Shown here in pieces: positions 1 to 47,266 of a stretch of DNA of 47,266 bases. The first letter of the stretch is position 1; every line of letters begins with the position of its first letter. The notes under the pieces are model-generated. The model was not told the DNA's origin, searched no databases, and was given only the letters and a program-made list of their open reading frames with translations. Source of the DNA: Actinomyces sp. ICM47 (GTDB lineage Bacteria; Actinomycetota; Actinomycetes; Actinomycetales; Actinomycetaceae); the NCBI RefSeq assembly GCF_000278725.1, contig NZ_ALCA01000064.1:1-47266 (forward strand). The letters run 5' to 3'. The position numbers and the translations under genes are program-made.

Positions 1-678
1 GCCGTTGAGCGGCTCGCCCAGGTGAGCGCGGCGCTGTCCGCCGCCCGCTGGCCCACCGCCACGGACGAGGTCTGGGCTGGGTTTGTGCGCGCCTTCGAGT
101 TCGAGGAAGCGACCGAAACGAGTCTCATCAACGGCACCTACGAGGGTGACTACGCCGAATTTGGCGATCTGGCGGCCTTCGCGCACGCCATCTCCCACGT
201 GACTGTTGCCCAGACGGTCGCCCACTCGGGCGGGCCCATCAACGTCATGCCCTCCCACGCCACCCTCGAGCTGGACATTCGCACGCTGCCCGGCGTCGAC
301 GATGACGACGTGGACGCCGCCATCGTGGCGGCCCTCGGCGATCTCGCGGACCACGTGCATATCGAGCGCCTCCTCAGTGAACCCGCCACGGCCTCGTCGA
401 CCGACACCGACCTGTACCGGGCGATCAAGGCGGCCCTCGCCAGGCGCTACCCGGGCGCGAGCGTCGTCCCCGTCCTCATGCCCGGTGGGACCGACCTGCG
501 CGTGGCCCGCAGGCACGGCGGCATCGGATACGGTTTCGGGGCCTACGACAGCGGGGCCAGCCTGGGCGACGTCTACGCCCAACTCCACGCACACGACGAA
601 CACATTGCGCTCGCGGACGTGCGCGCGACCGCCGAGGTGCTACACGACATCGTCACGCAGTACCTGACACATAGATGA
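1..678 (+). CDS. M20-family metallopeptidase, C-terminal part (5' end outside window)
   Basis: Frame 1 is open from base 1 to a TGA at 676-678, so this is the last 225 residues of a gene that begins upstream. M20 proteins are dinuclear-zinc amidohydrolases or dipeptidases that cleave peptides or acylated amino acids in the cytoplasm. Visible here are the lid/dimerisation domain (GPINVMPSHATLELDIRTLPG region, about residues 78-98) and the return to the catalytic domain, with a PGGTDLR motif and a late HAHDEHI motif that supplies a metal-ligand His near the C-terminus. It lies 117 bp upstream of a dipeptide-type ABC importer on the same strand, which fits a role in degrading imported peptides, but substrate specificity cannot be read from this fragment. 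The catalytic Asp/Glu of the N-terminal half lie outside the window. Confidence 0.85.
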   Translation, partial: AVERLAQVSAALSAARWPTATDEVWAGFVRAFEFEEATETSLINGTYEGDYAEFGDLAAFAHAISHVTVAQTVAHSGGPINVMPSHATLELDIRTLPGVDDDDVDAAIVAALGDLADHVHIERLLSEPATASSTDTDLYRAIKAALARRYPGASVVPVLMPGGTDLRVARRHGGIGYGFGAYDSGASLGDVYAQLHAHDEHIALADVRATAEVLHDIVTQYLTHR

Positions 679-795
679 CAAGTAATCAACTACTGTTACA
701 AATGGTCGCCTGACGAGGATCTTTCTCCCGAGACTTCTCCGGTGCATACGGTAGGTGTCGGCACTCCCGCCGCTACTAGACACAAGGAGACCCCG

Positions 796-2382
796 ATGCA
801 CATCGCACGCATCCCACGAACAGCAGCCGCCCTCGCCTCCGTCGCTGCCATGATGTGTGCGACCCTGGCCGCCTGCGCGCCGTCGGGAGGAACGGCCCAG
901 TCGGCTTCCCGCGAGGGAACCATCGCGGTCGGCTTGCCCGGATCCCTGTCCACCCTGGACACCGCGCACGAAACCGGCATCATCAACTACTACGTCGCGC
1001 AGGTCGTCTCCGAAGGACTGCTCGCCGTGGATAAGAACGGCCAGCTGATCCCCGCGATCGCCTCCTCGTACCACACGGACGACGCCCAGACGTGGGTCTT
1101 CGACATCCGCCCCGACGCCCTCTTCCAGGACGGCAACCCCGTCACTATCGACGACGTCCTCTTCTCCATCGACATCGCCAAAGACCCCGACAAGTCCCCG
1201 TCGTCGGCCAGCTACTGGCCCGCGGGCGTGCAGGCCGCCGGGAGCGGCGACAACCAGATCACGATCACCCTGCCCGCTCCCGCCGTTAACTTCGGGTGGA
1301 CGGTCACCGCGAACGGCGGCCTATGGATCACCGAGAAATCCTTCTACGAGGCGGCCGCCTCCTACGGGTCCTCGGCCGACCTCATCATGGGGACAGGCCC
1401 CTACAAGGCCGTCTCCTTCCAGCCAGACTCCAAGGCTGTGTTCACAAAGAGCGGCACCTGGTGGGGCGGAGACACCCCCGCCCAGACCATCGAGTTCGAC
1501 TTTTTCTCGGACGAGAACGCGCGCCTGCTCGCACATAAGAGCGGGCAGATCGACATCGCTACTCAGGTGCCCACCGACCAGGTCTCGCAATTCCAGGGCA
1601 TAGACGGCGTGAACGTCCTGACTGAATCCGACCGCTCCTACGTGGGCCTCACCTTCGACCAAAACATCGAACCCTTCGACGATATCCACGTTCGCAAGGC
1701 CGTCGCCCACGCCGTCGACCGCGACACCATCGTCTCCTCGATCCTCAAGGGGCAGGCGAGCGTCGCCACGGGTATCGAGCCGCCGGACCAGCTGGGCAGC
1801 GAGATCGGCGAACAGGCGGCCGCGGACGCGCAGGCGGGCCTGCCCATTGACTCCTTCGACCTCGACGCCGCGCGCGCCGAACTCGCCCAGTCCAAGGTCC
1901 CCGGCGGTTTCAGCGCCGAACTCACCTACCCGTCCTCCATCCCGGACCTGGGCTCCACGGCGCTGGCGATTGCCGACAACCTCAAGCAGATCGGCGTCAA
2001 CCTGACCGTCAGCTCCAAGCCCATCGAAGAATGGATCTCCGAGGTCGGCAGCGGCACCTACGGCCTGTCCTTCATGAGCTACACCTCCACGACGGGTGAC
2101 CCGGGCGAGGTGGCCGGCTGGCTGCTGGGGCCCGACAACCCGGCGCGCTACGAGAACGCGCAGGTCCAGGCCCTCATCGCCTCACAGGCCACCCAGACCG
2201 ACCCGAGCGCGCGCGTCACCGACATCGTCGAAGCCGAACGCATCGCACAGGACAACACGATCTACTCGCCGATCTGGTGGGGAAAGACTTCGACCGCCTT
2301 CTCCTCGCGCGTCACCCCAACGCAGTACACGCCCTACTTCTTCAACACCCCGTGGGCGGCCTCTCTGGAGCTGACGCGTTAA
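796..2382 (+). CDS. Oligopeptide/dipeptide ABC transporter substrate-binding lipoprotein (SBP family 5)
   Basis: This 528-residue extracellular solute-binding protein captures a ligand, probably a short peptide, and delivers it to the permeases encoded next. The start ATG at 796 is preceded by AAGGAG at 783-788; an in-frame GTG at 742 lacks such a site. Residues 1-28 form a lipoprotein signal peptide: a basic N-terminus, an Ala-rich hydrophobic core and the lipobox LAAC, whose Cys would be lipidated. The rest matches family 5: VGLPGSLSTLDTA after the signal, then the EGLLAVDKNG-type motif, the WVFDIRPDALFQDG strand and a VRKAVAHAVDRDTIV segment. Its TAA stop overlaps the permease ATG by one base, so the two are translationally coupled. 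Nickel or other family-5 ligands cannot be excluded, but the adjacent peptidase genes favour peptides. Confidence 0.92.
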   Translation: MHIARIPRTAAALASVAAMMCATLAACAPSGGTAQSASREGTIAVGLPGSLSTLDTAHETGIINYYVAQVVSEGLLAVDKNGQLIPAIASSYHTDDAQTWVFDIRPDALFQDGNPVTIDDVLFSIDIAKDPDKSPSSASYWPAGVQAAGSGDNQITITLPAPAVNFGWTVTANGGLWITEKSFYEAAASYGSSADLIMGTGPYKAVSFQPDSKAVFTKSGTWWGGDTPAQTIEFDFFSDENARLLAHKSGQIDIATQVPTDQVSQFQGIDGVNVLTESDRSYVGLTFDQNIEPFDDIHVRKAVAHAVDRDTIVSSILKGQASVATGIEPPDQLGSEIGEQAAADAQAGLPIDSFDLDAARAELAQSKVPGGFSAELTYPSSIPDLGSTALAIADNLKQIGVNLTVSSKPIEEWISEVGSGTYGLSFMSYTSTTGDPGEVAGWLLGPDNPARYENAQVQALIASQATQTDPSARVTDIVEAERIAQDNTIYSPIWWGKTSTAFSSRVTPTQYTPYFFNTPWAASLELTR

Positions 2383-3332
2383 TGCTGCGTTACATCCTGC
2401 GCCGCCTCACCGGGGCGGTAGTGGTGATGCTCGCCCTGTCCTTCCTGGTCTTCTCCCTCCTGTACCTGGTACCCGGAGATCCCGTGAAGATCCTGGTGGG
2501 CACGCGCCGCCTCACCCCCGAAGTCCGCCAGGCCGTGACCGCGCGCTACGGCCTCGACGAACCCCTTCTCCTGCGCTACTGGCATTGGCTGACCCGCGCG
2601 CTCACCGGCGACTTCGGGGACTCGGTGCGATCAGCGACCCCCGTCACGGATGTCCTCGCCTCCCGCGTCTCCCTCACCGCGTGGCTCACCATCGGAGCGT
2701 TCCTCCTGGCCGTCGCCGTCGGCATTCCCCTGGGAATCCTCGCCGCGCGACGCAAAGGAACGTGGGTCGACCGCACTATCGTCGGCTGGTCCGTCGTCGG
2801 CGTGTCCGCACCCGGCTTCGCCCTCGGACTCGTCCTCCTCTATGTTTTCGGACTCATGCTCGGCTGGTTCCCCGTTTTCGGCGAAGGCACCGGCCTGGCC
2901 GACACCCTCTGGCATCTCACCCTGCCCGCCATCGCCCTGGCCACCGGCATCGGTGCCATGCTCGTGCGCATCACGCGCGCAGCCGTCGGCGCAGAACTGA
3001 GCCAAGACTACGTGACCTTCGCGCGCTCGCGGGGTGTGCCGAGCCGCCGGATCACGGCCATGTACGTGCGGGGAGCGGCCCTGCCGATCCTGACCTCCGG
3101 CGGCCTGATCCTCGGGACGCTGTTCGGGTCGACGGTCCTGGTCGAGGAGGCGTTCTCCCTGCCCGGCCTCGGCCAGCTGCTCGCCGACTCCATCACCTAC
3201 AAGGATGTGCCCGTCGTGCAGGCGATTGCGCTGCTCGTCGCGGTCGTCATCATCGCCGTGACGCTGATCGTTGACGTTGCCGCGTTCGCCGTCGATCCAC
3301 GTCAGGCGGTGGGCGAGGGGAGGGGAGCGTGA
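2382..3332 (+). CDS. ABC transporter permease, DppB/OppB type
   Basis: This 316-residue inner-membrane subunit forms one half of the peptide translocation channel. The ATG at 2382 shares a base with the upstream TAA. The N-terminus (MLRYILRRLTGAVVVMLALS) is the usual cytoplasmic RR segment followed by TM1. The periplasmic loop contains YLVPGDPVKILVG and RYGLDEPLLLRYWHWL, both typical of DppB. About six hydrophobic segments follow, and the EAA-like coupling loop SRGVPSRRITAMYVRGAALP, near residues 226-245, would contact the ATPase. The C-terminal VEEAFSLPGLGQLLADSI is a strong family signature. It overlaps the next permease by one base (TGATG). It should pair with the DppC-type protein and the fused ATPase of the same operon. 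Confidence 0.93.
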   Translation: MLRYILRRLTGAVVVMLALSFLVFSLLYLVPGDPVKILVGTRRLTPEVRQAVTARYGLDEPLLLRYWHWLTRALTGDFGDSVRSATPVTDVLASRVSLTAWLTIGAFLLAVAVGIPLGILAARRKGTWVDRTIVGWSVVGVSAPGFALGLVLLYVFGLMLGWFPVFGEGTGLADTLWHLTLPAIALATGIGAMLVRITRAAVGAELSQDYVTFARSRGVPSRRITAMYVRGAALPILTSGGLILGTLFGSTVLVEEAFSLPGLGQLLADSITYKDVPVVQAIALLVAVVIIAVTLIVDVAAFAVDPRQAVGEGRGA

Positions 3333-4189
3333 TGGCGGTGTCGTTGTCTCCTCGCGTCCTGGGACGAGGCCTGGGCTCGGCTGCGCGCCGCGTCCCCGGT
3401 TCCGTGGTCCTCTCCGTGGCGTTTCTTGGCCTGGTAGCCGTGTGCGTCCTCTTCTCCTCGGTGTTGGTGCCCGGCGCGTTGGACCAACACGTCGCCTTGG
3501 GCGTCACCCCGGCGGGAACGCCCGGCCACCTGCTGGGCACCGACAAGGTGGGGCGCGACGTCCTCGCCCTGACGGTTGCCGGTGCGCGCTCGGCGGTCGT
3601 CGGTCCTCTCGTCATCGCGGTGGGGTCCATGGCGGCCGGTCTGGTCTTCGGGATGAGCGCCGCGTGGTGGGGCGGGGCCTGGGATGCGTGCGTGTCTCGC
3701 TCCTGCGAGGTGCTGCTCTCGCTTCCCGTCACGCTCCTCGCGATCGTTGTCGCGGGTGTGATCGGCGGCAGCTACTGGGTGACGGTCGGCGTCCTTATCG
3801 TGCTCTTCGCGCCCTCGGACATCCGCATGATTCGCTCGGCGACCCTCGCGCAGAAGCCGCAGCCCTACATTGAAGCGACGCGGGTGCTGGGCCTGTCCGG
3901 CCCCCGTATCCTCGGCATCCACGTCCTGCCCAATATCACGCCGATTGTGTGGGCGAATCTCTTTGTCAACATCGCCTTCGCGCTCGTGTCCCTGTCCGGC
4001 CTGTCCTACCTGGGCCTGGGCGTCGGGGCACAAGACGCCGACTGGGGGCGACAGCTGGCCGACGGGCGCGCAATCCTCGCCCAGAACCCAGCCGCCGCGG
4101 TGGCTTCCGGCCTCGCCATCATCATCACAGCCACGGCGATCAACATCGCAGGGGATTGGGTCGCCGAACGACAGGAGGGCGAGCGATGA
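3332..4189 (+). CDS. ABC transporter permease, DppC/OppC type
   Basis: This 285-residue second permease completes the membrane channel of the importer. The ATG at 3332 is chosen because it overlaps the previous stop as TGATG and has a GGGGAGG run just upstream; a GTG one codon earlier would add one residue. The N-terminus is basic, then TM1. The periplasmic loop has HLLGTDKVGRDVL, the hallmark GTDxxGRD of DppC/OppC. The coupling helix is in ATRVLGLSGPRILGIHVLPN, and LSGLSYLGLG is the conserved segment before the last membrane helix. The end of the gene overlaps the ATPase gene by four bases (ATGA at 4186-4189), so stoichiometric expression is likely. Confidence 0.93.
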   Translation: MAVSLSPRVLGRGLGSAARRVPGSVVLSVAFLGLVAVCVLFSSVLVPGALDQHVALGVTPAGTPGHLLGTDKVGRDVLALTVAGARSAVVGPLVIAVGSMAAGLVFGMSAAWWGGAWDACVSRSCEVLLSLPVTLLAIVVAGVIGGSYWVTVGVLIVLFAPSDIRMIRSATLAQKPQPYIEATRVLGLSGPRILGIHVLPNITPIVWANLFVNIAFALVSLSGLSYLGLGVGAQDADWGRQLADGRAILAQNPAAAVASGLAIIITATAINIAGDWVAERQEGER

Positions 4190-5742
4190 ACCAGCCTCTG
4201 TCCGATTTTCCCAGCCACGGCCTCGTCGCCTCCCACGTGAGCGTGACCGACCGCGCTGGACACGTGATCGTCGACGACGTGAGCGTGCACGCGCGCCCCG
4301 GGCGCACTCTCGTCATCGTGGGTGAATCAGGCGCGGGCAAATCGATGCTCGCGCGCACGCTGTGCGCGCTGACGCCATCCGCGCTATCCGCCAGCGGAAC
4401 GGTGTCGCTGGGTGGAGAAGACTACGACCTGGCGACCGATCAAGGACGCTTGAAGAAGCAGCGTGGGGGCGGCATCGTCTGGCTCCCGCAAGACCCCTTC
4501 ACCTCGCTCGCTCCGACCATACGCTGCGCCAAGCAGGTGACGGCTGCCCGCACGGGCAGGCGCTCCGAGCGCGCCCAGCGTTCACGTGCGCTACTCGCAG
4601 AGGTTGGCCTCGACGCGCGCGTCGCCCGCTCGTACCCGCACGAGCTGTCGGGCGGCATGCGTCAACGCGTCGCCATCGCGGCCGCCCTCGACTCCGAGCC
4701 GGGGGTGCTCATCGCCGACGAGCCGACGACCGCCCTGGATGTCACGACGCAGCGCGACATCCTGACGCTGCTGACGCGCCTGCGCGACGAGCGCGGCATG
4801 ACGCTCGTGCTGGTCACCCACGACCTGGCGCTCGCACGGCAGTTCGGCGACGACGTCATCGTCATGAAAGACGGCCAGATCGTCGAAGAGGGAGCAATCA
4901 ACGAGGTGCTGGTGTCGCCGCGCCACGAGTACACGAAACGACTGGCTGACGCGGAGCCGCGGATCGATGGACCAAATCCGCGCGCGGGGCACGAGCCTCA
5001 CGTGGGCGCAGACGTGGTTGTCGAGGTGCGAGACCTGACCAAGGTGTTCCGCTCACGCAAGGACACCCGCGTCGCCCTCAGGGGCGTCTCCCTCAACGTC
5101 GCACCGGGAGAATCCATCGGCATCGTCGGAGAATCCGGCTCGGGCAAGACGACGCTCGCGCGCATCATCGTCGGGCTGGAACACGCCGATTCGGGCACCG
5201 TGCGCGTGAACGCCCAGGCCGAACGAGGCCCCGCAGTCGGCATCGTCTTCCAAAACCCCTACTCGGCTCTCAACCCTGCGCGCACCATCGGCCAGACACT
5301 CGCCGAGGCGGCCGCCGTCGCCGGTCGACCGGCCAGCGATGTTCCCGACCTGCTCGCCGCCGTTGACCTGCCCGCCGAGTACGCGAAGCGCCGCCCAGCC
5401 CGCCTGTCGGGCGGGGAACGCCAGCGCGTGGCAATCGCGCGCGCCCTCGCCACGCGCCCGCGCGTCCTCATCGCCGACGAGGCCGTCTCCGCCCTCGACG
5501 TCTCCGTGCAGGCCTCCGTCCTGGAGCTACTCACGCGCCTGCAAACCGAGCAAGGCTTCGCCCTGCTCTTCATCACGCACGACCTGGCGGTCGCCCGAGC
5601 CATGTGCGACCGCCTCGTCGTCATGAAAGACGGGGTGGTCGTCGAACAAGGACGCACGGAGGAGATCCTGCGCCATCCCACGAAGGAATACACGGCCGAC
5701 CTGCTCGCCGCCGTGCCCGGCCGTCAGGCGCAGTCGGCATGA
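4186..5742 (+). CDS. Fused dual-domain peptide ABC transporter ATPase (DppD-DppF type)
   Basis: This 518-residue cytoplasmic ATPase carries both nucleotide-binding domains of the importer in one chain. Domain 1 has Walker A GESGAGKS at residues 46-53, signature LSGGMRQRV and Walker B VLIADEPTTALD. Domain 2, from about residue 280, has Walker A GESGSGKT, a Q-loop in VFQNPYSALNP, signature LSGGERQRV and Walker B VLIADEAVSALD. Both domains keep the catalytic Glu and the switch His (THDLA), so both sites look competent. The shortened linker lacks an obvious oligopeptide C-terminal extension with Cys ligands after domain 1. The start at 4186 overlaps the permease stop as ATGA and the stop overlaps the C39-like gene as ATGA. 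Confidence 0.93.
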   Translation: MNQPLSDFPSHGLVASHVSVTDRAGHVIVDDVSVHARPGRTLVIVGESGAGKSMLARTLCALTPSALSASGTVSLGGEDYDLATDQGRLKKQRGGGIVWLPQDPFTSLAPTIRCAKQVTAARTGRRSERAQRSRALLAEVGLDARVARSYPHELSGGMRQRVAIAAALDSEPGVLIADEPTTALDVTTQRDILTLLTRLRDERGMTLVLVTHDLALARQFGDDVIVMKDGQIVEEGAINEVLVSPRHEYTKRLADAEPRIDGPNPRAGHEPHVGADVVVEVRDLTKVFRSRKDTRVALRGVSLNVAPGESIGIVGESGSGKTTLARIIVGLEHADSGTVRVNAQAERGPAVGIVFQNPYSALNPARTIGQTLAEAAAVAGRPASDVPDLLAAVDLPAEYAKRRPARLSGGERQRVAIARALATRPRVLIADEAVSALDVSVQASVLELLTRLQTEQGFALLFITHDLAVARAMCDRLVVMKDGVVVEQGRTEEILRHPTKEYTADLLAAVPGRQAQSA

Positions 5743-6845
5743 GCGCTCGCCACAGCGTCGAAGCAACGCCGATCACACCCGGGGGCGGCGCGCGCGACCA
5801 ACTACTCGCCCTCGGCGTGACCGACCACGACGCACAGCTCTGGGCCATGATGGGCCCCGCAGTGTCGGCCACACTGTGGACCTACAGGGACCACGCGCTG
5901 CTCGAAACCCACCGGGCCACATCCGCTCACCGAACAATCAGCGCAACCTGCCTCCTGCACGAGGCAGCAACGACAACCGAGAACGATACGCATACACCGC
6001 GCTGGGAGACTCTCATCCAGGCGGTCATCGACTCAGCGCCGAACGCCCCGCTGATCAAGGCCGTGTCACGCGAGACGAACTCCCGCTGGGAGGCCGCGCT
6101 GCGCTCGCGGGGCTTCGCGCCCGCTGGCGTCGTCGGCTCTCCGCTGTCCATCGAGGAACACTCTGATCACGGTCACGCGCTCGTACGCGCCTGGCTGCGA
6201 TGGAACGGCCCGGGCGTGCCTATTCCTGCCTATGTTCGCCAGAAAACCGAGTTCACATGCGGACCTGCGAGCGCCCTCATGGCCCTCGCGCACGCCTGCG
6301 GTGCCGTTCCCGCCCAGGTCAGCCACGGCCTCGTCGAGGAGATGGAGCTGTGGCGCGAGGCCACGTATTCGCTCGGTGTGGGACCCTACGGGCTGGCATC
6401 CTCCCTGGCCAGGCGCGGTCTGGCGGTCGAAGTCCTCGTGACGCACGACGGTCCCGTCGTTGGGCTGATGCGTGCGCATGCTGCGTCGCCTGCTGTGCGT
6501 CGGGCGATCCACGACCAGCATGTGGACGAAGCGCGCGGCCTCGGGGTGCATGACCGCATCGGACCCGCCAGCCTCAAGGACCTGCGCGGGGCGTTGGCGA
6601 GCGGCAAACGCGCGATCATGCTGGTCGACTTGGAGAACCTGAACGGGGAGCCGACCCCACACTGGGTGTACGTGTGGGGGATCGTCGGTGACTGTGCGCT
6701 GGTCCACGACCCGTGGAACGATGAACAATTCGGCGAGACATGGGTGGAAACCTGGGCGGAGGCACTCACGCTGGAACAACTCTGGGAATCCGCCCAGTGG
6801 GAGGAAACCGCGCGGGCCAGGGCGTGCATACTCGTGACGCGCTGA
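5739..6845 (+). CDS. C39-like papain-fold cysteine peptidase family protein
   Basis: This 368-residue protein is last in the peptide-transport operon and overlaps the ATPase gene by four bases. The C-terminal half matches the C39-like (DUF3335-type) cysteine peptidase fold: YVRQKTEFTCGPASALMAL with candidate nucleophile Cys174, HWVYVWGI with His308 and LVHDPW with Asp324, in the order and spacing of a Cys-His-Asp triad. No signal peptide or membrane segment is evident, so it should act in the cytoplasm. Related proteins often carry an N-terminal GNAT acetyltransferase domain; residues 1-155 here could be a degenerate version (WEAALRSRGFAPAGVV resembles its end), but I cannot confirm this. From context it may process imported peptides. 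Alternatives are a transglutaminase- or bacteriocin-leader-type peptidase. The codon use in its first 450 bases is rich in A and C. Confidence 0.7.
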   Translation: MSARHSVEATPITPGGGARDQLLALGVTDHDAQLWAMMGPAVSATLWTYRDHALLETHRATSAHRTISATCLLHEAATTTENDTHTPRWETLIQAVIDSAPNAPLIKAVSRETNSRWEAALRSRGFAPAGVVGSPLSIEEHSDHGHALVRAWLRWNGPGVPIPAYVRQKTEFTCGPASALMALAHACGAVPAQVSHGLVEEMELWREATYSLGVGPYGLASSLARRGLAVEVLVTHDGPVVGLMRAHAASPAVRRAIHDQHVDEARGLGVHDRIGPASLKDLRGALASGKRAIMLVDLENLNGEPTPHWVYVWGIVGDCALVHDPWNDEQFGETWVETWAEALTLEQLWESAQWEETARARACILVTR

Positions 6846-6866
6846 CGCGTCTGGCCTGGGCACACA

Positions 6867-6916
6867 ACGAGGCCGGGGCCAGGTCACCTGAACAGTGAAC
6901 CCGGCCCCGGCCTCGT
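6867..6916. terminator. Bidirectional stem-loop terminator built from inverted ACGAGGCCGGGG copies
   Basis: A perfect 14-bp inverted repeat (6867-6880 with 6903-6916) encloses a 22-base loop between two convergent genes. There is no T-run on either side. Each arm contains one exact copy of the dispersed 12-mer. Confidence 0.75.
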
Positions 6917-6933
6917 GAAACGACGTGAAACGT

Positions 6934-8298
6934 TCAGAGAACCATCGCGGCGATCCAGCCGCCGATGAGCAGCGGAATGTTGTAGTGGATGAACTCGGGG
7001 ATGACCGTGTCTCGCATGTGGTCGTGCTGACCATCCACGTTCAGACCGGCTGTCGGACCCAGCGTCGAGTCGGAGGCGGGGGAACCGGCATCGCCCAACG
7101 CGCCCGCCGTGCCGATGATTGCGACCGTGGCGGTGGCGGAGAAGCCCAGCGTCACGCACAGGGGCACGTAGATCGCGGAAATAATCGGCAGCGTCGAGAA
7201 CGAAGAGCCGATGCCCATCGTGATGATCAGACCCACGAGCAGCATGATGACGGCGGCCAGCGCCTTGGAACCGTTGAACATCGCGGAGGTCTGCTCGACG
7301 AGGGGTTCGATCTGGCCCGAAGCCTTCAGGACAGCCGCGTAGCCCTGGGCGGTGATCATGATAAGGCCGATGAGGCTCATCATGCGCATGCCGCCAGAGA
7401 AGACGTCGTCCGCCTGCTGCCACGGCACGACGCGCATGGCGAGCATGAGGCACAGGCCCACGAGAGCGCCCACGAGGAGCGGGTCGGCCTCGGAGTCCAT
7501 CTTGGTCAGGACAGCCTGGATGACGAAGCAGGCGACGAGGGCGATGACGGCCGCCCAGACCTTCTTCATGTCGATTGGCTTGTCATCTTGGGAGCTGAAC
7601 TCTGTCTCGCGCTGCTCGTACTCGCGCGGCTTGCGGTAGGAGACCAGCAGGGCGATAGCGCAGCCCACGGCCATCGAGGCGGCCGGGATCGCCATGGCGG
7701 CCATCGGGTTGACGATGCCCTCGACGGGCAGGCCCGCGTCTTCAATATTCTTGTAGAGAATGTCGTGCAGGAAGATACGACCGAAGCCGATTGGCACGAA
7801 CATGTAGGTGGTGACGATGCCGAAGGTGATTGCACAGGCGACCAGGCGGCGGTCCATCTTCAGCTCGTTCATGACTCCGATGAGCGGGGGTACCAGCAGC
7901 GGAATGAACGCGATGTGAATCGGGATGAGGTTCTGGCTCATCACGCCCATGACGAGGACGCCGCCGAGGATGCCCCACTTCACGGAGCGGGCGACGCGCG
8001 CCGAGTTCGACTGGTCGGCGTTGCGCAGCTTGGCGATGATCCAGTTCGCCAGCAGGCGCGGCAGACCCGAGTGGGCCACCGACATCGCGAACGCGCCGAG
8101 GAGGGCGTAGGACAGGGCGATCTTGGCGCCGCCGGCCAGGCCGTCCTGGAAGGCGACCATCGTGCCCGAAATACCCATTCCGGCCACCAGGCCGCCCACC
8201 AGCGAGGCGACGAAAAGCGAGATAACGACGTGCACGCGTGCGACGCTGAGGACCAGCATGACGATCACGGAGAGCACGACTGCGTTGAAAAGCAACAT
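6934..8298 (-). CDS. NhaC-type Na+/H+ antiporter family membrane protein
   Basis: This 454-residue polytopic membrane protein has about 11-12 hydrophobic segments. The start is placed at the ATG (8296-8298) giving MLLFNAVVLSVIVMLVLS, with AGGAA upstream on the minus strand; an upstream in-frame start adds only 12 unconserved residues. Family landmarks are the N-terminal pair of helices with HVVISLFVASLVGGLVAGM, the long central region with SQNLIPIHIAFIPLLVPPL, and the re-entrant ITMGIGSSFSTLPIISAIYV followed by GALGDAGSPASDSTLGPTAG. The protein probably exchanges protons for sodium or a small organic solute; members of this family range from Na+/H+ to amino-acid or malate/lactate exchangers. 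It lies 78 bp downstream of proC on the same strand and may be cotranscribed, which makes an amino-acid-related substrate possible but unproven. Confidence 0.82.
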   Translation of the reverse strand: MLLFNAVVLSVIVMLVLSVARVHVVISLFVASLVGGLVAGMGISGTMVAFQDGLAGGAKIALSYALLGAFAMSVAHSGLPRLLANWIIAKLRNADQSNSARVARSVKWGILGGVLVMGVMSQNLIPIHIAFIPLLVPPLIGVMNELKMDRRLVACAITFGIVTTYMFVPIGFGRIFLHDILYKNIEDAGLPVEGIVNPMAAMAIPAASMAVGCAIALLVSYRKPREYEQRETEFSSQDDKPIDMKKVWAAVIALVACFVIQAVLTKMDSEADPLLVGALVGLCLMLAMRVVPWQQADDVFSGGMRMMSLIGLIMITAQGYAAVLKASGQIEPLVEQTSAMFNGSKALAAVIMLLVGLIITMGIGSSFSTLPIISAIYVPLCVTLGFSATATVAIIGTAGALGDAGSPASDSTLGPTAGLNVDGQHDHMRDTVIPEFIHYNIPLLIGGWIAAMVL

Positions 8299-8376
8299 GA
8301 GTGTTCCTGTGTTGAGGGTGCGCGAAAGCGCCACGTGAGGTGGAGAAAGTAAGCCGCGTCGCGGCAGGTGGTGGTG

Positions 8377-9183
8377 TCAGCCGAGATGGGAATCGGCGTG
8401 GATGGAGGCGTCGACAGCACCTACCAGTGCGTTCGACAAACCACCTTCCTCGGCGGCCAGCAATCCTGCGATTGTGGTGCCGCCGGGGCTCGTCACCCGG
8501 TCAATGAGTTGCGCGGGGATTGTGCCCGCCTCGCGCTCAGCGAGGAGCAGCGTGGCGGCTCCCGCCATCGCCTGCGCCGCGATCTCGACGGCGCTGTCCT
8601 TGGACAGCCCGTACTTGAGGCCCGCGCGGGCGAACGTATCAATAATCTGGAAATACCAGGCCGGAGAGCACGAGGCCAGGGCCTGGAACACAGGGAAATA
8701 GTCCTCGTCAATGAGGATGGTTCGACCGACCGAGTTCATGAGGTCGCGCACGGCGTCCACCTGCGCGTCGCTGGTCCGGCAGGCGGTGAGGGCAGTCATG
8801 GACTGTCCGACGGTGGCCGCCACGTTCGGCATGACGCGAATGAGGGGGATGCCCGAGCCGAAATCCTGCGTGATCTGGTCGAGGGTGCGCCCGGCGGCCA
8901 GGGACACGACGCACGCGTCGGGGCGTCCGACCACGATGGAGTCGATCTCCTTGATAACCGTGCGCTGGTCCTTGGGCTTGACAGCCAGGATGATGATGTC
9001 AACCTGGCGTGCCAGGGACGTGTTCGACGACGCGGCGGTCGCGCCCAGCTCGTCGGCCAGGTCGCAGGCCTTAGCAGCCGTGCGGTTAGAGAAGACCAGC
9101 GTCGCAGGATCGACACCGGACGCGACGGCACCGCGAGCGATGGCCTGGGCCATGGCTCCCGTTCCGATAAATCCGATGCGCAT
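8377..9183 (-). CDS. proC: Pyrroline-5-carboxylate reductase
   Basis: ProC reduces 1-pyrroline-5-carboxylate to L-proline with NAD(P)H, the last step of proline synthesis, in the cytoplasm. The 268-residue length is normal. The N-terminal Rossmann fold begins at once with MRIGFIGTGAMAQAI (GxGxxA dinucleotide motif). VKPKDQ and LIRVMPNVAATVGQSMTAL mark the middle, and the C-terminal helical domain contains VTSPGGTTIAGL, the family signature that binds substrate. The ATG at 9181-9183 was chosen because the Rossmann strand starts right after it and GGGAGA lies upstream on the minus strand. It is followed by the antiporter gene on the same strand. All key motifs are present. Confidence 0.95.
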   Translation of the reverse strand: MRIGFIGTGAMAQAIARGAVASGVDPATLVFSNRTAAKACDLADELGATAASSNTSLARQVDIIILAVKPKDQRTVIKEIDSIVVGRPDACVVSLAAGRTLDQITQDFGSGIPLIRVMPNVAATVGQSMTALTACRTSDAQVDAVRDLMNSVGRTILIDEDYFPVFQALASCSPAWYFQIIDTFARAGLKYGLSKDSAVEIAAQAMAGAATLLLAEREAGTIPAQLIDRVTSPGGTTIAGLLAAEEGGLSNALVGAVDASIHADSHLG

Positions 9184-9267
9184 GAGACTCTCCCTGCGAG
9201 TGTTGGTCACTTGCCACGCAGCCTACCCGCATTTTGCCTGCTCTTGGCGTGATGGTCGAACTGTGAG

Positions 9268-9317
9268 ACGAGGCCGGGGCTGGTTTGCGTTGTCGAGCAA
9301 CCCAGCCCCGGCCTCGT
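9268..9317 (-). terminator. Stem-loop terminator after the HerA-like gene
   Basis: A perfect 16-bp inverted repeat (9268-9283 with 9302-9317) lies 29 bp past the stop of the minus-strand gene ending at 9346. Both arms hold an exact ACGAGGCCGGGG copy. There is no clear T-run. Confidence 0.75.
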
Positions 9318-9345
9318 GGGGAAGAAAACGGTGGAAAATAGCGCG

Positions 9346-11346
9346 TCAGCGCTTGCGCGTGCCGAAGATCGAGCGTGTGATCTCACGGCCGGCGGTGCGC
9401 AGGACGGACCCGAGGACGTTTTCGACCTGGCGGGCGCGACGCTCGGCGGCTCGCTGGCGGGCTGCTTCCTCCTTCTCCTGCTGCTTTTCGACCTGTCGGC
9501 GCAAGCGTTCCATTTCCTTTTCTCGGGCGGCCTCTTCCTTGGCGGCGGCCTTCTCCGCTTCCTTGGCGGCCTTCTCGGCAGCCTTTTCGGCTTCCTTGGC
9601 CGCCTTTTCCGCTGCCTTCTCAGCCTCCTTGCGGGCCTTTTCTTCTTCCTTGGCGGCGGCCTCCTGGGCGGCCGCTTCCTCGCGGGCGGCCTGGGCCTCG
9701 GCGGCGCGGCGCTCGAGCTTCTCCTCGGCCGAATCCGGGTTCACGGCGTCGCGGTAGCGGCCCATGATGACGCTCGACTGGTTGATGCGCGCGAGCGTGT
9801 CGGCGGAGGCGGGACCCATGACGGAGGCGGGTGCCCAGATGCCGACGGGCGTGACCGGGGTGGGGTTACCCTTCGGGTCCAGGACGGTCACGACGGCCTC
9901 GCCCGTGCCCAGGGTGGTCAGGATCTCGTCGAGTTCCAGGGACGTCTTCGGGAAGGTCTGAACGGTCGCCTTGAGCTTCTTGAAGTCATCGGGCGTCGAG
10001 GCGCGCAGGCCGTGCTGGACGCGCGAACCGAGCTGGGCGAGCACGTCGGAGGGGATGTCCTTGGGCGTCTGGGTCACGAAGACGACGCCCACGCCCTTGG
10101 AGCGGATCAGGCGCACGGTTTGGACGACCTGACGCTCGAACTCCTTGGTGGCGTCCGCGAACAGCAGGTGGGCCTCGTCGAAGAAGAACACCAGTTTGGG
10201 GCGCGGCGCGTCGCCGACCTCGGGCAGTGTCGCGAACAGGTTGGCCAGCAGGTACATGATGACGGCGCTGACCAGGGCGGGGCGCGAGGAAATGTCGCCC
10301 ACGCCCAGCAGGGAGATGATGCCGCGTCCGGTCGAATCCATGCGCATCAGGTCGGCCGTGTCGAAGCCGGGGGCACCGAAGAACTGGCCGCCGCCCTGGG
10401 ACTCGAGCGCGGTCAGGGCGCGCAGGATGACACCGGCGGTGGCCTTGGAGACGCCGCCGATCGTCGCCAGCTCCTCCTTGCCCTCGTCCGAGGTCAGGAA
10501 GGAGATGACAGCGCGCAGATCCGGCAGATCCACGAGTTCGAGTCCCTGGCCGTCCGCCCACGCGAAGATCAGCTGCAGGGCCTGCTCCTGCGTCGTGTTC
10601 AGGGACAGTGCGCGGGCCAGCAGGATCGGGCCGAAGTCAGAGACCTCGGCGCGCACGGGCACGCCCGGGAACTGCGAATCCGCCCCACCCAGGCTCAGCA
10701 GCTCAATCGGGAAGGACGTGGGTGCCCACGCCTGGCCGTTAGCCGCGGTGCGGGACAGGAGCTTCTCCGAGCTGGCACCGGCCTCGGCCAGGCCCGTCAG
10801 GTCACCCTTGACGTCGCACAGGAGCACGGAGGAGCCGTTCGCGGACAGCCCCTCGGCGAGGAGCTGGAGCGTGCGGGTTTTGCCCGTGCCTGTCGCGCCG
10901 GCAACCAGCAGGTGACGGTTAAACATGGGAACCGGCATCGCAGCACTCACGCCGGGCACGCGCGTTCCGTCCTCGATGAGGGTGCCGATGGTGACCGCGG
11001 GGACGTCCCAGGAGTAGGCGGCCTTGATCCCTGAGGCGAACGCGGAGAGGCCGCCGGATACCTCGGACGAGGCCTGGGCCGCCTCACCCACGGATGCTGG
11101 CGCTTCGGGGGTGGTTTCGGCTGCTTCGACCTGGGAACGCAAAGCGTCGGCCGCTGCGCGGGCCACCTCGGCCTCAGCTGTTTCAGCACCCGCGGTGGCG
11201 GCAGGGGCATCCGCGGCGGCACCCGCTGCCTCGAGCTGGAGACGCAGCGCCTCTGCCTTCGCGCGGGCTGCCTCGGCCTCAGCCGCCTTCGCGGCGGCTT
11301 CAGCTTCGGCGAGGCGCGCCTTGAGATCTTCGATGTTCTCGCTCAT
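9346..11346 (-). CDS. HerA-like helicase/ATPase (DUF853 family) with coiled-coil ends
   Basis: This 666-residue cytoplasmic P-loop ATPase belongs to the HerA/FtsK clade, DUF853 family. Walker A is GATGTGKT at residues 150-157 and Walker B is VFFFDEAHLLF near residues 381-391. VVFVTQTPKDIPSDVLAQLG, which follows, is the conserved sensor-like region of this family. Residues 1-80 are an Ala/Glu-rich heptad segment, and about 535-640 form a very charged coiled coil made of KEAEKAAEKAA-like repeats. The DNA of this repeat is visible at about 9540-9720. Start: ATG at 11344-11346, where the coiled coil begins; no strong ribosome-binding site is seen. It stands alone, divergent from comEA. HerA relatives pump or unwind DNA, but no NurA nuclease is nearby and the function of DUF853 members is not established. 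Confidence 0.85.
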   Translation of the reverse strand: MSENIEDLKARLAEAEAAAKAAEAEAARAKAEALRLQLEAAGAAADAPAATAGAETAEAEVARAAADALRSQVEAAETTPEAPASVGEAAQASSEVSGGLSAFASGIKAAYSWDVPAVTIGTLIEDGTRVPGVSAAMPVPMFNRHLLVAGATGTGKTRTLQLLAEGLSANGSSVLLCDVKGDLTGLAEAGASSEKLLSRTAANGQAWAPTSFPIELLSLGGADSQFPGVPVRAEVSDFGPILLARALSLNTTQEQALQLIFAWADGQGLELVDLPDLRAVISFLTSDEGKEELATIGGVSKATAGVILRALTALESQGGGQFFGAPGFDTADLMRMDSTGRGIISLLGVGDISSRPALVSAVIMYLLANLFATLPEVGDAPRPKLVFFFDEAHLLFADATKEFERQVVQTVRLIRSKGVGVVFVTQTPKDIPSDVLAQLGSRVQHGLRASTPDDFKKLKATVQTFPKTSLELDEILTTLGTGEAVVTVLDPKGNPTPVTPVGIWAPASVMGPASADTLARINQSSVIMGRYRDAVNPDSAEEKLERRAAEAQAAREEAAAQEAAAKEEEKARKEAEKAAEKAAKEAEKAAEKAAKEAEKAAAKEEAAREKEMERLRRQVEKQQEKEEAARQRAAERRARQVENVLGSVLRTAGREITRSIFGTRKR

Positions 11347-11412
11347 GGTGTGGTCTTTCGGCTGTGGGCGCGGTGCGCCACTGTCTGTCGACGTTACCGA
11401 CACAGTATCCCT

Positions 11413-11428
11413 TGGGATGACAATCCCA
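11413..11428. promoter_or_regulatory. Short palindrome in the divergent herA-like/comEA promoter region
   Basis: TGGGAT-GACA-ATCCCA is a 6-bp inverted repeat with a 4-base spacer, 67 bp upstream of the HerA-like start. It has the size of an operator half-site pair. No cognate regulator is known, so this is only a candidate. Confidence 0.3.
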
Positions 11429-11450
11429 TGCGCGCGATAACAGGGGAGAG

Positions 11451-11540
11451 CGCGTGTGGCTCCGTCCACAGGCGCGGTGCTCGTGTCGCGCATATCCACA
11501 GGGGGTTGCTCCGTGTCGCGCCCATCCACAGGCGAAAGCA
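11451..11540. repeat. Three phased 30-bp tandem repeats with TCCACAGG (DnaA-box-like) cores
   Basis: Units are 11451-11480, 11481-11510 and 11511-11540. Each carries TCCACAGG at the same position, so the cores (11465-11472, 11495-11502, 11525-11532) are exactly 30 bp apart, about three helical turns. Units 2 and 3 also share CGTGTCGCGC. The middle unit reads ATATCCACA, one mismatch from the DnaA box TTATCCACA; the others are two mismatches from TTGTCCACA or TTATCCACA. They lie 43 bp upstream of comEA. Confidence 0.7.
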
Positions 11541-11582
11541 GGCGGCGCGACACAGGCAAGGCGCTGGGCTTAGCGTCGACAC

Positions 11583-12356
11583 ATGAACCCTCCACGATGG
11601 ATCGCACACCGCAGGATGGCAGCCCTGACGAAAGCCGTATACGACTCAGCGGTCAGCGACGACGATGACCCGCCCGAACCCACCTACGCGCGCCTGCTAC
11701 CCGGCGGGACGACCGTCGCCGCACTCCTCATCGTCCTCGTCGCCCTCGCAGGCATCGGCGTGTGGAGAAACGCCCGGACCGCAGACGAAGCACACGCGAG
11801 TGAACAAGCCGCCGAGCAATCAGCCGAACGCCAGGCCGAAGAAACCACACGCCAGGACCCAGAGACGGCACCGGAAGGAAACGCGCCCAGCCGCCCCGCC
11901 TCCCACGCCTCGCCCGGTCCTCCCGGACCCGCAGGCCACGTCATCGTCTACGTCTCCGGAGCCGTCGCCACCCCCGGCGTCCTCACCCTGCCCGCCTCCT
12001 CCCGAGTCACCGACGCCATCACCGCCGCAGGAGGCGCCCTAGAAGACGCCGACCTCGACACCATCAACCTAGCCCGCCCCCTCACAGACGGCGAACACAT
12101 ACGCATCTCCCGAATCGGAGAAACACCACCGGCCCCCACGGCAAACGGCGACGCCACCCACCCCGCCTGCGTCCGCCTCGACACCGCCACCGCCACCGAC
12201 CTACAAACCCTGCCCGGCATCGGCCCAGCCCTCGCCGAACGCATCATCAACTACCGTGCAACCCACCCCCACATCGCCACCGTCGACGCCCTCGACGACG
12301 TCCCCGGCATAGGCCCCTCCCTCATCGAAAAAATACGACCAGGCGTCTGCCCATGA
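11583..12356 (+). CDS. comEA: ComEA-type competence DNA-binding protein
   Basis: ComEA binds double-stranded DNA at the outer face of the membrane and hands it to the ComEC channel during natural transformation. The 257-residue protein has a cytoplasmic N-terminus, one membrane helix (about residues 43-60, VAALLIVLVALAGIGVW), a Pro/Ala/Glu-rich linker to about residue 118, an SLBB domain (VIVYVSGAVATPGVLTLP onward) and a C-terminal helix-hairpin-helix pair (LQTLPGIGPALAERIINYR and LDDVPGIGPSLIEKI). Domain order is as in other ComEA proteins. The start at 11583 has no good ribosome-binding site; an ATG at 11616 is an alternative. The stop overlaps the comEC start as ATGA. Its coding strand is unusually rich in C and A compared with its flanks. 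Confidence 0.92.
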   Translation: MNPPRWIAHRRMAALTKAVYDSAVSDDDDPPEPTYARLLPGGTTVAALLIVLVALAGIGVWRNARTADEAHASEQAAEQSAERQAEETTRQDPETAPEGNAPSRPASHASPGPPGPAGHVIVYVSGAVATPGVLTLPASSRVTDAITAAGGALEDADLDTINLARPLTDGEHIRISRIGETPPAPTANGDATHPACVRLDTATATDLQTLPGIGPALAERIINYRATHPHIATVDALDDVPGIGPSLIEKIRPGVCP

Positions 12357-14035
12357 ACGGACAAAACGAGACAACAAACACCGGAGGAAACACGCGCACC
12401 CCCACCCCGCAGGGGCCACACACAGCAACATCCACGACCCCACCACCCGACACCACTCCGCGCGCACCCCACACCACGCACCAAAGCGCCCCACGCATGA
12501 TCGACCTGCGCCTCCTCACCCCAGCCACCGCCACCTGGGCCACAACCTGGTGGGCCACCACCCACCCCGCACCCCACCCTCTCATCGCCACATGCGCGCT
12601 CGCTGCCGCCATCACCGCCACCTCCTACGCCTGGTCCCACAGGCACACACGCCCACCACGCCACGCCCTCACCCCACCGAGATCCCTCCGCCTAGCAGCC
12701 GCCCTCATCCTCGCAGCCACCGCGTGCGCGCTCGCGGTCGCCTCCGCTGCGGGACGCGCCTACCGTGATGACCCCGCGCGAATGGACTCCGGGCCGATCC
12801 ACGCGCGGGTCCGGCTCGAGCGTGACCCGGCCCCGGCCTCGTCCGGTTTTTCGACGAAGCGTCGAGCGCGTGTGAGGATCCTCGCGGTGAGAGTGGGGGA
12901 GCGGTGGCTGGCCTCAGATGCTACCGCCCTGGTGAGTGCCCCGGGGTGGGAGGATGCAGCGCGCGGCGACGTCTACGAGATCTCTGGTAGTCTCGATGCC
13001 TCCTTCGCGGCCGCCGCTCCGTCCGTCGGCTCGATCCGAGCCCGGACCTCGATTCTCGCAGAGCGTCCCGGCGGCCTGGACGTCTGGAGACGGGACACAC
13101 ACCGGGCCTTCGCGCGTGCGTGCGAACATCTGGCCAGAGACGCGCGAGGCCTCGTTCCCGGCATGGCGATCGGTGACGACCGCCTGGTGCCCTCCGACCT
13201 GTCCGACGCCATGAAAGCCACCTCTCTCACGCACCTGACGGCTGTGTCCGGCTCCCACATCGTTATCATCCTGGCGGCCCTGACCCTGATCCTGCCTGCG
13301 CGCGTGCCCCTGCGCGTCGGCGCGACACTCGTGGTGCTGGGGACCATCGTTGTGCTCGTCGGACCGGAGGCCTCCGTCGTGCGCTCCGTGTGCGTCGCGT
13401 CGGTCGCGGCTCTTGGCTTGATCCTCGGACGCGAAGGGCAGGCCGTCGCAGCTCTCGGTGCCGTCGTCATCGGGACCCTCCTCATCGACCCGTGGGCTTC
13501 CCGATCCTACGGGTTCGCGCTCTCCGCGCTGGCGGCCCTGGCTGTCGTCGGACCCGCGGCTGCCATCGCCAGGAGCACGAAACGGCGTATCCGGGGAGAC
13601 ACGCGCATCGGTCGGGTCCTGCGTCGGCTGACCGAAATGGTGTGCGTGCCCGCCCTGGCCGAGTTCGCCACCGCGCCACTCGTCGTGTCCCTGTCGGGAT
13701 CCGTGCCCGTGTGGGGGATCGCCGCCAACGTCGCCGCCGAGCCTGCGGTGCCCGTGGCCACGCTCGCGGGCCTGACGGGAGCCCTCCTCGCGCCCATCAG
13801 CCCCGGGGTCGCCGAATTCTGCGCGCGAGTGGCCTCCTGGGCGACCGGGTGGATCGCATTCTCCGCACGGTTCTTCGAGGGGATGCCAGGATCGGGGACA
13901 CAGGTGCCAGGGGGAGCGCGGACCATCCTCTCTCTATACGCGTGCGCGGGATGCGGGTTCGCACTGTGGTGCGTGTGGCGGCGCTGGGTCGTTTCCCTCA
14001 CGGACGAGGCCTGGGATCCTCGCGCGGACCCGTGA
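12353..14035 (+). CDS. comEC: ComEC/Rec2 competence membrane channel
   Basis: ComEC is the predicted inner-membrane channel that takes up single-stranded DNA. This 560-residue form begins with a low-complexity Thr/Pro/His-rich tail (residues 1-48), then two or three membrane helices, an OB-like extracellular domain (about 140-235) and the Competence domain with GLVPGMAIGDDRLVP and LTHLTAVSGSHIVII followed by many hydrophobic segments. The chain ends after the membrane domain (WCVWRRWVVSLTDEAWDPR), so it lacks the C-terminal metallo-beta-lactamase-like domain found in Bacillus ComEC, as in some other actinobacteria. It overlaps comEA by four bases. Codon use changes sharply near 12765: upstream it is C/A-rich, downstream it resembles neighbouring genes. 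An exact 12-mer repeat copy lies at 12831-12842. Confidence 0.92.
   Translation: MNGQNETTNTGGNTRTPTPQGPHTATSTTPPPDTTPRAPHTTHQSAPRMIDLRLLTPATATWATTWWATTHPAPHPLIATCALAAAITATSYAWSHRHTRPPRHALTPPRSLRLAAALILAATACALAVASAAGRAYRDDPARMDSGPIHARVRLERDPAPASSGFSTKRRARVRILAVRVGERWLASDATALVSAPGWEDAARGDVYEISGSLDASFAAAAPSVGSIRARTSILAERPGGLDVWRRDTHRAFARACEHLARDARGLVPGMAIGDDRLVPSDLSDAMKATSLTHLTAVSGSHIVIILAALTLILPARVPLRVGATLVVLGTIVVLVGPEASVVRSVCVASVAALGLILGREGQAVAALGAVVIGTLLIDPWASRSYGFALSALAALAVVGPAAAIARSTKRRIRGDTRIGRVLRRLTEMVCVPALAEFATAPLVVSLSGSVPVWGIAANVAAEPAVPVATLAGLTGALLAPISPGVAEFCARVASWATGWIAFSARFFEGMPGSGTQVPGGARTILSLYACAGCGFALWCVWRRWVVSLTDEAWDPRADP
12831..12842 (-). repeat. Intragenic copy of the 12-mer ACGAGGCCGGGG (in comEC)
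   Basis: The plus strand reads CCCCGGCCTCGT, an exact reverse complement of the dispersed 12-mer, within codons for PAPASS. No inverted partner is nearby. Confidence 0.8.
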
Positions 14036-14151
14036 CGATTGCGTGGAATACCGATGCCACGAGAGTGCATGTTCCCTCATCGGTGCCAGCTCCCCGGAGA
14101 ACCCCTCTGTGCAAACCTTGGCCACAGGCGGTGACACCTGCCACGACTCAT

Positions 14152-14174
14152 GTCCGCCCAGGGCAAAGGCGGAC
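14152..14174 (+). terminator. Possible stem-loop between comEC and holA
   Basis: GTCCGCC and GGCGGAC form a perfect 7-bp stem with a 9-base loop, 117 bp past comEC and 62 bp before holA. There is no T-run. It could be a weak terminator or a leader hairpin of holA. Confidence 0.35.
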
Positions 14175-14236
14175 GCAGATGAGCGCCCGCGGTGGCAGAC
14201 TTAGGGAGTTACCATCGCGTCGAAAGGCAGGAAGAC

Positions 14237-15214
14237 GTGGCAGCACGCGGATCACGCTCGGCGGCACCCGCCCCCATTACGCTGGCCCCCATCGTGTTGA
14301 TCAAGGGACCCGAGGGCCTTCTCGTCGACCGTGCCCTCGACCGGCTGCGCGCCCTGGCATACGAGGCTGACCCGAACCTGGAGCGCACCGACATCAACGC
14401 CGCCACCTACCAGGCAGGACAGATCGACGTCATCGCCTCGCCTTCCCTGTTCGGCGAGTCCCGCATGGTCATCATCCGCGACCTGGAAACGATGAGTGAC
14501 GCCCTCGCGAACGACCTGATCGCCTACGCGGCAGCCCCCGCCCCCGACGTGTGGATGTTCCTGGCCCACCCCGGCGGCAATGCTCGCGGCAAGAAGGTCA
14601 TCGACGTGATCACTAAGGCGAAATGGCCCGTGATCCCGGCCGATCCACTCAAAAACGACCGCGATAAGCTGGCACTCATCGCTTCCGACGTGCGAGCCGC
14701 GCACCGACAGATGGACACCGAAGCACAGCAGGCCCTTGTGGACGCGCTCGGTAATGACCCGCGTGCCATGGCCGGTGCCCTCGCCCAGCTGCTCTCCGAC
14801 GTGAGCGGACGCATCACCCTCGAGGACGTGCGCCGCTACCAGGCCGGACGCGTCGAGGCCACCGGCTACGACGTCGCCGACGCGGCTGTCGCCGGAAACT
14901 CCGCCAAGGCCCTCACTCTTACGCGCCACGCCTTTGCGACAGGCATTGCCCCGCAGGTGCTCGTCGCCGCGCTGGCCATGAAGTTCCGCGCCATGGCGAA
15001 GGTATCTATCGGTGGCTCTGCGTCTGCCCTCAAAATGGCCCCCTGGCAGGTCGACCGTGCCCGGCGTGAGCTGCGCGGCTGGTCCGACGCCTCGCTGGCC
15101 GGGGCCTTCGGCGCGATCGCCACTGCCGACGCCGAAACGAAGGGCGCGTCGCGTGACCCGCAGCGTGCCATCGAAAAAGCAATCATCACTATCTGCAGGC
15201 TGCACGGACGCTGA
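14237..15214 (+). CDS. holA: DNA polymerase III subunit delta
   Basis: The delta subunit is the clamp-loader wrench that opens the beta sliding clamp during replication. The 325-residue product starts at GTG 14237, with AGGAAG just upstream. The N-terminal region has IVLIKGPEGLLVDRALDRL, the strand-loop-helix that starts the delta fold, followed by FGESRMVIIRDLETM. The middle contains WPVIPADPLKNDRDKLALIA. The C-terminal collar has GYDVADAAVAGNSAKALTL and FRAMAKVSIGG with APWQVDRARRELRGW, all typical of actinobacterial HolA. In actinobacteria it commonly follows comEC and precedes rpsT, as seen here apart from the inserted ABC exporter genes. There is no Walker A motif, as expected for delta. 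Confidence 0.92.
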   Translation: MAARGSRSAAPAPITLAPIVLIKGPEGLLVDRALDRLRALAYEADPNLERTDINAATYQAGQIDVIASPSLFGESRMVIIRDLETMSDALANDLIAYAAAPAPDVWMFLAHPGGNARGKKVIDVITKAKWPVIPADPLKNDRDKLALIASDVRAAHRQMDTEAQQALVDALGNDPRAMAGALAQLLSDVSGRITLEDVRRYQAGRVEATGYDVADAAVAGNSAKALTLTRHAFATGIAPQVLVAALAMKFRAMAKVSIGGSASALKMAPWQVDRARRELRGWSDASLAGAFGAIATADAETKGASRDPQRAIEKAIITICRLHGR

Positions 15215-15268
15215 GAAAGCGCCACGGCCTCGTCACCGAGAAGAAGAACGACGGAACTGAGGAGATTC

Positions 15269-17017
15269 ATGAAAACTATTCGAACGTTGATGGGGCGACT
15301 GCGGGAGTTTAAGGCTCCCGCGATCCTGACCCCGCTGTTCATCATCGGGGAGGTGATTCTCGAATGTCTGATCCCGCTGACCATGGTCTCGCTGGTGGAT
15401 GCGCTCGACGGCGTGTCCCTGAGTCCCGTCATGCGCCTGGGACTGATCCTTACCGGACTGGCCTTCGCCTCGCTGGCCTGTGGCATTCTCTCCGCGCGCT
15501 TCGCAGCGACCGCCTCGGTGGGACTGGCGAAGAACCTGCGTCAGGATCTGTTCTTTAAAGTGCAGGATTTCTCGTTCGCGGACATCGACCGCTTCTCCAC
15601 CTCCTCGCTGGTCACACGCATGACGACCGACGTCACGAACGTGCAAAATGCATTCGGAATGATGATCCGTATCGCTGTACGCGTGCCGCTCATGATTATC
15701 TTCTCCATCGTCATGGCGTGGCGCATCAACGTCCAGATGGCGCTCATCTTCCTGGGAATGGTGCCGGTGCTTGCCATCATCCTGGCGGCTATCGTGCTCA
15801 TCGCCTTCCCGATTTTCCGCCGTATCTTCAAGAAGTACGACGCCTTGAACAACTCCGTGCAGGAAAACGTCGCCGCTATCCGCGTTGTGAAGTCCTTCGT
15901 CACCGAGGAACACGAGACCACAAAGTTCCGCTCGGCTTCAGCCGACGTGCGCAAGGACTTCACCAACGCTGAGAAACTCATCGCGCTCAACAGCCCCGTC
16001 ATGATGTTCTTCATCTTCGCCGCGATCGTGGCCGTCGATTACGTGGGTGCTTCGATCATTATCAACTCGGGGGCAACCGAGCTGACGAAGGGCGGCCTGA
16101 CCGCCCTCATCACCTACGGCATCCAGATCCTGACACATATGCTGATGCTCGCCTTCATCTTTGTCATGACGACGATGGCGGCCGAGTCCGCGCACCGTAT
16201 CGCCGAGGTCCTTAATCACGAGCCATCGTTGACCTCACCCGAGAACGGTGCGACCAACGTTGCGGATGGTTCCGTCGTCTTCGAGAACGTGTCCTTCAAG
16301 TACTCGGCCACCGCCGAAGAATACGCGCTGTCCGATATTGACCTGCGCCTCGAATCCGGCTCGACACTCGGCATCGTGGGCGGCACCGGCTCAGCCAAGA
16401 CCTCGCTCATCCAGCTGATCTGCCGTCTCTACGACGTCTCCGAAGGCTCCGTGAAGGTCGGCGGGCGCGACGTGCGCGACTACGACCTGACCTCGCTGCG
16501 CGACGCTGTCTCCGTCGTCCTGCAGAAGAACGTCCTCTTCTCCGGCACCATCAAGGACAACATGCGCTGGGGTAACCCGGACGCCACCGATGAGCAGATT
16601 GAGCATGCGTGCAAGCTCGCGCAGGCCGACGAGTTCATCCAGCAGCTGCCCGGCGGCTACGACTACGTGATCTCCCGCGGCGGCACCAATGTGTCAGGCG
16701 GCCAGAAGCAGCGCCTGTGCATCGCCCGCGCGCTCCTGAAGAACCCTAAAATTCTCATTCTGGACGACTCGACCTCCGCGGTGGACACCAGGACCGACAC
16801 ACTGATCCGAGGCGCTTTCGAGACCGAGATCCCGGGCACGACGACGATCATCATCGCCCAGCGCCTTTCCTCCGTCGAGCACGCGGACCAGCTCATCGTC
16901 TTGGATGACGGTCGCGTCAAGGAACGCGGTACCCACGAGGAACTGATGGCAGCGGGCGGCGAATACCGCGAGATCTACAACTCCCAGAACGCCGCGAGCG
17001 AAAGCGAGGTGGCCTGA
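15269..17017 (+). CDS. ABC exporter half-transporter A (degenerate catalytic site)
   Basis: This 582-residue protein has an N-terminal six-helix membrane domain (about 1-320) and a C-terminal ATPase domain. ATG 15269 is preceded by GAGGAG. The nucleotide-binding domain has Walker A GGTGSAKT near residue 373, with Ala in place of the usual Gly before Lys, signature VSGGQKQR and Walker B ILILDDSTSAVD, in which Asp replaces the catalytic Glu. This is the expected pattern for the non-catalytic partner of heterodimeric exporters of the TM287/288, BmrCD and LmrCD type. The partner gene starts one base after its stop. Together they should form one exporter for a drug, lipid or peptide; the substrate is unknown. 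No regulator gene is adjacent. Confidence 0.92.
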   Translation: MKTIRTLMGRLREFKAPAILTPLFIIGEVILECLIPLTMVSLVDALDGVSLSPVMRLGLILTGLAFASLACGILSARFAATASVGLAKNLRQDLFFKVQDFSFADIDRFSTSSLVTRMTTDVTNVQNAFGMMIRIAVRVPLMIIFSIVMAWRINVQMALIFLGMVPVLAIILAAIVLIAFPIFRRIFKKYDALNNSVQENVAAIRVVKSFVTEEHETTKFRSASADVRKDFTNAEKLIALNSPVMMFFIFAAIVAVDYVGASIIINSGATELTKGGLTALITYGIQILTHMLMLAFIFVMTTMAAESAHRIAEVLNHEPSLTSPENGATNVADGSVVFENVSFKYSATAEEYALSDIDLRLESGSTLGIVGGTGSAKTSLIQLICRLYDVSEGSVKVGGRDVRDYDLTSLRDAVSVVLQKNVLFSGTIKDNMRWGNPDATDEQIEHACKLAQADEFIQQLPGGYDYVISRGGTNVSGGQKQRLCIARALLKNPKILILDDSTSAVDTRTDTLIRGAFETEIPGTTTIIIAQRLSSVEHADQLIVLDDGRVKERGTHEELMAAGGEYREIYNSQNAASESEVA

Positions 17018-17018
17018 C

Positions 17019-18950
17019 ATGGCACGTTCGGTTAACGCCCGCGTGGAGGACTCGGAGAAGCTCGAGGGAATCGAGCGTCCCTTCGGTCGCCTGATGCGCT
17101 ACGTGTTCCACCACTACCCAGTGCGCATCACCCTGACGGTCGTGTGCATCATCCTGGCCGCCGTGGCCTCGGCCGTCGGCTCGATCTTCATGCAGCAGAT
17201 CGTTGACAACGTCGTGACCCCGGGCCTCGAGAGCGGTTTCGACGCCGTGCGAGGAACACTGGTGCGCCTCGTCGTCACGATGGGAATCATCTTCAGCGCC
17301 GGTGTCATAGGCAATTTCATCTACACCCGCGCCATGGCGATTGTGACGCAGGGGACGCTCAAGCACATGCGAGACGACATGTTCGACTCGATGGAGCGCC
17401 TGCCCCTGCGTTTCTTCGATACGCACCCGCACGGCGCGATCATGTCGACCTACACGAACGACACGGATGCGATCCGTCAGCTCATCGGCCAGTCGATCCC
17501 GACTCTCATCCAGTCGGGCCTGACGATCATCGTGCTGATCGGCACGATGCTCTACTACTCCGTGTGGCTCTTCCTCGTCGTCCTCGTCGTGGGCGGCCTC
17601 ATGGCGTTCCTGACTGGCAAGCTCGGCGGACTCTCGGGCCGCTTCATGAAGGCCCAGCAGGCTGCACTGGCGGACGAAGAAGGCTTCATTGAAGAGATGA
17701 TGGACGGCCAGAAGGTCGTCCAGGTCTTCAACCATGAGCAGGACGCCAAGGACGAGTTCGTCGAGTACAACCAGAAACTCTTCGACTCCTCACAGAAGGC
17801 GAACATCTACGGCAACGTCCTCATGCCTGCCCTGGGCAACATCGGCAACATCATGTACGTCGTGGTCGCTATCGTCGGCGGCGTCATGATCCTGGAACAG
17901 ACGCCGAATATCCACTTCTTTGGCATCGATGTCATCACTGTCGGCATCGTCGTGTCCTTCCTGGGTATGGTCCGCAACTTCTCTCAGACCATCGGACAGA
18001 TGTCGATGCAGGTCCCCATGATCGCCCTCGGCATGGCGGGCGCAGGCCGCGTGTTCGCGCTCATCGACCAGGCACCTGAGGAGGATCACGGCTACGTGAC
18101 CCTCGTGCGCGCCCGAGAACTGCCCGACGGCTCGGTCGAACCCACCGAGGAACGCACGGGCATCTGGGCGTGGCGTCACCCCCACAAGGCGGACGGCACG
18201 GTCACCTACACGCGCCTGCGCGGCGAACTCGTCATGGAGGGCGTGGACTTCTCCTACGACGGTAAGAAGGACGTCCTGCACGACATCTCCCTGTGGGCCA
18301 AGCCCGGCCAGAAGATCGCCTTCGTGGGTGCCACGGGAGCGGGCAAGACGACGATCACGAACCTGATCAACCGCTTCTACGATATTGCCGACGGCAAGAT
18401 CCGCTATGACGGCATCAACATCAACAAGATCCGCAAGTCGGACCTGCGTCGCTCTCTGGGCGTCGTCCTGCAGGACGTTAAGCTCTTCACAGGCACGGTC
18501 ATGGAGAACATCCGCTACGGCCGCCTGGACGCGACGGACGAGGAATGCATCGAGGCCGCGAAGCTGGCTAACGCTGATTCGTTCATTCGCCGTCTGCCCG
18601 ACGGCTACGACACGATGCTGACCGGTAACGGATCGAATCTGTCTCAGGGACAGGCTCAGCTCCTGTCGATTGCCCGCGCGGCCGTGGCCGACCCACCCGC
18701 GATGATCTTGGATGAGGCGACCTCCTCAATTGATACGCGTACCGAAGCCCACGTGCAGCAGGGCATGGACAACCTCATGGAGGGGCGCACGGTCTTCGTC
18801 ATCGCCCACCGCCTCTCGACGGTGCGCAACTCGGACGCGATCATGGTTCTGGACCACGGCCGCATCATCGAGCGCGGCAGCCACGACGATCTGATCGCTC
18901 AGAAGGGTGTGTACTACCAGCTTTACACGGGAGCCTTCGAACTCGACTAA
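17019..18950 (+). CDS. ABC exporter half-transporter B (catalytic Walker B, altered signature)
   Basis: This 643-residue partner of the preceding protein has a membrane domain (about 20-350), a 45-residue insertion before the ATPase domain (about 360-405, GTGIWAWRHPHKADGTVTY-like in this family) and an ATPase domain with Walker A GATGAGKT, Walker B MILDEATSSID with the catalytic Glu, and switch His in IAHRLS. Its signature motif is LSQGQAQL rather than LSGGQ. In a heterodimer, its altered signature faces the degenerate Walker site of protein A, and the canonical signature of A faces its own active site. The two genes therefore look co-evolved as one asymmetric exporter. A stem-loop terminator follows at 18973. 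Confidence 0.92.
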   Translation: MARSVNARVEDSEKLEGIERPFGRLMRYVFHHYPVRITLTVVCIILAAVASAVGSIFMQQIVDNVVTPGLESGFDAVRGTLVRLVVTMGIIFSAGVIGNFIYTRAMAIVTQGTLKHMRDDMFDSMERLPLRFFDTHPHGAIMSTYTNDTDAIRQLIGQSIPTLIQSGLTIIVLIGTMLYYSVWLFLVVLVVGGLMAFLTGKLGGLSGRFMKAQQAALADEEGFIEEMMDGQKVVQVFNHEQDAKDEFVEYNQKLFDSSQKANIYGNVLMPALGNIGNIMYVVVAIVGGVMILEQTPNIHFFGIDVITVGIVVSFLGMVRNFSQTIGQMSMQVPMIALGMAGAGRVFALIDQAPEEDHGYVTLVRARELPDGSVEPTEERTGIWAWRHPHKADGTVTYTRLRGELVMEGVDFSYDGKKDVLHDISLWAKPGQKIAFVGATGAGKTTITNLINRFYDIADGKIRYDGININKIRKSDLRRSLGVVLQDVKLFTGTVMENIRYGRLDATDEECIEAAKLANADSFIRRLPDGYDTMLTGNGSNLSQGQAQLLSIARAAVADPPAMILDEATSSIDTRTEAHVQQGMDNLMEGRTVFVIAHRLSTVRNSDAIMVLDHGRIIERGSHDDLIAQKGVYYQLYTGAFELD

Positions 18951-18972
18951 CGGTCGTCGCTTCGCGCACCCG

Positions 18973-19006
18973 GCCCCGGCCTCGTTCACATTCACGAGGC
19001 TGGGGC
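18973..19006 (+). terminator. Stem-loop terminator after the ABC exporter genes
   Basis: GCCCCGGCCTCGT (18973-18985) pairs with ACGAGGCTGGGGC (18994-19006) with one G-U pair and an 8-base loop, followed by TTTG. The left arm holds an exact copy of the dispersed 12-mer; the right arm is a one-mismatch copy. Confidence 0.8.
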
Positions 19007-19053
19007 TTTGTCGTGCGTACCCGCGCCCTGGTTATGGGGGAGTGGGTATACGA

Positions 19054-19083
19054 AAGCGGGCCGCCCCGAAGGGCGACCCGCTT
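19054..19083 (-). terminator. rpsT terminator with UUCG tetraloop
   Basis: Read on the minus strand, a 13-bp stem with one G-U pair closes on TTCG. It begins 23 bases past the rpsT stop. UUCG-capped GC stems are very stable terminator hairpins; the downstream tract is poor in T. Confidence 0.8.
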
Positions 19084-19105
19084 CACGTCGAACTATTGTT
19101 CGCGA

Positions 19106-19372
19106 TCAGTCAGCGATCGAGGCGACGCGACGAGCAAGCTTGGACTTGCGGTTCGCGGCCTGGTTCTTGTGGATGACGCCCTTGGAGACGGCGACGTCCA
19201 GCTTGCGCGAAGCAACGCGCAGCGCGGCGAGAGCCTTCTCCTTGTCGCCGGCCTCAACGGCCTCGCGGGTGTGACGCACCAGGGTCTTCAGCTCGGACTT
19301 CACGGACTGGTTGCGAACGCGGCGCTTCTCGTTGGTCAGGATGCGCTTCTTCTGGGACTTAATGTTTGCCAC
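19106..19372 (-). CDS. rpsT: 30S ribosomal protein S20
   Basis: S20 binds 16S rRNA helices in the body of the 30S subunit and is needed early in assembly. The 88-residue product begins at a GTG (19370-19372), giving [18 protein letters not shown] after processing, the conserved basic N-terminus. AAGGAG lies at the right distance upstream on the minus strand. [18 protein letters not shown] and [16 protein letters not shown] are the other family signatures. The gene is monocistronic with its own terminator. In actinobacteria rpsT usually sits between holA and lepA on the opposite strand, as here. Confidence 0.97.
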
Positions 19373-19645
19373 AGTCGGATTTCTCCTTGATGTATGTCTT
19401 GCAGGGTCGGTGAGGGCTGTGTCAAGACCGGGACTTAGGCGTGGGGACACCCGCAAACGGTCCTAACCAGACCCCCTGCCCGACCAGGCCGGGAGTCCAA
19501 CGACCAAGCATACCAGCAGTGTTGCTTGCCGTCGCGCCCCGAGATGGGCCAAGGCCTCGTAAGTTCGGTCACGTCAAGGTCGTGAGTGGTCCGGCGAGTG
19601 GTCGCGCATTCTTCGGCGGGGCCGGCTTGCTGTCCGGGCGGTGTG
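19373..19645 (-). other. 273-bp gap: rpsT leader and 3' flank of the MazF-like gene
   Basis: Apart from the rpsT ribosome-binding site (AAGGAG, minus strand) I see no gene or RNA structure that I can name. A TTGACA-like hexamer occurs on the minus strand about 50 bp before the rpsT start, but no well-spaced -10 element follows. It presumably holds the rpsT promoter. Confidence 0.4.
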
Positions 19646-20314
19646 TCACTCGCCGTGCGTGCGGTAATGCTCCTCGAGAGCGTCGACGATGCGACGCCAC
19701 GTCACCTCGGGAAGAATCGAACCTTCGCGACGTACGTCGGTGGCCTTGACCCACAGCGCGCGGTCGAGGCGAACCTCGGAGGGGCGTCCCTTCGAATCCC
19801 ACGCACCCGTTCCGATGTCGAACCAGTAGCGCCCCGCGGCGGCCTCCTGCGCGGCTTCGTGCGTGTGGTCCTTGCTTGTCAGCTGGAGGAGGTAGACGCC
19901 CTCACCCTGTGCGCCGATGACGACAGCGGGGCGGTCTTTGCCCACGGAAGCGTCCTCCTGGTAGGGCACCCACGTCCACACGACCTCGCCCGGGTCGGCG
20001 TCGCCGTCCATGATCGGCTGGTACGAGGCATGGGCCAGTGCGTCGGCGATGCTGGCCTCTCGGATTGAGGTGTGGGGGCGGTTCGAGGTAGCCGGGTCCT
20101 CATATCGGTGGGCGTTCCCGCGTGGCTGGGGCTGCTGGGGCCGGGGAGTGGGTGTGGGAGCGTGCGACGTTGAACGCTTCTCCTGGCGGTTGTTGTGACG
20201 CGGCTCCGGATGAGCGGGCGCTGCGTCCTGGCTCGTGGACTCGGTGTTCGACGAACCCGTGTTGGTGAGGAAGCCGAGGAGTGCGCGCACGATGCCGGTG
20301 AGGAATGAATTCAT
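19646..20314 (-). CDS. PemK/MazF-like protein with disordered N-terminal extension
   Basis: The last 120 of 222 residues match the PemK/MazF fold: DPGEVVWTWVPYQEDASVG, KDRPAVVIG and, near the end, LDRALWVKATDVRREGSILPE. MazF toxins are ribosome-independent mRNA endoribonucleases. Residues 1-100 are a short hydrophobic start (MNSFLTGIVRALLGFLTN, possibly amphipathic) and a Ser/Pro/His/Arg-rich linker not present in MazF toxins. There is no antitoxin gene next to it, only rpsT downstream and a divergent TPR-like gene upstream. It is therefore more likely an actinobacterial housekeeping relative than an addiction toxin, though RNase activity is possible. The ATG at 20312-20314 is the most downstream good start; longer versions would read into the divergent promoter. 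Confidence 0.7.
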   Translation of the reverse strand: MNSFLTGIVRALLGFLTNTGSSNTESTSQDAAPAHPEPRHNNRQEKRSTSHAPTPTPRPQQPQPRGNAHRYEDPATSNRPHTSIREASIADALAHASYQPIMDGDADPGEVVWTWVPYQEDASVGKDRPAVVIGAQGEGVYLLQLTSKDHTHEAAQEAAAGRYWFDIGTGAWDSKGRPSEVRLDRALWVKATDVRREGSILPEVTWRRIVDALEEHYRTHGE

Positions 20315-20357
20315 GGCACCAGCATACGGGAGAGGGACGAGAGGGATCGAACAGTGG

Positions 20358-20395
20358 TTATCCACAGAGCATCCGTGGGATGCGAGTTATGCACA
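20358..20395. promoter_or_regulatory. Perfect DnaA box plus a one-mismatch box in a divergent promoter
   Basis: TTATCCACA at 20358-20366 is an exact DnaA-box consensus and TTATGCACA at 20387-20395 has one mismatch, in the same orientation 29 bp apart. They lie between the MazF-like gene (-) and the TPR-like gene (+). An inverted repeat GTGACA/TGTCAC (20412-20417 with 20433-20438) follows. Confidence 0.5.
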
Positions 20396-20484
20396 GGGTT
20401 TATTGTCGGACGTGACAGTAAGCGTAGGTGGGTGTCACTCTGGATGTGTTCGCGGAATAACTCCTCACTGAAAGATAGGTGACA

Positions 20485-21498
20485 ATGATGTCGACCGAAA
20501 CGATTCACGGAATGTCTGTCCCCCTCAATTCCTTTGGATGCCCGAGCTCGTCTTGTGCTTCCACCCCCGACATGGAGGCCCGAGCATCCCTGAGTGCGGC
20601 TCTTCGTAGTGCCACGTCCGGCAGACTCGACCAGGCGCTCGAGTATGCACGTGACGCCTACGATAACGAAGAAGCCTCGATCGAACTGAGGCTTGAGGCC
20701 GCGAAGCTCTGCATTGACTGGCACGCGGCCCTCGGCGACTACGGGAAGTGCCGCGTGCTCGCAGCAGGCGCGGTCCACCTGGGAACCAGCTACTTGGAGC
20801 GCGATCACCCGCTCATCCTCATGCTGCGCAACTCAGAGGCCTACTGGCTCGCCATCCTCGGAGACGCGGACATGTCGGCCCGCAAGTTCTCCGCCCTGGT
20901 GGCCGATGTCAGAAACAACCCGTCCCTGGACCCCCAGCTCGCCTTCGCGATCCGTAATAACTCGGCCATGCCTTGGAAGAATACGGGTAAGTGGTCTCGT
21001 GCCGCGCGCGTCTACCGGGAGCTGCTGACAGACATGGAGCCCCTGTGCGACGAGGAGGACATGACGGTGCTGACGGTGCGCGACAACCTCGCCGAAGTGC
21101 TATCTGCTGACCGTCAGTACGAGGAGGCGATCCGTCTGTACGAGCGCAACCTTCAGGCCCTCCTGCATGTCGCCGACCGAGGCGACTGGCGAGTTCTGCG
21201 TCTGCGCAACGAAATTGCGCGCAACACCTGGATGGGCGGGGACCGCGTCGCGGGAGAAGGCCTGTGGACTGTCCTGGCTGAGGACTGTCGACGCTACCTC
21301 GGGGACCGAGACGAGTTCACGGCGCGCATTCGCACGATCCTCCTTACCCTGGCGATCTTGCGCGGAGACGACGACACCGCGATGTCGATTGCCCGCAAGC
21401 TCAAGGCTGATCACCCCGACGACTGGGATGAGTGCGACATGACCGAGGCCGTGGAGCTGCTCGCCGAGGCCGGCATCAGCCCGCAGGACTTCCAGTAG
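20485..21498 (+). CDS. TPR-like repeat protein of unknown function
   Basis: This 337-residue soluble protein has no signal peptide or membrane helix. From about residue 30 it is almost wholly helical with tetratricopeptide-like pairs: SGRLDQALEYARDAYDNEEA, DYGKCRVLAAGAVHLG, WSRAARVYRELLTDME and RQYEEAIRLYERNLQALLHV. Such solenoids usually bind other proteins. I do not recognise a named family. The start is uncertain: ATG at 20485 or 20488, or GTG at 20479, with AGGTG shortly upstream. It is divergent from the MazF-like gene, and a DnaA box and an inverted repeat occupy the shared promoter region. lepA follows after 115 bp, so they may be separate units. Confidence 0.7.
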   Translation: MMSTETIHGMSVPLNSFGCPSSSCASTPDMEARASLSAALRSATSGRLDQALEYARDAYDNEEASIELRLEAAKLCIDWHAALGDYGKCRVLAAGAVHLGTSYLERDHPLILMLRNSEAYWLAILGDADMSARKFSALVADVRNNPSLDPQLAFAIRNNSAMPWKNTGKWSRAARVYRELLTDMEPLCDEEDMTVLTVRDNLAEVLSADRQYEEAIRLYERNLQALLHVADRGDWRVLRLRNEIARNTWMGGDRVAGEGLWTVLAEDCRRYLGDRDEFTARIRTILLTLAILRGDDDTAMSIARKLKADHPDDWDECDMTEAVELLAEAGISPQDFQ

Positions 21499-21613
21499 CG
21501 CGCGGACGTGGCTGTGAGCCTGGGCGAGTGTGCGCGACTTCCCGCCCCTGAACTGGCACAAAGGCCTGCGACAATGGGACGATAAAGAGGTTAACGACTT
21601 CACGGAGGTACAC

Positions 21614-23470
21614 GTGCCCATCCCCACGCCCGCGCAGCAGGCGCAGATCCGCCCGTCCCACACCCCGCAGGCGCAGATCCGTAACTTCTGCATCATCGCC
21701 CACATCGATCATGGGAAGTCGACGCTCGCGGACCGCATGCTCCAGCTGACCGGCGTCGTTGAGGCTCGCGAGATGCGCGACCAGTACCTGGATCGCATGG
21801 ACATCGAGCGCGAGCGTGGCATCACGATCAAGAGTCAGGCCGTGCGCATGCCGTGGGCGTACAAGGACACCCCATACGCGCTCAACATGATTGACACGCC
21901 CGGGCACGTGGACTTCACCTACGAGGTGTCCCGTTCCCTGGCGGCATGCGAGGGCGCGGTCTTGCTCATCGACGCCGCGCAGGGCATCGAGGCTCAGACG
22001 CTCGCGAACCTGTACCTGGCTCTCGAGAATGACCTGGCGATTATCCCGGTCCTGAACAAGATCGACTTGCCGGGTGCCCAGCCCGAGAAGTATGCGCATG
22101 AGGTTGCTCAGCTCATCGGCTGCGATGAGGATGAGGTGCTCAAGGTGTCCGGCAAGACCGGTGAGGGCGTCGAAGCACTTCTCGACCGTATTGTCGAGGT
22201 AATCCCCGCTCCCGAGGGTGATCCCGATGCCCCGACGCGCGCGATGATCTTCGACTCCGTGTATGACACGTACCGTGGGGTCGTCACCTACGTGCGTGTC
22301 GTCGACGGTGTGCTTTCGACCCGTCAGCGCGTGCGCATGATGTCGACGGGTGCCACCCACGAGCTTCTTGAACTGGGCGTCATCTCACCCGAACCGAAGC
22401 CTGAAGAGGGTATTGGTGCCGGTGAGGTGGGCTATCTGATCACGGGCGTGAAGGATGTGCGTCAGTCCCGCGTTGGCGACACCGTTACCAGCCAGGTGCG
22501 TGGCGCGACCGAGGCCCTCGCCGGATACCGCGACCCGAACCCGATGGTCTTTTCCGGCATCTACCCGGTCGATGGCTCGGACTTCCCGGATCTGCGTGAC
22601 GCGCTGGAACGCCTTCAGCTCAACGACGCGGCGCTTACTTTCGAGCCGGAGTCCTCGGCGGCTCTGGGCTTTGGATTCCGCTGCGGCTTCCTGGGGTTGC
22701 TGCACCTGGAGATCATCCGAGAGCGACTTGAGCGCGAGTTCAACCTGGACCTCATTGCGACCGCCCCGAACGTCGTCTACCGCGTCATCACCGAAGACGG
22801 CACCGAAGTGCGCGTCGACAACCCGAGTGAGTTCCCCGAGGGCAAGATCGCCGAGGTGCGCGAGCCTGTCGTTAACGCGACGATCCTGACTCCCACGGAG
22901 TTCACGGGCACGATCATGGAGTTGTGCCAGGATCGGCGTGGCTCGATGCGGGGGATGGATTACCTGAGCGAGGATCGTGTCGAGCTGCACTACCAGCTGC
23001 CCCTGGCCGAGATCGTCTTTGACTTCTTCGACCAGCTCAAGTCTCGCACGCGCGGTTATGCTTCCTTGGATTATCAGGAGAGCGGCGAGCAGAGTGCTGA
23101 CCTCGTCAAGGTCGACATCCTGCTTAACGGTGACCGCGTGGACGCGTTCAGCGCGATCGTGCACCGCGACGGCGCCTACAACTACGGCCAGCGTATGACG
23201 AAGCGCCTGAAGGAACTCATTCCCCGCCAGCAGTTTGAGATTCCGGTCCAGGCCGCGGTCGGCGCGCGCGTCATCGCTCGCGAGACCATCAAGGCCCTGC
23301 GTAAGGACATGCTGGCCAAGTGCTACGGCGGCGACATTAGCCGTAAGCGCAAGCTGCTCGAGAAGCAGAAGGAAGGTAAGAAGCGCATGAAGTCCATCGG
23401 CCGCGTCGACGTGCCGCAGGAGGCCTTCATTGCTGCCCTGACCTCCGACGTCCCGACGGGTAAGAAGTGA
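21614..23470 (+). CDS. lepA: Elongation factor 4 (LepA) GTPase
   Basis: LepA is a ribosome-associated translational GTPase that affects stalled or back-translocated ribosomes and 30S biogenesis. The 618-residue product starts at GTG 21614 with a strong GGAGGT eight bases upstream; longer in-frame extensions to 21530 are not conserved. GTPase motifs: AHIDHGKST (G1), the RGITI switch, DTPGHVDF (G3) and NKIDLPGA (G4). The C-terminal LepA-specific domain is present, with [40 protein letters not shown] and EAFIAAL. The trmB start overlaps its stop (GTGA), suggesting coupling. Confidence 0.97.
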
Positions 23471-24309
23471 GCGCGAATCAGGTGAACGAGGCCGTGGAGG
23501 CCTGCGCTCGAGGTGAGCAGGCCGCGGGCCGACGTCCGGGCGAGGCTCCAGAGGGCACGGTGTTCATGAGCCGCACGAAGTCTTTCACGCGGCGTACTCG
23601 CGAGCTGCCGTCGAACCTGGCGCGCACGTGGGAGGCGCATGCGCACCGCTACGTGGTCGAGCCGCGTCGCGGCGTCGGATACACGACGGTCGCGCAGGAC
23701 TTTACGCTCGATCTGGCCGAGCTGTTTGGACGCAGCGCTCCCGTGACGCTTGAGATTGGCTCAGGCACGGGCGAGCAGATCGTCGCGGCGGCCGCCGCCC
23801 ACCCCGAGCGCAACTTCCTGGCCCTCGAGGTGTGGGTTCCCGGCATCGCGAAACTGATCTCTAAGGCTGTCGAGGCCGACGTGGACAACATCCGCGTCAT
23901 CGAGGCCGACGCCGCCCAGGCGCTCCCGATCATGCTTGGGGACGCATCCCTCGACGAGGTCTGGACCTTCTTCCCGGACCCGTGGCGCAAGGCCCGGCAC
24001 CGCAAGCGTCGCCTGGTCTCCGACAACTTCGCGCTCGAGATCGGACGTCTCCTGCGCGATGGTGGAGTGTGGCGTCTGGCCACCGACTGGGATGACTATG
24101 CCTGGCAGATGCGCGACGTCATTGAGGCCTGCGAACTATTTGAGAACCCGCATGCGGGCGAGCGTCCGGACCCGGAGGATCCGCAGCCGGAGCGTGGCGG
24201 ATTTGCGCCGCGTTTCGAAGGCCGCGTCGTCACGCACTTTGAGACGCGAGGCATCGATGCGGGCCGCCACGCTCATGACATCGTCGGCGTTCGCCGCCCT
24301 CGTGGTTGA
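23467..24309 (+). CDS. trmB: tRNA (guanine-N7-)-methyltransferase
   Basis: TrmB methylates N7 of G46 in the variable loop of tRNAs using S-adenosylmethionine. The 280-residue protein begins at GTG 23467, overlapping the lepA stop by four bases. A 35-residue extension precedes [16 protein letters not shown], the usual start region; an ATG within the extension (at about 23566) would give a more standard length. Motif I is [12 protein letters not shown], and the TrmB signature is [20 protein letters not shown] with the catalytic-region Asp-Pro. [11 protein letters not shown] near the end is also typical. hemW follows after 9 bp on the same strand. Confidence 0.94.
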
Positions 24310-24318
24310 CGGACATTC

Positions 24319-25629
24319 ATGAGTCCCGCCCAGCCCGACGGAACGCGGTGGCCAGCTGACGGAGCGCTTGACCCCGGCCTCGTCGAGGCTGATTGTGGTC
24401 GCCCGTTGTCCCTGTACGTGCACGTGCCTTTTTGTCGCGTGCGCTGCGGGTACTGTGATTTCAATACGTACACGGTGGGTTTCGGGCCGGGCGCGCAGAT
24501 AGGCGACTATGCGCCGTCTGTCCTGGCTGAGGCGGATCTGGCGGTGCGTGTCATGGAGGAGGCCGGCCTGCCTGCGCGCCGCGCGCAGACGGTGTTTTTC
24601 GGTGGTGGTACACCGACGATGCTGGATGCGACCGAGCTGATCGACATTCTGGCGGGCCTGCGTGAGCGCATCGGGATTGCGCCCGGTGCTGAGGTGACGC
24701 TCGAAGCTAACCCAGACACCGTGACGCGTGAGGATCTGCACGCATTGGCTGGCGCCGGTTTCACGCGAGTGTCCTTTGGCATGCAGTCTGCCGTGCCGGC
24801 GATCCTGGCGACCTTGGATCGTACTCACACGCCCGAGCGTGTGCCCCTCGTTGTTCAGTGGGCAAAGGAGGCGGGCCTGTCGACGTCCGTCGATCTCATC
24901 TATGGGACGCCCGGTGAGAGCCTTGCGGACTGGGAAACGTCCTTGCGTGCCGCCCTGTCCTACGAATCCGATCACATTAGCGCCTACGCCCTCGTCGTCG
25001 AGGAGGGGACGAAGATGGGTGCGCAGGTCGCGCGCGGCGAGCTGCCCACGCCAGACCCGGACGATGAGGCCGCCAAGTACGAGCTGGCAGACGCACTGCT
25101 TGCCGAGGCCGGATACGCCTGGTACGAGATCTCCAACTTCGCGCGCGCGACCGAGGCTGACCGATTATCGGGATACCCGTCGACCCACTTTGAACACGCC
25201 TCCGCGCACAACCTGGCGTACTGGCGTGACTGGGACTGGTGGGGTTTTGGGCCGGGTGCCCATTCTCACGTGGGGCGTGCGCGCTGGTGGAACGTCAAGA
25301 ACCCGGGAGCGTATGCCGGACGCCTGCGCGCGGGTGGCTCGCCCGCGGCAGCGGGGGAGGTCCTGGGTGCGCAGGAGCGCGAACTTGAACGTGTCATGCT
25401 GGGGTTGCGTACGTCCGAAGGCGTGGTGCTTGAGGGACTTGCGGGGGTTGGTCGGGGTGACGAGGCCGTGTCTGGGAGCGTCGTCGACGAGTGCGCGAGT
25501 GGTCGCGTCGCCGCGCTCATCGCGGATGGGCTGATCGACGGTGTCGCGGCGCTGGGTGGGCGTGCGGTTTTGACGCTACGTGGACGGTTGTTGGCTGACT
25601 ATGTGACGCGCGAATTGATGGGATATTGA
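24319..25629 (+). CDS. hemW: Radical SAM heme chaperone HemW
   Basis: This 436-residue protein is of the HemN/HemW class. The radical-SAM cluster motif is C39-x3-C43-x2-C46 in PFCRVRCGYCDF. The residue two after the last Cys is Phe, as in HemW, where true oxygen-independent coproporphyrinogen oxidase HemN has a fourth Cys, so a heme chaperone role is preferred over an oxidase. FFGGGTPTML (SAM-binding GGE-like motif), VSFGMQS and DLIYGTPGE follow. YEISNFAR and HNLAYWRDWDWWGFGPGAHS are family signatures of the C-terminal half. The ATG at 24319 is used. An exact 12-mer repeat copy lies at 24372-24383. Its transcript should end within the AT-rich stretch that follows. Confidence 0.93.
   Translation: MSPAQPDGTRWPADGALDPGLVEADCGRPLSLYVHVPFCRVRCGYCDFNTYTVGFGPGAQIGDYAPSVLAEADLAVRVMEEAGLPARRAQTVFFGGGTPTMLDATELIDILAGLRERIGIAPGAEVTLEANPDTVTREDLHALAGAGFTRVSFGMQSAVPAILATLDRTHTPERVPLVVQWAKEAGLSTSVDLIYGTPGESLADWETSLRAALSYESDHISAYALVVEEGTKMGAQVARGELPTPDPDDEAAKYELADALLAEAGYAWYEISNFARATEADRLSGYPSTHFEHASAHNLAYWRDWDWWGFGPGAHSHVGRARWWNVKNPGAYAGRLRAGGSPAAAGEVLGAQERELERVMLGLRTSEGVVLEGLAGVGRGDEAVSGSVVDECASGRVAALIADGLIDGVAALGGRAVLTLRGRLLADYVTRELMGY
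24372..24383 (-). repeat. Intragenic copy of the 12-mer ACGAGGCCGGGG (in hemW)
   Basis: Exact reverse complement CCCCGGCCTCGT in the variable N-terminal segment of HemW. No inverted partner is nearby. Confidence 0.8.
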
Positions 25630-25927
25630 TCCTGATGAGCTGCAATGATGCGGATTTTAATGTTTATGGTAAACATTCAATATTGTTCAGACAAATAATT
25701 AACTGACTTGTACCTAGTGCAATACAAGATGAAATGTGTCAACCAATACCCACCATTTGTCAGTTTGTGCTTGTATAGGGTGTGACAAGCTCCGATTACG
25801 TCGCAATAATGTTGACATTGTGGTTGAAGTATGGTCCCCTAGAGTTGTCATGTGAAACCGAGCTGTCTACAAGACGTCTCCGTAATGGGACTTGTAGAGA
25901 GCAGTATACAAGGAAAAGTGTGGGACT
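25630..25927. promoter_or_regulatory. AT-rich 298-bp leader with six CTTGTA/TACAAG sites and a perfect hairpin
   Basis: This stretch is clearly richer in A+T than anything around it and holds no ORF. AATGTTTA-TGG-TAAACATT (25659-25677) is a perfect 8-bp stem just past hemW, which may serve as its terminator or as an operator. The hexamer CTTGTA or its complement TACAAG occurs at 25707, 25723, 25770, 25868, 25891 and 25907. Two pairs are inverted: 25707/25723, and 25866-25873 with 25891-25898 (8 bp). The last site overlaps TATACA (25905-25910), a possible -10 element about 17 bases before the GTG start of the SatD-like gene. A repressor or activator binding array is plausible. Confidence 0.5.
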
Positions 25928-26617
25928 GTGACTCTGCGATACGCTGTCATTGCTGACATCGTGGGCTCTCGTACGTTGACCAATCGTGCAGAGGCTCAGA
26001 GAATCTTTGAAGCTGCTCTTGAGAGGGCTGCTGAGGGGCTTGGTCTCCTGGAAGCCCCTTACCCGACGGTGGGCGACGAATTTCAGGCTGTCGCCTACTC
26101 CCTTGAAGACGCCTTGCTCTTAACGTTGCGTGCTCAGCTTCTGCTGCCTCCTCAGCTTCAGTTACGTTTTGGCATTGGTGCGGGTCGTATCGAAGAGTTC
26201 TCTTCCGGAGTCCATCGTCAGGCACCGGCGCGTCCCCGTGCGGGTGAAGGAACATCCCTCCAGGACGGGTCGGCGTGGTGGGCTGCGCGTGCGGCTATCA
26301 ATCGCGCGCACGATGTCCAGGATTCCTCCAACCCCTTTATCCGCACGTGGTTTGTAGCTCATGCCTCCGTGGAAACCTACGTGTCGTCAAGCTGCCAGAC
26401 CGTGGTCAATGCGCTGCTGAGCCTGCGTGACCATGCGATCCTCAAACTCTCTGCTCGCCACCGTCGTATCACCGCCTCGCTCCTGCTCGGTAAGACGCAG
26501 GTGGAGATTGCGCGCGTCGAAAAGCTCTCGCAACAGGCCATTTCAGACTTCGCGCGGGGCACGGGGGCGGGGCTCATCCAGTCCTCTCTCCTCATTGCGG
26601 AGGCCACTCGTGCATGA
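25928..26617 (+). CDS. SatD-family protein
   Basis: The 229-residue product begins MTLRYAVIADIVGSRTLTNR, the conserved opening of SatD-family proteins (YAVIxDIVxSR), followed by PTVGDEFQAVAYSLEDAL and a LRFGIGAGRIEE strand. The C-terminal 60 residues (HRRITASLLLGKTQVEIARV, then KLSQQAISDFARGTG) look like a helix-turn-helix DNA-binding region. SatD takes its name from a streptococcal acid-tolerance/secretion locus; the biochemical role of the family is not established. GTG 25928 is chosen from the conserved N-terminus; the AAGGA upstream is a little far. The next gene starts 8 bases inside its end (GTG 26610), so the two are tightly coupled. Regulation probably involves the repeat-rich leader. 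Confidence 0.8.
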   Translation: MTLRYAVIADIVGSRTLTNRAEAQRIFEAALERAAEGLGLLEAPYPTVGDEFQAVAYSLEDALLLTLRAQLLLPPQLQLRFGIGAGRIEEFSSGVHRQAPARPRAGEGTSLQDGSAWWAARAAINRAHDVQDSSNPFIRTWFVAHASVETYVSSSCQTVVNALLSLRDHAILKLSARHRRITASLLLGKTQVEIARVEKLSQQAISDFARGTGAGLIQSSLLIAEATRA

Positions 26618-27470
26618 AACTCTTCTTCTTGGCATCGCTGCCGCGGAGCTGACAGTCCTACTGACGTCCGATCCGAGGCGGTGGTCGCGTCGCCTCGTGC
26701 TGTTTGTAACGCTCATCATCGGGGTCGTGCTCTATTCGTGGCTCGTTCTCGGGGTGAGTACGGTTGCGAACGTGACGGGTACTGTGCTCGCCTTCGTCTG
26801 GTTCGGATGGGACCTGGTGGACGGGTCCGCTCGCGGCGTGCTCACTAGGTGGGCACTGGCCACTATCGGCTTTGTGGCTCTCCTAACCGTAGAACCTGGG
26901 GAATACCCTGCGTTGTCCTTGCTCGATGTGCGGCCACTTGACCTCATCATTGCCATTACTTTTATGGCGATGGGGCCTGCTAACCATCTCATCACCGCGA
27001 TCCTCATGTGCGCCCGAGGGCGATCGACGGACCCTGTCCCAGGGTGGATTAACGCTCCCGTCCTTCCTCCCTTGCCCGCCGACGCAGAGCAATCTGACGG
27101 GGAAAGCAAGGCGGCAGATCCGCAGGGTGACGATCCTCAAGCTGGGGATGAGGAAGCCTCGTCGACCTCCAGTTCCCCGTCGGATGGTGATGCTGACGTG
27201 GCAATAGCTGAAGAAGAGGGGCCTGCCTTGCGCGGAGGACGCTGGATTGGCCCCCTTGAACGCCTGCTCGTCATCGTCCTGGTGGGTGCCGGTGCGGACG
27301 TCGCTATCGGCGCGGTCGTCGCGGCTAAGGGCGTCATTCGATTCCCTGAGATCTCGCAGGATTCCACGGGTGAGAAGGCTGAGGAGTTCCTGATTGGCTC
27401 GATCTCCTCTTGGATTCTGGCTGCGCTGGTGGCACTGTTCGTCCGCGTGGCGCTCCAGGCGTTCGGCTGA
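26610..27470 (+). CDS. SatD-associated polytopic membrane protein
   Basis: This 286-residue protein has about four hydrophobic segments in the first 140 residues, an acidic Ser/Asp/Glu/Pro-rich cytoplasmic linker (about 155-205) and a C-terminal pair of helices: IGPLERLLVIVLVGAGADVA, then AIGAVVAAKGVIRFPEI, and AEEFLIGSISSWILAALVAL. The last region resembles the conserved tail of membrane proteins that accompany SatD genes (often annotated with DUF3307); I rely on memory for that. The start GTG at 26610 has GCGGAGG upstream and overlaps the SatD-like gene by 8 bases. A signalling or sensing role with the SatD-like protein is inferred only from coupling. DUF3097 follows after 20 bp. Confidence 0.65.
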   Translation: MHETLLLGIAAAELTVLLTSDPRRWSRRLVLFVTLIIGVVLYSWLVLGVSTVANVTGTVLAFVWFGWDLVDGSARGVLTRWALATIGFVALLTVEPGEYPALSLLDVRPLDLIIAITFMAMGPANHLITAILMCARGRSTDPVPGWINAPVLPPLPADAEQSDGESKAADPQGDDPQAGDEEASSTSSSPSDGDADVAIAEEEGPALRGGRWIGPLERLLVIVLVGAGADVAIGAVVAAKGVIRFPEISQDSTGEKAEEFLIGSISSWILAALVALFVRVALQAFG

Positions 27471-27490
27471 GGCCGCTTAGAGTATCCCGG

Positions 27491-28393
27491 GTGAGCACAG
27501 CAGATCCCTACGGGCGTGATATCTTCGCCCACGACCCGCATCGAGACGGTCCCGGTGCCCGTCGCCCGCGTTCGGTGGCCGTACACGTCGAGATCGGCAT
27601 GGTCCTTGAGGACGTGTCCTCCGGCTGGGTCGGAGCTGTCACGCGCGTTGAAAAGTCCGGTGGTGTTCACCTCGTCGAACTCGAGGATCGGCGCGGAGTG
27701 CGTCGGTCCTTCCCGCTTGGCCCCGGCTTTTGGCTGGAGGGGCGTCCCATCGAGGCGCTGCCTCCACGACCCAAGGCCGCCAAAGCCTCGTCGACTGTGC
27801 AGGTCAGTGCGACGGGGCGGCGTATCACGAACTCCGGTTCGTTCGCCCCTACATCGAGCGGCCCCAAGGTTGCCAAGCGTTCGCGTATCTGGGTGGAGGG
27901 ACGCCATGATGCCGAACTCGTGCAGCATGTGTGGGGAGAGGACCTGGCAGAGGCAGGCATTGCGGTCCAGCTCCTCGAGGGCGTCGACAACCTCGAGGCA
28001 GTCCTGGAGGTCTTCGGCCCCACGGATACAGCGCGCGCGGGCATCCTCGTTGACCACATGGTTCCAGGCTCGAAGGAATCGCGTATCGCCGAGGCCGTCT
28101 CGCGCAGGTGGCCGGGCGCGGTTCTCGTCCTCGGACACCCCTTCGTCGACATCTGGCAGGCCGTGAAACCCGCTCGCGTCGGCCTTGAGCGCTGGCCTGA
28201 CGTTCCACGTGGTATCGATATCAAGCATGGGACCCTTGACGCCCTCGGTTGGCCGCACGCCGACCAGCGTGACATCGCCATGGGCTGGAAGAGAATCCTC
28301 TCCACCGTGCGCACGTATCGCGACCTAGAACCCGCGCTGCTGGGGCGCGTCGAAGAACTCATCGACTTCGTGACGGTGCCCTGGGCACAGTGA
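27491..28393 (+). CDS. DUF3097 domain protein
   Basis: This 300-residue cytoplasmic protein is confined, to my knowledge, to actinobacteria. N-terminal residues include DPYGRDIFA and GMVLEDVSSGWVGAVTRVEK, which resembles a small beta-barrel. The central part KRSRIWVEGRHDAELVQHVW resembles a TOPRIM-like strand-acid pattern (WVEGRHDAELVQ, then ILVDHMVPGSKESRIA and GHPFVDIWQAV). This is suggestive of nucleic-acid binding or cleavage but the function is unknown. In actinobacteria the gene is commonly located between hemW and hrcA, and it keeps that relation here except for the intervening SatD pair. GTG 27491 gives the conserved STADPYG start; no clear ribosome-binding site precedes it. Confidence 0.88.
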   Translation: MSTADPYGRDIFAHDPHRDGPGARRPRSVAVHVEIGMVLEDVSSGWVGAVTRVEKSGGVHLVELEDRRGVRRSFPLGPGFWLEGRPIEALPPRPKAAKASSTVQVSATGRRITNSGSFAPTSSGPKVAKRSRIWVEGRHDAELVQHVWGEDLAEAGIAVQLLEGVDNLEAVLEVFGPTDTARAGILVDHMVPGSKESRIAEAVSRRWPGAVLVLGHPFVDIWQAVKPARVGLERWPDVPRGIDIKHGTLDALGWPHADQRDIAMGWKRILSTVRTYRDLEPALLGRVEELIDFVTVPWAQ

Positions 28394-28477
28394 GGCGGGC
28401 CGTGGCCGTGAGGTTCGCAATGAGCGCACATATCCGGCAGCGCACGGGTCGCCTCGGCTTGGGCGCGGGGAGTAGCA

Positions 28478-28504
28478 TTGGCACTCAGAAAAAGAGAGTG
28501 CCAG
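28478..28504 (+). promoter_or_regulatory. CIRCE operator (HrcA-binding site)
   Basis: TTGGCACTC, nine spacer bases, GAGTGCCAG closely matches the CIRCE consensus TTAGCACTC-N9-GAGTGCTAA (three changes, two of them compensating). It ends 15 bp before hrcA, so HrcA should repress its own operon and release it on heat shock. Confidence 0.93.
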
Positions 28505-28519
28505 GGCGAAGGGAGTGAG

Positions 28520-29563
28520 ATGGCACGCAATAGCGCGCAAAATCGCAGGCTTGACGTCCTGCGAGCCATCGTCACCCAGTACGTGGCCACTCGCGAACCT
28601 GTCGGCTCAAAAGCCATCGCTGCGGGAGGCCTGGGTGTCTCATCCGCGACGATCCGCAACGACATGGCGGTCCTGGAGGAAGCCGGACTCATCTATCAGC
28701 CGCACACATCCGCGGGCCGAGTCCCGACCGACCGCGGCTACCGTGTTTTCGTTGACCGCCTCGCCCAGCTCAAGCCCATGAGTGCCCCGGAACGCCAGGC
28801 CCTGGAAACGTTTCTCTCCGAGTCCGTCAACATCGACGACGTCGTGGAACGCTCCGTTCGACTGCTCGCGCAGGTCACTCATCAGGTGGCCCTCGTGCAA
28901 TACCCGGGTTCGCGCGTGCGCATCCTTAAGCACCTCGAGGTTCTCGGCATCGCGCCAGGCCGCGTCCTCGTCGTCGCGATCACGACCGATGGAGAGGTGG
29001 GGGAGCGGACCCTCACTCTCGATACCCCCCTTGACGATGCCCAGGTCGTCCAGGTGCGCGACCACCTGCGGGTTCACTGTGAAGCCGCCACCTCACAAAC
29101 TGTGCGCTCGTGCGCGGAGGCTGCCACGGCCTCGTGTCGGCCTGAGCTGCGTGGCGCGGTTGATGCGGTTGGCGCGGCACTCACCGACGTCCTCTCCGGA
29201 GCCAGTGAGGCGAAGATCGTCGTTGCTGGTGCCGCCAACCTGGCGCGCGGAGCACTGGACTTCCGCGACATTGCCCCCGTCCTGGACGCCCTCGAAGAGC
29301 AGGTTGTCCTCATGCGTCTCTTTTCCGAGGCCGATCCCGGCGAAGACCTGCACGTGAGCATCGGCGCTGAAAATCCTCACGACGCCCTGGCTGAGGCCGC
29401 CGTAGTCACGGGAACCTACCGTGCCGGGGCGGACGAGACCGGAGGAAGCGCGCACCTGGGAATCGTCGGTCCCATGCGGATGGACTACGCGCGCACCATG
29501 AGTTCCGTGCGAGCCGTCGCCGCCTACCTGTCCAGGTACCTGGCCCAGGAGAATACCAACTGA
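28520..29563 (+). CDS. hrcA: Heat-inducible transcription repressor HrcA
   Basis: HrcA represses chaperone genes by binding CIRCE; GroEL tunes its activity. The 347-residue product starts at ATG 28520 with GAAGGGAG upstream; the CIRCE element directly precedes it. The winged-helix domain is at the N-terminus: RRLDVLRAIVTQYVATREPV, GSKAIAAGGLGVSSATIRND and MAVLEEAGLIYQPHTSAGR, then PTDRGYRVFVD. The GAF-like dimerisation domain follows, with a C-terminal LGIVGPMRMDYARTMSSV motif. dnaJ follows 61 bp later and probably belongs to the same operon. grpE and dnaK are not here, so this is the second (HrcA/DnaJ2) chaperone locus usual in actinobacteria. Confidence 0.96.
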   Translation: MARNSAQNRRLDVLRAIVTQYVATREPVGSKAIAAGGLGVSSATIRNDMAVLEEAGLIYQPHTSAGRVPTDRGYRVFVDRLAQLKPMSAPERQALETFLSESVNIDDVVERSVRLLAQVTHQVALVQYPGSRVRILKHLEVLGIAPGRVLVVAITTDGEVGERTLTLDTPLDDAQVVQVRDHLRVHCEAATSQTVRSCAEAATASCRPELRGAVDAVGAALTDVLSGASEAKIVVAGAANLARGALDFRDIAPVLDALEEQVVLMRLFSEADPGEDLHVSIGAENPHDALAEAAVVTGTYRAGADETGGSAHLGIVGPMRMDYARTMSSVRAVAAYLSRYLAQENTN

Positions 29564-29624
29564 CCATGCAATCCATGACCGATCAGACGACGAATAAGCG
29601 CCCCCGCGGGAAGGAACAGGAAGC

Positions 29625-30743
29625 GTGAGAGACTATTACGAGGTCCTCGGCGTCTCCCGAGACGCCAGCCAGGACGAGATCAAGAAGGCGTACCGCAAGC
29701 TCGCGCGTAAGCTCCATCCGGACTACGCGGGTGCGGACTCGGAGGAAGCCTTCAAGGAGCTGTCGGTCGCTTACGAAACGCTCTCGGACCCTGAGAAGCG
29801 CCAGATGTACGACATCGGCGGCCCCGACGCCCTGCGCGGTGGTGGAGCTGGCGCGGGCGCGCCCTTCACCGGTTTCTCCGACATCTTCGAGGCTGTGTTC
29901 GCCAGCGGATTCGGTGCCTCCTCACGCGGCCCGGCCTCGCGCGTGCGCCGAGGCAAGGACCAGCAGGTGAGTGTGGACATCACCCTCGAGGACGCCGCGT
30001 TCGGTGCAGCAAAGGAAGTGTCCTTCAAGACGCACGTTCTGTGCGACACCTGCCACGGCTCGATGTGCCAGCCGGGTACTTCTCCCGAGACCTGCACGAT
30101 GTGCCAGGGATCCGGCTTCGTCACGCAGATCCAGAACTCCCTGTTTGGCCGCATGCAGACCCAGGCACCCTGTCCCACGTGTCAGGGTTTCGGTACGACG
30201 ATCCCCAGTCCCTGCACCGAGTGCAACGGCGCGGGTCGTGTTCCGACGCGCCGCACTCTGAGCATCAACATTCCGGCCGGTGCCAGCGAGGGCACCCAGA
30301 TCCGCGTGAGCGGCGAGGCCGAGGTCGGTACGGGCGGCGGCCCCAACGGAGACCTGTACCTGTCCATCCGCGAAAAGAAGCACCCCGTGTTTGATCGCCG
30401 CGGAGACGACCTGCACACGTGGATCACGATCCCGATGACGACTGCCGCCCTGGGTACCGAGTTCGAGCTCGACACCCTGGATGGGAAGAAGAACGTTACG
30501 ATCGACCCGGGGACGCAGCCCAACGACGATATCGTCTTGGAGGGTCTGGGAGTCGGCCACCTGCAGCGCTCGGGCCGTGGTGCCATGCACGTGCATGTGG
30601 ACATCGAAATCCCCAAGAAGCTTGACGATCAGTCGCGCGAACTGCTGGAAAAACTTGCGAAGGTGCGCGGTGAGGTCCGCGTGGAACCCTACCGCCAGCA
30701 GCCGACGTTCTTCGACAAGCTGCGCGACACTTTTATGGGCTGA
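29625..30743 (+). CDS. dnaJ: Chaperone protein DnaJ
   Basis: DnaJ delivers unfolded clients to DnaK and stimulates its ATPase. The 372-residue type-I J protein has the J domain at 1-68 with the H31-P32-D33 motif, a short Gly/Phe linker (about 70-100), and a zinc-finger region with four Cys pairs: [32 protein letters not shown]. The first repeat departs from CxxCxGxG (Met for Gly) but keeps both Cys. C-terminal substrate-binding domains end in [19 protein letters not shown]. It lacks the long Gly-rich G/F segment of DnaJ1-type proteins, consistent with the hrcA-linked DnaJ2 paralogue. The start is GTG 29625 with AGGAAG upstream. Confidence 0.96.
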
Positions 30744-30749
30744 TGCGCG

Positions 30750-31538
30750 ATGACACGGCCCGTTTTTCTCGCTGAGGACCTCTCCTGCGTTCCCTCGTCG
30801 CTGGCGGTGGGGGAGCGCGCGACGCTCGGAGGTAGCGAGGGTCGTCACGCCGCTTCCGTGCGCCGCATCGGTGCAGGGGAGTGGGTGGACGTCGTCGACG
30901 GGCGCGGGCTGCGACTGATCTGTGAGGTCGCGAGTGCCGACAAGTCTTCGTTGTCTCTCGTGGTGCGTGAGATTGTTCAGGAAGATGCCCCGCTCCCAGA
31001 GATCATCCTCGTCCAAGCCCTTGCCAAGGGCGGGCGGGACGAGGCCGCCGTGGAAATCTGCACCGAGATCGGTATTGATCGGGTCATCCCGTGGGCCTCG
31101 CAGCGCGCAATCGTCCAGTGGAAGGGACCGAAAGCCGAGAAGGGCCGTGCCAAATGGGAGGGCGTCGCGCGGGCGGCCGCTAAGCAGTCTCGCCGCGCGT
31201 ACGTGCCCGTCGTTGACGCGGTGGCAGACAGCCGGGAGCTGGCCTCCTGGGTGCGTGCCCTCACGGACGAGGCCGGGGTGGCCTTCGTCTGTCACGAGGA
31301 GGCCACGCAGTCCCTGGGAGCTGCCCTTGCACGGGTGCAGGGAGATGCTACGGATGGGTCCCTGCCCGCGCGCGTCGCCCTGATTGTCGGCCCCGAGGGA
31401 GGAATCGGTCCGGAGGAGACCGCTCAGCTGGTGGACGCCGGAGCTCGAACAGTCGGCCTGGGGGCCAATGTCCTGCGTTCCTCCACGGCCGGCGCAGTTG
31501 CCCTGACGCTGATTCGCGCTGCCGCGGGAGCTTACTAG
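30750..31538 (+). CDS. rsmE: 16S rRNA (uracil1498-N3)-methyltransferase
   Basis: RsmE methylates N3 of U1498 in 16S rRNA. It is a SPOUT-superfamily enzyme with a trefoil knot. The 262-residue product has the PUA-like N-terminal domain with GSEGRHAASVRRIGAGE and the SPOUT domain with QALAKGGRDEAAVEICTEIG, an IVGPEGGIGPEE motif and GLGANVLRSSTAGAVAL, which form the knot and SAM site. It begins seven bases after the dnaJ stop region and is probably in the hrcA operon. An exact 12-mer repeat copy lies at 31267-31278 in the coding sequence. In actinobacteria this gene is usually followed by phoH and ybeY; here the low-GC island begins instead. Confidence 0.95.
   Translation: MTRPVFLAEDLSCVPSSLAVGERATLGGSEGRHAASVRRIGAGEWVDVVDGRGLRLICEVASADKSSLSLVVREIVQEDAPLPEIILVQALAKGGRDEAAVEICTEIGIDRVIPWASQRAIVQWKGPKAEKGRAKWEGVARAAAKQSRRAYVPVVDAVADSRELASWVRALTDEAGVAFVCHEEATQSLGAALARVQGDATDGSLPARVALIVGPEGGIGPEETAQLVDAGARTVGLGANVLRSSTAGAVALTLIRAAAGAY
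31267..31278 (+). repeat. Intragenic copy of the 12-mer ACGAGGCCGGGG (in rsmE)
   Basis: Exact copy within codons for DEAG. No inverted partner is nearby. Confidence 0.8.
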
Positions 31539-31550
31539 GAGCTGGTGAGA

Positions 31551-31610
31551 GTGATACGTCTCTAGACATTTGAGGCCTTGTCTGCTGCGTTCAACTAATG
31601 GTGTATCACG
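31551..31610. promoter_or_regulatory. GTGATAC/GTATCAC motif pair upstream of the methyltransferase gene
   Basis: GTGATAC at 31551-31557 and its complement GTATCAC at 31603-31609 lie in the 122-bp gap before the methyltransferase gene. TGTATCACG (31602-31610) recurs exactly at 34609-34617, upstream of the ATPase gene at the far end of the island. Confidence 0.35.
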
Positions 31611-31660
31611 GTAGGATAATGCTGTCGTTGTGTTGCTTGTGACCAGAAGAGGGGCACGCC

Positions 31661-32683
31661 GTGTCGAACATTCGTGCGATCGATTTGTTCTGTGGAACAG
31701 GCGGTCTCTCTCTTGGTTTGCAACAGGCAGGAATTGAGGTAGTTGCAGGCATCGATCTTGAGCATCGCTGCAAGTATCCCTACGAGCACAACCTGAACGC
31801 TCAGTTCATCGAAGCGTCGGTGGTTGACGTGACTGCTGAGATGCTGAATGAGCTGTGGGGGCAAGGTGCACTTCGTCTTCTTGCCGGATGCGCGCCGTGT
31901 CAACCATTTTCCAGTCAACGGCGGGGCAAAGATCCGTCTCAGCACAAGAACTGGCGTCTACTTGATGAATTCGGGCGCCTCGTCTGCGGGACAAGTCCCG
32001 ACTACGTGACGATGGAAAATGTTCCTCTTCTTGCGCGTGACGCCATGTTCAAGCGTTTCGTACAGACTCTTGAGACAGAAGGGTACTCAGTTGACTACGG
32101 GATCCTATATGGGCCCGACTTCGGTCTGCCTCAGAAACGCCGTCGTCTAGTTCTCGTAGGCGCACTGGCAGCTGAACCGAAGCTGCCGACACCCACACAC
32201 GCACCGGACGAGTATGTCACGGTTGACAGTGCTATCGGAGATCTTCCGCGTTTGGCCTCAGGAGAGCATGATCCCCGAGATCCGCTGCACTATGCACGCC
32301 GTCTGTCCCCGATGAACCTGAAGCGGGCACAGCATTCACGGCAGGGAGGGACATGGCAGGATTGGCCGATTGAATTGCGGTTGCCGTGTCAAATTCGTGA
32401 TGTCAATGCGAGCTTTGGGTCGTTCTACGGCCGCATGCGGGCGGACGAGCCATCGCCAACGATCACGACGCAGCCATATAACACTGGTGCGGGACGCTTT
32501 ACTCATCCCACCCAGGATCGCGGCCTCACTCTGCGCGAAGCCGCGATCCTTCAGGGGTTCCCGAAGGACTTTATCTTCACTGGACCGGACGAGAAGATAA
32601 CCCTAGAAAATGTCGGTCGTCTCATTGGGAATGCTGTTCCTCCAGTCTTCGGACAATTAGTAGGTAAAGTATTCCAATGCTGA
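31661..32683 (+). CDS. DNA (cytosine-5-)-methyltransferase
   Basis: This 340-residue enzyme transfers a methyl group from S-adenosylmethionine to C5 of cytosine in DNA. Motifs are in order: I (AIDLFCGTGGLSLG, residues 6-19), IV (CAPCQPFSSQ, catalytic Cys80), VI (YVTMENVPLL), VIII (GLPQKRRRLVLVGA), a short target-recognition region (about 190-270), IX (REAAILQGFPKDF) and X (LENVGRLIGNAVPPVFGQL). It is shorter than most Dcm proteins but complete. GTG 31661 has AGAAGAGGGG upstream. The gene has more A+T and different codon use than the surroundings and faces the GHKL ATPase gene; both lie in a likely transferred island. The recognition sequence cannot be predicted. No restriction endonuclease gene is adjacent. 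Confidence 0.95.
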   Translation: MSNIRAIDLFCGTGGLSLGLQQAGIEVVAGIDLEHRCKYPYEHNLNAQFIEASVVDVTAEMLNELWGQGALRLLAGCAPCQPFSSQRRGKDPSQHKNWRLLDEFGRLVCGTSPDYVTMENVPLLARDAMFKRFVQTLETEGYSVDYGILYGPDFGLPQKRRRLVLVGALAAEPKLPTPTHAPDEYVTVDSAIGDLPRLASGEHDPRDPLHYARRLSPMNLKRAQHSRQGGTWQDWPIELRLPCQIRDVNASFGSFYGRMRADEPSPTITTQPYNTGAGRFTHPTQDRGLTLREAAILQGFPKDFIFTGPDEKITLENVGRLIGNAVPPVFGQLVGKVFQC

Positions 32684-32723
32684 TAGGCTGATGTGCTCAA
32701 GCTATGTAAAAAGTGCTGAAGGA

Positions 32724-34571
32724 TTATTCACTTGTTGCGAACTCAATCATTTCTTCAATCAGATGCTCATATAGGCGCATAAATTCTTGGCGTCCATACT
32801 TAGTTAGGGTGCAGCAGTGCATGATGATGTTGCGCAGACAAAGTATTTTTTCGATATTGCGAGTGGATTCGGGTGCGACAGCTCTGAATGAAAGACCATT
32901 GCTATTGGTCTTGTCAGCAAATCTTAGAAGATCGCTAAGAAGTAGGTAGTCCAAATCACTTATCGTGTGACGTATACTAGTTCGACCGCTATATCCTTGC
33001 TTAGCTTCCTTGGTGCGGGTTTTCTGTACAATATTCTTCCAAATTGAACCTTTGCGTTGTTGAACGTTTGAGGAATGGCCAGTGGTCATATTCGAATTTG
33101 GTGTTGTTGGGTTCGAATCCTCGTATAAAAGTTGCTGAATGTGAGTTGGATAGTCAGATCTGTGCTGATAACCGGCGTCGATGAGTATGTGTCGCAGCAG
33201 GTTTTCTGCGAAAAAAGCGCGTGTATAAAATCTTGAATTGAGTGATGCGCGATCAACGAGTTCATTTAGTGTTTTGTCCCAGTATTCTCGTTCCATAACT
33301 GGAAACTTGTCGCGAATCTGTTTCATGGTTGCTTTGGCGAGCTGGTCGGCCGCGCGGGTATCCTTTGATGCATTCTTAGTCGTTGGGTCACCTTCCTCTT
33401 TGAGTTGTATACGCATGATGTCCCAGTGGTCGTATATGTTCTTGAGGATTAACTTAAGTTCAGCAAGGACAGCTCGATAAATGGGGTCATTCGCTATCAC
33501 CTGTTCACGAGCTGATGTAAAGGGGTCGGTACCGGCGCGATCGAGACCGTTTACATGAATCTGGCCATAGATGTATTGTTCAGGCACTCTTGATGATGGA
33601 ATGTGCTGGAGGATGTTTCGTTCCCTGATGCGTCCATTGACAAATAGGTCAAGAGTGGCGCGCTCGTCGCTTCCGTAAATGTGTAGATCTCGTGGCTTAT
33701 TTGTGGATGCTATAAATCCAGTAATTTGAATATCATCAACTGCTGGATCGTTTTCTGCTCCTGCGCTATTAGTATTCAATACAGTGATCGGTATCGTATA
33801 CTCCTTTTCTGGCACTGTATTCCGACATCTTTCAATAGCGTGATCTAACTGATCTGTAAAATCGTCCTTTGTTCCAGGAAATAGCCAGGCAAACTGTGTT
33901 TTAGAGATCAGCTTTCCTAGATCCTGTACTGTGACTTCTACTTTGTTGTAGTAGATGTGAAATTCTGGATCGATCAATGAAAATCGGAAGCCCTGAGCAA
34001 TTGAAGATCGTAGAAATTCATCACCCGAATTGGCGGTTCTCATGCCATTAAGGATCAGTGCGGTTCCGCTATTACTTGGCAGTGTGTCAAGTAGTTTGTA
34101 AGCTTGAGGGATTGCGTCGTTGAGTATAACTTCTTCAGTTGTTAGATCATTCGTAATAGCTTGGTCTAGTTCAATGTTGCTAATTAGGCATCCGGTGGGC
34201 CCTGTGGATGTTGTTTTTGAAGCAATGGAAATTGTGTCTGCGCAGGATAGTAATGCTAGTTTCCCGATTCCTTTAGCGCCGATGTATGGACGCCCTGTTG
34301 CGCTGTGTCGCTCTGTTCCCTCGCGACCTCGTTTTGTGTATCCTATCTTGAGAAACTTATCGTCGAGGTCCTTAGAGGACATTCCGTGTCCGTCGTCGAG
34401 GATTGACAGCGTTTGAGTAGAACGGTCTAGTTCGATCCAAACATTCCTTGCGTCAGCATCCCATGCGTTCGAAATGGCTTCACCAATCACTGTGATGAAA
34501 TTGCGATAGAGTTGGCGTCCGAGGTGATCGAGAACCGTCATCGAGATTAAGAACTTATGCTCCTGTGACAT
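32724..34571 (-). CDS. GHKL ATPase (MutL/MORC/Hsp90-like) with C-terminal HEPN-like domain
   Basis: The N-terminal domain of this 615-residue protein is a Bergerat ATPase: N-box GEAISNAWDADA (Glu31, Asn35), G1 LDDGHGM (59-64) and G2 GAKGIGKLA (98-106), with a following second domain of the MutL/Hsp90 sort (about 180-360). The last 80 residues are helical and contain LRNIIMH (Arg580-Asn581, His585), which fits the RNxxxH motif of HEPN ribonucleases. The region from about 470 to 525 is low-complexity and Ser/Thr/Asn-rich. The start has a strong GGAGGT nine bases upstream on the minus strand. The gene is strongly AT-rich. Related GHKL ATPases occur with DNA methylases in restriction-modification-like loci; here it converges with a C5 methyltransferase. 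The ATPase call is secure; the HEPN call is tentative. Confidence 0.8.
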   Translation of the reverse strand: MSQEHKFLISMTVLDHLGRQLYRNFITVIGEAISNAWDADARNVWIELDRSTQTLSILDDGHGMSSKDLDDKFLKIGYTKRGREGTERHSATGRPYIGAKGIGKLALLSCADTISIASKTTSTGPTGCLISNIELDQAITNDLTTEEVILNDAIPQAYKLLDTLPSNSGTALILNGMRTANSGDEFLRSSIAQGFRFSLIDPEFHIYYNKVEVTVQDLGKLISKTQFAWLFPGTKDDFTDQLDHAIERCRNTVPEKEYTIPITVLNTNSAGAENDPAVDDIQITGFIASTNKPRDLHIYGSDERATLDLFVNGRIRERNILQHIPSSRVPEQYIYGQIHVNGLDRAGTDPFTSAREQVIANDPIYRAVLAELKLILKNIYDHWDIMRIQLKEEGDPTTKNASKDTRAADQLAKATMKQIRDKFPVMEREYWDKTLNELVDRASLNSRFYTRAFFAENLLRHILIDAGYQHRSDYPTHIQQLLYEDSNPTTPNSNMTTGHSSNVQQRKGSIWKNIVQKTRTKEAKQGYSGRTSIRHTISDLDYLLLSDLLRFADKTNSNGLSFRAVAPESTRNIEKILCLRNIIMHCCTLTKYGRQEFMRLYEHLIEEMIEFATSE

Positions 34572-34575
34572 TGTT

Positions 34576-34631
34576 GTTACCTCCTCGTAACTGTAACTGC
34601 GTAGTTACTGTATCACGCGTTTGTCAGTTAC
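34576..34631. promoter_or_regulatory. GTAAC/GTTAC repeat array in the ATPase promoter region
   Basis: Five copies of GTAAC or its complement GTTAC lie at 34576, 34587, 34593, 34604 and 34627. GTAACT-GCGT-AGTTAC (34593-34608) is a perfect inverted repeat. The array covers the ribosome-binding site and upstream region of the minus-strand ATPase gene and marks the composition boundary of the island. Operator function is inferred. Confidence 0.45.
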
Positions 34632-35529
34632 TGGCCAGCGTCACGGCGATCCGCGCGCTCAGCGTGTGGGTCTCGCCCGCGTTCAGGGCGATCACGTCCG
34701 TGCCCGAGTTGAAGGCGTTGGGCGGGCAGCTCATCGGCTCGACGGCAACGCCCACGCGGTCGATGTTATCCGCCGAGTAGACCTGCAGCCAGGGAGCATC
34801 CGAGGACAGCGATACGCCCACGCCGGAGGCGGGGTCGCGCAGCGTGACGGTCCAGGTGCCCTCCGGCAGCCCCCCGAACGCGTGGTCCAGTAGGGAAGTG
34901 CCGATGAGGGCGTGGGAGCGGAAGTCCAGGCCGAAGGACGCGACGTCGTGGGGGGCGACCGGGATCATGGAGGCGTTGGCCTCGTAGATAATCGACGCGG
35001 GATTCTCAAGCTCCAGATCGTCCACCTGCACACCGTCGACAGCCAGGTAGGGATGGAATCCGACGCCGTAGGGGGCGATGCCCTCGCCGATGTTCGTTGC
35101 CGACAGTTCGACGGCGAGGCCGAGCTCCAGATCCAGGCTGTAGCGCGCGGACGCAACGAGCGTCCACGGGTAGGAGTAGCGCGCTGGGATGAGAGCGCGT
35201 AGGAGCACCGAGGAGGCGTCGGCCTCGGCGATTTCCCACTCTTGGAAGGCCACAAAACCGTGCAGGGATGTGCCGAAAGCGTGCTCGTCGACGGGCAGGT
35301 CGTAGGAGGTCCCTTCCCACGAATAGGTGCCTCCGGCGACGCGATTCGGCCAGGGCATGAGCACCTTGCCCAGGTAAGCGGGGGGACACTCGTCCACGCT
35401 GTGCGGGACGATGAGCTCGTGCCCCCGATACGTCAAGCCGGCCAGGCCCGCGCCGACCGTGACAATCCGCGCCCGATAGTTCCCGGCCCTCAGAACCACT
35501 TCGCGCCCCGATGCGCCTACCGTAACCAT
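34624..35529 (-). CDS. Aldose 1-epimerase family protein
   Basis: The protein interconverts alpha and beta anomers of aldoses such as glucose or galactose. The 301-residue product starts at the ATG 35527-35529 with CAGGAG upstream on the minus strand. Recognisable features are LMPWPNRVAGGTYSWEG (substrate loop), LHGFVAFQEWEI, GVGFHPYL with the catalytic His and, near the C-terminus, GVAVEPMSCPPNAFN with the catalytic Glu. The family is mutarotase-like and includes sugar-phosphate epimerases. Its GC content is back to the level of the chromosome, so it lies outside the island, which ends immediately past its stop. No sugar operon surrounds it. The opposite-strand reading frames here are coding-bias shadows. 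Confidence 0.9.
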   Translation of the reverse strand: MVTVGASGREVVLRAGNYRARIVTVGAGLAGLTYRGHELIVPHSVDECPPAYLGKVLMPWPNRVAGGTYSWEGTSYDLPVDEHAFGTSLHGFVAFQEWEIAEADASSVLLRALIPARYSYPWTLVASARYSLDLELGLAVELSATNIGEGIAPYGVGFHPYLAVDGVQVDDLELENPASIIYEANASMIPVAPHDVASFGLDFRSHALIGTSLLDHAFGGLPEGTWTVTLRDPASGVGVSLSSDAPWLQVYSADNIDRVGVAVEPMSCPPNAFNSGTDVIALNAGETHTLSARIAVTLASN

Positions 35530-35653
35530 GAATGCTCCTGTGCGTTCACTGAACATGAAACACACTCATTCTAAACGGAGTCGAGTCGTTCGCATCACGC
35601 GCCAGGCGTATCCTTATAGAGAATGACTCTCGATAGAAAGGATGCCCAGACTT

Positions 35654-36985
35654 ATGGCTCACGAGATCACCGACGAGCTGATTGACCGCCTTCAGGCATA
35701 CTCGGACAGCGCCCGCACGGTGGCGCGCAACGCCGTTTCCCACGCCGGCGTCGAATCCGTCGCCTTCGACCGCGCGAAGGTCGTCGCCACCCCCACCGTC
35801 GTCTCCCACAAGGTGGACGACTGGAAGGTCACCTCCCAAAAGAAGTCCGGCCGCTGCTGGCTCTTCTCCTCCCTGAACCTCCTGCGCTCGACAACCCGCA
35901 CGCATCTGGGCCTCAAGGACTTCGAGTTCTCGCAGAACTACGTCCTCTTCTGGGACAAGTTCGAGCGCGCCAACTTCTTCCTGACCGACATCATCGCCAC
36001 GGCCTCGACCGAGGAGCTGGACGGTCGACTCCTGCAGTTCCTCCTCGGCGACGTTCTCTCCGACGGCGGCCAGTGGGACATGGCTGTGTCCCTGTACCTC
36101 AAGCACGGCCTCGTCCCCAAGACCGCGATGCCCGAGACCGAATCCTCCGGCCACACCGCCCCGATGAACAACCGCCTGAAGGTCGTCCTGCGCCGCACCG
36201 CCCTGGAGCTTCGTGCCCTCGTCGCAGACGGAGCCTCCGAGGAAGAGATCAACGAGGTCAAGGAAGCCGCGCTGGCCGACGTGTGGCGCATCCTCGTCAT
36301 CTGCCTGGGCGAACCCCCGGCCTCCTTCGAGTGGGAGTGGCGCGACGATTCGGGCAAGTTCCATCGCGATGGCGTCCTCACCCCGCGCGAGTTCTACTCC
36401 CGCTACGTGGACGTGGACCTCACGCAGTACGTGTGCCTCGTCGACGACCCGCGCGCCGAGCACCCCAAGGGCCACACCCTGACCGTCGACCACATGGGCA
36501 ATGTCGTCGGCGGTCGCCCGATCCTGTACGTGAACACCCCCGTCGAGCAGATCCGTCAGATCACGGCTTCCATCCTCGCCTCGGGTCGCGCCGTCTGGTT
36601 CGGCGCCGACTGCAGCCAGCAGTCTGATCGCGCCTCCGGCCTGTTCGTTGAGGGACTCTACGACTTCGACAACCTGTTCGGCGTGGACTTCTCCACCTCC
36701 AAGGAGCAGCGTGTCAACACCGGCGAGTCCGCGATGAACCACGCGATGCTCTTCACCGGCGTCGACATTGACGAGGCCGGGGAGGGCCGCCGCTTCCGCG
36801 TGGAGAACTCCTGGGGTGAGGACCACGGCGACAAGGGCTTCTTCACGATGGACGCCGCCTGGTTCGACGCCAACGTCTTCGAGGTGGCCGTGCACGTGGA
36901 CGACCTGCCCGCCGATCTGCGCGCCGTCATCACGGAGGAACCCCTGCACCTGCCCGCGTGGGATCCGATGGGCGCGCTCGCCTGA
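35654..36985 (+). CDS. pepC: C1-family aminopeptidase C / bleomycin hydrolase
   Basis: PepC is a cytoplasmic papain-like aminopeptidase that trims peptides, usually as a hexamer. The 443-residue length is standard. The active-site residues are all present: Cys68 in SGRCWLFSSLN, His363 in MNHAMLFTGV and Asn385 in VENSWGEDHG. The KKSGRCW opening of the catalytic helix and the FSQNYVLFWDK-type segment (here EFSQNYVLFWDKFERAN) match the family. ATG 35654 has AAAGG 12-15 bases upstream; an ATG at 35642 would add four residues but lacks spacing from that site. The gene is monocistronic, followed by a stem-loop at 37002. An exact 12-mer repeat copy is at 36771-36782. Confidence 0.95.
   Translation: MAHEITDELIDRLQAYSDSARTVARNAVSHAGVESVAFDRAKVVATPTVVSHKVDDWKVTSQKKSGRCWLFSSLNLLRSTTRTHLGLKDFEFSQNYVLFWDKFERANFFLTDIIATASTEELDGRLLQFLLGDVLSDGGQWDMAVSLYLKHGLVPKTAMPETESSGHTAPMNNRLKVVLRRTALELRALVADGASEEEINEVKEAALADVWRILVICLGEPPASFEWEWRDDSGKFHRDGVLTPREFYSRYVDVDLTQYVCLVDDPRAEHPKGHTLTVDHMGNVVGGRPILYVNTPVEQIRQITASILASGRAVWFGADCSQQSDRASGLFVEGLYDFDNLFGVDFSTSKEQRVNTGESAMNHAMLFTGVDIDEAGEGRRFRVENSWGEDHGDKGFFTMDAAWFDANVFEVAVHVDDLPADLRAVITEEPLHLPAWDPMGALA
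36771..36782 (+). repeat. Intragenic copy of the 12-mer ACGAGGCCGGGG (in pepC)
   Basis: Exact copy within codons for DEAGE. The inverted pair at 37002-37050 is a further 220 bp downstream. Confidence 0.8.
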
Positions 36986-37001
36986 GCGTTCGTTTCGTGG
37001 A

Positions 37002-37050
37002 ACGAGGCCGGGGCATGGACACGTGATCGCGTGGCCTACCCCGGCCTCGT
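37002..37050 (+). terminator. Stem-loop terminator after pepC
   Basis: ACGAGGCCGGGG (37002-37013) and CCCCGGCCTCGT (37039-37050) form a perfect 12-bp stem with a 25-base loop. The arms are exactly the dispersed 12-mer and nothing more. Confidence 0.75.
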
Positions 37051-37176
37051 CCGTTGATTTCACGCGAGAAACGCGCACTTTTCGCAGTGCCGTACGACGT
37101 GGACGCGCGCTGTCACAAAACGCCATTTTGTGAACGCACCGCGCGCGCGGACCCGTCTCCTGCCATGATAGAGACC

Positions 37177-37959
37177 ATGACGAACCACACGAAGCCGACG
37201 TTGTTGATTTCCAACGTCCTGCCGGCACGACCGGGGGACGAGGCATACAACAACATCTGCATGCGCCTGTGGGATCGTCTTCTTCAGGCAGCTCTGCCGA
37301 CCTGGAACGTCATTCGCGAGTACGCGCAGGAGGACGGAGCCGAGGGGGCAGCGCTGCGTGCACAGGCCGCCGACGCGATCATCATCATGGGCGGCGAGGA
37401 CGTCCACCCGCTCAACTACGGCGGCTCGCAGGGCTACAACCGCGAGGGTCGCCACTGGTACCGCGCCGACCAGGGACAGCTCGCTCTCGTCGACTACGCC
37501 GCCCGCACCGGCACACCGCTGCTGGGCATCTGCCGCGGTATGCAGATCATCAACACCGCGTTCGGCGGCACCCTCGAACAGCATATCGACGGTGCGGATG
37601 GCACCCACACGAACCCCACGATCCTCTCCGACCACCGCTTCATTCGCCACAGCGTGCGCGTCGAGACCGACAGCCACCTTGAGCGTGCCTTGACTCCCGT
37701 CCTGACCAACTCGGAGCTGATCATTTCGTCGGCGCACCACCAGCGCGTCGCACGCCTCGCCGAAGGCCTTCAAGTCAGCGCTTACGCTCCCGACGGAACG
37801 ATCGAGGCCATCGAGTCGATCGATGCCCCCATTATCGGCGTGCAGTGGCACCCCGAAGACCCCGCAGCCGACATTTCCCAGCTGCACGCACTTCTGGGCC
37901 ACTTGGACGCGCGCCGCGCGCCGCGACTGGAGAGGGCCTCGACTACCCTGGTCGCATGA
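37177..37959 (+). CDS. Gamma-glutamyl-GABA hydrolase-like class I amidotransferase (peptidase C26, PuuD-like)
   Basis: The 260-residue protein has the class I glutamine-amidotransferase fold. The nucleophile elbow is LLGICRGMQIIN with Cys119, and the His-Glu pair is in IGVQWHPEDP. IIMGGEDVHPLNYGG is the family's GGxDVxP signature, close to PuuD and PatD-type hydrolases that cleave gamma-glutamyl amides. ATG 37177 is preferred; an ATG at 37165 would add four residues. It is the first gene of a three-gene operon in which each stop overlaps the next start as ATGA. There is no polyamine-degradation gene cluster nearby, so the substrate is unknown. Confidence 0.88.
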   Translation: MTNHTKPTLLISNVLPARPGDEAYNNICMRLWDRLLQAALPTWNVIREYAQEDGAEGAALRAQAADAIIIMGGEDVHPLNYGGSQGYNREGRHWYRADQGQLALVDYAARTGTPLLGICRGMQIINTAFGGTLEQHIDGADGTHTNPTILSDHRFIRHSVRVETDSHLERALTPVLTNSELIISSAHHQRVARLAEGLQVSAYAPDGTIEAIESIDAPIIGVQWHPEDPAADISQLHALLGHLDARRAPRLERASTTLVA

Positions 37960-38633
37960 CCATCTCCCCAGGAACCAATTTCGACGACCCCCGATTCCAC
38001 GACGATGGGCGCACGCCCGCCCGACGCATGCGCGACGGCGACTACTACGTTGCGGACGATGAACTCTCGGCGCTCACGAGGCGGGCCGTTCGTCTTCTTG
38101 GCCTCTACGAGCAGGCTCACCCGAGCGACCCAGACATCGCTCGCTACCTGCTCTCCCAGGTCCTCGGACAGGTGGGGGAGAATGTTGATATTCGCCCGCC
38201 CCTGCGCGTCGATTACGGTGACAACATCACCATCGGGGACGGCTCCTGGGTTAACTTTGGCCTCACCGCCCTCGATGTTGCTCCTATTGTGATCGGTGCT
38301 GACGTTCTCATCGGACCGAACTGCTCCCTCTACACGGCGATCCACCCGACCGAGCCCGGGCCTCGTCGCGCCAAGTGGGAATCCTCCGCGCCCATCACCC
38401 TCGAGGACAACGTGTGGCTGGGCGGCTCCGTCGTCGTCTGCCCCGGCGTGACCATCGGCGAAAACTCGATTATCGGCGCGGGCGCGGTCGTCACGCGCTC
38501 GATTCCCCCGAACTCCGTCGCCGTCGGAAACCCCGCCTGCGTCATCAAGGCACTCGACCCGAGCGTGCCGCGCGCCATCGAAGCCTCCGGCGTTGGCGTC
38601 ATAAGCCGCGGGGAAACGGGGGAGCGGGCATGA
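37956..38633 (+). CDS. Sugar O-acetyltransferase, left-handed beta-helix (maltose/galactoside acetyltransferase-like)
   Basis: The 225-residue protein belongs to the hexapeptide-repeat acetyltransferases (LacA/Maa/NodL type). Residues 18-70 are the typical helical maltose-acetyltransferase N-terminus (ARRMRDGDYYVADDELSALT). The beta-helix follows with hexapeptide repeats such as GENVDIRPPLRVDYGDNITI, IGADVLIGPNC, LEDNVWLGGSVVVCPGVTIG and ENSIIGAGAVVTRSIPPNS. The conserved catalytic His is in LYTAIHP. It ends with VAVGNPACVIK. The start overlaps the upstream gene and the stop overlaps def, each by four bases. It probably acetylates a sugar or similar hydroxyl compound with acetyl-CoA. Confidence 0.9.
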   Translation: MTISPGTNFDDPRFHDDGRTPARRMRDGDYYVADDELSALTRRAVRLLGLYEQAHPSDPDIARYLLSQVLGQVGENVDIRPPLRVDYGDNITIGDGSWVNFGLTALDVAPIVIGADVLIGPNCSLYTAIHPTEPGPRRAKWESSAPITLEDNVWLGGSVVVCPGVTIGENSIIGAGAVVTRSIPPNSVAVGNPACVIKALDPSVPRAIEASGVGVISRGETGERA

Positions 38634-39268
38634 GCGTCCTGCCGATCTGCATCACGGGCGAGCCTGTCCTCCACCGGGTCGCGGATCCCGTCGAATCCTT
38701 CGACTCAACCCTGCGCGACCTGGTGGCCAACATGATCGAGACGATGCACGCAGCCCCCGGCGTCGGATTAGCCGCTCCGCAGGTGGGCGTCGGCCTCCAG
38801 CTTTTCGTCTGGTCTTATCGCGGCGGTGGTGCCTTTGATCGGCGCTACAAGGACATCCTGGGAGTCGACGACGGAGCAGCCCGCGGCTACAACTCCGCAA
38901 TGAGCGGCGTCGTCGTCAACCCGACGCTCGAACTCGTCTGGGATAACGATGGCGTCGGCGCGATTCTACCCACGCAGCCCGACATGACGAATGAGTCCGA
39001 AGGATGCCTCTCCGTCCCCGGTGTCCAGTACCCGCTACGCCGCGCGCTCGGAGCGATCCTACGCGGCTACGACGCCGACGGGAACGTTGTCCGGGTCGCC
39101 GCCCGCGGATGGCTCGCTCGCATCTTCCAACACGAGTACGACCACCTGCGCGGAACCCTCTACGTTGATCGCCTCGATACGCCCTACCGTGAGTCCTCGC
39201 GCGCACACGTGGCCGAACGAGGCTGGGGCATCCCCGGATACACGTGGACCCCGGGGGAGCGAGCCTAG
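38630..39268 (+). CDS. def: Peptide deformylase
   Basis: Peptide deformylase removes the N-formyl group from nascent proteins using a metal at a Cys-His-His site. The 212-residue product has motif I GVGLAAPQ (44-51), motif II EGCLSVPG with the metal-ligand Cys and motif III QHEYDHLRGTL (HExxH). It carries an insertion between motifs I and II (about 60-100), a feature of some actinobacterial deformylases. ATG 38630 overlaps the acetyltransferase stop and has GGGGGAG upstream. It is not next to fmt; this may be one of several deformylases in the genome. It converges on pflA with only 36 bp between them. Confidence 0.95.
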   Translation: MSVLPICITGEPVLHRVADPVESFDSTLRDLVANMIETMHAAPGVGLAAPQVGVGLQLFVWSYRGGGAFDRRYKDILGVDDGAARGYNSAMSGVVVNPTLELVWDNDGVGAILPTQPDMTNESEGCLSVPGVQYPLRRALGAILRGYDADGNVVRVAARGWLARIFQHEYDHLRGTLYVDRLDTPYRESSRAHVAERGWGIPGYTWTPGERA

Positions 39269-39304
39269 CCCACCCCTCCCAGGGTCCTTGTATGTACGCG
39301 GAGG

Positions 39305-40183
39305 TCAGTGGACCTCGAAGCCCAGCGAACGGAAGTAGTTGCGCACATCCTCCGTCGCTGCGGGTGTCGGGGCCTTCGCGTCCTCGAGCTGGTACTCCAG
39401 GCCGAGCGAATGCCATTTGTCTTTGCCGAGCTGATGGAAAGGCAGAACCTCAATACGGTCGATGACATTCTTCCAGCGGCTGACGATTTCGCCAACCTTG
39501 CGGATGTTGTCAGGGTCGTCCGTCAGACCCGGAACCAAGACAAAACGGATCCAGATACGGGTGTCACCGCCGCGTGCCGCGATGCGGTCGCCGAAGGTGA
39601 TCGTGGGAGCCAGATCGCGGCCCGTCGCCTTCTTGTACGTCTCTGGGTCGCCGCTCTTCACATCCAACAGCACGAGGTCGATGGCATCAAGCATCTCGTC
39701 ATCGCAGTTCGCGCCCAGGTAACCGGAGGTGTCAATGCATGTGTGCACACCCATCTCCTTAGCACCCAGGAGGATGCGTTTGGCGAAATGGGGCTGCATG
39801 AGAACTTCACCGCCGGATAGCGTGATTCCGCCCTTCGTTGTGCGGAAAATGCGGCGATAGCGCGCAATACGAGACAGCAGTTCCGTATCGGACACGGGCG
39901 CGCCGTCCTTCATGAGGAACGTATCGGGGTTGTGACAGTACAGACAGCGCAGCGGGCAGCCGTTCAGAAACACGGTCATGCGCGTTCCGGGACCGTCAAC
40001 GGCTGTGACAAGTTCCCATGAATGGATCGAACCGAGCGTGCCCTCGCGCATGCGTCGCAGGCGTTCGGAACGCTCCAGGTCCGTGATCTCCTCAAGGCCC
40101 TCAACACCCGCACCGACGGTGCGGGACTGGGGGGCTTGGAAGTCCTGCTCGCGAAAAGTCGGAATAGCGAGGAGCTGCGTCAT
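39305..40183 (-). CDS. pflA: Pyruvate formate-lyase-activating enzyme
   Basis: PflA is a radical-SAM enzyme that abstracts a hydrogen from a glycine in the glycyl-radical domain of pyruvate formate-lyase. The 292-residue protein has its 4Fe-4S motif C76-x3-C80-x2-C83 in NGCPLRCLYCHNPDT, GGITLSGGEVLMQPHF (SAM-binding GGE) and LLDVKSGDPETYKK. LVPGLTDDPDNI and EVLPFHQLGKDKWHSL complete the family signature. About 47 residues precede the point where E. coli PflA starts; Bifidobacterium PflA has a similar extension, so this appears lineage-typical. The ATG at 40181-40183 has GAAGGAA upstream on the minus strand. The gene is third in the operon, after pflB and the separate glycyl-radical domain. 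Confidence 0.95.
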   Translation of the reverse strand: MTQLLAIPTFREQDFQAPQSRTVGAGVEGLEEITDLERSERLRRMREGTLGSIHSWELVTAVDGPGTRMTVFLNGCPLRCLYCHNPDTFLMKDGAPVSDTELLSRIARYRRIFRTTKGGITLSGGEVLMQPHFAKRILLGAKEMGVHTCIDTSGYLGANCDDEMLDAIDLVLLDVKSGDPETYKKATGRDLAPTITFGDRIAARGGDTRIWIRFVLVPGLTDDPDNIRKVGEIVSRWKNVIDRIEVLPFHQLGKDKWHSLGLEYQLEDAKAPTPAATEDVRNYFRSLGFEVH

Positions 40184-40225
40184 GTTTCCTTCTTCGAGGG
40201 GATGGGGCGCGGTGTTCACGCAGGA

Positions 40226-40237
40226 ACGAGGCCGGGG
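40226..40237 (+). repeat. Intergenic single copy of the 12-mer ACGAGGCCGGGG (pflA leader)
   Basis: Exact copy in the gap between the glycyl-radical-domain gene and pflA, 43 bp before the pflA start. There is no inverted partner; a shorter stem (GTCGG/CCGAC) lies next to it. Confidence 0.8.
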
Positions 40238-40272
40238 TAGGTCGGTGGGATTGGCCGACAGCGGCATACAGA

Positions 40273-40310
40273 GTAGTGGGGCGTCGTGCGTACGCCCGAC
40301 GCCCCACTAC
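40273..40310 (-). terminator. Stem-loop between the glycyl-radical-domain gene and pflA
   Basis: GTAGTGGGGCGTCG (40273-40286) and CGACGCCCCACTAC (40297-40310) are a perfect 14-bp inverted repeat with a 10-base loop, 10 bp past the stop of the small gene. It could end most transcripts after the small gene and lower pflA expression. Confidence 0.75.
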
Positions 40311-40320
40311 ATTCGACCGA

Positions 40321-40572
40321 TCAGGCCGAGTGGTGGAAGGTGCGGGACAGAACGTCCAGCTGCTGCTCACGGGTGAGCTTGACGAAGTTCACGGCGTAGC
40401 CGGAGACGCGAACGGTCAGGTTCGGGTACTTCTCGGGGTGCTCCATGGCGTCCTTCAGGGTGGACTCCTCGAGCACGTTGATGTTCGCGTGGTACAGGCC
40501 GTCCTTGTCGCCGCGCTCCTCGCGAGCGGCCTTCATGTCAGCGAGACGCTCTTCGTAGGTCTTGGTTGCCAT
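40321..40572 (-). CDS. grcA2: Autonomous glycyl-radical domain protein (GrcA-like), half of a split pyruvate formate-lyase
   Basis: The 83 residues match the C-terminus of pyruvate formate-lyase: [38 protein letters not shown] and [14 protein letters not shown]. Gly58 in RVSGYAV is the residue that would carry the radical. Residues 1-25 are charged and have no equivalent in full-length enzymes. The ATG at 40570-40572 has AAGGAG eight bases upstream on the minus strand. The larger subunit encoded just upstream stops exactly where this domain should begin, and 701 residues plus about 58 from here equals the 760 of E. coli PflB. It is therefore likely an obligate subunit rather than the stress 'spare part' YfiD/GrcA, which is 127 residues and coexists with an intact enzyme. 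Confidence 0.93.
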
Positions 40573-40596
40573 AACATTTCTCCTTACTTGTGAGAC

Positions 40597-40686
40597 GCCG
40601 GCGGTGCCGGCTGGGCGAACCGGGTTGCGGTGCGCCCACGATGGTGGGTGGCGGGGATCAACGCAGGTTGCACATCGACCCCCGCC
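40597..40686 (-). promoter_or_regulatory. Intercistronic hairpins between pflB and the glycyl-radical-domain gene
   Basis: The 123-bp gap holds a 10-bp stem (40650-40659 with 40677-40686; one G-U pair on the minus strand), CCCAC-GATG-GTGGG (40634-40647) and GCCGGC-GGT-GCCGGC (40597-40611), the last ending 24 bp before the start of the small gene. No T-run follows, so read-through or RNA processing is as likely as termination. Confidence 0.6.
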
Positions 40687-40695
40687 AATGGTGGA

Positions 40696-42801
40696 TCAGT
40701 AGCCCTTGGTGCCGTCGTAGGCGCAGGAATCGTCCGGAACGAAGCCCGCGTCGAGGATGCCGACCAGGTTCTGGATCTGCTCTTCCTTGGAACGACCCAG
40801 GCCCTGCGGGGTGATCGTGTTCGTCAGCGAGATGCCGTCGAGCGCGTCGTTGTAGTCCAGCTTGCCGACCGACAGCATGGAGGCAACCATGCCGTGCGTG
40901 TCGATGCCGTTCTCCGGGTTCGCGCCGGGGGCGAAGGGGGTGCCCTTCTCGTGGCCCGACGGGAAGGAACCGGTGGCCTTGCCGTAGACGACGTTCGAGG
41001 TGATCGTCAGGACCGACTGGGTCGGGATCGCGTCGCGGTACATGGGGATCGCGCGAATCTTGTCCATGACGGTGTGGACGACGGTCGCGGCGATGTCGTC
41101 GGCGCGGTCATCGTCGTTGCCGTAGGTCGGGAAGTCGCCCTCGGTGCGGTAGTCGACGACCAGGCCGGTCTCGTCGCGGATCGGGTAGACCTTCGCGTAC
41201 TTGATTGCGGCCAGGGAGTCGGCGACGATGGACAGACCGGCGATACCGCAGCCCATGGTGCGCACGATCTCAGCGTCGTGCAGTGCCATCTCGATGGCCT
41301 CGTAGGCGTAGCGGTCGTGGCAGTAGTGGATGATGTTGAGGGCCTCGACATAGGTGCCGACGACCCAGTCCAGCATTTCCTCGTAGCGCTTCCACACGTC
41401 GTCGAAGTCGAGCGGGCCGTCACCCTGGACGGGCTCGTAGCCTTCCATGACCTGCTTGCCGGTCATCTCGTCGCGGCCACCGTTGATGGCGTAGAGGAGA
41501 GCCTTGGCGGCGTTGACGCGAGCGCCGAAGAACTGCATCTGCTTGCCGACGCGCATGGGGGAGACGCAGCATGCGATGGCGGCGTCGTCGCCCCAGTGGG
41601 CGCGGATCTGCGGATCGGACTCGTACTGGATCGACGAGGTCTCGATCGAAATGCGAGCGCAGAACTCCTTGTAACCGCGGGGCAGGTTCTCGTCCCAGAA
41701 GATGGTGATGTTCGGCTCGGGCGCGGGACCCAGGTTCACCAGGGTCTGGAGCAGACGGAAGGAGGTCTTGGTGACCAGCGTACGACCGTCGTCGCCGAAG
41801 CCAGCGTCCGACCAGGTGGCCCAGTAGGGGTCACCGGAGAAGATCTGGTCGTAGGCGATGGTGCGCAGGAAGCGGGTGATACGCAGCTTGATGACGAGGG
41901 CGTCGATGATCTCCTGCGCGCCGGACTCATCCAGCGTACCGTTCTTCAGATCACGCTCGAAGTAGCAGTCGAAGAAGCCGGAGAGACGACCGATCGACAT
42001 AGCGGCACCGTCCTGGGACTTCACGGAAGCCAGGTAGCCGAAGTAGGTCCACTGCACGGCCTCGTGTGCGTTGGTGGCGGGGCCGGAGATGTCGTAGCCG
42101 TAGGAGGCGGCCAGGTTCTTCAGCTTCTTGAGGGCCTTGATCTGCTCGGAGTGCTCCTCGCGGTAGCGTGCCCAGTGCTCGGAGAAGGGCTGGTCGGCGT
42201 AGCGATCCTTATCCTTCTGCTTCTCGGCGATCAGGTGGTCCACGCCGTACAGGGCCACGCGGCGGTAGTCGCCGATGATGCGACCGCGGCCGTAGGCATC
42301 CGGCAGGCCGGTGATGATGTGGGAGGAGCGAGCGGCGCGAATACGCGGGGTGTAGATATCGAAGACTGCGTCGTTGTGGGTCTTGCGGTACTGGGTGAAG
42401 ATCTTCTTCACCTCGGGGTTGTATTCCTTGCCGGCCTCGTGGATGGCGGTCTCGACCATGCGCCAGCCGCCGTTCGGCATCATTGCGCGCTTGAGCGGGG
42501 CGTCGGTCTGCAGGCCGACGATCACGTTGTCGTCCTCGCAAATGTAACCGGGCTTGAAGGCGTCGATGTCAGCCGGGGTATCGGTGTCAACGTCGAGGAT
42601 GCGCACCTTGCGCTCTTCGGAAAGGTACTTTTCCTCAAGGGTGTTCCAGACCCGCATGGTCTTTTCGGTGGGACCCGCCAGGAACGAGGCATCGCCCTCG
42701 TACGGCGTGTAGTTCAGCTGGATGAAGTCGCGCACGTCGATTTCATCGCACCAGTTACCCTTGACAAAACCTTCCCAGGCTTTCTGGTCTGCTGTCGTCA
42801 T
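40696..42801 (-). CDS. pflB: Pyruvate formate-lyase large subunit lacking the glycyl-radical domain
   Basis: Pyruvate formate-lyase converts pyruvate and CoA to acetyl-CoA and formate in anaerobic sugar metabolism. The 701-residue subunit has the PFL domain from the start (WEGFVKGNWCDEIDVRDFIQ, then NYTPYEGDASFLAG) and the active-site pair Cys411-Cys412 in IACCVSPMRVGK. EDNVIVGLQTDAPLKRAMMP and LPDAYGRGRIIGDYRR are substrate-site motifs. The chain ends NLVGILDAGFVPDDSCAYDG and four more residues; the RVSGYA segment is absent and appears in the next gene. The ATG at 42799-42801 has AAGAGGAAGA upstream. The TGA at 40696-40698 is not rescued by a nearby frame: the 123 bp after it show no PFL-like coding. 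A 780-residue plus-strand frame opposite is a GC-bias shadow. Confidence 0.96.
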   Translation of the reverse strand: MTTADQKAWEGFVKGNWCDEIDVRDFIQLNYTPYEGDASFLAGPTEKTMRVWNTLEEKYLSEERKVRILDVDTDTPADIDAFKPGYICEDDNVIVGLQTDAPLKRAMMPNGGWRMVETAIHEAGKEYNPEVKKIFTQYRKTHNDAVFDIYTPRIRAARSSHIITGLPDAYGRGRIIGDYRRVALYGVDHLIAEKQKDKDRYADQPFSEHWARYREEHSEQIKALKKLKNLAASYGYDISGPATNAHEAVQWTYFGYLASVKSQDGAAMSIGRLSGFFDCYFERDLKNGTLDESGAQEIIDALVIKLRITRFLRTIAYDQIFSGDPYWATWSDAGFGDDGRTLVTKTSFRLLQTLVNLGPAPEPNITIFWDENLPRGYKEFCARISIETSSIQYESDPQIRAHWGDDAAIACCVSPMRVGKQMQFFGARVNAAKALLYAINGGRDEMTGKQVMEGYEPVQGDGPLDFDDVWKRYEEMLDWVVGTYVEALNIIHYCHDRYAYEAIEMALHDAEIVRTMGCGIAGLSIVADSLAAIKYAKVYPIRDETGLVVDYRTEGDFPTYGNDDDRADDIAATVVHTVMDKIRAIPMYRDAIPTQSVLTITSNVVYGKATGSFPSGHEKGTPFAPGANPENGIDTHGMVASMLSVGKLDYNDALDGISLTNTITPQGLGRSKEEQIQNLVGILDAGFVPDDSCAYDGTKGY

Positions 42802-42867
42802 TCTTCCTCTTCTCGGATCTTTCCGTATCCCTGTGGGGACGGTTGTAGGGAGCAAAGCTCCGTCAGT

Positions 42868-42884
42868 GCGCCGGATTCCGGCGC
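42868..42884. promoter_or_regulatory. Perfect 17-bp palindrome upstream of pflB
   Basis: GCGCCGGA-T-TCCGGCGC, 67 bp upstream of the pflB ATG. It lies downstream of the candidate promoter, in the leader of the minus-strand transcript, and could be an operator or a leader hairpin. Confidence 0.45.
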
Positions 42885-42892
42885 TTGGGTCT

Positions 42893-42921
42893 ATTGTCCT
42901 ACGACCGATGGGGTGGGACAA
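42893..42921 (-). promoter_or_regulatory. Candidate pflB promoter
   Basis: On the minus strand TTGTCC (42916-42921) and GACAAT (42893-42898) are separated by 17 bases. TTGTCC matches four of six -35 consensus bases. GTAGGAC-like motifs lie over and around it. This is a weak prediction. Confidence 0.3.
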
Positions 42922-43076
42922 CCGCTTTCGTCTATCGACCTATGCTCTGTGTCTCAGGGGTGTGGGTCTTAAGTCTCCCACGCTTCAATTGTAGGACGAA
43001 GGTCCCCGTAAAGAAAGTGGGGGCTTTGACCACATACACTGGTGTCAGTGCCCGTTTCACGAAGGAGAAAATTCCT

Positions 43077-44384
43077 ATGTCTGCACCCCGTCCGGTCCTC
43101 GGAGTTGGCGTTCTTGGAGCTGGAACCGTTGGTAGCCAGGTCATTCGCATCCTGCAGTCGAGCCGTGAGGATTTCGCGGCACGTTCCGGTGCTGAGATGG
43201 AGGTCCGCCGCGTTCTCGTCCGCAATGTGGATGCTCCGCGTGACTCGCCGATTGATCGCGAGCTGCTGACGACGGACCCTGCTGAGGCGATTGACGGGAT
43301 GGACCTCGTGGTCGAGTTGATCGGCGGCATCGAGCCTGCGCGCACGTTCGTGCTGCGCGCCCTCACACAGGGTATTTCGGTCGTGACGGGTAACAAGGCG
43401 TTGCTGGCCGCCCACGGCCCCGAACTGTACGAGGCTGCCGCCTCCAACGACGCGGACCTTTATTACGAGGCCGCCGTGGCCGGCGCGGTCCCCGTCGTAT
43501 ACGGTCTGCGCGAGTCGCTGGCCGGTGACCGCGTCACCACCGTGATGGGCATTGTCAACGGCACGACGAACTTCATCCTGGACGCCATGAGTTCCAAGGG
43601 CCTGAGCTACGAGGATGCCCTCAAGCAGGCGCAGGACCTGGGCTTCGCCGAGGCCGATCCGACCGCAGACGTCGAGGGCCTGGATGCCGCAGCGAAGTGC
43701 TCCATCCTGGCCTCGCTGGCCTTCCACACGCGCGTCGGCATCGACGACGTCGCGGTCGAAGGTATCTCCAATATCACCAAGGAGGACATGGAAGAGGCCG
43801 CTCGTGTCGGCCACACCATCAAGCTCCTGGCCATTGCCGAGCGCCGCATCGGTGAGGATGGCCGCGAGGGAGTCGCCATGCGCGTTCACCCCGCCCAGGT
43901 GCCATCCGACCATCCGCTGGCTTCCGTCGACGGTGCCTTCAACGCGATTCTGGTCGAGGGTGAGAACGCCGGACGCCTCATGTTCTACGGCCAGGGTGCC
44001 GGCGGGGCTCCCACGGCCTCGGCCGTCCTGTCCGACCTCGTGGCCGCTGCGCATCACCGCGCCTTCGGAGGTCACGCCCCTCGCGAATCCGTCTACGCCC
44101 ACCTGCCGATCCTCGATCCCGGATCGACCCACACGCGCTACCAGATCCGCCTGCAGGTCGAGGACCGTCTCGGCGTGCTCTCCGACGTCGCCGGTATTTT
44201 CGCCCGCCACGGCGTCTCGATCCAGTCGGTGCACCAGCGCAACGACGAGGTTCCCGGTGCGTGCGTCATCGTCGTGACCAGCCATCAGGCCCGCGAGGCA
44301 GACCTGCGCGCCGTCGCTCGTGCGCTCGCCGTGTCCGACGCCGTGCGCGAGGTGACCTCCACGATCCGCGTTGAGGGTGAGTGA
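43077..44384 (+). CDS. hom: Homoserine dehydrogenase
   Basis: This enzyme reduces aspartate semialdehyde to homoserine with NAD(P)H, the branch point to threonine, isoleucine and methionine. The 435-residue product starts at ATG 43077 with GAAGGAG upstream. The Rossmann motif is GVLGAGTVGSQVI, then VTGNKALLAAHGPELYEAA and VAGAVPVVYGLRESLAGD; the catalytic-domain signature is GIVNGTTNFILDAM with DPTADVEGLDAAAKCSILA. A C-terminal ACT domain (about 355-430, RLQVEDRLGVLSDVAGIFAR) should bind threonine for feedback inhibition. thrB follows at once, on the same strand. The gene is divergent from pflB with a 275-bp intergenic region. Confidence 0.96.
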   Translation: MSAPRPVLGVGVLGAGTVGSQVIRILQSSREDFAARSGAEMEVRRVLVRNVDAPRDSPIDRELLTTDPAEAIDGMDLVVELIGGIEPARTFVLRALTQGISVVTGNKALLAAHGPELYEAAASNDADLYYEAAVAGAVPVVYGLRESLAGDRVTTVMGIVNGTTNFILDAMSSKGLSYEDALKQAQDLGFAEADPTADVEGLDAAAKCSILASLAFHTRVGIDDVAVEGISNITKEDMEEAARVGHTIKLLAIAERRIGEDGREGVAMRVHPAQVPSDHPLASVDGAFNAILVEGENAGRLMFYGQGAGGAPTASAVLSDLVAAAHHRAFGGHAPRESVYAHLPILDPGSTHTRYQIRLQVEDRLGVLSDVAGIFARHGVSIQSVHQRNDEVPGACVIVVTSHQAREADLRAVARALAVSDAVREVTSTIRVEGE

Positions 44385-44391
44385 GGTGCGC

Positions 44392-45336
44392 GTGCATGAT
44401 GACTTTGTCGCGGTGAAGGTTCCCGCGACGAGCGCCAACCTGGGTCCCGGCTTCGACTGCATGGGCCTCGCGCTCGACCTGTGGGACGAAGTGTCAATCC
44501 ACGCGACGACGGGGTCGACCTCGGTCGTCGTCGAAGGCGAGGGGGCTGGCAACGTCGACCTCGGCGAGGATAACTTGGTCGTTCGCGCTCTGCGTCTGGC
44601 CCTGGACCACGCGGGCGCTCCCCAGGTGGGGGTGCGCATGCGCTGCATGAACCGCATTCCTCATTCGCGAGGCCTGGGTTCCTCCGCGAGCGCAATCGTT
44701 GCCGGCCTGACGCTGGCCCGTGCGCTCATCGGCGATCCGGACGTGCTGGGGCGCCAGGAGATCCTCGAGATCGGCTCGGAGCTGGAGGGACACCCCGACA
44801 ATGTTGCACCCGCCGTCTATGGAGGGGCCACCGTTGCCTGGATGAACGAGGACACGAAGGAGGTGGGTGCGCTTCGGCTGAACCCGCCGGCGTGCGTGTC
44901 TCCCGTCGTTTTCATTCCCGACTTCGAACTGCGTACTGCTACCGCCCGCGCTGCGCTGCCCGAGAACGTGTCTCACGTGGATGCGCGCTTCAACGTCGCC
45001 CGCGCGAGCGCGCTCGCTGCGATCCTGTCCGGTCATGCGCAGGCCAGCGGGGGAGCGGATCTGCACGCGGTGCTCATGGAAGCGACGCGCGACCGCCTCC
45101 ACCAGGAGCAGCGCCGCGGTGCCATGGAGCCCTCGCTGGCCCTCGTCGACTGGCTGCGCGGTGCGGGATACGCCGCCGTGGTCTCGGGTGCCGGACCTAC
45201 TGTCATCTCGCTGGAACCCGTTGGCGCGCAGATTCGCCGCGAAGCCGCGGACTCGGGGTGGCGTGTCCTTCCCCTCACGGTGGCCGCTTCCGGCGTGCAG
45301 ATCACTCGTGGATCTTTAGCGAAGGTGGAGTTCTAA
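44392..45336 (+). CDS. thrB: Homoserine kinase
   Basis: ThrB phosphorylates homoserine with ATP for threonine synthesis. It is a GHMP kinase of about 314 residues. Motif 1 is VPATSANLGPGFDCMG near the N-terminus, the ATP-binding loop is PHSRGLGSSASAI and the C-terminal motif 3 is VSGAGPTVISL. GTG codons at 44377, 44386 and 44392 are all in frame; 44392 is used because GAGG lies five bases upstream, but 44386 is equally possible. Gene order hom-thrB-rho is found in other actinobacteria. thrC is not here. A T-rich terminator follows at 45369. Confidence 0.93.
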   Translation: MHDDFVAVKVPATSANLGPGFDCMGLALDLWDEVSIHATTGSTSVVVEGEGAGNVDLGEDNLVVRALRLALDHAGAPQVGVRMRCMNRIPHSRGLGSSASAIVAGLTLARALIGDPDVLGRQEILEIGSELEGHPDNVAPAVYGGATVAWMNEDTKEVGALRLNPPACVSPVVFIPDFELRTATARAALPENVSHVDARFNVARASALAAILSGHAQASGGADLHAVLMEATRDRLHQEQRRGAMEPSLALVDWLRGAGYAAVVSGAGPTVISLEPVGAQIRREAADSGWRVLPLTVAASGVQITRGSLAKVEF

Positions 45337-45368
45337 CTAGCCTCTCATCTGTGAGTTTCTGCGCAAGC

Positions 45369-45424
45369 ACCGTCAGTTTCGCTGTCTAATCGACAGCTGG
45401 CTGGCGGTCTTGCTATATTTTTTT
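45369..45424 (+). terminator. T-tailed intrinsic terminator between thrB and rho
   Basis: An outer 8-bp stem (45369-45376 with 45401-45408, one G-U) and an inner GCTGTC/GACAGC stem (45381-45386 with 45392-45397) are followed by a run of seven T at 45418-45424. This is the only canonical T-tailed terminator in the window; it could end hom-thrB transcripts or act as an attenuator in the rho leader. Confidence 0.75.
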
Positions 45425-45431
45425 CAGGTCC

Positions 45432-45449
45432 GAGTCGAATGCTCGACTC
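45432..45449 (+). promoter_or_regulatory. Leader hairpin upstream of rho
   Basis: GAGTCGA-ATGC-TCGACTC is a perfect 7-bp stem with a 4-base loop, 109 bp before the rho start, just past the T-run of the terminator. Two CATTGCG direct repeats (about 45454 and 45471) follow. A regulatory role in rho expression is inferred. Confidence 0.4.
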
Positions 45450-45557
45450 CGATCATTGCGGTGCGCCCTCATTGCGCATCTTCCTCCATCAAGCTTTCTC
45501 GTGTGCTTGAGCAATTCACCTCGCCCGACTTGGGCGCATTCCAGTAAGGACCACTTC

Positions 45558-47258
45558 GTGAGCAACGAAACCCCCGCCGAGATGACGACCGTGTCGCTGT
45601 CGGCGATGAAGCTGCCTGAGCTGAAGGCCCTGGCCGCGTCCCGCGGTCTCAAGGGCATTTCCCAGCTTCGCAAACCCCAGCTGATCGAGCTCCTGAGCAA
45701 CGACGCCAGCGCTCCGACCACGCAGGAAGCCGCTCCGGGCGAGGAGACCCCTGCCTCGTCGTCTGAAACCCCGGACGTTCCCGCGCAGCCCGAGGCTCCC
45801 GTGGCCGACATGCCTGCCGTTGAGATGCCCGCAGCCGAGGCCCCGCGTCGTTCACGCCGCCGCCGCGCGGTGAGTCAGGGAGCCGTGGAACCCGCGCATG
45901 TCACTCTCGACCTGCCGCTGCCCGCTTCCGAGCGCAGTGAGTCCACGCCTGAACCCGACACGACCGTCGTCGAGACCGTCCTGAACATCGAGCTGCCCGA
46001 CGGCGACGACACCGAGGGACGGCGTGGACGCCGCGAACGCGGACGTCGCTCCCGTCGCGAGCGCGAGAACCGCGACAACCGTGAGGGCCGTGAGAATCGC
46101 GAAGCGCGCCCTGCGCGCGGCGGCGAGGACAACCTCGCCCCGATTGCCGGCATCCTCGACATCCAGGAGAACCACGCCTTCGTGCGTACCTCCGGCTACC
46201 TGCCCGGCCCGAACGACGTCTACGTGACGCTCGGCAACGTGCGCCGCTGGGGTCTGCGCGCCGGTGACGCGGTCGCCGGTGCCGTCCGCCTGCCCCGCGA
46301 GGGCGAGCGTCAGCGCCAGAAGTACAACGCCCTCGTGCGCGTCGACTCCGTGAACGGCATGACGATTGAGCAGGCGCAGGCGCGTCGAGAATTCGGCAAG
46401 CTGACGCCGGTCTACCCCTCCGAGCAGCTGCGCATGGAGACCTCGCCGAAGGCCTACACGCCGCGCGTCATCGATCTGGTTGCCCCGGTGGGCAAGGGGC
46501 AGCGCGGCCTCATCGTCTCGCCGCCCAAGGCCGGTAAGACCATGGTCATCCAGCAGATGGCCAAGGCCATCGAGCTGAACAACCCCGAGGTGCACCTCAT
46601 GGTCGTCCTGGTGGACGAGCGCCCCGAAGAGGTCACCGACATGCGCTCGATCGTTAAGGGCGAGGTCATCGCCTCCACCTTCGACCGTCCCGCATCGGAC
46701 CACACGACCGTTGCTGAACTCGCGATTGAGCGCGCCAAGCGCCTCGTGGAGCTGGGTCAGGATGTCGTCGTTCTCCTCGACTCGCTGACGCGACTGTCGC
46801 GCGCCTACAACCTGGCTGCGCCCGCCTCGGGCCGTATCCTCTCCGGTGGTGTCGACGCGTCCGCGCTCTACCCGCCCAAGAAGTTCTTCGGCGCGGCCCG
46901 CAACCTCTCCGAGGGCGGCTCGCTGACCATCATCGCCTCCGCGCTGGTGGAGACCGGGTCGAAGATGGACGAGGTTATCTTCGAGGAGTTCAAGGGCACT
47001 GGCAACATGGAACTGCGCCTCTCGCGTCAGCTTGCCGAGCGCCGCATCTTCCCGGCGATCGATCTCAACGCGTCGGGTACCCGCCGCGAGGAGCTGCTGT
47101 TTGCGCCCGAGGAGCTGCGCATCATGTGGAAGCTGCGCCGCGTCCTGGGCACCCTCGACCAGCAGCAGGGCCTCGAGCTGGTCCTCGACAAGCTCAAGGA
47201 AACCCAGTCGAACGCTGAGTTCCTCATGCTCATCCAGAAGACGACGCCCTCCGAGTGA
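45558..47258 (+). CDS. rho: Transcription termination factor Rho
   Basis: Rho is a hexameric RNA helicase that ends transcription at C-rich unstructured RNA. The 566-residue product starts at GTG 45558 with TAAGGA upstream. Residues 10-45 are a Rho_N SAP-like domain ([20 protein letters not shown]). An Arg/Asp/Glu-rich disordered insert fills about 45-195 ([20 protein letters not shown]); such inserts are usual in actinobacterial Rho and absent from E. coli (419 residues). The RNA-binding cold-shock-like domain follows ([20 protein letters not shown]), then the ATPase with Walker A SPPKAGKT, the [11 protein letters not shown] segment, Walker [16 protein letters not shown] and the Q-loop/R-loop ([20 protein letters not shown]). 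All catalytic motifs are present. Confidence 0.97.
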
Positions 47259-47266
47259 TCGGCGGG

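Follow-up and report, generated by a model that had tools for sequence, protein, structure and literature searches.

Pyruvate formate-lyase (PFL) is an oxygen-sensitive enzyme that converts pyruvate to formate and acetyl-CoA. The question raised by this locus is whether a PFL that is encoded without its glycyl-radical segment, next to a small gene carrying that segment, is an enzyme of two chains. The window (the whole stretch of DNA analysed, the 47,266 nucleotides of contig NZ_ALCA01000064.1 from Actinomyces sp. ICM47) was investigated using ORF reading, profile and homology searches, structural models and comparison with the corresponding loci of related genomes.

The PFL locus of Actinomyces sp. 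ICM47

The following features were located, all on the minus strand:

40696..42801 (-), PFL core, 701 aa, catalytic body lacking a glycyl-radical segment, ending GTKGY-TGA; TIGR01255 positions 1-682 of 744, 1000.6 bits (cut-off 994.2); PF02901, 671.2 bits
41566..41571 (-), codons of the catalytic pair Cys411-Cys412, which corresponds to E. coli Cys418/419 in the alignment
40573..40695 (-), spacer between core and small gene, 123 nt, with stem-loops and a Shine-Dalgarno-like AAGGAG (40580-40585)
40321..40572 (-), putative glycyl-radical subunit (GrcA2 family), 83 aa; NF008341, 165.9 bits (cut-off 145); PF01228, 63 bits; TIGR01255 positions 685-743
40507..40572 (-), N-terminal extension of the small protein, residues 1-22, predicted helix with Arg9, Met13 and Arg17
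40399..40401 (-), codon of Gly58, predicted radical site, in the RVSGYA motif, whose E. coli counterpart in the alignment is the radical glycine segment
39305..40183 (-), pflA, encoding the radical SAM enzyme that activates PFL, 292 aa, located downstream of the small gene; TIGR02493, 291.9 bits (cut-off 231.75; scanned from 40192)

Based on ORF and profile reading, the glycyl-radical motif is not in the core chain and sits in the next gene. The small protein passed the GrcA2 (NF008341) cut-off, as did all six relatives scanned, and fell below that of GrcA (TIGR04365; 81.9 bits vs 170). By phmmer, core residues 7-689 align to residues 9-695 of E. coli PFL and residues 23-82 of the small protein to residues 699-758; because these alignments are complementary, the two chains sum to one PflB with no duplicated segment. 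E. coli PflB resembles the pair in these aligned residues, in the cysteine pair and in RVSGYA, but is one gene where the window has two, and the alignments leave approximately 22 N-terminal residues of the small protein and 12 C-terminal residues of the core without an E. coli counterpart. The start of pflA at 40183 was our choice, made from the upstream AGAAGGAAA. A consensus promoter scan of positions 40150-43100 revealed no promoter, and no minus-strand terminator was identified there.

An earlier note on this DNA had described a core with Cys411-Cys412 and without RVSGYA, a small gene 123 bp downstream with its own AAGGAG and with Gly58 in RVSGYA, lengths summing to one E. coli PflB, and pflA in the same gene cluster. 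These were confirmed by ORF reading and alignment to E. coli, from the sequence itself, by phmmer and TIGR01255 coverage, and by the downstream TIGR02493 match, respectively. The two genes very probably encode an obligate two-subunit pyruvate formate-lyase.

Genome distribution and the split junction

A survey of relatives for the same split, as proposed in the earlier note, covered 141 genomes sampled at family level, with PFL counted at E <= 1e-100. One PFL each was carried by 121 genomes, 89 of them with the split form and 32 with the fused form; none had both, and a second PFL was found in none of the 89 at this threshold. In a Coriobacteriia sample the split PFL was the only PFL in 33 of 42 genomes, and the same threshold revealed a second PFL in none of these 33, nor in any other genome of the two samples. 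Stand-alone radical proteins were absent from the 32 fused family-sample genomes, in which the PF01228 matches (one in 27 genomes, two in five) all lay within long ORFs; they were likewise found in 0/8 fused Coriobacteriia as against 12/12 further split ones. Genome G071, which has a 2.53-Mb contig and matches the window exactly in the small protein and the end of the core, carries this one PFL and only the two half domains. In the relatives the claim of an exclusively trans arrangement was thus upheld, and a search for a full-length PFL found none in the split relatives, G071 included.

The genome search scores a long-linker re-fusion such as L016 (genome G015) the same as a split gene. An open frame of at least 780 was present in 27 of the 89 split-type genomes. 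The junctions of 24 of these, together with two others, were examined, and in every one a stop ends the core and the small gene stands by itself; the remaining three (G001, G003 and G010, which are loci L001, L003 and L011) are also split at the junction. In the other 60 split-type genomes the frames are shorter and insufficient to hold core, extension and domain in one chain.

The genome data mark the small protein as an obligate subunit, whereas its database name suggests a spare part. A YfiD-like spare part, serving only to repair oxygen-cut PFL, is quite improbable. Its NCBIfam name ("autonomous glycyl radical cofactor GrcA2") and its homology with YfiD of E. coli (6owr, 72.5 bits) speak for such a role; however, no intact PFL on which it could act was found in the split genomes searched, the small protein was missing from the fused genomes searched, and the core is without beta10, a strand which, according to excerpts of PMC8683613, oxygen cleavage leaves in place. 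YfiD is a 127-aa repair part that duplicates beta10 of a one-chain PFL, whereas the split genomes have neither a one-chain PFL nor the duplication.

Read-through or frameshifting, which would yield a fused PFL and make the split only apparent, is most unlikely. Although the window spacer is open and in frame save for one TGA, the small gene is in frame 0 with the core in only 12/32 window-type loci and 7/19 loci of a second type (the Coriobacteriia-type split described below), with small-gene starts chosen nearest to the 83-aa protein. The core is terminated by TGA, TAA or TAG in window-type loci and by TAA or TAG in second-type loci; spacer lengths lie between -4 and 219 nt in the former and between 34 and 210 nt in the latter. 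The random-looking frame and the varying stops fit separate translation of two genes. RNA structure in the window spacer is strong (z -4.05, and -3.44 in a second run). Values of z <= -2 were obtained for the spacer in 16/18 second-type loci and downstream of the small gene in 12/18 (L121 left out), and in 6/17 and 9/17 window-type loci, respectively (spacers of at least 55 nt only). The spacer structure is not treated as specific because many loci have equally strong stem-loops after the small gene as well.

The fold is common to glycyl radical enzymes, which speaks for a pair dedicated to another reaction; this reading is hardly credible.

Faulty sequencing or assembly, or damage to the PFL gene, which the interrupted frame and the broken core of the related MAG locus L030 might suggest, can be dismissed, because the split is conserved in separate assemblies. 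Using core residues 200-701 as the query, a length of 701 aa was found in 116 of the best 120 of 7999 core relatives, and RVSGY in none of these 120. A split of the window's kind was present in 30 of the best 80 loci kept, and 26/26 further junctions showed the split, each having both of the genes. Taken over its full length, the small ORF had pN below pS in 11/11 comparisons (12 relatives were taken and L003 was skipped for its length), and by this measure purifying selection acts on the entire ORF. As to the individual loci of the split kind, L030 has an extra stop inside its core.

Origins of the split

A second split was identified in Coriobacteriia-type genomes. Their small proteins (6/6 scanned) belong to GrcA3 (NF038360), and the cut lies approximately 17 profile positions earlier; both splits precede beta10, at different places. 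A single origin of both was rejected by AU tests on row subsets, with p 0.0012 (58 rows), p-AU 2.6e-7 (41 rows, with L016 and L019 constrained to group with the split ones) and p 1.7e-49 (45 rows). Among related bacteria, the split of PFL has at least two origins, and this suggests permanent subunits in the proteins now called "spare parts". Two independent splits, both before beta10, suggest a general advantage of a cut there, or ease of making it. The named second-split relatives include Collinsella and Olsenella, which are strict anaerobes, and oxygen therefore need not be the sole driver.

In locus L016 (Corynebacterium sp.) one open frame spans the core tail, the former spacer, the start Met and the extension. 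This is a natural re-fusion via the former spacer. The 80-locus tree, in which 31 rows are split and 49 fused, requires three changes. In three trees the fused PFL of Bifidobacteriaceae is nested among the split rows, the window-type changes then numbering four; holding the split rows and two re-fused rows together was not rejected (AU p 0.34). The fused PFL of Bifidobacteriaceae may be ancestral, or a re-fusion.

Proposed mode of action and docking

For the two-subunit enzyme we infer docking, activation in the complex and catalysis by the pair from work on E. coli. The 701-aa core would give the barrel and the cysteine pair; beta10 as the final strand of the barrel, the loop with Gly58 and the C-terminal helix would come from the 83-aa subunit. 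The small subunit would dock at the site of the C-terminal domain in one-chain PFLs, probably aided by its own N-terminal helix; PflA would then place the radical on Gly58 of the docked subunit, from which it would be handed to Cys412. As a hypothesis only, a subunit cut by oxygen could be exchanged for a fresh one on the same core.

Comparable parts act in trans in known systems. YfiD/GrcA of E. coli and Y06I of phage T4 likewise supply a separate beta-strand, glycine loop and helix in trans with PFL activase (PMC8683613, in excerpt), and E. coli with PflB G734A and GrcA still gives formate at an intermediate level (PMC12338860, in excerpt). The laboratory construct tPFL (E. coli PFL 1-695) is cut practically where the window core ends. 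In the excerpted account of PMC8683613 its binding of YfiD was too weak to measure and its activation was cut 32-fold, and it matched wild-type activity once the trans radical domain was activated. The loss of measurable binding and the weaker activation on truncation speak against the two-subunit reading and mean that a special docking feature must exist in a split PFL. tPFL was made by truncation, whereas the natural partner of the window core has an N-terminal extension different from that of YfiD.

This extension is absent from the fused PFL junctions examined, re-fused L016 excepted. Arg9, Met13 and Arg17 are invariant in 45 chosen small proteins, and R-x3-M-x3-R was found in 113 of the 117 relatives examined among the best 120 listed. 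The rest of the extension varies fast (pN > pS in 2/11 comparisons). In a model of the small protein alone, residues 6-19 form the extension helix (pLDDT about 65-71) and the beta10 strand is not formed (residues 21-32, pLDDT < 50); in the L016 model the helix is placed with pLDDT of only about 44-47. The extension helix is our candidate docking feature; its low-confidence placement, its conservation mainly at three residues and the unformed beta10 strand weigh against it.

A wider proposal stays somewhat on the doubtful side. PFL would have been divided on at least two occasions into a lasting body and a radical cartridge of approximately 83 residues that can be exchanged. The loop movement presumed for one-chain activation would be partly replaced by subunit binding and release, allowing a spent or oxygen-cut cartridge to be renewed. 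On this view GrcA2 and GrcA3 would belong to the enzyme itself and have no repair role, and the docking that tPFL lacks would fall to the window-type extension helix (Arg9, Met13, Arg17).

The two-subunit reading turns two "autonomous cofactor" families into obligate enzyme subunits in many Actinomycetota. The pair also offers a natural system for an open question on glycyl radical enzymes, namely how the glycine loop exits the barrel to the activase and returns; with two chains, loop movement could be traced as binding, and the radical subunit titrated, labelled or swapped.

The interpretation in the earlier note was supported in part and was incomplete. The small protein already belongs, by score, to the NCBIfam family GrcA2, but the names GrcA2 (NF008341) and GrcA3 (NF038360) are silent on a partner enzyme without the domain, and, judged by titles and abstract openings, no description of the split was present among the open-licence PMC papers listed by the searches. 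Formate is suppressed by hypophosphite in Mobiluncus mulieris (Actinomycetaceae) and Fannyhessea vaginae (Atopobiaceae) (PMC12208373, in excerpt), and grcA and pflB drop together in F. vaginae (PMC11979175, in excerpt); neither is counted as evidence on split PFL.

A pflA match (E <= 1e-20) was present in 29/32 window-type and 15/19 second-type loci, in stretches of 6.6-7.9 kb. The window-type loci without a match were L006 and L064, both on short contigs, and L018, a split locus with no pflA within the 14 kb examined, which counts against the two-subunit reading. An N-terminal extension of PflA was considered as a co-adaptation to the split and rejected, as in fused-PFL Bifidobacteriaceae loci, too, candidate pflA starts, roughly judged, lie 60-70 codons ahead of the DGPG motif.

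A probable two-protein pyruvate formate-lyase

The pyruvate formate-lyase (PFL) genes occur in the following order and are set amid ordinary housekeeping genes:

40696-42801, minus strand: PFL core, 701 aa
40321-40572, minus strand: glycyl-radical small protein, 83 aa, between core and pflA
39305-40183, minus strand: pflA, 292 aa
38633-39268 and 42885-44384, plus strand: neighbouring peptide deformylase and homoserine dehydrogenase genes, respectively

The core covers positions 1-682 and the small protein positions 685-743 of the 744-position PFL model. Alignment to E. coli PFL gave residues 9-695 and 699-758 with no segment duplicated, in agreement with the earlier note, in which the two lengths were said to add up to one E. 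coli PflB. Approximately 22 residues at the front of the small protein are added relative to E. coli PFL, and 12 residues at the end of the core lie past the alignment. A single TGA parts the two genes (40573-40698), the frame being otherwise open. The spacer (40573-40695) contains strong stem-loops (z -4.05), and in many relatives a similar structure follows the small gene on its 3' side.

The proposal that PFL is encoded here as two proteins was borne out by the relatives. Among the best 120 of 7999 core relatives, 116 were exactly 701 residues long, 118 ended in TKGY and none carried RVSGY. Relatives with 100% identity over residues 200-701 include, among the matches listed, Schaalia odontolytica and Actinomyces sp. 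A 2.53-Mb contig of the related genome G071 carries a small protein and a core end identical to those of the window. The best 80 loci kept were 30 split, 49 fused (one-chain) and one cut by a contig end; split locus L030 has an additional stop within the core. Together with the window and a further split locus (L123), the 30 give 32 window-type loci. When each small-gene start was picked so that the product came closest to 83 aa, frames 0, 1 and 2 relative to the core were seen in 12, 13 and 7 of these, respectively, and the spacer ranged from -4 to 219 nt; the core stop is TGA, TAA or TAG. Read-through or frameshifting is therefore not the general case. Across the whole small ORF pN was 0.11-0.21 versus pS 0.29-0.85 (11 of 11 comparisons); the extension alone was looser (0.20-0.43 versus 0.22-0.75), pN exceeding pS in two of 11.

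The second type of split

A phylum-wide search of 396 genomes revealed 21 more with a stand-alone radical ORF (93-104 bits). In all 21 the PFL core match ends at model position 665-670 and the small-protein match begins at 655-665. In the 19 second-type loci that were retrieved and inspected (L104-L122) the cut lies about 17 model positions earlier than in the window type, and the small protein starts with a native segment, QxDNLVxMxDxY (invariant in 10 aligned proteins), which in the window type is part of the core. The core tail has two or more cysteines in 17 of the 19.

All six second-type small proteins scanned belong to NCBIfam GrcA3 (163.9-168.3 bits, cut-off 158). Independent gene calls gave 83 residues for 114 of 120 listed GrcA3 relatives and 94 of 120 listed relatives of GrcA2, the window-type family. 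Since the named GrcA3 relatives among the matches listed are Olsenella, Collinsella, Enorma, Thermophilibacter and an Atopobiaceae bacterium, these genomes were tentatively assigned to the Coriobacteriia. In a sample of 139 Coriobacteriia genomes, PFL was present in 42 (33 split, 8 fused and one, G706, cut by a contig end). GrcA3 scored above cut-off in 12 of 12 further split genomes and no stand-alone copy was detected in the eight fused ones; G706 showed neither. One genome with a split PFL (G669) has an extra short ORF of 100 aa (C3:423899-424123) that resembles GrcA3 weakly, at 70.5 bits.

In the tree, second-type cores (11 of 19 used) branch from within the fused PFLs of Coriobacteriia, and the comparisons indicate that this split arose independently of the window type. 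A single origin for both was rejected by tree tests on subsets of rows.

Exclusive occurrence and re-fusion

The sample of the family to which Actinomyces naeslundii (G003) belongs comprised 141 genomes, of which 121 had a PFL (E <= 1e-100), exactly one each, and 20 had none. The match ended at model position 676-702 in 89 (split) and 742-744 in 32 (fused). A frame long enough for a hidden re-fusion was found in 27 of the 89; all 27 junctions were read and all were split. Each split genome showed between two and four matches to the glycyl-radical domain; fused genomes had one (27) or two (5), all within long ORFs. The suggestion that the trans arrangement is the only PFL thus held in the split relatives sampled, including G071 (one PFL, two half-domain matches).

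The two halves were the sole PF01228 matches in 25 of 32 genomes searched via the loci. G001, G002, G026 and G032 carry extra full-length glycyl-radical genes, far under the PFL cut-off or without score, and G017 one more half domain close to a contig end; the two re-fused genes are found in G015 and G018, the latter of which has a further full-length gene. Within the samples examined, the small protein and one-chain PFL are mutually exclusive, which is the behaviour of a subunit and not of a spare part. The GrcA family is regarded as predicted spare parts by Andorfer et al. (PMC8683613).

In Corynebacterium sp. Marseille-P4321 (L016:1690-4095) one open frame spans the former spacer and the small-gene start codon, a natural re-fusion of core and small protein. 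In Bifidobacterium and its relatives (Bifidobacteriaceae; L032-L052, L054-L061, L063) the PFL is fused, but three trees built from selected rows place it among split cores, and it may itself be a re-fusion; the alternative was not rejected (p 0.34).

Trans-acting radical domains and the GrcA2 and GrcA3 families are already known by name. PFL as an obligate two-subunit enzyme, the probable reading here, was not described in any of the open-licence papers listed by the searches.

Proposed assembly of the subunits

The window core ends where E. coli PFL was truncated in PMC8683613, behind residue 695; for that construct YfiD binding was too weak to measure and activation was 32 times less than that of oxygen-cut PFL with YfiD, with full activity once activated. 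The natural pair must therefore have solved the binding problem, and the likely means would be the new N-terminal helix of the small protein. This candidate docking element is suggested by invariant Arg9, Met13 and Arg17 (45 chosen proteins) and by a helix predicted at 6-19 with moderate confidence in a structure model; R-x3-M-x3-R was present in 113 of 117 relatives examined. PflA would next act on the core-bound small subunit, by analogy with YfiD bound to PFL, and the small subunit might be replaced after oxygen damage. In vivo, according to PMC12338860, formate was still made at an intermediate level by PflB with a dead glycine plus GrcA.
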